Shown piece by piece: positions 1 through 34,680 of a stretch of 34,680 bases of DNA. The DNA lies in NCBI GenBank assembly GCA_030528455.1, contig JAUMYW010000012.1, forward strand, positions 1-34,680, given 5' to 3'. The stretch comes from Neisseria sp. (GTDB lineage: Bacteria > Pseudomonadota > Gammaproteobacteria > Burkholderiales > Neisseriaceae). The notes under the pieces are model-generated. The model ran no database searches and was not told the origin of the DNA. It saw only the letters and a list, made by a program, of their open reading frames with translations. Within the stretch, counting starts at the first letter, position 1; each line of letters opens with the position of its first letter. The position numbers and the translations under genes were made by a program.

Positions 1-344
1 CCGATTCCATGAAAGCCGCCATCGACGAAACCGAACGCCGCCGCGAAAAACAGATAAAATTCAACCAAGAACACGGCATTGTGCCGAAGCAGATCACCAA
101 ACAGGTAAAAGACATCATTGACGGCGTGTACCACGACGATTCAGGCAGCGTCAAAGGCAAAGGCCAAGCAAAAACCAAAGTGAAAGTGGGCGAAATCCAC
201 ACCGAAGAAGACGCGATTAAAGAAATCGCCAAACTCGAAAAAGCCATGCAGCAGGCGGCAAGGGATTTGCAGTTTGAGGAAGCAGCGGTGTTGAGGGATA
301 AGATTCGGGGGATTAAAGAAGGATTGTTGTTTGGGGCGGAGTAA
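1..344 (+). CDS. uvrB: UvrABC system protein B, C-terminal fragment
   Basis: This is the 3' end of uvrB; the gene enters from the left edge and stops with TAA at 342-344. UvrB is the helicase-like damage-verification subunit of nucleotide excision repair, loaded by UvrA and handing over to UvrC. The visible part carries the family's typical tail: a basic segment (ETERRREKQ, then QEHGIVPKQITKQV) and, at the extreme C-terminus, the UVR coiled-coil domain (KLEKAMQQAARDLQFEEAAV followed by LRDKI), which contacts UvrC. The helicase motifs lie outside the window. The ATG at position 9 is internal, not the gene start. A weak hairpin follows about 60 bases downstream. Identity is secure from the tail alone. 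Confidence 0.95.
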   Translation, partial: DSMKAAIDETERRREKQIKFNQEHGIVPKQITKQVKDIIDGVYHDDSGSVKGKGQAKTKVKVGEIHTEEDAIKEIAKLEKAMQQAARDLQFEEAAVLRDKIRGIKEGLLFGAE

Positions 345-401
345 AATGAGTTTGAAAAAATGTAAATAAAATATTCTATATTATTGCGGATATTGGCAAT
401 T

Positions 402-427
402 TTGCTTGGGCTTGCAAGCAAGCTTTT
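402..427 (+). terminator. Possible terminator after uvrB
   Basis: A 7-bp inverted repeat (TTGCTTG / CAAGCAA, 6-base loop) is followed by a short T-rich stretch. It lies between uvrB and the next gene. The stem is short, so this is tentative. The rest of 345-574 holds no ORF I would defend. Confidence 0.35.
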
Positions 428-574
428 ATGGTAGTACGGACGAACTGAAATATAAAACCGATTACAAAAATGATATTCTGAATTGTAGGGAGTCCGTTTT
501 TTTGTTTGATTCCGCAATATATAAGCGTGATAATCGGATTTCGATTGTTCAGCAATGCAAGCAAGGAGAAAATC

Positions 575-1072
575 ATGAGAGTATCCGTTCCCGGTTTGGA
601 AAACGGTGTGTTTCCCGACAAATACGGCAAGCGCGGTACGCAGTTCGGTAAAAACGAGATGCCGACTTTGTCTGTGCCGTTTGAAATTTCCGATGCGCCG
701 GAAGGTACGAAATCATTTGCCGTGGTATTGGACGATAAAGATGCGGTAACGGCTGCCGGTTTTGTGTGGGTGCATTGGCTGATTGCTGATTTGGAGCGCA
801 CTGTTGTGGCGGAAAACGAGAGCCTGACGGCAAAAGATTTTGTACAGGGGGCCAACAGTTGGGCGAGCGTATTGGGCGGTCTGACTGTGCAGGAGGCAGC
901 CTGTTACGGCGGTATGGCTCCGCCTAACTGCCTGCACCGCTATGATTTGACGGTGTATGCATTGGACAGCAAATTGAATCTGCCCGAAGGTTTCCGTTTT
1001 AATGATTTGCATTATGCGATGCAAGGGCATATTCTGGCGCAGGCAACCTTCACCGGAACGTATGATGTGTAA
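575..1072 (+). CDS. YbhB/YbcL family (PEBP / Raf-kinase-inhibitor-like) protein
   Basis: This 165-residue protein belongs to the bacterial phosphatidylethanolamine-binding protein family. The family's anion-binding pocket is recognisable: VLDDKDA (residues 51-57, counterpart of the DPDAP motif), VHW (66-68), and GGMAPPNCLHRY (112-123, counterpart of the GxHRY motif). Bacterial members are mostly cytoplasmic or periplasmic and their role is poorly defined. No signal peptide is seen. The ATG at 575 is chosen because it is preceded by AAGGAG at good spacing and begins the conserved N-terminus; an upstream in-frame ATG at 506 would add 23 residues unlike the family. The gene stands alone and converges on erpA across a shared hairpin. 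Confidence 0.9.
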   Translation: MRVSVPGLENGVFPDKYGKRGTQFGKNEMPTLSVPFEISDAPEGTKSFAVVLDDKDAVTAAGFVWVHWLIADLERTVVAENESLTAKDFVQGANSWASVLGGLTVQEAACYGGMAPPNCLHRYDLTVYALDSKLNLPEGFRFNDLHYAMQGHILAQATFTGTYDV

Positions 1073-1104
1073 GGGTCGGCGATAACGGAACGAACCCTAA
1101 ATAT

Positions 1105-1130
1105 AAGCCGTCTGCAGCTGCAGACGGCTT
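1105..1130. terminator. Inverted DUS pair, bidirectional terminator
   Basis: A 26-base perfect palindrome is built from GCCGTCTGCA and its complement back to back, with flanking AA/TT. It sits between the convergent PEBP gene and erpA, as Neisseria uptake-sequence pairs commonly do when they double as rho-independent terminators. Confidence 0.8.
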
Positions 1131-1170
1131 GTTTTGTATCGTCAGGAATTTTGCATACAGTACGGCAGAT

Positions 1171-1509
1171 TCATACTGAGAAAGAAGAGCCGCAGCCGCA
1201 GGTGGTGGTGGCATTCGGGTTGCGGATAACGAATTGCGAACCGTGCAGGCTTTCGGTGTAGTCGATTTCCGCGCCGATCAAGTATTGGTAACTCATCGGG
1301 TCGACCAGAAATTTCAGACCGTTTTTTTCGATTTCAAAATCATCGTCGTTTTTGATTTCGTCAAAAGTGAAGCCGTATTGGAAGCCCGAACAGCCGCCTC
1401 CGTTAACAAATACGCGCAACATCAAATCGGGATTGTTTTCTTCTGCAATCAGGTCGGCTACTTTGGCGCAGCAGTTTTCGGTAAAGATGATGGGGGTTTC
1501 TTCTGACAT
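1171..1509 (-). CDS. erpA: Iron-sulfur cluster insertion protein ErpA
   Basis: This is a 112-residue A-type Fe-S carrier protein that receives a cluster from the assembly machinery and passes it to apo-proteins. The three invariant cysteines are present: C40 in [11 protein letters not shown], and C104 and C106 in TTCGCGSSF at the C-terminus. Length and the SGFQYGF segment match ErpA better than IscA, though the A-type families are close. The start is supported by AAAGGAAAC just upstream on the minus strand. The gene is monocistronic, converging with the PEBP gene. Confidence 0.93.
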
Positions 1510-1611
1510 GGTGTTTCCTTTATAGGGGATTGTCCGGATATTGTCGCTTAAACGTGATATTCGGGCAAGGTAGGGATAGTTTTTCTGTTTTCAAGCAGAG
1601 GTGGTGTATGG

Positions 1612-1651
1612 AACGAAGAAAAGAGGCCTGAATTTTTGTGCAATTCAGACC
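1612..1651 (-). terminator. Probable terminator of the lysozyme-inhibitor gene
   Basis: On the minus strand a 10-bp stem (GGTCTGAATT / AATTCAGGCC, with one G-U pair that works only in minus-strand RNA) and a 7-base loop are followed by TCTTTTCTTC. It lies about 45 bases after the stop of the gene at 1697-2089. Confidence 0.6.
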
Positions 1652-1696
1652 CTGATGCTGCGGGCAGCCGGGTTATCCGTATGTTTGCGGGCAATA

Positions 1697-2089
1697 TCAG
1701 ATGCGGCAGATGGTGGAAACGGGTTGTCCTTGGTGGTTGGTCAGGCCGAAAACAGCTTCTTTGTTTTTCTGATGCCATTCGATTTTTCGGTCGGCTGAAA
1801 CATAGAGTTCGCCTGATGCCGCCCGTGTACGGTTCATCGGAATGATGTCGCGCTGGCTGCCTTTTCCGTGGGCAATCACAATGCGGTCTGCGTTTTGGTA
1901 GTGTACCAAAACATCGCTGCCGTTGTCGCATTTGAATACGGCGGTATCGGTTTGCTGCTGTACGCTTTGCTGAATGCTTTGGGCGGCAGCACCAATGCCT
2001 TGTTTGGCTGCATTGCCGACAGGATTGCCTGTGCAGGCAGACAGCATCAGAATCAGAGCGGCAGAAGCGGAAAGATAAATTTTTTTCAT
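1697..2089 (-). CDS. MliC-like C-type lysozyme inhibitor lipoprotein
   Basis: This is a 130-residue exported lipoprotein. A signal peptide (MKKIYLSASAALILMLSAC) ends in the lipobox LSAC, so C19 would be lipidated. After a Gln/Ala-rich linker comes an MliC-type domain: FKCDNGSDVLVHYQNADRI, an RAASGELYVS segment, IEWHQKNKEAVFGL and a terminal cysteine (STICRI) that would pair with the KCD cysteine. MliC-family proteins block host C-type lysozyme at the cell surface; in Neisseria related proteins act as surface lysozyme inhibitors. Assignment rests on this pattern, not on a search. The ATG at 2089 is chosen because it begins the signal peptide and follows AAAAGGAAAA; a longer frame to 2125 would spoil the signal. 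Confidence 0.75.
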   Translation of the reverse strand: MKKIYLSASAALILMLSACTGNPVGNAAKQGIGAAAQSIQQSVQQQTDTAVFKCDNGSDVLVHYQNADRIVIAHGKGSQRDIIPMNRTRAASGELYVSADRKIEWHQKNKEAVFGLTNHQGQPVSTICRI

Positions 2090-2244
2090 GAAGAGTTTTC
2101 CTTTTATCAAAATGTTAGGCCGCAATTTTTATCGGCGGCATTTGGATAGTAGGGTAAGTTGGGCGGTTGCCGCAATTGCCTTTAACGCTGTTTTACGGCT
2201 TTTGAAATTCGGCTGACATTTGTATTCGGAGGAGGGAGAAGGGG

Positions 2245-2279
2245 AAAGCCGTCGGAACTGGTGTGATCGGACGGCTTTT
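2245..2279 (+). terminator. Stem-loop resembling a decayed DUS pair
   Basis: The 9-bp arms AAAGCCGTC and GACGGCTTT are separated by 16 bases and followed by TTTTG on the plus strand. The arms match part of the uptake sequence but lack its TGCA end, so it may be an eroded pair. It lies between two minus-strand genes. Confidence 0.4.
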
Positions 2280-2317
2280 GTTTGGTTGTTTCGTTGTTTC
2301 AGTTGTTTGAATGAATG

Positions 2318-2343
2318 CTGCAGACGGCAACGGCCGTCTGCAG
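2318..2343. terminator. Inverted DUS pair after the nitroreductase gene
   Basis: CTGCAGACGGC and GCCGTCTGCAG form an 11-bp stem with a 4-base loop, nine bases beyond the stop codon of the minus-strand nitroreductase gene. It is probably the terminator of the hemS-nitroreductase operon. Confidence 0.7.
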
Positions 2344-2351
2344 GCAGCGGT

Positions 2352-2960
2352 TTATACTCCGTATACTTTTACACGCTCTTCCAAGGCTTGGAAGGTTTTT
2401 TCTCCTGCGGGTGAACTGATGCCGCCGAATACCAGTTGCGCACGTAACGTCCATTCTGCAGGAATATTCCAAGTGGCGGCAACTCCGGCATCAATCAGCG
2501 GATTATAGTGTTGCAGGTTGGCTCCGATTTCTACTGCGGCCAGAGCCGTCCATAAGGCATATTGGTGCATGGCGTTGCTGTGATCGGCCCAAACCGGGAA
2601 GTTGGCGGCATAAGAAGGGAATTTTTCTTGAAGGCTTTGTACAACAGTTTGATCTTCGAAAAACAAGATACTGCCGGCAGCGGCTTTGAAACCGTTCAAT
2701 TTGGTTTCGGTCGGCGCAAATTTGTCGGCCGGAACGATTTCTCGTAAGGCATTCAAAGCGATGTCCCAGAGTTTTTCGTGTTCTTCGCCGAATAAAACCA
2801 CCAGGCGGGTGGATTGCGAATGGAAGGCAGACGGCGTGTGCTGCGCGACGTGTTCGACAATGCGGACGATTTCCTGATTAGATACAGGCAGGTTTCTATT
2901 TAGGACGTAAACCGAACGGCGGGTTTCGGCAATGTGCTGTAAAAGGGATAAATTGTTCAT
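2352..2960 (-). CDS. Nitroreductase family protein
   Basis: This 202-residue protein resembles the nitroreductase subgroup related to yeast Frm2/Hbn1, FMN-dependent NAD(P)H oxidoreductases of unclear physiological substrate. Features seen are the N-terminal TRRSVYVLNRNLP flavin-phosphate segment, HTPSAFHSQSTRLVVL, and the late GANLQHYNPLIDAGVAATWN and AQLVFGG segments typical of this subgroup. There is no signal peptide. The start at 2960 begins the conserved N-terminus; the frame extends upstream but only into hemS. It begins 20 bases after hemS stops, so the two are probably co-transcribed. That pairing hints at redox handling linked to haem or iron use, which is inference. Confidence 0.85.
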   Translation of the reverse strand: MNNLSLLQHIAETRRSVYVLNRNLPVSNQEIVRIVEHVAQHTPSAFHSQSTRLVVLFGEEHEKLWDIALNALREIVPADKFAPTETKLNGFKAAAGSILFFEDQTVVQSLQEKFPSYAANFPVWADHSNAMHQYALWTALAAVEIGANLQHYNPLIDAGVAATWNIPAEWTLRAQLVFGGISSPAGEKTFQALEERVKVYGV

Positions 2961-2980
2961 AATGTCTTTCTTTATTAAGG

Positions 2981-4036
2981 TTAAGCTTCGCTTTGGGGCA
3001 GAGTTCCTTGAGCGAACAGGGTATCGGTTAATGAAATCCAGGTACTTTGTTCGGTTTGGCCTTCTTTTCTGCGACCGAAAATTTGGACGGCGGTATTGCC
3101 TTCGCTGTCGAAGGCTTCGATACAGGTAACGAAGCCTTCTTGTATCGGACGGCGTACCACCCAAGTTTCAGCAATTTCGTCGTCTTTCAAATGCATACTG
3201 AACCCTTCTTCTTTATCATCGAGGATATTCAGATAGCCGCGTGCACGGACGACATTGTGTACTTTGCCGGTTTGAATTTGTACGACACCGCCGTTGCCGG
3301 CAAAAATCATGATTTCCAAACCGATTTGTTGGATATGTTCGAGGACGTTTTGCCAGACGGTGTTGTCGAGACGGCGGCAGCAGCCTTCCGGTGCGTGGCG
3401 GTAGGCCGTACGGCGGTCCAGTTTGAAATTTTTCAGTATACCGCCGAAATCGTGAATGTCTTTCAGGTTTTGCCAGGCAGTATGGAAAGCATCTGTTTGG
3501 CTGCCGTCCCATTCGATTGATGCGGCGGCGGGTGTTTCGGCTGCTTGGAAAACGGGAGGATTGTCGCAGCGGAATGATTCGACCAAGGTATGCCATTCGT
3601 TTTCCCTGCCTTCTTCTCGCAGGAAAACTTTTTGCATGGCACGGCCGGCTGCATCATAAAATTGAACGGAGCGCGTTGTTTTGCCTTGGCTGTCTTTGTT
3701 TTCGACGGCAAATGCGTGCTGCCAGCGCGACAGGAACAGGCGCAAATCGATTTTCCCTACATTCAGGGCAATGCCGCCGTTTTCCCACAATTTGAGATTT
3801 TCGTAAACGCCTTGTTTTTCATGTACGCAGATGCGGTTGCGCATAATGCATTGTACTCGTCCCAAATTGTGCAGCTTGTTCAGGATATCGGCAATCTGTG
3901 TGCCCAAATAGACGGTATCCGGCGAGTCGGCAATCAGTTCGCCTTCGCTGACACCCAAATCGGCGGCTCCTTCCAAAGTAAAATACATACCTCGTTTTTG
4001 TGCTTTGTTGTGTTGGTATTGTTGCCACAAGTTCAT
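2981..4036 (-). CDS. hemS: HemS/HmuS-type haemin-degrading or haem-trafficking protein
   Basis: This is a 351-residue cytoplasmic protein with the tandem-repeat layout of the HemS/ChuS/PhuS family (usual length about 340-355). The N-terminal half contains LGRVQCIMRNRICVHEKQGVYE and LRLFLSRWQHAFAVE; the C-terminal half repeats the plan with VHNVVRARGYLNILDD and GFSMHLKDDEI. H195 in DIHDFGGILKNFKLDRR aligns with the family's axial haem-ligand histidine. Members bind haem brought in by ABC transporters and either degrade it or pass it to a haem oxygenase. No haem transporter genes are adjacent. AAAGGAG precedes the start. The upstream gap (4037-4200) was inspected for a Fur site and none is convincing. 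Confidence 0.9.
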   Translation of the reverse strand: MNLWQQYQHNKAQKRGMYFTLEGAADLGVSEGELIADSPDTVYLGTQIADILNKLHNLGRVQCIMRNRICVHEKQGVYENLKLWENGGIALNVGKIDLRLFLSRWQHAFAVENKDSQGKTTRSVQFYDAAGRAMQKVFLREEGRENEWHTLVESFRCDNPPVFQAAETPAAASIEWDGSQTDAFHTAWQNLKDIHDFGGILKNFKLDRRTAYRHAPEGCCRRLDNTVWQNVLEHIQQIGLEIMIFAGNGGVVQIQTGKVHNVVRARGYLNILDDKEEGFSMHLKDDEIAETWVVRRPIQEGFVTCIEAFDSEGNTAVQIFGRRKEGQTEQSTWISLTDTLFAQGTLPQSEA

Positions 4037-4242
4037 ATCGACTCCTTTATCGTGTTTGTTTTGGGTTGAAAAGAGTAAAGGAGCGGCCGGTTCCGTTTGT
4101 TGTCCGATTGCCGTTCCGGTACGGGCGGCATATCGTGTTTGTCGTTTTATGCGTTATATGGAAGTATACGGCAGGAGTTTGGCAGATAATAGTGTAAAAA
4201 ACTGCCGATACGGGTTTTTATATGGAAATCGGCAGGAAAGGG

Positions 4243-4282
4243 TGCAGACGGCATGCGTTTGGAATGACCGATGCCGTCTGCA
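4243..4282. terminator. Inverted DUS pair after the ypfJ-like gene
   Basis: TGCAGACGGCAT and ATGCCGTCTGCA form a perfect 12-bp stem with a 16-base loop, seven bases beyond the stop of the minus-strand peptidase gene. Confidence 0.7.
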
Positions 4283-4288
4283 TCCGGG

Positions 4289-5134
4289 TTATGGGGCAGA
4301 AAACGTGTTGCACTGACGGTGGTCGCCGCTCTCGAAGCCGCGTCGGAACCATGCCATGCGCTGCTCGGAAGAACCGTGTGTGAAACTGTCGTGTACCACA
4401 TAGCCTTGGCTGCGCTGCTGCAAACGGTCGTCCCCCACGGCTTCTGCCGCTTTCATGGCTTCTTCAATGTCTCCCGGTTCGAGAAGATTTGCTTTTTGTG
4501 CGTATTTTGCCCAAATGCCGGCATAGCAGTCGGCCTGTAATTCCAGTTTGACAGACAGAGCATTGGCTTCTGCTTTGGAGCGTGCCGATTGTTGCGCCTG
4601 GTGTATTTTGGGCAGTGTGCCGAGCAGGTTTTGTACGTGGTGGCCGACTTCGTGTGCGATGACGTAGCCGAAAGCAGTGTCGCCCGATGCACCGAGTTTG
4701 GTTCTCATATCTTCGTAAAACGACAAATCCAAATAGATTTTTTGGTCGGCAGGGCAGTAAAACGGTCCCATTGCCGCCTGACCGGTGCCGCATGCCGTAC
4801 GTGTACCGCCGGTGTACAGCACCATGGTTGCCGGTTTGTATTTTTCTCCGTAACGGGCGAAGTACTCGTGCCAGGCAGTTTCGGTGTCTTTTAAAACCAC
4901 TGCGGCCAGTTCTCCCAGTTGTGCTTCGTACTGTTTGTCGAGTTTGGAGGGTTGGGACATTTCGGCAGGACCGAATGACGGCGTGCCGACGATACCGGAC
5001 AAATCTACGCCGTAGTACGCACCGACCAGCAGTACGATAATGCCGAGAATACCGCCTACGGGGCCGCGTCCTCCTCCCCCTTGTCCGCGGCGGTCTTCGA
5101 TATTGGAACTTTGCTGCCGTCCTTGCCAACGCAT
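4289..5134 (-). CDS. YpfJ-type neutral zinc metallopeptidase
   Basis: This 281-residue membrane-anchored protein is of the YpfJ / KPN_02809 family. A short basic, glycine-rich cytoplasmic N-terminus (NIEDRRGQGGGGRG) leads into one membrane segment (about residues 26-42, GGILGIIVLLVGAYYG). The rest would face the periplasm. The zinc-binding motif HEVGHH is at residues 161-166, followed by the helix ANALSVKLELQADCYAGIWA, whose ELQAD supplies the presumed third ligand. FYCPADQKIYLDLSFY is another family signature. The family is placed among metallopeptidases by its motif; a physiological substrate is not established. The start at 5134 begins the conserved MRWQGR segment and follows AAGGAAAA. It is separated from hslR by an uptake-sequence hairpin, so is probably transcribed alone. 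Confidence 0.88.
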   Translation of the reverse strand: MRWQGRQQSSNIEDRRGQGGGGRGPVGGILGIIVLLVGAYYGVDLSGIVGTPSFGPAEMSQPSKLDKQYEAQLGELAAVVLKDTETAWHEYFARYGEKYKPATMVLYTGGTRTACGTGQAAMGPFYCPADQKIYLDLSFYEDMRTKLGASGDTAFGYVIAHEVGHHVQNLLGTLPKIHQAQQSARSKAEANALSVKLELQADCYAGIWAKYAQKANLLEPGDIEEAMKAAEAVGDDRLQQRSQGYVVHDSFTHGSSEQRMAWFRRGFESGDHRQCNTFSAP

Positions 5135-5209
5135 AAATGTTTTCCTTATAAAAAATGTTTTGGATTGTTGCCGCCGTCGGGCATCATGTAAAGATAAAAT
5201 CTTAATTGT

Positions 5210-5244
5210 CTGCAGACGGCACTGTTTGCATTTGCCGTCTGCAG
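5210..5244. terminator. Inverted DUS pair after hslR
   Basis: CTGCAGACGGCA and TGCCGTCTGCAG form a 12-bp perfect stem with an 11-base loop, directly beyond the hslR stop codon on the minus strand. Confidence 0.7.
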
Positions 5245-5245
5245 C

Positions 5246-5647
5246 CTATTCCCAGGAACGTTTTATTTTATCCAACTGGCGGCGGTCGCGCTTGGTCGGA
5301 CGACCGTCGGGATAGGCCGCACTGATGCGGCTGGCCTGATCGAGCAGCTTCTGCTGTTCGCGTGCTTGGGCAACCGCTTCGTTTTCGAAGTAGAGCAGAC
5401 GCGCTTCGGGTGCGGGACGGCGTTGGTGGTTCAACGCCAAAACCGTCAGCTCGTGCGGCAGTGAATTGAGTGTCAGATGAACGATGTCGCCCGGTGAAAT
5501 ATATTTGCTGTTTTTAATTTTGGCACCGTTGACCAACACGCGTCCGAGTTCTATATGTTTTTGCGCCAAGGCACGGGTTTTGAAGAATCGGGCAGCCCAT
5601 AACCATTTGTCGAGACGCATTTCTGCTGCATTCTGTTTATCATTCAT
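5246..5647 (-). CDS. hslR: S4-domain RNA-binding heat-shock protein Hsp15
   Basis: This is a 133-residue protein with an N-terminal S4 RNA-binding domain (residues 10-58: MRLDKWLWAARFFKTRALAQ, then GRVLVNGAKIKNSKYISPGD) and a basic C-terminal tail (DGRPTKRDRRQLDKIKRSW). In E. coli Hsp15 binds stalled 50S subunits that carry nascent chains and helps recycle them. Length and the RPTKRDRR tail match the family. No strong Shine-Dalgarno sequence is visible before the ATG at 5647, but the conserved MRLDKW region starts ten residues in, so no later start is plausible. The gene is flanked by an accA gene on the other strand and looks monocistronic. Confidence 0.93.
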   Translation of the reverse strand: MNDKQNAAEMRLDKWLWAARFFKTRALAQKHIELGRVLVNGAKIKNSKYISPGDIVHLTLNSLPHELTVLALNHQRRPAPEARLLYFENEAVAQAREQQKLLDQASRISAAYPDGRPTKRDRRQLDKIKRSWE

Positions 5648-5770
5648 AGAGAATAAATCCGAAAATCACAGCCGGTAAGTGTAGCACATTCCGAAATCTA
5701 GATTTAAAACTCTAAATTTGTATCAAAAGCTGCCGCTTCGGCTTGCCAGTCAGCCGTTTATCGCGTACAT

Positions 5771-5822
5771 TGCCGTCTGCAGATTGTAAATTGCAAACTG
5801 CCGTACTGCGGTGCAGACGGCA
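5771..5822. repeat. Widely spaced inverted DUS pair upstream of accA
   Basis: TGCCGTCTGCA (5771-5781) and TGCAGACGGCA (5812-5822) face each other across 30 bases in the divergent gap between hslR and accA. The long loop and the position ahead of a gene make a terminator role less likely; I annotate it as a repeat pair. Confidence 0.6.
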
Positions 5823-5856
5823 GATATTCCGATTATAAAAAGCGAGTGTTTGATTT

Positions 5857-6816
5857 ATGAAACCCGTCTTTCTCGACTTCGAACAGCCGATTGCCGAGCT
5901 GACCCATAAAATTGAAGAGTTGCGTTTGGTTCAAGGAGAGTCCGCCGTGGACATTACCGAAGAAATCAACCGTTTGCAGAAAAAAAGCAACGAGCTGACC
6001 AAAAACATCTACGCCAAACTCACACCTGCACAGGTTTCCCAAGTGTCGCGCCACCCTCAGCGTCCTTATACTTTCGACTATATTGCCGCTTTGTGTACCG
6101 ACTTTCAAGAACTGCACGGCGACCGCCATTTTGCAGACGATGATGCCATTGTCGGCGGTTTGGCTCGTTTTAACGGTCAAAGTGTGGTTGTTATCGGTCA
6201 TCAGAAAGGCCGCGATACCAAAGAAAAAATCCGCCGTAATTTCGGTATGCCGCGCCCGGAAGGTTATCGGAAAGCCCTGCGTCTGATGCATTTGGCGGAA
6301 AAATTCCGTTTGCCCGTATTGACTTTTGTCGATACTCCGGGGGCGTATCCCGGTATTGGAGCGGAGGAACGCAACCAATCCGAGGCCATCGGTAAAAATC
6401 TTTACGAGCTGACCAAGTTGAAAGTGCCGGTTATCTGTACGATTATCGGAGAAGGCGGATCGGGTGGCGCATTGGCGATTGCCGTGGGCGACTATGTCAA
6501 TATGCTGCAATATTCCACTTATTCTGTTATCTCTCCGGAAGGTTGTGCGTCGATTCTGTGGAAAACTGCGGAAAAGGCAGCCGATGCGGCAATGGCTTTG
6601 GGTATTACGGCCGACCGTCTGCACAAATTGGGTTTGGTTGATACGGTGATTGCCGAACCTTTGGGCGGTGCGCACCGGAATTATGATGAATTGATGAAAA
6701 GCGTGAAAAAGGTGATTGCCGACCAGTTGCGTCAAGCTCAGGATATGCAGTTGTCCGATTTGCTCGACCGCCGATTCGACCGCATTATGGCTTACGGTCA
6801 GTTTGTTGAAAAATAA
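5857..6816 (+). CDS. accA: Acetyl-CoA carboxylase carboxyltransferase subunit alpha
   Basis: This 319-residue protein has the usual AccA length and start ([19 protein letters not shown]). Together with AccD it transfers the carboxyl group from biotin on AccB to acetyl-CoA, giving malonyl-CoA, the first committed step of fatty-acid synthesis. Crotonase-fold signatures are clear: [40 protein letters not shown] and [17 protein letters not shown], the last forming the oxyanion region. The ATG at 5857 has only a weak upstream AGCGAG, but the N-terminus is the conserved one. A strong hairpin terminator follows the stop. accD is not in the window, as is normal since the two subunits are often unlinked. 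Confidence 0.97.
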
Positions 6817-6834
6817 GTGGCAAAATCCGATTGT

Positions 6835-6873
6835 AAAACCGCATACTTCATGGTTTGAAGTATGCGGTTTTTT
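6835..6873. terminator. Rho-independent terminator between accA and the polyamine-binding gene
   Basis: A 16-bp perfect stem (AAAACCGCATACTTCA / TGAAGTATGCGGTTTT) with a 5-base loop runs into TTTTTT on the plus strand and TTTT on the minus strand. It should stop accA and, being symmetrical, also the convergent potF-like transcript. Confidence 0.92.
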
Positions 6874-6878
6874 ATAGC

Positions 6879-6914
6879 GGCGAGTTGAGTCGGAGCTCAC
6901 TCGCCTTATTTTTA
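6879..6914 (+). terminator. Second hairpin after accA
   Basis: GGCGAGT and ACTCGCC enclose an inner GAG/CTC pair and are followed by TTATTTTT on the plus strand. It may be a backup terminator for accA read-through. Confidence 0.5.
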
Positions 6915-6920
6915 TGCAGA

Positions 6921-8075
6921 TTATTGTCCTGCTTTGATTTTTTGCCATAAGGCAACGGTTTGTTTTTTCGCTTCATCGCTCATTTGCGGCATCACGAAAC
7001 CGTTTTTCATGTCTTCTTCATTCGGGAAAATCGAACGGATTTCAACCAGTTTCGGATCCATCAGTTTCTGAGCAGGCAGGCTGGCAGGTGCGAAAGTTAC
7101 AAAATTGCCGTTGCGTGCTGCAATTTCCGGATCCAAAGTCCAGTTAATGTATTTGTGTGCATTGTCTACATTTTTCGCATCAACGGGAATCAGCCAAGAT
7201 TCAATCCAGAAACCCATGCCTTTCGGTGTCAGAACGTCGATACCGACTTTGCTGCCGACCTCTTCAGAGCGTTTTTTTGCCATGTTCAAGTCACCACCGT
7301 TGCCGGCTGCCAAGCAGATGTCGCCGCGTGCCAGTTCATCGATAACGGACGGACTGAAGCGTTTGACATCTTTGCGGATGCCTTTCAGAACATCAGCAGC
7401 TGCTTCGATGTCGGCAGAGTTGCTGCCGGCAGGATCTTTACCCAGATAATTGAGAATAATCGGGAACATTTCGCTCGGCGTATCCCACAGCGCGATGCCG
7501 CAGCCTTTCAGTTTGGCAGTGTATTCTGGTTTGAACAGTAGATCCCAGCCGTTTTCAGGCAGTTCTCCGCCCAAGGCTTCTTTGCCTTTGGCTGTAATGG
7601 CCAAAGTATTGGCACCAGAGAAGTAAGGTACGGCGTATTTGTTGCCCGGATCTGCCTGTTCCAGCATGGTTAGCAGGGTGGGATTAATGTGTTTGTAGTT
7701 GGGAATCAGGTCTTTATTGACTTCTTGGTAAGCACCTGCCTGTAATTGGCGGGGAAGGAATGCAATGCCTGGAACAACCAAATCGTAGCCGGATTTCCCG
7801 GTGAGAACTTTGGCTTCCAAGGTTTCATTATTTTCGTACAGGTCGTAGTTCAGTTTCAGGCTGAATTTCTTTTTGAACTCGTCAACCGTTTCTTCGTCTA
7901 CATAGTTGGACCAGTTGTAGATGTTCAGTGCATCGGTTTGAGGGAGTGTGGAAACTGCTTCCGAAGCGGCCGAGGCGGTGTCTTGTGCAGGCGTTTGCGC
8001 TTGGTTTTCTGTTTTAGAACCGCCGCAGGCAGTCAGGGCGAGGGCAATCAGAGCGGCCAATAAAGATTTTTTCAT
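6921..8075 (-). CDS. Polyamine ABC transporter substrate-binding lipoprotein (PotF/PotD type)
   Basis: This is a 384-residue periplasmic binding protein of the spermidine/putrescine class. A signal peptide ends in the lipobox LTAC (C17), so it is probably anchored as a lipoprotein, unlike the soluble E. coli PotF. An Ala/Thr/Gln-rich linker precedes the domain start ALNIYNWSNYVDEETV, which is diagnostic for PotD/PotF. Other family segments are SGYDLVVPG, LWDTPSEMFPIILNYLG, GFWIESWLIPVDAKN and AHKYINWTLDPEIAA. It would feed putrescine or spermidine to a PotABC-like permease, but no permease or ATPase gene is adjacent, so this is an orphan binding protein. A 12-bp inverted repeat lies just upstream of the start. 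Confidence 0.92.
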   Translation of the reverse strand: MKKSLLAALIALALTACGGSKTENQAQTPAQDTASAASEAVSTLPQTDALNIYNWSNYVDEETVDEFKKKFSLKLNYDLYENNETLEAKVLTGKSGYDLVVPGIAFLPRQLQAGAYQEVNKDLIPNYKHINPTLLTMLEQADPGNKYAVPYFSGANTLAITAKGKEALGGELPENGWDLLFKPEYTAKLKGCGIALWDTPSEMFPIILNYLGKDPAGSNSADIEAAADVLKGIRKDVKRFSPSVIDELARGDICLAAGNGGDLNMAKKRSEEVGSKVGIDVLTPKGMGFWIESWLIPVDAKNVDNAHKYINWTLDPEIAARNGNFVTFAPASLPAQKLMDPKLVEIRSIFPNEEDMKNGFVMPQMSDEAKKQTVALWQKIKAGQ

Positions 8076-8109
8076 AACGGCGTATCATTCCTTTGTTGTG
8101 ATAAATGAA

Positions 8110-8144
8110 AGACATACATGCTTTTGATGCGGGCATGTATGTCT
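8110..8144. promoter_or_regulatory. 12-bp perfect inverted repeat upstream of the polyamine-binding gene
   Basis: AGACATACATGC (8110-8121) and GCATGTATGTCT (8133-8144) are separated by 11 bases. The element begins 34 bases before the start codon, in the presumed leader or promoter, and has no T-run behind it on the minus strand. It is unrelated to the uptake sequence. An operator or leader stem-loop are both possible. Confidence 0.45.
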
Positions 8145-8206
8145 GAAATATTGTAATGGAGTCTTTACGGAAAATCAAAGACTTTTAACAAAATCGGTTT
8201 TCCGGG

Positions 8207-8245
8207 CAAGCCGTCTGCAGCTTGGCGGCAGCTGCAGACGGCTTG
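8207..8245. terminator. Inverted DUS pair after the thiolase gene
   Basis: Sixteen-base arms (CAAGCCGTCTGCAGCT and complement) pair perfectly around a 7-base loop, 12 bases beyond the thiolase stop on the minus strand. This is one of the longest uptake-sequence hairpins here. Confidence 0.75.
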
Positions 8246-8257
8246 GGTCGGATAGGG

Positions 8258-9439
8258 TTAGCAGAGTTCCAGGGTTGCGGCAATGCCCATGCCGCCGCCG
8301 ATACACAGTGTTGCGGCTCCTTTTGGTGCTTGGCGGCGCTGCATTTCGTGCAGCAGGCTGACCAGAATGCGGCAGCCGGATGCGCCGATGGGGTGGCCGA
8401 TGGCGATGGCACCACCGTTGACATTGGTTTTTTCAGACGGCAGTTCCAATTGGCCGCATACGCCCAAGGCTTGGGCGGCAAACGCTTCGTTGGCTTCAAT
8501 CAGGTCGAGGTCTCCGACTGTCCAACCGCTTTGGGCCAGAGCCTTCTGCATGGCGGGAACGGGGCCCAAGCCCATGATTTCGGGTTCGATGCCGGCGACT
8601 GCGGTGGCTTTGACTGCGGCCAGCGGGGGCAGACCCAGTTCGGCGGCTTTGGCGGCGGTCATCAGCATAACTGCGGCTGCGCCGTCGTTCAGGCCGGATG
8701 CGTTGGCGGCGGTAACGGTACCGTCGGGTTTGAAGGCGGGACGCAGTTTGGCCATGCTTTCGGCTGATGCGTTGTGTTTGATGTATTCGTCTTCAACGAC
8801 GGTCAGCGGCTCGCCTTTGCGTTGCGGAATGCTGACCGGTACGATTTCGGCTTGGAAACGTCCGGCTTGTTGGGCAGCGGAGGCGCGCTGCTGCGATTGC
8901 AGGGCGAAAGCGTCTTGTGCTTCGCGGCCGATGTTGAGTTTTTCGGCAATGTTTTCGGCGGTAATGCCCATATGATAGCTGTTGTAAACATCGGTCAGGC
9001 CGTCTGAAACCATGCTGTCGGTGAGGGTGCCGTTACCCATTTTCCGACCTTGGCGAATGTCGATGAAATGCGGTGCTTGAGACATCGATTCCTGACCTCC
9101 TGCGATGACGATTTCATTGTCGCCGCTCAAAATGCTTTGTACGGCCTGGCGGACGGCATAGAGTCCGGAACCGCAGACGACGTTTACGGTTGCCGCAGGA
9201 ACGTGCAGGGGAATGCCGGCTCCGACTGCTGCCTGGCGTGCCGGATTTTGTCCGACTCCGGCGGTCAGTACGTTGCCCATTATCACCTCGCTGACGGTTT
9301 CCGGCCGGATGCCGGTTTCGTCAAGCAGTGCACGGATAACGACACTGCCCAGCTGCGGTGCAGACAATGACGAAAGGCTTCCTAAAAAGCTTCCGACCGG
9401 CGTACGTTTGGCAGCAACAATGACAACAGTTTGATTCAT
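8258..9439 (-). CDS. atoB: Acetyl-CoA acetyltransferase (thiolase II)
   Basis: This 393-residue protein is a biosynthetic/degradative thiolase that interconverts acetoacetyl-CoA and two acetyl-CoA. The nucleophile C89 lies in NVVCGSGLYAV, H349 in GGAIAIGHPIGASGCR and the acid/base C379 in CIGGGMGIA. Length matches AtoB/PhaA. In context it would split the acetoacetyl-CoA made by ScoAB from acetoacetate, the end product of tyrosine breakdown. It lies 62 bases downstream of the LysR gene on the same strand and may be co-transcribed with it. A PhaA role in polyhydroxybutyrate synthesis is the alternative, but no phaB or phaC is visible. Confidence 0.93.
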   Translation of the reverse strand: MNQTVVIVAAKRTPVGSFLGSLSSLSAPQLGSVVIRALLDETGIRPETVSEVIMGNVLTAGVGQNPARQAAVGAGIPLHVPAATVNVVCGSGLYAVRQAVQSILSGDNEIVIAGGQESMSQAPHFIDIRQGRKMGNGTLTDSMVSDGLTDVYNSYHMGITAENIAEKLNIGREAQDAFALQSQQRASAAQQAGRFQAEIVPVSIPQRKGEPLTVVEDEYIKHNASAESMAKLRPAFKPDGTVTAANASGLNDGAAAVMLMTAAKAAELGLPPLAAVKATAVAGIEPEIMGLGPVPAMQKALAQSGWTVGDLDLIEANEAFAAQALGVCGQLELPSEKTNVNGGAIAIGHPIGASGCRILVSLLHEMQRRQAPKGAATLCIGGGMGIAATLELC

Positions 9440-9501
9440 GAGGATACTCCTTTGCAGAAATGGTTTTTGGAATGAGGACGATTAAGGAACGGCGGAAAGG
9501 G

Positions 9502-10416
9502 TTACAGGGTTTTTTGAAAACGCCAAATTCGCTTGTCCTGCTGGGTGAGGAAACGCTCGAAAATAGCAGCAGAGGCAGAAAGACTGCGGTTTTTGCGGCG
9601 GTAAAGGCAGAAGTGCCGTTCGATATGCGGGTCGTGCAGCGGACGCATGGACAGGCCGTTTTGGCGCACCCATTCGGCAGCATAAGGTAGACAAAGGGTT
9701 AGACCGAGTCCGTTGCGCGTCATACTGAGTGCCGTAGACAGAAAATTCACCTGGTGGTCGGATGACATCATTCTCTGAGCCAGATGATCGGGTAAAACGG
9801 CGGCAAGACGGAAAGTGAACGGGCCGTTCAGGGTAATCAGGGGTTCGTGCAGCAAATCTTCCCAAGTAATGCGATTTTTTTCGGTCAGCGCGTGATTTTC
9901 AGGCAGGACGATATGAAAAGGGAGAGAAAATAATTCGCAGGCTTCTATATCGTCGGGCAGTTCGCGTTCCGGACCTATACCGAAATCAACTTCGCCGTTT
10001 TGTACTTGCTGTAAAACATGTTCGACGGAGCAGTCCAACAGCTGCAATTCGATTTCCTTCTGTTCTTTTTTAAATTCAGCCATCAAAAGCGGCATTACGG
10101 AAGCTGCAAGCAGTTGTGAAACAGCCAGCCGAACCTGACCGTGCCGCCCGCTTTTCAGACAGGCAGCTTCTTCTGAAAACAAATTGATTTCATTGATGAT
10201 TCTTTTTGCCGGAGGCAGCAGTTTGCAGCCTGCCGCAGAAAGATGCAGTTGGCGGGTCGTACGGTCGAACAAGCGGATGTCGAGTTGGCTTTCCAATTCT
10301 TTAATCAGGCCGCTCAAAGCCGATTGTGTCAGATGAAGCTGTGCTGCTGCGCGGGTAAAGCTGCCCTGCTCGGCAGCGGCGACAAAAGCTTTAATTTGTC
10401 TGACGCTTATATTCAT
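9502..10416 (-). CDS. LysR-family transcriptional regulator of the tyrosine/ketone-body cluster
   Basis: This is a 304-residue LysR-type regulator. The N-terminal winged helix-turn-helix is typical (MNISVRQIKAFVAAAEQGSF, then TRAAAQLHLTQSALSGLIKE and LFDRTTRQLHLSAAG). The effector-binding domain starts around residue 90 with GQVRLAVSQLLAASVMPLL. The start at 10416 begins the conserved NISVRQ segment and follows CGGAAAAAG; an upstream frame to 10461 adds 15 unlikely residues. It diverges from hppD across 152 bases and reads toward the thiolase gene, the classic arrangement for a LysR protein controlling its neighbour. The inducer is unknown; an aromatic intermediate or ketone body is inferred from context only. 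Confidence 0.92.
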   Translation of the reverse strand: MNISVRQIKAFVAAAEQGSFTRAAAQLHLTQSALSGLIKELESQLDIRLFDRTTRQLHLSAAGCKLLPPAKRIINEINLFSEEAACLKSGRHGQVRLAVSQLLAASVMPLLMAEFKKEQKEIELQLLDCSVEHVLQQVQNGEVDFGIGPERELPDDIEACELFSLPFHIVLPENHALTEKNRITWEDLLHEPLITLNGPFTFRLAAVLPDHLAQRMMSSDHQVNFLSTALSMTRNGLGLTLCLPYAAEWVRQNGLSMRPLHDPHIERHFCLYRRKNRSLSASAAIFERFLTQQDKRIWRFQKTL

Positions 10417-10568
10417 CACTTTTTCCGTTGAATAGATGAGAAAAAACTGTTTGTGTAACAAATAAACTGCATTTTATGATGGCTGTCAAGCATTCTTTAC
10501 CGGACAGTATGCAGGATTTGCTTATCAAACGTATTGCAATATTTGCAGATAGATTATAGGAGAAAAAA
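10417..10568. promoter_or_regulatory. Divergent lysR-hppD control region with two short palindromes
   Basis: Two dyads suit LysR-type binding: TTTGT-GTA-ACAAA at 10450-10462 and TGCAA-TAT-TTGCA at 10535-10547, the second lying close to the hppD start. AGGAG sits before the hppD ATG. I could not identify convincing -35/-10 pairs. The operator role is inference from position and symmetry. Confidence 0.35.
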
Positions 10569-11648
10569 ATGGCTGATTTATTTGAAAATCCGATGGGTTT
10601 GTGCGGTTTTGAGTTTGTAGAGTTTGCCTCGCCGCAGCCGAATGTGTTGGAACCTCTGTTTGAAAAAATGGGCTTTACACTGGTGGCCAGACACCGTTCT
10701 AAAGATGTACTTCTTTACCGTCAGGGCGGTATCAATTTTATTGTAAACCGCGAGCCGAACAGTCATGCTGCATATTTTGCCGCAGAACACGGGCCGTCTG
10801 CATGCGGTATGGCATTCCGTGTGCGCGATGCGCAGGCGGCATACAAGCGTGCTTTGGAATTGGGGGCTCAGCCGGTTGATATTCCGACTTCCGTTATGGA
10901 ACTGCGTCTGCCTGCCATTAAAGGTATCGGCGGTGCGCCTCTGTATCTGATTGACCGTTTTGAAGAAGGCCGGTCTATTTACGATATTGATTTTGAGTTT
11001 CTGCCGGATGTCGAGCGCAATCCGTTCGGTTACGGTATGAAAATCGTCGACCATCTGACCCACAATGTTTATCGCGGCCGCATGGATTATTGGGCGGGCT
11101 TTTATGAGAAACTGTTTAACTTTAAAGAAATCCGGTATTTCGATATTAAAGGAGAATATACCGGCCTGACCAGCCGTGCAATGACTGCACCGGACGGTCT
11201 GATCCGTATTCCTTTGAATGAAGAGTCCAAACAGGGCGGCGGACAGATTGAAGAATATCTGATGCAGTTCGGCGGCGAGGGTATCCAGCATATTGCCTTG
11301 TTGAGCGACAATTTGCTGGAAACTATCGATCGTTTGAGAGAGGCCGGCGTTCCTTTGATGAGTGCGCCGAGAGACACTTATTACGAAATGTTGGAAGAGC
11401 GTCTGCCGGGGCACGGCGAGCCGGTAGCGGAACTTCAGTCGCGCGGTATTTTGTTGGACGGTACGACGGAAGGCGGTGTTCCGCGTTTGCTGTTGCAGAT
11501 TTTTTCGGAAACTCAGTTGGGTCCCGTGTTTTTTGAATTTATCCAACGCAAAGGAGATTACAGAGAAGGTTTCGGTGAGGGTAATTTCAAGGCCTTGTTT
11601 GAGTCTTTGGAGCGGGATCAAATCCGCCGGGGCGCGTTGGAAGTATAA
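10569..11648 (+). CDS. hppD: 4-hydroxyphenylpyruvate dioxygenase
   Basis: This 359-residue enzyme converts 4-hydroxyphenylpyruvate and O2 to homogentisate and CO2, the second step of tyrosine breakdown. It has the family's two VOC-fold halves. The Fe(II) ligands are in the C-terminal half and in register with characterised enzymes: H162 (VDHLTHNV), H241 (GIQHIALL) and E323 (PVFFEFIQR). [21 protein letters not shown] is the usual C-terminal tail. AGGAG precedes the ATG at 10569. It is first in a run of co-directional catabolic genes and diverges from the LysR gene. A separate aminotransferase at 31558-32751 could provide its substrate. Confidence 0.97.
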
Positions 11649-11656
11649 ACAAGCAG

Positions 11657-11690
11657 GTGCAGACGGCATCGGAGTGATGCTGTCTGCATA
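11657..11690 (+). repeat. Imperfect inverted DUS pair inside the hppD operon
   Basis: TGCAGACGGCAT and ATGCTGTCTGCA face each other across 7 bases; the right arm differs from the consensus by one base that still allows a G-U pair. It lies between hppD and the VOC gene and could cause partial termination or merely be an uptake site. Confidence 0.5.
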
Positions 11691-11711
11691 TGCCGATATA
11701 GGAGAAGAAAG

Positions 11712-12257
11712 ATGTCTTTGACGCAAGGAGTGCATCACGTTGCCTACCGTTGTAAAGACGCAAAGGAAACGGTCGAATGGTATCAGAAGCATTTGGGAAT
11801 GGGATTTGTGTTGGCGATTGCGGAGGATAAAGTGCCCTCAACCGGCGAACTCGACCCTTATATGCATATTTTTTTGGATGCGGGCGGCGGCAATATTCTG
11901 GCGTTTTTCGAGTTGCCGACCAAACCGGAAATGGGACGTGATCCGAATACGCCGGTATGGACGCAGCATTTGGCCCTGAAGGTGGAGAGCATGGAAAAAC
12001 TGCTGGCCGTCAAAGATAAGCTGATTGCAGAAGGTGTTGATGTTTTGGGGCCGGTCAACCATACCCTGTTTCATTCTATTTACTTCTTCGACCCGAGCGG
12101 CCACCGTATCGAACTGGCCTGTGATGTCGCGACCGAGAAAATGAACCGGGCCTTGGATAAAGTAAAATGGGATATGCTGAACGAGTGGGCTCAAACCAAA
12201 CGTGCGCCGCAGCATGCCCGTTGGATTCACGACGGTACCGAGCCGCCGGAAGTTTAA
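11712..12257 (+). CDS. Single-domain VOC-superfamily protein (glyoxalase/dioxygenase fold)
   Basis: This 181-residue protein contains two beta-alpha-beta-beta-beta modules of the vicinal-oxygen-chelate fold. Candidate metal ligands are H9 (GVHHVAY), E67 (ILAFFELP), H86 (TQHLALKV) and E134 (HRIELACD). This four-ligand H/E/H/E spacing is like glyoxalase I, but small extradiol dioxygenases and other VOC enzymes share the fold. A C-terminal extension of about 40 residues (NRALDKVKWDMLNEWAQ onward) goes beyond a minimal domain. It lies between hppD and fahA, where the pathway needs a homogentisate ring-cleaving enzyme, and no HmgA is in the window. Catalysis of that step is a hypothesis; a detoxifying or accessory role is the alternative. 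AGGAGAAG precedes the ATG. Confidence 0.85.
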   Translation: MSLTQGVHHVAYRCKDAKETVEWYQKHLGMGFVLAIAEDKVPSTGELDPYMHIFLDAGGGNILAFFELPTKPEMGRDPNTPVWTQHLALKVESMEKLLAVKDKLIAEGVDVLGPVNHTLFHSIYFFDPSGHRIELACDVATEKMNRALDKVKWDMLNEWAQTKRAPQHARWIHDGTEPPEV

Positions 12258-12290
12258 AGGTTTTTGGTTTTGCCGTATTGCGCGAAGCCG

Positions 12291-12316
12291 TGTTTTCAGA
12301 AGGTTGTCTGAAAACA
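12291..12316 (+). repeat. Hairpin with a GTCTGAAAAC arm before fahA
   Basis: TGTTTTCAGA and TCTGAAAACA form a 10-bp stem with a 6-base loop, 17 bases before the fahA start. The right arm with its loop reads AGGTTGTCTGAA, close to the AG-type uptake-sequence dialects of other Neisseria, unlike the CA-ending version that dominates here. Confidence 0.45.
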
Positions 12317-12333
12317 GAAGAGAAAGACACAAT

Positions 12334-13335
12334 ATGAAATTAGCAACTTTGAAACAAGGCGGACGCGACGGGCGTTTGGCCGTAGTCAGCCGGGATTTGA
12401 GCCGTTACGTTCTGCCGGACATTCCGACTCTGCAGACGGCTTTGGATGATTGGGAAAATGCCTGCTGCCGTCTGCAGGCAGTGTATGATGATTTGAATGC
12501 CGATCCCGCGAAAGGCGAGCCGTTCGATCCGGAGCAATGCCATTCTCCTTTGCCGCGTGCTTACCAGTGGGCGGACGGTTCGGCCTATCTGAATCATGTG
12601 GAGCTGGTGCGTAAAGCCCGCAATTCGGAAGTGCCGGAATCATTTTATGACGATCCTTTAATGTATCAGGGCGGTTCGGACAGCTTCATTGGTCCGCGCG
12701 ACGAAGTATTGGCCAAGCCGGAGTGGGGCATTGATTTTGAGGCGGAAGTGGTCGTGGTCAGCGGTGATTTGAAACAGGGCGCGACTCCCGAAGAAGCGGG
12801 TAAGGCCATCCGTCTGCTGATGCTGGTAAACGATGTTTCTTTGCGCGGCCTGATTCCTGCCGAGCTGGCCAAAGGCTTCGGCTTTTTCCAAAGCAAGCCG
12901 GCCAGTGCCTTCAGCCCCGTTGCGGTTACGCCGGACGAATTGGGCGATGCCTGGAGGGATAACAAAGTCCATCTGCCGCTGCGGGTGAAATTGAACGATA
13001 AACTGTTCGGTTTTCCCAATGCCGGTCAGGATATGACTTTCGATTTCGGACGCCTGCTGTCGCATGTTGCCAAAACCCGCGATGCCGAAGCCGGAACGAT
13101 AGTCGGTTCGGGTACGGTTTCCAACAAACAGGATAATCTGTACGGCTCTTCTGTGGAAAACGGTGGCGTGGGCTACTGTTGTTTGGCCGAAGTCCGTATG
13201 TATGAAACCATTGAAACCGGTGCGCCAAAAACGCCGTTTATGCAGCACGGCGATACGGTTGCAATCGAGATGCTGGATGCAGACGACAACAATATTTTCG
13301 GTACGATTATCAACCGCGTGAACACGCAATATTAA
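12334..13335 (+). CDS. fahA: Fumarylacetoacetate hydrolase
   Basis: This 333-residue enzyme cleaves fumarylacetoacetate to fumarate and acetoacetate, the last step of tyrosine degradation. The metal-binding residues are recognisable: E136 and E138 in IDFEAEVVVV, D167 in LVNDVSLRG, with D81 in DGSAYLNHV as a likely fourth. GSGTVSNKQDNLYG is the C-terminal substrate-site loop. Length matches the short bacterial form rather than the 420-residue animal type. The ATG at 12334 is used because it begins the conserved MKLATLKQGGRDGRL; the frame is open 44 codons further up into the previous gene. An inverted pair of uptake sequences lies inside the reading frame at 12431-12476. Confidence 0.95.
   Translation: MKLATLKQGGRDGRLAVVSRDLSRYVLPDIPTLQTALDDWENACCRLQAVYDDLNADPAKGEPFDPEQCHSPLPRAYQWADGSAYLNHVELVRKARNSEVPESFYDDPLMYQGGSDSFIGPRDEVLAKPEWGIDFEAEVVVVSGDLKQGATPEEAGKAIRLLMLVNDVSLRGLIPAELAKGFGFFQSKPASAFSPVAVTPDELGDAWRDNKVHLPLRVKLNDKLFGFPNAGQDMTFDFGRLLSHVAKTRDAEAGTIVGSGTVSNKQDNLYGSSVENGGVGYCCLAEVRMYETIETGAPKTPFMQHGDTVAIEMLDADDNNIFGTIINRVNTQY
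12431..12476. repeat. Inverted DUS pair within fahA coding sequence
   Basis: TGCAGACGGC (12431-12440) and GCCGTCTGCA (12467-12476) are inverted across 26 bases inside the gene, encoding LQTA and CRLQA. Such pairs elsewhere in the window are nearly all intergenic. Confidence 0.7.
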
Positions 13336-13353
13336 ACTATCTGAAACTGTCCG

Positions 13354-13363
13354 GCCGTCTGCA
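13354..13363 (+). repeat. Single DUS between fahA and the NhaC gene
   Basis: One GCCGTCTGCA copy lies 19 bases after the fahA stop with no inverted partner nearby, so it should not form a strong terminator and would permit read-through. Confidence 0.55.
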
Positions 13364-13454
13364 GCTTCCGAAACCAATAACCTGCAGGCGGATCGGAATC
13401 CGGCAGGCAGAACAACAAGCTGTAACCGTCAGCAGCATATAAGAGAGGAAAACA

Positions 13455-14840
13455 ATGAGTGAGAAACTGTTGCAGATGAAGCCCCGCGAGGCGGTGCCGA
13501 TTGCAGGGGCGATTGTTGCCGTTATGGGCATTACGATGATCGGTTTGGGGTGGGTGCCGCATTTGTCGATTATTTTGGTGATGTGTGCCTTGCTGGTGTA
13601 CGGTTGTGCCAAGGGCTTGAGTTTTAAAAACATGCAGTCGGAAATGGCAAACGGAGTGGTGTCCGGTATCGGTGCGATTTATCTGTTTTTCTTTATCGGC
13701 CTGCTGGTGGCTGCACTGATGATGTCCGGTGCGATTCCGACTTTGATGTATTACGGTTTTGATTTTATTTCGCCCCGATTTTTTTATTTGTCGGCTTTTA
13801 TCTTGTGTTCCGTTATCGGTATTTCGCTCGGCAGCGGGTTCACAACCTGTGCCACGGCGGGCGTTGCCTTTATGGGCATGGCCGAAGCGTTTGATGCCAA
13901 TCCTGCTATTGTGGCCGGTGCAGTCGTATCAGGTGCGGTATTCGGCGACAAAATGTCGCCCTTGTCCGATACCACCGGTATCGCGGCATCTGTGGTCGGC
14001 ATCGATTTGTTCGAGCATATCCGCAATATGATGTACACAACCGTTCCCGCATGGATTCTGACTGCCGTTTTCCTGTGGTTTCTGACCGGAAACGTTGCCA
14101 ATGCGGATTTGGCGGATATTGTCGCCATGCAGCAGAAGTTGGTAGAGAGCGGTTTGGTGCACGGTTATGCTTTGATACCGTTTGCAGTGTTGCTGATTCT
14201 CGCTTTACGCAAAGTCGATGCGGTTTATACGATTATCGCAACGATTGTAACGGCACTGGCGGTTACTTACATTCACAGCAGCCCGACATTGGGGCAAATC
14301 GGTTCTTGGTTTTTCGGCGGTTACAAACCTGCCGAAGGCTTGGATTTGGGAGCGGTCGGGCGGCTGGTTTCCCGAGGCGGTATGGAAAGCATGTTCTTTA
14401 CCCAAACCATTGTGATTCTGGCTTTGAGTTTGGGAGGGTTGCTGCATGGTTTGGGTATTCTGCCGGCACTGATGGCAGGTATCAGTCATCTTCTGACAAA
14501 TGTCGGACGTGCAACGGCAACGGCGGCTGCAACAGCATTCGGCATCAATGTCTTAATCGGCGAACAGTATTTGAGCCTGCTCCTGACCGGCAATACCTTC
14601 AAACCGCTCTATGACAAGCTGAATCTGCATCCGCGAAACCTGGCACGTACGATAGAAGATGCCGGTACCGTTATCAATCCTTTGGTTCCGTGGGGCGTGT
14701 ACGGCGTATTCTTGGCAGGCATACTCGGTATTCCGGTTATCGATTATGTGCCTTACGCATTTTTCTGTTACCTCAGTTTGGTTCTGACCTTGATTTACGG
14801 TTTCACCGGTTTGACCATCAGTCGCAAAGAAGAAGCATAG
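13455..14840 (+). CDS. NhaC-family Na+/H+ antiporter-like transporter
   Basis: This is a 461-residue polytopic inner-membrane protein with about 11-12 hydrophobic segments. The family fingerprint GDKMSPLSDTTG is followed by EHIRNMMYTTVPAW, and the second half has GTVINPLVPWGVYG. NhaC-type proteins exchange sodium for protons, and relatives (MleN type) couple this to organic acid exchange. Its place inside the tyrosine cluster, between fahA and maiA, suggests transport of tyrosine, an aromatic keto acid or a pathway product rather than general sodium balance; that is inference. GAGAGGAAAAC precedes the ATG at 13455. It is followed by a uptake-sequence hairpin of the GCCGTCTGAA type. Confidence 0.85.
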   Translation: MSEKLLQMKPREAVPIAGAIVAVMGITMIGLGWVPHLSIILVMCALLVYGCAKGLSFKNMQSEMANGVVSGIGAIYLFFFIGLLVAALMMSGAIPTLMYYGFDFISPRFFYLSAFILCSVIGISLGSGFTTCATAGVAFMGMAEAFDANPAIVAGAVVSGAVFGDKMSPLSDTTGIAASVVGIDLFEHIRNMMYTTVPAWILTAVFLWFLTGNVANADLADIVAMQQKLVESGLVHGYALIPFAVLLILALRKVDAVYTIIATIVTALAVTYIHSSPTLGQIGSWFFGGYKPAEGLDLGAVGRLVSRGGMESMFFTQTIVILALSLGGLLHGLGILPALMAGISHLLTNVGRATATAAATAFGINVLIGEQYLSLLLTGNTFKPLYDKLNLHPRNLARTIEDAGTVINPLVPWGVYGVFLAGILGIPVIDYVPYAFFCYLSLVLTLIYGFTGLTISRKEEA

Positions 14841-14849
14841 CAAAGCATT

Positions 14850-14879
14850 GCCGTCTGAAAATCGTATTTTTCAGACGGC
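14850..14879. terminator. Inverted pair of canonical-type DUS (GCCGTCTGAA)
   Basis: GCCGTCTGAAAA and TTTTCAGACGGC pair over 12 bp around a 6-base loop. Unlike the other pairs in the window, this uses the classic Neisseria ending GAA instead of GCA. It stands between the NhaC gene and maiA. Confidence 0.65.
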
Positions 14880-14918
14880 CCTGATATGCCGCTTGCAAGC
14901 AATCAAGAAAGGGATGCG

Positions 14919-15560
14919 ATGAAACTTTATTCCTATTACCGCAGTTCGGCTGCTTACCGCGTGCGTATCGCACTGAATTTGAAACAGCTTCCTTACGAAA
15001 TTTCGACCGTTCATCTGCTGCGCAATGGAGGAGAACAGAAAACCACAGAATATGCGGCTGTGAATCCCCAGCAGCTTGTTCCGACTTTGGAAGACAAAGG
15101 GCTGCTGCTGACACAATCGCTGGCGATTATCGAATATCTGGACGAAGCTTATCCGAAAACCCCGCTGCTGCCTGCCGACAGTGCGGGGCGGGCCAAAGTG
15201 CGGATTCTTTCCCACTTGATTGCTTGCGATGTGCACCCTTTGAACAATCTGCGTGTTTTGCAATATCTGAAAAATTGTTTGGGAGTGGGCGAACAGGATA
15301 AAAATACCTGGTATGCCCACTGGATCCGACAAGGGCTGGAGGCTTTCGAACAGCATTTGAAAGAGCCGTCTGCAGGCCGTTTCTGCTACGGCGACACTCC
15401 GAGCATGGCCGACTGCTGCCTGATTCCCCAATTGTATAATGCCAGACGTTTTCAAATCGATTTAAGTCCTTATCCGAACATTCTGCGTATCGAACAGGAG
15501 TGTGCCGGACTGCCTGCTTTTCAAACTGCCGCACCGGAAAACCAGCCGGATGCAGAATAA
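14919..15560 (+). CDS. maiA: Maleylacetoacetate isomerase (zeta-class GST)
   Basis: This 213-residue glutathione-dependent isomerase turns maleylacetoacetate into fumarylacetoacetate, the step between ring cleavage and FahA. The zeta-class active-site motif is at the N-terminus as RSSAAYRVRIALNLK (residues 8-22); the cysteine of the textbook SSC motif is alanine here, a substitution I believe is common in bacterial members. NPQQLVPTLEDKG and LTQSLAIIEYLDE supply the glutathione site, and DVHPLNNLRVLQYL and YGDTPSMADCCLIPQLYNARR are characteristic of the C-terminal domain. AAGAAAGGGA precedes the ATG at 14919. Its presence implies that maleylacetoacetate is really made in this cell, although no HmgA is visible. 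Confidence 0.95.
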   Translation: MKLYSYYRSSAAYRVRIALNLKQLPYEISTVHLLRNGGEQKTTEYAAVNPQQLVPTLEDKGLLLTQSLAIIEYLDEAYPKTPLLPADSAGRAKVRILSHLIACDVHPLNNLRVLQYLKNCLGVGEQDKNTWYAHWIRQGLEAFEQHLKEPSAGRFCYGDTPSMADCCLIPQLYNARRFQIDLSPYPNILRIEQECAGLPAFQTAAPENQPDAE

Positions 15561-15805
15561 GATACTGTGAGCTTTTCCCGCATTTCCTTGAATCCGTAAT
15601 ATGTAAGTTAAGCGATATGGACGGATAAAACATTCAAGCTGCCGTCAGACGAATCCGGCGGGTTTGTCTGTCAGACATTCCGATCGGAGTATTTGTATTC
15701 TTAATCGAATTTCTTCTTTGATTTTATTTGACAGATTGTTTCATATGAGAGGTTTGGTTGAATAAAAAAACAACCAATAAAAAACAACAAAGGGGAGAAT
15801 GAACC

Positions 15806-17145
15806 GTGTTTCGTTATTTAACCGCTTTAAACGTTCGTTTGGTACAAAACTGGCTGCCTTCGCCGTTCGTATTCTGTATTGTATTGACTGTACTGGCATT
15901 TGCCGCCGTCATGGGTGCAGGCGGGCAAGGGCTGAATGAAGCTGCAGGTTTTTGGGGAAAGGGCTTGTGGTCCTTATTGGGTTTTTCGATGCAGATGGCT
16001 TTGATTCTGGTAACCGGCCACGTGCTGGCAAAAGCACCGTTTATCGGCCGCCTGTTAGACGGTTTGGCCGCCAAAATCAACAGCCCGAAAATAGCCGTGT
16101 TTGCAGTAACGCTGGTTTCTTTGGTGTGCTGTTGGCTGAACTGGGGTTTCGGTTTGATTGTCGGTGCGGTATTTGCGAAAGCTCTTGCGAGAAAAGTGGA
16201 CGGTGTCGATTATCCTTTGCTGGTTGCATCTGCATATTCCGGTTTTTTGATTTGGCACGGCGGTTTATCCGGTTCGATACCGTTAGCATTGGCCAGTGAA
16301 GGTTCGGATTTGGCGAAAATGAGCGGCGGTGTGGTCGAAGCTGCCATTCCCGTAGCGGAAACCCTGTTTTCCCCATTGAACCTGTTTATTGTTGCGGCTT
16401 TGTTGGTTGGCTTGCCGGTGTTGAATATGCTGATGACTCCGGATAAGCCTGTAATTGCAGATAAAGCCAAATTGTTTGAGGTTGAACCCGAATTGCCGCC
16501 GCGCAGTACTTTGGCACAAAAATGGGATGACAGCCGTTTGATGGTTTTGCTTTTAGTGGCTTTGGGTGCGGTATATTTATACGGTTATTTCAGCAAAGCA
16601 GGATTCAATCTGGCTTTGAACGTTGTCATTGCCTTGTTTTTATTTGCCGGTCTGCTGGCACATGGAACTCCGGAACGTTACGGCAGAGCGGTGGAAGACA
16701 GTGCGAAAGGCATTGCGGGCATTGTTTTGCTGTTCCCGTTTTACGGCGGCATTATGGGTTTGATGACAGGGGCGGCAGAAGGTCAGACGTCTTTGGCAGT
16801 TTCCATCAGTCAGGCTTTTGTTGCGGCATCATCTGAGCAGACTTTCCCGCTGCTGGTTTTTTGAGTGCCGGTTTGGTGAATGTTTTTGTTCCGTCCGGTG
16901 GAGGGCAGTGGGCTGTACAAGGACCGATTATGCTGCCTGCGGGCACGGCTTTGGGCATCAGTCCGGCTGTTTCTGCGATGGCGGTGGCATGGGGTGATGC
17001 GTGGACGAATATGATTCAGCCGTTTTGGGCATTGCCTTTGTTGGGGATTGTCGGTTTGGATGCCCGTGCGGTGATGGGTTATTGCCTGATGGCTTTATTG
17101 TATTCGGGTTTGGTTATTGCTTCGGCTTTGATGATTTTTGTTTGA
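15806..17145 (+). pseudogene. atoE: Short-chain fatty acid / acetoacetate transporter AtoE, frameshifted
   Basis: Two adjacent frames together make one AtoE-family carrier of about 446 residues. The first (15806-16864) covers residues 1-352, beginning MFRYLTALNVRLVQNWLPSP, with many membrane segments. It stops at TGA at 16862-16864, right after a run of six T's (16857-16862). The rest (LSAGLVNVFVPSGGGQWAVQ to the end at 17145) continues in the next frame and matches the family's C-terminus, including AVAWGDAWTNMIQPFWALPL. One extra T would restore the whole protein, so this is a one-base deletion in a homopolymer. It may be a true mutation, a phase-variable tract or a sequencing error. AtoE imports short-chain fatty acids or acetoacetate, fitting the ScoAB/BdhA neighbours. 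Confidence 0.88.
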
Positions 17146-17186
17146 AGCCATTGAAAAAGTAAAACAGATTCAAGTCCGGAGATGGT

Positions 17187-17196
17187 TGCAGACGGC
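17187..17196 (+). repeat. Single DUS after atoE
   Basis: One TGCAGACGGC copy lies 40 bases after the atoE stop, without an inverted partner. Confidence 0.5.
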
Positions 17197-17230
17197 CTGT
17201 CATTTTTTGTGGCGGCATAGGCAGCTTGGG

Positions 17231-17268
17231 AAATTCCTACATTGGCAGGTGTAGGAATTTTTGTTTTG
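17231..17268 (+). terminator. Rho-independent terminator after atoE
   Basis: AAATTCCTACA and TGTAGGAATTT form an 11-bp perfect stem with an 8-base loop and run into TTTTGTTTT. This separates the hppD-atoE block from the TRAP remnants and ketone-body genes. Confidence 0.88.
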
Positions 17269-17437
17269 AAAAGAAGGTGTTTTGATAATTATCCAGTATT
17301 TATCGGATAATTTGATAAATAAATCAGAAAATACCGTTTGTATGCTTAAAAAGAACAAAGTTTAATTTCCTTTAAATATTTTGGAGATTTGCTTACAAAG
17401 CATTGCAGATTCAGTGTGCGACCAAAAGGAGAGGGAG

Positions 17438-18005
17438 ATGAAATTCAAATTATTGTTTTTGGCGTTATGTTCGGCTTTGTTTTTGAATGCCTGTTCGGAA
17501 GATATCGGTTCCTCCGGCAGTCCGGCGGCTCCTCTGGCCGATGGAGAAAAAGTGGTATTGAAGGTGGCTCATTTCTGGCCTTCGGCAGCCATGTCGCAAC
17601 AGAAAATTTTGGAACCTTGGTGCGGAAAAATTTCTAAGGAATCAAATGGTCAGATGAGCTGCCAGTTCTACCCGTCCATGCAATTGGGCGGTACGCCCCC
17701 CCAATTGATTGATCAAGTTGCAGACGGCATAGCGGACATTGTTTGGACTTTACCCGGCTATACGGCCGGCCGTTTCCCGAGTATGGAGGTGATGGAGCTG
17801 CCGTTTCTGACTAAAGACGGTGAAAAAAGCAGCAGGGTTGCGTGGCAGATATATGAAGAATTCGGTAAAAAAGATTTTGAAGCAGTCAAACCTCTGGCAT
17901 TTAATGTGCATGACCGAGGACAAATTCATAATAACGTCTTGCCGATTGTTAAATTGGAAGATTTTAAAGGTTTGAAACTGCGTGCCCCGACCCGACTGAC
18001 CAACA
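17438..18005 (+). pseudogene. dctP: TRAP transporter substrate-binding protein DctP, C-terminally deleted
   Basis: The frame starts with a lipoprotein signal (MKFKLLFLALCSALFLNAC, lipobox LNAC) and about 190 residues of the DctP family: KVVLKVAHFWPSAAMSQQ, MSCQFYPSMQLGG, ADGIADIVWTLPGYTAGRFP, ELPFLTKDG and LEDFKGLKLRAPT. Family members normally run to 320-350 residues. Here homology ends after LTNK at about 18005 and the frame continues only to a stop at 18035-18037 through sequence belonging to another gene. The missing half includes the helices closing the binding cleft, so the protein should not work. The substrate cannot be told; neighbours suggest a hydroxy- or keto-acid. AGGAGAGGGAG precedes the ATG at 17438. 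Confidence 0.88.
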
Positions 18006-19103
18006 AATCGCGGAGGTTTGTCGAAGAAACTGTTTGAAACGGCCAATGCGTTTCTAGGCCATTACAGGGGCGGAGCAGCCATTAGTGCAGTAGGTGCCTG
18101 TGCCGGTTTCGGTGCGATTTGCGGCTCTTCGCTGGCAACGGCGGCAACGATGGGGCAAGTGGCGTTGCCCGAATTGAAACGTGTCGGATATTCGGATGCG
18201 TTGGCGACAGGCACGCTTGCAGCCGGCGGTACATTGGGCATTCTGATTCCGCCGTCCGTGGTGTTGGTGATTTATGCGGTATTGGCCGAACAAAATATCT
18301 CGGCAATGTTTATGGCTGCTCTGGTGCCGGGTGTTATTGCAATGTTCGGTTATATGGCGACGGTTGCGGTATATGTCCGCTTGTTTCCCAGGAGCGGTCC
18401 GGCCATGTCGGCAATGGCATGGAAAGAACGTGTTGTTTTGCTGAAAGGCGTATGGCCTGTAATAGCGGTGTTTGTTACCGTTATTGGAGGAATTTACGGG
18501 GGCTTTTTTACACCGACCGAGGCTGCGGCAGTCGGGACGGTAGCTGTAGCGGTTTTGGCATTGGTAACACGGGAATTAGATGGTAACGGTTTGCTTCGTG
18601 CGTTGACGGATACGGCTTCGGCAACGGCAATGATTTTTATGATTTTGCTGGGAGCCGATGTATTAAATGCTTTTTTTGCTTTATCACAGATGCCGTCCGG
18701 TGTCGCAGAGTGGGTAATCGGCACTGGTATGGGGCCGTTGACGGTTTTGTTTGCAATTATCCTGATTTATTTGCTGCTCGGCTGTGTGATGGACAGTCTG
18801 TCGATGATTCTGCTGACGGTTCCGGTATTTCTGCCGGTTGTGATGGGAATGGATTATTGGGGATTGGGAGATGCGGATAAAGCGATTTGGTTCGGCGTAT
18901 TGGCGTTGATGGTGGTCGAAATTGGTTTGATTACGCCCCCGGTAGGAATGAATATATTTATTATCAACAGTTTGGCAAAAGAGGTGCCGATGAAGGAAAC
19001 GTATAAAGGCATACTCCCTTTTTTGTGTGCTGATGTGCTTCGGATTGTATTATTGGTCTTTGTCCCCGGACTGACACTGTGGTTGGTTCATTTTCTGTCC
19101 TGA
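18006..19103 (+). pseudogene. dctM: TRAP transporter large permease DctM, N-terminally deleted
   Basis: Homology to the large permease subunit begins abruptly at NRGGLSKKLFETANAFLGHY and runs to a normal C-terminus ending LTLWLVHFLS. About 365 of the usual 425-plus residues are left; the first one or two membrane helices are gone. Clear DctM segments include GACAGFGAICGSSLATAATM, GTLGILIPPSVVLVIYAVL, GGFFTPTEAAAVG and VVEIGLITPPVGMNIFII. The junction with dctP lies at 18004-18008, and the small permease gene (dctQ) that normally stands between them is absent. A TTG at 18018 could in principle start translation, but a functional TRAP system is very unlikely. Confidence 0.88.
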
Positions 19104-19181
19104 CTTTTTTGATGGCTCTGGAATGCAAAATGCCGGTGTCGGGCGGTCTGGAAATTTTAGGGAACATTTAAGGTGGAAATT

Positions 19182-19976
19182 ATGTCTATACAATATAATC
19201 TTACCGGTAAAACAGCATTGGTAACCGGTGCTGCCAGCGGTATTGGTAAGGAAATTGCAGAACAGTTTGCCGCCTCGGGAGCGGCAGTAGGTGTGGCCGA
19301 TTGGAATAAAGATGCGGCAGAGAAGGCGGCCGCCGATATTCGGAGTAAAGGCGGTCGGGCATTGGCGATTGCGATGAATGTTTGTGACGAGAAGGAAGTT
19401 GCAGACGGCACTAATCGTTTGGCCGAGGCGTTCGGACGCATTGATATTCTGGTTTCCAATGCCGGTATCCAGATTATCAATCCGATTGACAAACTGGCGT
19501 TTTCCGATTGGAAAAAAATGCTGGCGGTCCATTTGGACGGAGCATTCCTGACGACACAGGCTGCTTTGAAACATATGTATTCAGACGGGCTCGGCGGTAC
19601 GGTAATCTATATGGGCTCCGTGCACTCCCACGAAGCATCGCCGTTGAAGGCACCGTATGTAACGGCCAAACACGGTTTGCTGGGTTTGTGTCGGGTGCTG
19701 GCCAAGGAAGGTGCGGCACACAAGGTTCGTTCGTATGTGATTTGTCCCGGATTTGTCAAAACCCCTTTGGTCGAAAAACAGATTCCGGAACAGGCTGCGG
19801 AGAAGGGTATCAGTGAAGAAGAAGTGGTAAAGAAGGTGATGCTTGGCAATACGGTCGACGGAGAGTTCACTGCGACCGCAGACATCGCACAGCTGGCTTT
19901 GTTCCTTTCAGCCTATCCGAATAATGTTTTTACAGGACAATCTTTTATTGCCAGCCATGGCTGGTCGATGAAATAA
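19182..19976 (+). CDS. bdhA: 3-hydroxybutyrate dehydrogenase
   Basis: This is a 264-residue short-chain dehydrogenase. The NAD-binding TGAASGIG is at residues 15-22, SNAG at 92-95, and the catalytic triad is S146 ([11 protein letters not shown]), Y159 and K163 (YVTAKHG). The [20 protein letters not shown] and [19 protein letters not shown] segments, and the ending [12 protein letters not shown], are characteristic of D-3-hydroxybutyrate dehydrogenase, which oxidises 3-hydroxybutyrate to acetoacetate. A GTG at 19173 gives a longer frame, but the ATG at 19182 is preferred because AAGGTGG lies at good spacing before it. It leads directly into scoA and scoB, which activate acetoacetate, so the three form a ketone-body operon. 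Confidence 0.93.
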
Positions 19977-19997
19977 AACTTACTTGAAGGAGAAATG

Positions 19998-20696
19998 ATG
20001 AATAAACTTTATCCCGATGCGGCCGCCGCATTAAGCAGTGCGGTTGCAGACGGCCAAACGGTAGCTGTCGGCGGCTTCGGCTTGTGCGGCATTCCCGAAG
20101 CATTGATTGCCGCCTTGCGCGACAGCGGAGTAAAAGACTTGACCTGTATCAGCAACAATGCCGGTGTGGACGGCTTCGGCTTGGGTCTGTTGCTGGAAAC
20201 CCGCCAGATAAAAAAAATGATTGCATCTTATGTTGGCGAAAATAAAGAATTCGAGCGGCAGTTTCTGTCGGGAGAATTGGAAGTCGAACTGACACCGCAA
20301 GGAACACTGGCCGAAAAACTGCGGGCGGGCGGTGCCGGCATTCCGGCGTTTTTTACCAAAACAGGCGTAGGAACGCAGGTTGCAGACGGCAAAGAAATCC
20401 GCGAATTTGATGGTGAGGAATATGTATTGGAACATTCGCTGACTGCTGATGTTGCGTTGGTGAAAGCTTGGAAAGCCGACAAGTCGGGTAATCTCGTATT
20501 CCGAAAAACCGCACGCAATTTCAATCCCGATGTGGCGACTGCCGGCAGGATAACCGTTGTCGAAGTAGAAGAGCTGGTGGAAACCGGTTCGCTCGATCCC
20601 GACCAAATCCATCTGCCGGGTATTTACGTACACCGCATCATTGTGAATGCGGCACCGGAAAAACGCATCGAACAACGTACCGTAAGAGAGGCATAA
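19998..20696 (+). CDS. scoA: 3-oxoacid CoA-transferase subunit A
   Basis: This 232-residue protein is the alpha subunit of succinyl-CoA:3-oxoacid CoA-transferase, which moves CoA from succinyl-CoA to acetoacetate. Family segments include [73 protein letters not shown] and [15 protein letters not shown]. Two ATG codons are back to back (19995 and 19998); I take the second because AGGAG ends five bases before it, while the first would leave only two. The gene is 21 bases after bdhA and two bases before scoB. Two uptake sequences lie within the coding region, both read as Ala-Asp-Gly. Confidence 0.95.
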
Positions 20697-20697
20697 T

Positions 20698-21327
20698 ATG
20701 GCTTGGACACGCGAACAAATGGCGCAGCGCGCCGCCAAAGAGCTGCAAGACGGCTTTTATGTCAATTTGGGCATCGGTTTGCCTACTTTGGTGGCCAACT
20801 ACATTCCGGAAGGTGTAAACGTGATGCTGCAATCGGAAAACGGGCTGCTCGGTATCGGAGCGTTTCCGACCGAAGACGAATTGGATGCGGATTTGATTAA
20901 CGCCGGCAAACAAACCGTTACCGCTATTCCGGGAGCAGCATTTTTTTCCAGCTCGCAGTCTTTTGGCATGATTCGCGGCGGCAAAGTGAATTTGGCGGTT
21001 TTGGGTGCGATGGAAGTTTCCGAACAAGGCGACTTGGCCAACTGGATGATTCCGGGAAAAATGGTTAAAGGAATGGGCGGCGCGATGGATTTGGTGGCCG
21101 GTGTGCAGCGCGTGATTGTATTAATGGAGCATACGGCGAAAAACGGCGCATTCAAAATCAAAGCGCAATGCGATTTGCCTCTGACAGGCAAAAAAGTAGT
21201 CAATCGCATAATCAGCGATTTGGCGGTATTGGACGTTACGCCGGAAGGCTTGCAACTGGTCGAACTGGCCGACGGTGTGAGCTTTGAAGCTTTGCAGGCT
21301 GCAACAGGGGTGAGTATCCGACAATAA
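20698..21327 (+). CDS. scoB: 3-oxoacid CoA-transferase subunit B
   Basis: This 209-residue beta subunit carries the catalytic glutamate, E47 in [11 protein letters not shown], which forms the CoA thioester intermediate. Other family segments are [40 protein letters not shown] and [18 protein letters not shown]. With ScoA it makes acetoacetyl-CoA from acetoacetate and succinyl-CoA. Translation is probably coupled to scoA, which stops one base before this ATG with AAGAGAGG upstream. It is the last gene of the island, closed by a uptake-sequence terminator. The acetoacetate could come from FahA, BdhA or outside. Confidence 0.96.
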
Positions 21328-21356
21328 GAAGACGGATGCTTTCAGATTGTTTCGTC

Positions 21357-21386
21357 AAGCCGTCTGCAAGTTGCAGACGGCTTTTC
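21357..21386. terminator. Inverted DUS pair, terminator between scoB and scpA
   Basis: AAGCCGTCTGCAA and TTGCAGACGGCTT are nearly contiguous, followed by TTTT on the plus strand. It lies between the convergent scoB and scpA genes. Confidence 0.8.
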
Positions 21387-21415
21387 TGTCGTATCAGAAA
21401 AAATGATATTTCTAA

Positions 21416-22252
21416 TCAGGTAATTGAGGAATGTTCGGCAAGAGAGGATGCTGCTTCGATTTCGATTTCGGAGAAACTCTCTGCCTGAATAATCCGTATC
21501 AATCCTTCTTTTGCCAATTCCAGCAGTGCGATGAAATTGACCACGACATAAGCTGCGCCTTGTTCGGGCGAGAACAGCGATGAAAAGTGGCAGGAACCGT
21601 TTTGCAGACGGCGCAATACCGCACTCATTTGGGCACGGACGGAAATGGTTTCTTGTACGACTTCGTGGTTGCGGTTGTGTTCGGCACGGGACAAAATAGC
21701 CAGCCAGGCCTGTGTCAGATCGGCAATCTGTACTTCGGGCAGGCGGGCTTCGACGGCGATTTCCAGCGGCAGATAGGCCCATGCAAAATCGCGTCCGGCA
21801 CGGGGCAGGGCATCGAGGTTTTGGGCAGCCAGTTTCATTTGTTCGTAGGCCAACAGGCGGCGAACCAGTTCGGCACGCGGGTCGGAGGTTTCTTCATCGG
21901 CAGAAGGTTCGGTTTGCGGCAGCAGCAGCCGCGATTTGATTTCGATTAGAACGGCAGCCATCAGCAGATACTCTGCCGCCAAATCAAATTGATGTGCTTC
22001 GATTTGAGAGATGTAGTGCAGATATTGCTCGGTGATTTTGGTCATCGGAATATCCAGCACGTCGATGTTCTGCTTGCGGATAAGATACAGCAGCAGATCA
22101 AGCGGCCCTTGAAAACTGGTGAGTACGACTTTCAGCGCATCTGGGGGGATGAACAAGTCGGACGGCAAATCGGTAACAGGTCGGCCGAAAATCCAAGCAA
22201 GTTGCGGTTTTTTGCCGGGAGGAAATCCGCTGTGCGTGTTTTCAGACGGCAT
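21416..22252 (-). CDS. scpA: Segregation and condensation protein A
   Basis: This 278-residue kleisin subunit joins the SMC complex with ScpB for chromosome compaction and segregation. The core kleisin start is FQGPLDLLLYLIRKQNIDVLDIPMTKITEQYLHYI, followed by EYLLMAAVLIEIKSRLLLP, and the C-terminal winged helix ends in FIALLELAKEGLIRIIQAE. The ATG at 22252 is chosen because AAGGAAAT precedes it; a frame open to 22318 runs into tcdA. It starts 11 bases after tcdA stops, so the two are likely one transcript. scpB is not in the window. Confidence 0.93.
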   Translation of the reverse strand: MPSENTHSGFPPGKKPQLAWIFGRPVTDLPSDLFIPPDALKVVLTSFQGPLDLLLYLIRKQNIDVLDIPMTKITEQYLHYISQIEAHQFDLAAEYLLMAAVLIEIKSRLLLPQTEPSADEETSDPRAELVRRLLAYEQMKLAAQNLDALPRAGRDFAWAYLPLEIAVEARLPEVQIADLTQAWLAILSRAEHNRNHEVVQETISVRAQMSAVLRRLQNGSCHFSSLFSPEQGAAYVVVNFIALLELAKEGLIRIIQAESFSEIEIEAASSLAEHSSIT

Positions 22253-22263
22253 GGGATTTCCTT

Positions 22264-23049
22264 TTAAGGCGTGCAGACGGCTTGGGCGGCCAGATGGTTG
22301 ATGGCGGCCTGGGCGCAATAGAGACCGAAGGTAGCGGTAACCGGCATACTCGCACCGTAGCCTGCGCAGGACAAACCCTTCGGTGCGGCATCGGCGGAGC
22401 AGGCATCGGCGGTCTGCGGCGGCGTGATGCTCTCGGTGGAAAATACGCAGGGAATATGCATTTTTTGCGCCGTGTCGCGCGGGAAGCCGTAGCGTTTTCG
22501 TAAAGTGTAGCGCAGATTGGCCAAAAGAGGGTCATGAGTAACCCGGCTCAAATCAGCGGTTTGGATAAGGGCGGGGTTTTTTTGTCCGCCCGCTCCGCCG
22601 CTGACCGAGAAAGCCTGTTTGTTCTTGACGAAATACGCCGCCATTGCTGCTTTAATGCGGATTTGGTCGATGGCATCGATAACAAAATCAAAGCCGTTTG
22701 CAAATAAGGTTTCCAAATTGCTTTCATCGACAAAATCTTCGATTTCCGTTACTTCGCATTGGGGATTGATTTGTAGAATGCGTTCGTGCAGTGCGGTAAC
22801 TTTGGCTTTGCCGAAATCATCAGTCAGCGCGTGGAGCTGGCGGTTGACATTGGACTCGGCAATATTGTCCAAATCAATCAGAGTCAGTTTTCCTATGCCC
22901 GAACGTGCCAGTGCCTCCACCGACCAAGAGCCGACACCGCCTACACCGACTACGCAGACGTGCGAACGTGCAAAAACGTCCAAGGCGGTTTGTCCGTACA
23001 AACGCGAAATGCCGCCGAAGCGGCGCGAAGAAACATCAGATATGCTCAT
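22264..23049 (-). CDS. tcdA: tRNA threonylcarbamoyladenosine dehydratase
   Basis: This 261-residue E1-like enzyme (CsdL/TcdA) cyclises t6A37 of tRNAs to ct6A using ATP. The nucleotide-binding loop VVGVGGVGSWSVEALARSG is at residues 33-51, the DLDNIAESNVNRQ motif at 59-71 and ESITPPQTAD toward the C-terminus. The opening SRRFGGISRLYGQ is characteristic of the TcdA branch rather than MoeB or ThiF. It diverges from the universal stress gene and precedes scpA. Confidence 0.92.
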   Translation of the reverse strand: MSISDVSSRRFGGISRLYGQTALDVFARSHVCVVGVGGVGSWSVEALARSGIGKLTLIDLDNIAESNVNRQLHALTDDFGKAKVTALHERILQINPQCEVTEIEDFVDESNLETLFANGFDFVIDAIDQIRIKAAMAAYFVKNKQAFSVSGGAGGQKNPALIQTADLSRVTHDPLLANLRYTLRKRYGFPRDTAQKMHIPCVFSTESITPPQTADACSADAAPKGLSCAGYGASMPVTATFGLYCAQAAINHLAAQAVCTP

Positions 23050-23143
23050 TGTGGTAAATCAAGAGAAAACAAAAAAAGCCCGCCGATGCGGTAAAACAGC
23101 ATTATACTATGCTTCCCGACCCGCATTACACAAGGAGAGAAAG

Positions 23144-23608
23144 ATGTACAAACATTTGGTGGTGGCTGTCGACGGAAGCGCAACTTCGGCAGACGCTTTG
23201 GAGCACGCCTGCCGCGTAGCGTCTGCACTCGGCTCTGTGCTGACTTTGGTGCATGTGGCCAATCCGGCAGAATATATGGCACTTGCTCCCGAATTCCTGA
23301 ACAAGGAAAGTTACGAGGAAGCTGCCATCGAAGGCGGACATGAAGTTTTGCAGAATGCCCTTGTGCAGGCAAAAGAATTCGGTATTGCCGAAGCAGCCGT
23401 ACATCTTTTGGTTGCAAACAAAGGAGCGCGGGAAATGGCGCAGGAGCTGGTCGACTATGCCGACGGACAAGGCGCGGATTTGCTGGTGTTGGGTACGCAC
23501 GGCCGAACGGGTTTGATGCATCTTTTAATGGGCAGTTTTGCCGAAACCGTCATGAGGCAGAGTCATCTGCCTCTGTTGGTGGTCCGCAGCAAAGGCGAAA
23601 ACGCATAA
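23144..23608 (+). CDS. Universal stress protein, UspA family
   Basis: This is a 154-residue cytoplasmic Usp domain protein. The ATP-binding signature GTHGRTGLMHLLMGS is at residues 117-131 and the N-terminal strand YKHLVVAVDGSATSADALE at 2-20; both suggest the nucleotide-binding subtype. Its precise role is not deducible. Upstream sequence of the same frame is antisense to tcdA and is not coding. AAGGAGAG precedes the ATG at 23144. TATACT at 23103-23108 could be a -10 element, but I find no matching -35. It converges with the kinase-like gene across an uptake-sequence hairpin. Confidence 0.92.
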   Translation: MYKHLVVAVDGSATSADALEHACRVASALGSVLTLVHVANPAEYMALAPEFLNKESYEEAAIEGGHEVLQNALVQAKEFGIAEAAVHLLVANKGAREMAQELVDYADGQGADLLVLGTHGRTGLMHLLMGSFAETVMRQSHLPLLVVRSKGENA

Positions 23609-23633
23609 ATCCGCCGACAAGGCAGTGAACAAT

Positions 23634-23670
23634 AACCATGCCGTCTGTACGCTTTGCAGACGGCATGGTT
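23634..23670. terminator. Inverted DUS pair, terminator between usp and the kinase-like gene
   Basis: AACCATGCCGTCTG and CAGACGGCATGGTT form a 14-bp perfect stem with a 9-base loop between convergent genes. A further single copy, TGCAGACGGC, lies at 23682-23691. Confidence 0.78.
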
Positions 23671-23698
23671 GAGAAACGGCTGCAGACGGCATCGGAAG

Positions 23699-24478
23699 TT
23701 ATCCGCAACGGTAGAACAACTCCGCCATAGCAGCCAGGCGCAACGTATCGTTACCGAAACGTTCGCTTTCTATGCCGCGCAGGAAGGCGATTTTTTTTGT
23801 GCTGCGGTACAGTTGGCGGCGGATTTCCGGCGGCAGTAAAGCTTCGTGATTCTGCCACGCGGCCACAGTTTCACACATCAAGCCGCGCTGTTTCAGCCAG
23901 ATGACACTTGATTGCAGGTAGCAGAGCCAGTCGCGGATTTGGCAGTTTTCCAAACTCATCACGCTGCCCGGGTCATCCTCAAAATCAATAAACCCGATAT
24001 TGCCCTGAGGCATACGGATAATATTGCGGACGAAAGCCTGGCTCAAATAACTTCCCTTCGCATGAACGGCAGCAAGTGCATACAGACCGTCCTGCCAGCA
24101 AACTATCGGATCGGCAGCGTGTTCCAATTCGTTCAAGAGCGTCGTATCGCCCAAATGGGAGAACAGCAGGCCGCCCTTCTGTTGTGCCAAAAGTTTGGGG
24201 GCGGGAATGCCGAGCACGGCAAAATGCTGCAGACGGCATGCTTCGGTATCCAAAGCCGTTTGTCCTCCGAGATTGGGAACGGGCTGAAGCGCACCCAGTT
24301 TCAAACGGCGAGACAGCATACCGAGCAAAACATAACGCCATTGCGGTACGGTTTTGCCGACCTTTCTCAGCCAGACTTTTTCGCCGTTTTCCAAAATATG
24401 GCAGGCGATGGTAGTGTGTTGGCGGGGTAAGAGACGCGAAAGTGTTGCGGCATAATCAATCGGGGTATCGAAGCTCAT
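23699..24478 (-). CDS. Kinase-fold protein, LPS-kinase/RIO-like (function unknown)
   Basis: This 259-residue soluble protein appears to have a divergent protein-kinase-like fold. The hints are VWLRKVGK (about residues 35-42, possible lysine strand), EACRLQHFAVLGIPAPKLL (possible alpha-C), then HAKGSYLSQAFVRNIIRMPQ (139-158) with IGFIDFEDDPG (161-171), resembling the catalytic H/N and the metal-binding DFG/DFE of WaaP/InaA-type lipopolysaccharide kinases and RIO-like kinases. The substrate could be lipid A/Kdo or a protein; sequence alone does not tell. No clear Shine-Dalgarno sequence precedes the ATG. It stands alone between usp and the tRNA genes. Confidence 0.7.
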   Translation of the reverse strand: MSFDTPIDYAATLSRLLPRQHTTIACHILENGEKVWLRKVGKTVPQWRYVLLGMLSRRLKLGALQPVPNLGGQTALDTEACRLQHFAVLGIPAPKLLAQQKGGLLFSHLGDTTLLNELEHAADPIVCWQDGLYALAAVHAKGSYLSQAFVRNIIRMPQGNIGFIDFEDDPGSVMSLENCQIRDWLCYLQSSVIWLKQRGLMCETVAAWQNHEALLPPEIRRQLYRSTKKIAFLRGIESERFGNDTLRLAAMAELFYRCG

Positions 24479-24649
24479 TGTTCGGATAAAATGAATAGGA
24501 AATCAAGTAAAGCGGCTATTGTAACCAAAGGCCGGAATGTGTGTTAAGGGAAAACACGAGAAATATGGAATATATGTAAAGTAAAAATAATTAATTTTAT
24601 TTAAACTCATCATCTTATGTTTATTGTTGAATTTTTTCTGGTATTTTGC

Positions 24650-24678
24650 TGGACAACTTTTAAAGAAAGCTGTATAGT
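24650..24678 (+). promoter_or_regulatory. Sigma-70 promoter of the tRNA-Arg/tRNA-Glu operon
   Basis: TGGACA (24650-24655) and TATAGT (24673-24678) are separated by exactly 17 bases, about 45 bases before the first tRNA. The rest of 24479-24649 is AT-rich without a gene. Confidence 0.72.
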
Positions 24679-24722
24679 TCGTGATTCTTGATTCACGGCA
24701 CTAACGAAGCGCAGTGAGGCAC

Positions 24723-24799
24723 GCACCCGTAGCTCAGTTGGATAGAGTATCTGGCTACGAACCAGAGGGTCGGGCGTTCGAATCGCTCCGGGTGCGCCA
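24723..24799 (+). tRNA. tRNA-Arg (anticodon ACG)
   Basis: A 77-base cloverleaf: acceptor GCACCCG pairs with CGGGTGC, D arm AGCTCAGTTGGATAGAG, anticodon stem CTGG/CCAG around CTACGAA (anticodon ACG), TTCGAAT loop, and an encoded GCCA end. The first anticodon base would be deaminated to inosine by TadA to read CGU/CGC/CGA. Confidence 0.96.
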
Positions 24800-24809
24800 T
24801 GAAACATCC

Positions 24810-24884
24810 GCGCCCATCGTCTAGCGGTTAGGACATCGCCCTTTCACGGCGGTAACCGGGGTTCGATTCCCCGTGGGCGTGCCA
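24810..24884 (+). tRNA. tRNA-Glu (anticodon TTC)
   Basis: A 75-base cloverleaf: acceptor GCGCCCA pairs with TGGGCGT (first pair G-U), CGCC/GGCG anticodon stem around CTTTCAC (anticodon TTC), CGGGG TTCGATT CCCCG T arm, and encoded GCCA. It follows the tRNA-Arg by 10 bases, so both come from one transcript. Confidence 0.95.
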
Positions 24885-24890
24885 GATTCA

Positions 24891-24925
24891 AACGCTCTGC
24901 TTTTCGTAAGCAGGGCGTTTTTTAT
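24891..24925 (+). terminator. Terminator of the tRNA operon
   Basis: AACGCTCTGCTT and AAGCAGGGCGTT pair over 12 positions (one T-G) with a 5-base loop and run into TTTTTT, seven bases after tRNA-Glu. Confidence 0.88.
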
Positions 24926-25040
24926 TGTCTGTTTTTTTGAGACGGTTTTCCCGGCAGAATGGATGCGGTGCTGCGTGAGGTTTGACGCTGAGACGGCACT
25001 GCGGGCTGTCAGGCGGTGTCGGTTGGAGGAAAAGGTAAAT

Positions 25041-26381
25041 ATGTTTCGGAGTATTCATGTGCCGGACGGTGAAATATTGTTTGAGCGGCAGCCTCAAAGC
25101 CGGGCTGAATTTGCAGACGGCTTGGAGGATTTGCGGCGGCGGCAACGGGAATTTGCTGCTTTGCCGGTAAACCGTCGGACGGCCGAACTGTTGAAATTTG
25201 CCGACCGTTTGCAGGAAAAGAGCGATATTCTGGCGGAAATGGTTTGCAGGGAAGTCGGACGGTGTTTGCGCGAGTGTCGTGCGGAGTTGGATAAATCAAT
25301 CGGGCTGATTCGTTATTATGCGCATTTGGCTCCGGAATTGCTGGCACATAAAACGATTGCGACGCAGGCGAGTTTGAGTCAGGTGCGTTTCGAGCCTTTG
25401 GGGGTGGTGTTGGCAGTGATGCCGTGGAATTATCCTGTCTGGCAGGTGCTGCGTTTCGCGATTCCGGCTTTGTGTGCGGGCAACGCCTGTCTGGTAAAGC
25501 CTGCGCCGAGTGTGGCTAGGGTGAGCAAGGCCCTGTTGGACTTGGCGGATAATCTGCCTTTGCAGGCTGCCTGGCTGGCACATGACGACATTGAAGAAGC
25601 CGTGGCAGCCTGTGATGCGCTGGCGTTTACCGGCTCGACCGCGACAGGCCGGCATTTGGCTGCTTTGGCGGGAAAATATCTGAAAAAATCGGTGTTGGAG
25701 TTGGGCGGCAGTAATGCGTTTATTGTGCTGCCTGATGCGGATTTGGTGCAGGCGGCCAAGGATGCCTGTTATTCCCGTTTCCGCGATGCGGGGCAGTCGT
25801 GTAACGCGGCCAAGCGGATTATTGTTGCAGACGGCATTGCCGATGAGTTTATCGCTTTGTTTTTGGAAGAGTGCGCCAAATTGAAAACGGGCGATCCGAT
25901 GTCGGAGGAAACCACGCTGGCACCGCTGCACAGCCGCCGTTTGCGCGATACGCTGCACGAACAGGTGCTTGATGCGGTTGCCAACGGGGCGGAAATTTTG
26001 TGCGGCGGAGTGCTGCCTGAAGGTCGGGGGAATTTCTATCCGGCTACGGTGCTGGACAAAGTCAATTCCGAATGCCGCGTGTATCGTGAAGAAGTGTTCG
26101 GGCCGGCGGCGGTGCTGTTGCGGGCGCGTGATGCGGAACATGCTTTGGTTTTGGCCAACGACAATCCTTTCGGTTTGGGAGCGAGCATCTATACTGCGGA
26201 CGAGGCAGAGGCCTGGCGTTATGCCGAACGTTTGCAGACGGGAGCGGTGTTTATCAACCGTCATACCAGCAGCGATTTGCGTTTGCCGTTTGGCGGTGTC
26301 AAAGCATCGGGCTACGGGCGGGAATTGTCGGAGTTCGGTTTGTACGAATTCGTGAATGTGAAATCTTATTGGCAGAAATAA
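25041..26381 (+). CDS. NAD(P)-dependent succinate-semialdehyde-type aldehyde dehydrogenase
   Basis: This 446-residue aldehyde dehydrogenase belongs to the short SSADH (Sad/GabD1-like) branch. Catalytic residues are E220 (VLELGGSNAFIV) and C254 (DAGQSCNAAKRI); the cofactor site shows VMPWNYPVWQV, VKPAPSV and AFTGSTATGR, and the end is FGGVKASGYGRELSEFGLYE. It would oxidise succinate semialdehyde or a related aldehyde to the acid for the TCA cycle; other aldehydes are possible. The ATG at 25041 is chosen for the GGAGGAAAAGG upstream; the open frame extends back into the tRNA-Glu gene and cannot be coding there. No aminotransferase partner (gabT) is adjacent. Confidence 0.85.
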   Translation: MFRSIHVPDGEILFERQPQSRAEFADGLEDLRRRQREFAALPVNRRTAELLKFADRLQEKSDILAEMVCREVGRCLRECRAELDKSIGLIRYYAHLAPELLAHKTIATQASLSQVRFEPLGVVLAVMPWNYPVWQVLRFAIPALCAGNACLVKPAPSVARVSKALLDLADNLPLQAAWLAHDDIEEAVAACDALAFTGSTATGRHLAALAGKYLKKSVLELGGSNAFIVLPDADLVQAAKDACYSRFRDAGQSCNAAKRIIVADGIADEFIALFLEECAKLKTGDPMSEETTLAPLHSRRLRDTLHEQVLDAVANGAEILCGGVLPEGRGNFYPATVLDKVNSECRVYREEVFGPAAVLLRARDAEHALVLANDNPFGLGASIYTADEAEAWRYAERLQTGAVFINRHTSSDLRLPFGGVKASGYGRELSEFGLYEFVNVKSYWQK

Positions 26382-26409
26382 AGTTTTTGCTGCTGGTTTT
26401 GAAGTTTTT

Positions 26410-26427
26410 CAGACGGTCTGCCGTCTG
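26410..26427. terminator. Compact overlapping DUS hairpin before ubiA
   Basis: CAGACGG and CCGTCTG form a 7-bp stem with a 4-base loop. The left arm is of the TTCAGACGG type and the right of the CCGTCTGCA type, so two uptake-sequence variants are fused in one hairpin. Confidence 0.5.
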
Positions 26428-26448
26428 CAGCTGTAAGGATCGGGATAT

Positions 26449-27354
26449 ATGGATTGGAAAGTTGGTTTCGAACGTTTTCTATCGTCAGAATGGGCGGCCA
26501 AAGCCGATGTGTACGGCCGTCTGATGAGGGCCGACAAGCCTATTGGTACGCTGCTTCTGTTGTGGCCGACTTATTGGGCTTTGTGGATTGCTGCAGACGG
26601 CTTTCCGCCACTCGGTATTCTGGCAGCGTTTACGTTTGGAACTTTTCTGATGCGTAGTGCAGGCTGCGTAGTGAACGACTATGCCGACCGCGATTTCGAC
26701 GGCGCGGTCGAGCGCACGAAAAACCGGCCTTTTGCACGCGGCGAAGTCGGCAGCGGCGAAGCCCTGAAGCTGGCAGCGTTATTGTGCCTGCTTGCGGCTC
26801 TATGTCTGCTTCCTTTGAACCGTCTAACCTGGCTGATGAGCCTGCCCGCATTGTTTCTGGCGGTAACTTATCCTTTTACCAAGCGTTTTTTTCCGCTTCC
26901 GCAACTGTATTTGGGACTGGCATTTTCATTCGGCATACCGATGGCTTTTGCCGCCGTACAAAACCAAGTTCCTGCCTCTGCCTGGTTATTGTTTGCTGCC
27001 AATGTTTTGTGGACGCTGGCTTACGACACCGTTTATGCAATGGCCGATAAGGAAGACGATTTGAAAATCGGCATCAGAACATCGGCAGTTACATTCGGTG
27101 AAAAAGATGTTTCGGCAGTTATGCTCTGTCATGCGGGCTTTACGGTTCTGATGGCGGCAAACGGTCTGATAATCGGTGCCGGGTTGTACTATTGGGCAGT
27201 ACTGCCGTGGATTGTGTTCTGCCAATGGCGGCAGTATCTCGCTATCCGTACGCGTGACCGGCAAACTTGCTTTACCGTGTTTTTGCAGAACAACCGTATC
27301 GGCGCGTCCTGGTTTGCCGCCATTTTCCTGCATTACTGGTGGGGAGCAGGCTGA
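26449..27354 (+). CDS. ubiA: 4-hydroxybenzoate polyprenyltransferase
   Basis: This is a 301-residue integral membrane prenyltransferase that attaches the polyprenyl tail to 4-hydroxybenzoate in ubiquinone synthesis. The two aspartate-rich motifs that bind Mg-diphosphate are present: [19 protein letters not shown] (residues 77-95) and [17 protein letters not shown] later on. [20 protein letters not shown] near the N-terminus and FLHYWWG at the end are typical of UbiA rather than other family members. About eight membrane segments are visible. AAGGAT lies a little far upstream. An uptake-sequence hairpin overlaps the stop. Confidence 0.95.
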
Positions 27355-27401
27355 TGCCGTCTGCGGTTGTCCCTATATTGTTGCAGTGCTGCAGACGGCA
27401 T
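27354..27401. terminator. Inverted DUS pair after ubiA
   Basis: ATGCCGTCTGC (27354-27364) and GCAGACGGCAT (27391-27401) form an 11-bp stem around a 26-base loop, starting in the last base of the ubiA stop codon. Confidence 0.65.
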
Positions 27402-27469
27402 GAGTGTGATTGTAATCATGTATTTGGAAGAGGTTGTCCGGTTTTTGGGAAAAAAAGCATCGGTGCAGA

Positions 27470-27498
27470 TTGAGATTGCCCGGAACAGTCGGTAAAAT
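27470..27498 (+). promoter_or_regulatory. Sigma-70-type promoter for ptsN-hprK-rapZ
   Basis: TTGAGA (27470-27475) and TAAAAT (27493-27498) are 17 bases apart, with the ptsN start about 33 bases downstream. The spacing and match make it a good candidate; no rpoN-type -24/-12 element was seen. Confidence 0.6.
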
Positions 27499-27530
27499 CC
27501 GCTTTTGAATTTATTTTTTCAGAGTTTTCT

Positions 27531-27977
27531 ATGAACTTGATTGGCAGCATCCTTCCCGCTTCACATTGCATTTTGGATTTGGATGTCGGCAGTAAAAAAC
27601 GTCTGTTTGAAGAAATCGGCAAACTGTTGGAAAGCAACAACGGCTTGTCGCGCACAGATGTTTTCGAATGCCTGTTTGCCCGAGAAAAACTCGGTTCGAC
27701 CGGTTTGGGGCAGGGGGTAGCCGTTCCGCACGGCCGTCATGCTTCTGTCAAACAGGCTGTCGGCGTATTTGTCCGTTTGAAAGAACCGGTGTCTTTTGAC
27801 GCACCGGACGGCAAACCCGTATCGTTGGTGGCGGCTTTGCTGGTGCCGGAAGATGCATGTTGCGAACATTTGCAGGTTTTGTCGGAGTTGGCAGGCAGAT
27901 TTTCAGCCAAAAGCGTTCGTGAAGCGTTGCAGACGGCACAATCGCCGGAAGCCGCGCACAGCATTTTGACGGAATAA
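27531..27977 (+). CDS. ptsN: Nitrogen-regulatory PTS EIIA component
   Basis: This 148-residue EIIA-Ntr protein is a phosphocarrier that signals nitrogen or carbon state rather than transporting sugar. The phosphorylated histidine is H67 in [11 protein letters not shown], preceded by the family segment [14 protein letters not shown]. Its stop codon overlaps the hprK start by one base, so translation is coupled. The set ptsN-hprK-rapZ links the regulatory PTS branch to cell-envelope and metabolite control. The Shine-Dalgarno sequence is weak (CAGAG). Confidence 0.93.
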
Positions 27978-28945
27978 TGAGAATGCCCAGTATTTCCGTT
28001 CGTCGTCTGTATCAGGACAACCAGTACAAATTGCAGCTGGCATGGGCGGCCGGTACAGCAGGGGCGGATAACCGTATCGGCGTTGAGGCCGACAAGCCCG
28101 TTTTGGCGCTGGTCGGCCATTTGAATTTTATCCATCCGAACCAGGTTCAGGTTATCGGTGCTGCGGAAGCCGAATATTTCAGACGGCTCGATGAACAAAA
28201 CCGTCAAGCCGAGTTTGCCGAACTCTTTGATTTGCAGATGTCGCTTGTTGTTGTGGCCAACGGTCTGCCCGTGCCGGTCATGCTGCGCGACTACTGCCAC
28301 ACGCGCAATATCCCGCTTCTGACTTCCAAGCTGGAAAGTCCTTATCTGATGGATGTTTTGCGGATTTACCTGCAACGTGTGCTGGCCGTTTCCACCGTCA
28401 AACACGGAGTGTTTCTCGATGTGTACGAAATCGGTGTGCTGATTGCCGGACAATCCGGTTTGGGCAAAAGCGAATTGGCTTTGGAATTGATTTCGCGCGG
28501 CCACAGCCTGATTGCCGACGATGCGGTCGAACTGCACCGCACCGGTCCAGAAACACTGGAAGGCCGCTGCCCCGCCATGTTGCGTGATTTTCTCGAAGTA
28601 CGCGGCCTGGGTGTGCTGAATATCCGGCATATGTTCGGTGAAACCGCTATCCGTCCGAAGAAAAAACTCCAGTTAATCATCAGTATGGTGGCGGCAGACG
28701 ACGATTATATGAAACAGCTCGACCGTTTGAGCGTGCGGACCGAAACCGAAACAATTTTGGATGTGGATATTCCTTCGGTTACACTGCCGGTGGCAGTCGG
28801 CCGCAACTTGGCTGTATTGGTGGAAGCGGCAGTACGCAATTATATTTTGCAGTTGCGCGGAAAAAACAGTATGCGCGAATTTTTGGAACGCCATCAAAGC
28901 ATGATGCGCGAGAGCGAAACCGATTATGAAGATTGTTCTGATTAG
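27977..28945 (+). CDS. hprK: HPr kinase/phosphorylase
   Basis: This 322-residue bifunctional enzyme phosphorylates and dephosphorylates a serine of HPr. The Walker A loop is [15 protein letters not shown] (from residue 158), H143 (VKHGVFLDV) and D181/D182 (LIADDAVEL) are catalytic, and [16 protein letters not shown] is the HprK signature. The C-terminal helix carries [15 protein letters not shown]. Start at 27977 overlaps ptsN; an alternative ATG at 27983 is two codons on. It overlaps rapZ by 20 bases. HPr itself is not in the window. Confidence 0.96.
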
Positions 28946-29768
28946 CGGCTTGTCCGGTTCGGGAAAATCGGTAGCTTTGAATTTATTGGAAGATATCGGC
29001 TTTTACTGTGTCGACAATCTGCCTTTGGAGATGTTGCCCGATTTGGTGCGTTATCACGGTCGTAGCGGCAATGTTGCCAATCTGGGCGTGAGCGTGGATA
29101 TCCGTTCGGGTGTAAAGGCCGACGAGGCCCGCAAGCAAATCAAAGTACTGCGGGAACAGGGACACCATGTGGAAATCCTGTTTCTTGAAGCGGCAGAAGA
29201 TGTTTTGCTTCGCCGTTTTTCCGAAACACGGCGAAGCCATCCTTTGGCGGCGGAGGCGTTGTCTTTGCCGGACAGTTTGCGTTGCGAGCGGGACAGATTG
29301 TTTCCTTTGCGCGAATCGGCGTATTGCGTAGATACCTCAAAGCTTACGGCGCAGCAGCTCCGTTGTGCCGTACAGCGTTGGCTGGACAGTGAACGCAGCG
29401 GCTTGATGCTGGTGTTGGAGTCGTTCGGTTTCAAATACGGTGTGCCGGTCAATGCCGATTTTATGTTTGATATGCGCAGCCTGCCCAATCCTTATTGGGA
29501 TACGGTGCTGCGTCCGCTGACCGGGCGTGACACCGCCGTGCAGGATTATTTTGCCAAGCAAGAAGACGTTGTACGAATGGTTGACGATATTGCCGGATTT
29601 CTGCTGCGTTGGCTGCCTTCTATGGAAACCGAAAGCCGCAGTTATGTTACTGTTGCCATCGGATGCACAGGCGGCCAGCACCGTTCAGTTTATGTTTGCG
29701 AACAACTGGCAGGCCGTCTGCAGGAGCGTTACGGCGTTCTGGTGCAGCACCGCCAGTTATCCGAATAA
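28926..29768 (+). CDS. rapZ: RNase adapter protein / nucleotide-binding protein RapZ
   Basis: This 280-residue protein matches RapZ/YvcJ, which in E. coli delivers the GlmZ small RNA to RNase E and so controls glucosamine-6-phosphate synthesis. The Walker A loop [18 protein letters not shown] starts at residue 8; [48 protein letters not shown] and [18 protein letters not shown] are family signatures. Translation is likely coupled to hprK. Whether it regulates a GlmZ-like RNA in this family is unknown; a more general nucleotide- or sugar-sensing role is possible. Confidence 0.95.
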
Positions 29769-29776
29769 TTCATTAA

Positions 29777-29828
29777 CGGATAAGCCTTGCAGACGGCTTA
29801 ATATCAGGCTGTCTGCAAGGCTTATCCG
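29777..29828. terminator. 21-bp DUS-containing terminator after rapZ
   Basis: Arms of 21 bases (29777-29797 and 29808-29828, left arm starting CGGATAAGCCTTGCAGACGG) pair with one G-U mismatch around 10 bases. The complement extends well beyond the uptake sequence, which is unusual for this window. Confidence 0.8.
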
Positions 29829-29848
29829 ATTTCAGAAAGTTGAGTCTT

Positions 29849-30793
29849 ATGGCTATCCAATGGTATCCCGGCCACATGCACAAGGCGAAAAAAGCCATTA
29901 TCGAACGATTGAAAAGTGTCGACATGGTGATTGAAGTGCTGGACGCACGTTTGCCCGCGTCAAGCGAAAATCCGCTGCTGGCCAAGCTCTCGGCCGACAA
30001 GCCCAAGCTGAAAATCCTCAATAAGCAAGATTTGGCCGATCCCGGGCGTACCGCCTTATGGCTGGCTGCCTTTCAAAGCCGTCCGAACACCAACGCTATC
30101 GCCCTGGATGCGTCCGAACGGGGGACGGTACAGAAGATTGTTCAAGCCTGTCGCGGATTGCTGCCCAACCGTAAAGGATTGGACAAGCCTTTGCGCGTAT
30201 TGATCTGCGGTATCCCGAATGTCGGAAAATCTACCTTAATCAATGGCATGATCGGTAAAAAATCCGCCAAAACCGGCAATGAACCGGGGATTACCAAAAC
30301 CGAACAACGCCTGTTTCTGGCAGATGATTTTTGGCTATACGATACACCGGGCATGTTGTGGCCGAAAATCATCGTCGAAGAGAGCGGCTACAATCTGGCG
30401 GCCAGCGGCGCAGTCGGGCGCAATGCCTTGGATGAAGAAGTGGTTGCTTTGGAATTATTGGACTATCTGCGCCGCCATTATCTGTCTTTGCTGCAGGCGC
30501 GTTACCAAGCCGACAAAAACGAAAGCAGCCATTGGCGCGACGAAGAATGGCTGGAATGGGTTGGCAGAAAACGCGGCGCACTGCTCGGCGGCGGCCGCAT
30601 CAATTATCAAAAAGCCGCCGAAGTCGCGCTGACTGATTTTCGTGACGGACAAATCGGCCGCATCACGCTGGAAACCCCCGCACAATGGGAAAGCTGGCTG
30701 AAACAGGCGCAGAAAAACGAAGCCGCGCTCAAAGCCGCCCGAGAACAGCGCAAAGCCGAACGCCGGGGCAAGGTGCCGCCGAAAGAATCATAG
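29849..30793 (+). CDS. rbgA: Ribosome biogenesis GTPase YlqF/RbgA
   Basis: This is a 314-residue circularly permuted GTPase that assists late 50S assembly. The motif order is permuted as expected: G4 NKQD at residues 58-61, G5-like LDASERG at 87-93, G1 GIPNVGKST at 121-129, G3 DTPGM at 165-169. MAIQWYPGHMHKAKKAI is the classic start. The C-terminal region has WRDEEWLEWVGRKRGALLGG, and a basic tail (REQRKAERRGK). The ATG at 29849 is preferred to an in-frame TTG nine bases upstream. Confidence 0.95.
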   Translation: MAIQWYPGHMHKAKKAIIERLKSVDMVIEVLDARLPASSENPLLAKLSADKPKLKILNKQDLADPGRTALWLAAFQSRPNTNAIALDASERGTVQKIVQACRGLLPNRKGLDKPLRVLICGIPNVGKSTLINGMIGKKSAKTGNEPGITKTEQRLFLADDFWLYDTPGMLWPKIIVEESGYNLAASGAVGRNALDEEVVALELLDYLRRHYLSLLQARYQADKNESSHWRDEEWLEWVGRKRGALLGGGRINYQKAAEVALTDFRDGQIGRITLETPAQWESWLKQAQKNEAALKAAREQRKAERRGKVPPKES

Positions 30794-31301
30794 AAACCCA
30801 TAAAAGGTGTCTGCTGCAGACGGCATATTGTCTGTATCAGTCTGATGTTGGGGAGGTAGGGTTTTGCTGCTTTTTACGCTGTTTCGAGAGTACTTGTTTC
30901 TTTTCTGCTTCGTATGCCTGTATTGAATCTGACTTGGTTTGTCTTGTTAAATCAATCTGTTATTGAAGATATTTTGTATGATTGTTATCTTTCTTTGGAA
31001 GATAACAAATTGTTTGATGCGGTGAATTTTTTTAGCGAATAAGGGCAATTCGGTTTTCATAAGAGAAAGACGAGCCAGGATTATTAAACGTATTTTGCGA
31101 CCGTATAAATATGAGGCTGTTCTGTAAGGACTTATTTAAATTTTATTTAAAAATATATTGAATTATAACAATAATTAAGACAGGTTTTCTGTATACTTAT
31201 TCACAGAGTCTTTTGGTTGCCGTCGAGGATATCGGGAACAATATCCGTCCGCAGAAAGTATCGTTTAAATTTTTTGATAAAACAAACAACTTGGAACATA
31301 C
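30794..31301. other. 508-base AT-rich region without a convincing gene
   Basis: It holds one single uptake sequence (TGCAGACGGC at 30815-30824), a 10-bp inverted repeat TTGTTATCTT / AAGATAACAA at 30982-31008, and long A/T runs around 31100-31180. An unstarted frame at 30860-31042 could give a 42-residue peptide from ATG 30914 (MPVLNLTWFVLLNQSVIEDI onward), but no ribosome site precedes it. TATACT at 31192-31197 could be a -10 element for the small gene downstream. Confidence 0.5.
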
Positions 31302-31487
31302 ATGAAATCCCTTCCGAACACACTTTTGAAAACTGCCCTGCTGATTGCTGTTTTTTATGCGGGTATGCGTGTACAGGCCTTTTTATATGATGATCTGTGT
31401 TTGGATTTGGGCGGCGGCAGAAATCCTGAAAATTATCCGATTTGTGTAATCGAACAATCGGCGGATTTTGCGGTTGACGATAATTGA
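31302..31487 (+). CDS. Small membrane or exported protein of unknown function
   Basis: This 61-residue frame starts MKSLPNTLLKTALLIAVFYA, a basic start followed by a hydrophobic stretch, so it is either a signal peptide (with a possible cut after VQA) or a single membrane anchor. The remainder contains CLDLGGGRNPENYPICVIEQ, with two cysteines that could pair outside the cytoplasm. I do not recognise the family. Support for its being real: a plausible GGAA upstream, an organised signal-plus-domain layout, and a strong terminator right after its stop. It is short and alone, with an AT-rich region ahead of it. Confidence 0.6.
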   Translation: MKSLPNTLLKTALLIAVFYAGMRVQAFLYDDLCLDLGGGRNPENYPICVIEQSADFAVDDN

Positions 31488-31502
31488 TGAGGCAGGAAAA
31501 TA

Positions 31503-31549
31503 TATAGAGCCGTCTGCAAGTTTGACTGCAGACGGCTCTATACTTTTTA
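31503..31549. terminator. Inverted DUS pair, bidirectional terminator
   Basis: TATAGAGCCGTCTGCA and TGCAGACGGCTCTATA form a 16-bp perfect stem with an 8-base loop, then CTTTTT on the plus strand. It separates the small exported peptide gene from the convergent aminotransferase gene. Confidence 0.85.
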
Positions 31550-31557
31550 AGCCCGGA

Positions 31558-32751
31558 TTACAATACTTTTACAATGCTTTCGCACAGGTAGCGGATATTG
31601 TCTGCCGTAATACCCGCCACATTGATACGGCCGGAACGTACGGCGTAAATGGCAAACTCGTCTTTCAGGCGGTCAACCTGTTCCGGCGTCAGGCCGGAGA
31701 AAGAGAACATGCCGTTTTGTTTCACGATAAAGCCGAAATCTTTTTCCGCGCCGAATTCTTTCAATAAATCGACAAATTGCTGGCGCATTTCTTTAATGCG
31801 CCCGCGCATTTCGTCCAATTCGGCAATCCACTGCGCTTTCAAGTCGGCATCTTTCAGCACCAAAGCAACGGTTGCACCGCCGTGTGAAGCGGGGTTGGAA
31901 TAGATGGTCCGGATAATGCTTTTAACTTGACTGAATACGCGTTCGGCACCTGCTTCGTCGGCGGCAACAATCGTGAATGCGCCGACACGCTCGTTATACA
32001 GGCCGAAGTTTTTGGAGTAAGAGCTGGCAATCAGCAATTCTTTGTTCAATTTGGCGAATGCGCGCAGACCGCAGGCATCTTCGTCCAAGCCGTTGGCAAA
32101 ACCCTGATAGGCGAAGTCGAACAAGGGCAGCCAGCCTTTTTCCGCCGACATTTTAGCCAAAGTTTCCCATTGTTCGGGAGTCGGATCGATGCCGGTCGGG
32201 TTGTGGCAGCAGCCGTGTAAGAGAACGACATCGCCTTTTTCGGCACGGCCCAAGTCTTCAATCAGGCCGTCCCAATCCAAACCGTGGGTGTTTTTGTCGT
32301 AATAGCGGTAGTCGCAGATATTCATGCCGACTGCGTTGAAAATAGCATTGTGGTTCGGCCAGGTCGGAGCGGAAATCCAAACATTTTGGGCGTGGGTATG
32401 GCGTTTGATAAATTCTGCCGCTATGCGTAATGCGCCGGTGCCTCCCAAGCTCTGTGCGGTTTTCGCACGTTTGGAAGAAATGATTTCATGTTTTTCGCCG
32501 AACAGCAGGATTTGGGTTTGAGCATTGTATTCGGCAATGCCGTCAATGGTCAGGTAGTTTTTGCTGTTTTCATTTGCCAGCAGACGCTTTTCTGCTTCTT
32601 TTACGGCACGTACAATGGGAGTTTGGCCTTGCGCGTCTTTATATACGCCGATGCCGAGATTGACTTTTTCTGCACGGCTGTCGGCTTTAAATGCTTCGCC
32701 CAAACCTAAAATCGGGTCGGCAGGCGCGGCTTGGATATGTTCGAAAAACAT
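31558..32751 (-). CDS. tyrB: Aromatic/aspartate aminotransferase
   Basis: This 397-residue PLP enzyme is a class I aminotransferase of the AspC/TyrB group. PLP-binding K247 is in [27 protein letters not shown] and [16 protein letters not shown] are family segments, and the substrate-carboxylate arginine lies in RSGRINVAG. AspC and TyrB cannot be told apart reliably by eye. If it accepts tyrosine, it would make 4-hydroxyphenylpyruvate for HppD about 20 kb away, a link inferred from chemistry. The start at 32751 begins [17 protein letters not shown] and follows AAGGAAAA; the frame extends upstream without homology. Confidence 0.92.
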
Positions 32752-32901
32752 GGTTTTCCTTTCTGGGAAGGGAATAGAGGGAAAAGTAAACGGACAAATG
32801 TTTATCTTACGCTTTTTAACAGTGATTGGAAACAGCAAATACCGGGCAGAGGCTATAATTATGCCGTCTGAGTGTTGATGGAAAAATTGAGGGATGTTGA
32901 G

Positions 32902-33591
32902 ATGAAGAAAATTTTGTTGCTGCCGTTGCTCGGCACTTTCTCCGCTGTGGCGGCCGAGCCCTTAAATTACAATGTCGTGTCGTTTTCGGAACAGGCGAAT
33001 GCAACAGTCGCACACGATTTGATGACGGTTACACTGGTTGTGAGGGAAGAAGGACGGGACCGCCGGTCGGTCGGCAATACTCTGACACGCCGTTTGAACA
33101 CCGTACAGGCCAAGATTGCCGAAAACCGGATTCTTCGGGCCGAACTGATCGGCCGCAATATACAGCCGCGTTATGAAAAAGGCAAAATCGTGCGCTGGAA
33201 CGACACGGCTTATATCAAAGTGAAAAGCAAAAATTTTCAAGCTTTGAACAAATTGGTTGCCGAAGTACAGAACGAGGCATTGCTGAATAATCTGTATTTC
33301 AGCGTATCGCCGGAAAAACGCAGTGAAACGGTTAACGAATTAAGCAGCCAGGCTTTGAAAAACTTCCGCACGCGGGCCGATGTCGTCAGTAGTGCGCTCG
33401 GTTTCTCGGGCTACAAAATTATTAATATCAATATTAACGGGAATTTCAATTCGAACGTGTCAGCTAAAATAATGCGTGCCTCAGCCCCTGCCGCCGTGAC
33501 GGCTTATGATGCTGCGTCGGAAATGACCGCCGAACATCCCGGTTCGGAAGAAATATCGCAAATTGTCAGCGGAACGGTTCAGATGCAGTAA
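32902..33591 (+). CDS. SIMPL-domain (DUF541) exported protein
   Basis: This 229-residue protein has a signal peptide ([18 protein letters not shown], likely cut before EP) and a SIMPL domain: [20 protein letters not shown] at the start, then [40 protein letters not shown]-type and [22 protein letters not shown] segments. These periplasmic or outer-membrane proteins are of uncertain function; some have been tied to oxidative stress. The ATG at 32902 begins the signal peptide and follows TTGAGGGATG; an upstream frame from 32872 would place charged residues ahead of it. A DUS-like ATGCCGTCTGAG lies just upstream at about 32862-32873. Confidence 0.85.
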
Positions 33592-33596
33592 ACTGC

Positions 33597-33607
33597 TGCA
33601 GACGGCT
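33597..33607 (+). repeat. Single DUS after the SIMPL gene
   Basis: One CTGCAGACGGC copy lies six bases after the stop with no inverted partner, so no strong terminator separates this gene from the M48 peptidase gene. Confidence 0.5.
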
Positions 33608-33678
33608 TGGAAGCGAAGCGGGAAAATGAAATTCTGGGTCAAAGTTTTTTAATCAGAAACAACAGGTGAAAATATACG

Positions 33679-34479
33679 ATGCAAAAAATATTGGGTGCGT
33701 TTTTACTTTCGCTGGGCCTGCTTCAGCTGCCGGCCTGTACCGCCGTTGCAGATATGGCCGGTTACGATTCGCAAACACTCAACCGGCAGGCAGAGAAAAA
33801 CTATATGCAGGCGGTTCGGGAGGCCCGCAGCAAAGGATTGGTGGATAATTCTTCACCGACGGCCCGCCGTATTCTGGCAGTGTTCCAACGCATGAAACCG
33901 TATGCAGAACAGGCCAACCGTACGGGAATTCCGTTTCAGTGGCAGATGACGGTTATCAAATCAGACGAACTCAATGCTTGGGCCATGCCCGGAGGGAAAA
34001 TGGCGTTTTATACCGGCCTCGCAGAACAATTGAAGCTGAGTGATAGCGAAATCGCCGCCATTATCGGTCATGAAATGACGCATGCGCTGCACGAACACGG
34101 CAAGCGCGATGTCGGGCAGAAAGTCTTGACGGGTCTGGCAGTCGAATTGGGAGGTCGTGCCGTTCAAGGTTATACCGGCTGGTCGGCGGATACGGTGGGT
34201 TTGGCTGCCGGTATTTTGGGTGAATACGGAGTGGACAAGCCGTTTTCGCGCAGTCAGGAATACGAAGCCGATGCAGGCGGTCTGATGCTGATGGCGCAGG
34301 CCGGCTACCATCCGGAAGCTGCTTTGAGTGTTTGGCAGAAAATGAACCAGCATGCCGATAACAATAGCATTCTGCATACCATTCTTTCCACCCATCCGGC
34401 AAATAACGACCGCTTGCAGGCCATGCGCAAACTCATGCCGAAAGCACTCGAAACCTACCGTCAAAGTCTTATAAAATAA
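33679..34479 (+). CDS. M48-family zinc metallopeptidase lipoprotein
   Basis: This 266-residue protein has a lipoprotein signal ending LPAC (C20 lipidated) and an M48 peptidase domain. The zinc motif HEMTH is at residues 131-135 and the third ligand lies in SQEYEADAGGLMLMAQAGYH. NAWAMPGGKMAFYTGLAEQL and STHPANNDRLQAM are family segments. It resembles the LoiP/YcaL-type envelope proteases that clear misfolded outer-membrane proteins, and lacks the TPR tail of BepA. It follows the SIMPL gene by 87 bases on the same strand, with no hairpin between, so co-transcription is possible. Confidence 0.92.
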   Translation: MQKILGAFLLSLGLLQLPACTAVADMAGYDSQTLNRQAEKNYMQAVREARSKGLVDNSSPTARRILAVFQRMKPYAEQANRTGIPFQWQMTVIKSDELNAWAMPGGKMAFYTGLAEQLKLSDSEIAAIIGHEMTHALHEHGKRDVGQKVLTGLAVELGGRAVQGYTGWSADTVGLAAGILGEYGVDKPFSRSQEYEADAGGLMLMAQAGYHPEAALSVWQKMNQHADNNSILHTILSTHPANNDRLQAMRKLMPKALETYRQSLIK

Positions 34480-34484
34480 AGACA

Positions 34485-34515
34485 CATGCCGTCTGCAAAC
34501 AGATGCAGACGGCAT
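34485..34515. terminator. Inverted DUS pair after the M48 peptidase gene
   Basis: CATGCCGTCTGCA and TGCAGACGGCATG form a 13-bp perfect stem with a 6-base loop, six bases after the stop codon. No T-run follows. Confidence 0.72.
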
Positions 34516-34628
34516 GACCTTATTCCTATTTGCATAAAATTAGTTTATGATATGAAAATTACTGTAAATCTATAAAACGTTTGCAGTAGTATTTTTCAGA
34601 AGAAAAAACCACCAAAAAGGAACAAGAG

Positions 34629-34680
34629 ATGTTAGAAGCCTATCGCAAAGCCGCCGCAGAGCGCGAAGCTCTGGGCATTC
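34629..34680 (+). CDS. acnB: Aconitate hydratase B, N-terminal fragment
   Basis: Seventeen codons are visible before the window ends: MLEAYRKAAAEREALGI, the conserved start of AcnB, the TCA-cycle citrate/isocitrate isomerase with a 4Fe-4S centre. AAAAAGGAACAAGAG precedes the ATG at good spacing. The gene leaves the window at its right edge. The call rests on this short match alone, but the motif is distinctive for AcnB in Neisseriaceae. Confidence 0.8.
   Translation, partial: MLEAYRKAAAEREALGI

Follow-up and report, generated by a model that had tools for sequence, protein, structure and literature searches.

We propose that a small protein of the VOC fold, encoded between hppD and fahA in Neisseria sp. 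(assembly GCA_030528455.1), belongs to a family that very probably acts as a non-orthologous homogentisate 1,2-dioxygenase and stands in for the cupin enzyme HmgA. Gene order, genomic distribution and invariant residues were observed directly, whereas the reaction itself is suggested by the distribution, by the slot occupied in the gene run and by a phenotype of Acinetobacter baumannii; the same three lines support the original prediction, which had raised this function as one option. The window, i.e. the whole stretch of 34,680 nucleotides that was analysed (contig JAUMYW010000012.1), contains the following genes of the proposed pathway and its surroundings:

8258-9439, minus strand: acetyl-CoA acetyltransferase (thiolase), TIGR01930 with 457.7 bits (cut-off 240.55)
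9502-10461, minus strand: LysR-type regulator, divergent and adjoining hppD; LysR-type family matches, all those shown below their cut-offs
10569-11648, plus strand: hppD, 4-hydroxyphenylpyruvate dioxygenase, makes homogentisate; TIGR01263 with 387.7 bits (cut-off 277)
11712-12257, plus strand: VOC-fold protein of 181 aa, proposed non-orthologous homogentisate 1,2-dioxygenase (PF00903, invariant residues, distribution versus HmgA, slot and operon context)
12334-13335, plus strand: fahA, fumarylacetoacetase of the FAA_hydro_N_2 type, 333 aa; PF01557 (FAA_hydrolase) and PF18288 (FAA_hydro_N_2) above cut-off
13455-14840, plus strand: NhaC-type Na+/H+ antiporter, within the gene run; TIGR00931 with 381.4 bits (cut-off 370)
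14919-15560, plus strand: maiA, maleylacetoacetate isomerase; TIGR01262 with 315.9 bits (cut-off 171)
19173-19976, plus strand: 3-hydroxybutyrate dehydrogenase, TIGR01963 with 313.5 bits (cut-off 307)
19995-20696, plus strand: 3-oxoacid CoA-transferase subunit A, TIGR02429 with 260.4 bits (cut-off 128.5)
20698-21327, plus strand: 3-oxoacid CoA-transferase subunit B, TIGR02428 with 325.3 bits (cut-off 243.55)

The genes from hppD to maiA form a single plus-strand run, in which fahA and maiA begin at inner ATG codons (12334 and 14919) of longer open reading frames that start upstream of both. hppD, maiA and fahA are intact as originally described, but they are not contiguous, as the antiporter gene separates fahA from maiA. 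In all seven congeners fetched, hppD, the VOC gene, fahA and maiA likewise lie in one run (with an hppD-VOC gap of about 1.5 kb in two of them), the antiporter gene has the same position, the LysR-type gene adjoins hppD and the thiolase gene is close to the cluster. From its position, the LysR-type regulator may control the hppD-VOC run; a scan for promoters and terminators gave signals no higher than in shuffled sequences.

According to our proposal, HppD would make homogentisate, the ring of which would be opened by the VOC protein with O2 to yield maleylacetoacetate. MaiA would convert this to fumarylacetoacetate, and FahA would release fumarate and acetoacetate. The thiolase fits consumption of the latter as end product of the pathway, a role that the nearby CoA-transferase and 3-hydroxybutyrate dehydrogenase would share.

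The VOC protein consists of one PF00903 domain (63.2 bits, cut-off 20.6), a model matched at E<=0.001 by all 24 family members of set A2. The original prediction of a single-domain protein with H9, E67, H86 and E134 as candidate ligands is borne out: these four residues, together with H117 and Y124, are invariant in all 127 rows of the family alignment. Every NCBIfam match is far under its cut-off, including those to the extradiol dioxygenase models TIGR03211 (38.8 of 320 bits), TIGR02295 (24.2 of 321) and TIGR03213 (20.9 of 366) and to glyoxalase I (TIGR00068, 20.3 of 120); the HmgA models TIGR01015 and PF04209 did not match at all. Aligned to the catechol 2,3-dioxygenase XylE, residues H86, H117, Y124 and E134 correspond to XylE positions 214, 246, 255 and 265, so that H86 and E134 fall on two members of the extradiol 2-His-1-carboxylate triad. 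For H9 as ligand the argument is its invariance in the 127 rows, the XylE alignment beginning at VOC residue 54. The extradiol signature pattern, which we take to be PROSITE PS00082, is matched at VOC residues 115-134 and in 123 of the 127 family rows. His199, the proton-transfer histidine of XylE, has no counterpart: the aligned position 73 is a glutamate in the window protein and variable across the family. We picture a single-domain, type-I-extradiol-like enzyme, presumably with Fe(II) held by H9, H86 and E134 and with second-sphere roles for H117 and Y124. Since homogentisate is a 1,4-diol, unable to chelate iron as catechol does, the extra carboxylate E67 could be either a fourth metal ligand or the partner of the para-hydroxyl group.

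As originally noted, no HmgA is encoded in the window. The assembly as a whole, which is 68.69% complete, matches neither PF04209 nor TIGR01015; because of this low completeness, we turned to relatives. PF04209 was matched in none of 35 congeners and in seven of the 60 relatives searched (congeners included), all seven from other families. Within the genus set (the window genome plus 35 congeners), a VOC orthologue is present in eight of 36 genomes, exactly the eight with hppD above cut-off, and HmgA in none of the 36. The PF04209 search of the order yielded twelve weak matches (20.7-29 bits), all tallied as HmgA, and the one inspected (G056, L007) is a divergent cupin HmgA. This cupin was missed by PF04209 in six of eleven genomes initially scored as having neither enzyme, and it adjoins hppD there. 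For this reason, the VOC-carrying genomes were searched again with the divergent cupin and with TIGR01015: none of 38 such genomes lacking PF04209 matched either one (controls 4/4 positive in each search), and we rejected the idea that HmgA had been overlooked merely through a too narrow PF04209 model. The suggestion that HmgA may simply lie elsewhere in the genome thus fails for the relatives.

Across the order, VOC and HmgA are for the most part alternatives to one another. Among 82 hppD-carrying genomes in a sample of 300, we found VOC only in 24, cupin HmgA only (classical or divergent) in 46, both in seven and neither in five (p=5e-10, without correction for kinship); prior to adding the six divergent cupins, the corresponding numbers were 24, 40, 7 and 11 (p=8e-7). 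Each of four families (f14, f22, f28 and f39) includes genomes with VOC alone as well as genomes with HmgA alone, but none that carries the two together. A class-level sample (274 genomes, 42 with hppD, three of these shared with the order sample) contained seven genomes with VOC only, none with both, 24 with HmgA only and 11 with neither. Left out before these tallies were VOC matches below 250 bits (a distant subfamily), a VOC match of 30% identity in G005 and HPPD-like matches below cut-off; G398 of the class sample, with an hppD match below cut-off and three stops, was tallied as hppD-positive with neither enzyme. Co-occurrence of VOC with hmgA in most clusters, named at the outset as evidence against the function, was not what we saw: HmgA accompanies VOC in seven of 31 VOC-positive hppD genomes of the order sample and in none of seven of the class sample. 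In the stretches fetched from those seven genomes with both, VOC never adjoins hppD; given such genomes, VOC may act on a different substrate in certain settings. VOC occurs without hppD in five of 36 VOC-positive genomes of the order sample and in one of eight of the class sample. Conversely, no candidate was seen in five of the hppD genomes from the order sample, nor in another nine from the class sample, so hppD need not be accompanied by any of the enzymes found. The distant VOC subfamily, mostly with an aspartate at position 67 and also found in genomes with HmgA, might perform the same step in the five hppD genomes lacking another candidate.

The replacement extends to the slot itself. 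In all six loci with the divergent cupin the order is hppD-cupin-fahA, with maiA next in five, and elsewhere it is hppD-VOC-fahA. An Ideonella plasmid carries hppD, VOC and fahA with overlaps of four bases from one gene to the next, and in Acinetobacter NCu2D-2 genes for acetoacetate use adjoin VOC, as they lie near it in the window.

A link to physiology comes from A. baumannii, whose VOC protein is 61.6% identical to that of the window and whose cluster has the order fahA-maiA-VOC-IclR-hppD. According to passages of PMC9431530, a transposon insertion in 'hmgA' causes pyomelanin formation, and a plasmid copy or overexpression abolishes the pigment; the target site is described there as 11 bp with nine letters printed. 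Within the A. baumannii cluster, we found this printed site only inside the VOC gene, a short match made in the loci of two other strains rather than in the genome of the mutant. We infer that this 'hmgA' and the 'type I ring-cleaving dioxygenase' gene, which a passage of Fonseca 2020 (PMC7646211) judged probably inactive, are both the A. baumannii VOC gene; in the passages of the two papers, the gene is not called a VOC replacement of HmgA. In the A. baumannii pigment literature, a paper other than Fonseca 2020 seems to use a maiA reference named hmgA. PDB entry 9u42, labelled 'Glyoxalase', matches the window protein (E=6.7e-72) and on visual comparison seems almost the same as the A. baumannii VOC.

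The neighbourhoods of the VOC gene bear on a broader reading, in which VOC is a generalist that cleaves the ring of hydroquinones (1,4-diols) in several pathways, homogentisate from tyrosine being one substrate beside hydroquinones supplied by FAD monooxygenases. It overlaps with the homogentisate dioxygenase reading rather than excluding it, and we regard it as possible but tentative. Our 80 named loci are the best among no fewer than 590, which biases them towards close relatives; within 3.5 kb of VOC, 46 of them have an FAD monooxygenase and only nine hppD, as a generalist would lead one to expect. Likewise, the gene context switches many times on the VOC tree, at least eight changes being required, and a single VOC clade of hppD type was rejected. 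No fumarylacetoacetase lies within 3.5 kb in the MarR-VOC-FAD monooxygenase clusters, and of these five clusters three are in genomes that also have HmgA. On the other hand, among these best 80 loci fumarylacetoacetase lies within that distance in 63 (for six of the 17 others, the stretch ends no more than 2.5 kb away). It is also that close in 37 of the 46 with the monooxygenase, which fits homogentisate formed, e.g., from a hydroxyphenylacetate, not a different ring.

The remaining explanations deny VOC the ring opening. That it serves the pathway in an accessory, isomerase or detoxification role, while an unrecognised enzyme opens homogentisate, would agree with the glyoxalase I-like H/E/H/E set (H9, E67, H86 and E134, invariant as sequence in 127/127 rows) and with the NCBIfam matches, all far under cut-off; we consider this improbable, as VOC and HmgA are mostly alternatives in the genomes sampled and share one slot, the isomerase MaiA is already in the cluster, and the insertion phenotype of A. 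baumannii speaks against it. Pyomelanin is secreted by bacteria that have no functional HmgA, as stated in PMC8449657 and other papers, and the pathway might stop at homogentisate, with VOC, MaiA and FahA acting on another substrate. The conserved run in seven of seven congeners and the nearby acetoacetate-use genes make such an endpoint very unlikely. Least credible is an HmgA hidden in the missing third or so of the assembly with VOC unrelated to ring opening; we rejected it since seven congeners with the same run, including the single-contig genomes G018 and G021, have neither HmgA nor the divergent cupin.

A VOC homogentisate dioxygenase would then probably be a widespread, fold-unrelated alternative to the textbook tyrosine step, passed between lineages and carried on plasmids. 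Neisseria-like copies and the Pelistega copy fall into one clade, and VOC is found on plasmids, one of them conjugative and bearing VOC, transporter, FAH and maiA together; a plasmid megablast gave one 2% match only. In alkaptonuria it is homogentisate dioxygenase that is lost, and in bacteria this enzyme is the pyomelanin switch. In titles and abstract openings retrieved by our literature search, no VOC homogentisate dioxygenase was described, and databases label this small protein, shared by the Neisseria-like bacterium with many further Proteobacteria, simply as 'VOC family protein'. If our assignment is true, TIGR01015-based annotation gives false gaps in many Proteobacteria, and the A. 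baumannii pigment literature would be sorted out.

Compared with known systems, the VOC protein takes the same place in the run as HmgA/HGD (TIGR01015, PF04209) and by inference catalyses the same reaction, but it is a VOC domain of 181 aa and not a cupin of about 430 aa. The divergent cupin HmgA (376 aa, L007), which fills this slot elsewhere in the order, is related to cupin HmgA (68.8 bits to TIGR01015, cut-off 510.75). With type I extradiol dioxygenases such as XylE (PDB 1mpy, TIGR03211) the VOC protein has in common the fold, the aligned residues and the signature; it differs by its single domain, the missing His199 counterpart, the extra invariant E67 and its proposed substrate, a 1,4-diol instead of a catechol. 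No chain named LinE or PcpA was among the PDB sequence matches of the window protein. These hydroquinone dioxygenases are VOC enzymes of about 320 aa that open 1,4-diols, with other substrates; the protein described here would, if the assignment holds, be one more VOC-fold enzyme opening a non-vicinal diol.

The single-domain VOC protein encoded between hppD and fahA very probably belongs to a family of non-orthologous homogentisate 1,2-dioxygenases, the activity being predicted; it is very probably HmgA-like in function, but it is not a member of the HmgA family. The original prediction had proposed this role, which is supported by a distribution complementary to that of HmgA, a slot shared with a divergent cupin, and an 'hmgA' insertion in Acinetobacter baumannii. 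No account of a VOC homogentisate dioxygenase was found in titles and abstract openings among the literature matches listed, in which subscription journals are thinly covered.

Genes in and around the run (those marked + by open reading frame and family match)
8258-9439, thiolase gene, on the far side of the LysR-type gene
9502-10461, LysR-type gene, divergent, upstream of hppD
10569-11648, +, hppD
11712-12257, +, VOC protein gene
12334-13335, +, fahA
13455-14840, +, NhaC-type antiporter gene, between fahA and maiA
14919-15560, +, maiA
19173-21327, 3-hydroxybutyrate dehydrogenase and two CoA-transferase subunits

Thiolase, 3-hydroxybutyrate dehydrogenase and CoA-transferase are a toolkit for the use of acetoacetate, in which the homogentisate route ends. 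By its six copies of the neisserial uptake-sequence core (0.04 expected), the genome that contains the window looks Neisseria-like. The TRAP transporter genes at 17381-19103 look damaged by a deletion or an assembly join: DctP stops early (profile positions 11-144 of 257) and is continued directly by a DctM beginning at profile position 59, and no DctQ reading frame lies between them. An AtoE-like transporter reading frame (15806-16864) may be truncated, its TIGR00366 match covering only positions 2-357 of 438.

HmgA is missing, as had been noted from the window, also from its own assembly (68.69% complete), where neither PF04209 nor TIGR01015 gave a match; PF04209 was found in 0 of 35 congeners. 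VOC orthologues (87-93% identical) occur in seven congeners; with the window genome added, this set coincides exactly with the 8 genomes, out of 36, whose hppD scores above the curated cut-off. All seven have the order hppD-VOC-fahA-nhaC-maiA, with an hppD-VOC gap of about 1.5 kb in two loci (L022, L024). A further congener, drawn in the order sample (G164), carries both hppD and VOC and lacks HmgA; no maiA was found in its fetched stretch.

Among 300 genomes of the same order, 82 carry hppD; by PF04209, 24 of these have VOC only, 40 HmgA only (34 strong and 6 weak matches), seven both and 11 neither (Fisher p = 8e-7, inflated by kinship among the genomes). Six of the last 11 have a divergent cupin HmgA gene flanked immediately by hppD and fahA, and in five of them maiA follows; including these cupins changes the tally to 24, 46, 7 and 5 (p = 5e-10). 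Since relatedness inflates p values, a within-family check was made: four families (f14, f22, f28 and f39) each contain some genomes with VOC alone, others with HmgA alone, and no genome that combines the two. Of 274 genomes of the class, 42 carry hppD (VOC only 7, both 0, HmgA only 24, neither 11), and HmgA is absent from all eight VOC-positive genomes; the two samples have three hppD-positive genomes in common, and two of the 11 with neither are among the five of the order. The co-occurrence check proposed with the original prediction thus came out in its favour (VOC only versus both: 24 to 7 and 7 to 0).

Searches for the divergent cupin and for TIGR01015 each found 4 of 4 positive controls and no match in the 38 VOC-positive genomes that lack PF04209 (the order sample supplied 24, the class a further 7 and the congeners another 7; G000, G020, G022 and G209 are less than 90% complete). 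The five order genomes with neither also lacked matches to both, and in each of them a distant VOC subfamily is represented (143-169 bits; loci L149, L152, L154, L156, L157, L160); seven of its eight aligned rows have D for E at position 67, and it also occurs in HmgA-positive genomes, e.g. G118, G131 and G214. The divergent cupin adjoins hppD at L007, L147, L150, L158, L161, L162 and L163; at L007 it has 376 aa and scores 68.8 bits, far under the TIGR01015 cut-off of 510.75, which is a separate annotation gap.

Counting against the dioxygenase reading are the seven order genomes with both genes, and the lack of hppD in 5 of the 36 VOC-positive ones. None of these seven VOC genes adjoins hppD in the fetched stretches: five accompany a MarR-type regulator, in some cases together with an FAD monooxygenase, one belongs to an MBL-EthD-VOC-FAH run and one lies near HmgA and FAH, so that some family members may serve another hydroquinone. 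MarR-VOC-FAD monooxygenase clusters without FAH within 3.5 kb were seen at L016, L132, L137, L100 and L103, the first three in genomes that also have HmgA. Three genomes (G062, G190, G256) have an hppD-fahA-maiA run without a dioxygenase gene, and VOC elsewhere, without any neighbour gene type sought. In the 80 named loci, the best 80 of at least 590 relatives, a fumarylacetoacetase (FAH, either type) lies within 3.5 kb in 63 (with maiA in 22 of them), an FAD monooxygenase in 46 (37 also with FAH) and hppD in nine; six of the 17 without FAH are less than 2.5 kb from a stretch end.

The family tree unites the VOC proteins of the window, its congeners and Pelistega europaea in one clade (support 100/98), all in hppD contexts; the hppD plus FAH context changes at least eight times on well supported branches, with the bootstrap short of full convergence. 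Horizontal transfer is likely for P. europaea (L027; VOC-fahA-maiA-hppD), because its VOC, in an Alcaligenaceae genome, is 86% identical to the Neisseria-like copy. On an Ideonella plasmid, hppD, VOC and fahA each overlap the next by 4 bases. The conjugative plasmid of Enterobacter sp. JBIWA005 (L189) has a compact mobile cassette flanked by insertion sequences and made up of a LysR gene and VOC-MFS transporter-FAH-maiA, and Acinetobacter NCu2D-2 has the order fahA-maiA-VOC-CoA-transferase A/B-thiolase.

In A. baumannii the cluster reads fahA-maiA-VOC-IclR-hppD, its VOC being 61.6% identical to that of the window. Fonseca et al. (2020; PMC7646211) found no homologue of hmgA in the pigmented strain they examined; the gene that they noted between hmgC and hmgR, for a type I ring-cleaving dioxygenase, they considered inactive. 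In another study (PMC9431530), a Tn2006 insertion in 'hmgA' reportedly leads to pyomelanin, which an hmgA plasmid abolishes; the target-site duplication is termed 11 bp and printed with nine letters. The printed string is present at three positions in 18.5 kb of sequence, taken from two loci of A. baumannii strains other than the mutant. Because its single occurrence inside the fahA-to-hppD cluster is within the VOC gene, this string match indicates that the 'hmgA' in question is most likely the VOC gene. The 'hmgA' reference for A. baumannii used in PMC11945678 is a 633-base stretch with a 14-base overlap with hmgB; this is the layout of maiA in the cluster, so the reference is probably a mislabelled maiA and gene names in the A. 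baumannii pigment literature are unsafe.

Residues H9, E67, H86, H117, Y124 and E134 are invariant in all 127 rows of the VOC family. Aligned with catechol 2,3-dioxygenase, H86, H117, Y124 and E134 fall on XylE positions 214, 246, 255 and 265, of which we take 214 and 265 to be metal ligands, 246 the second-sphere His and 255 the Tyr; H9 falls outside the alignment. The metal would be Fe(II). E67 could be a fourth ligand in the manner of glyoxalase I or, alternatively, could serve the second hydroxyl of a 1,4-diol. XylE differs in possessing His199, which has no counterpart in VOC, and, judged by sequence, the VOC family forms a branch of its own alongside the type I extradiol dioxygenases.
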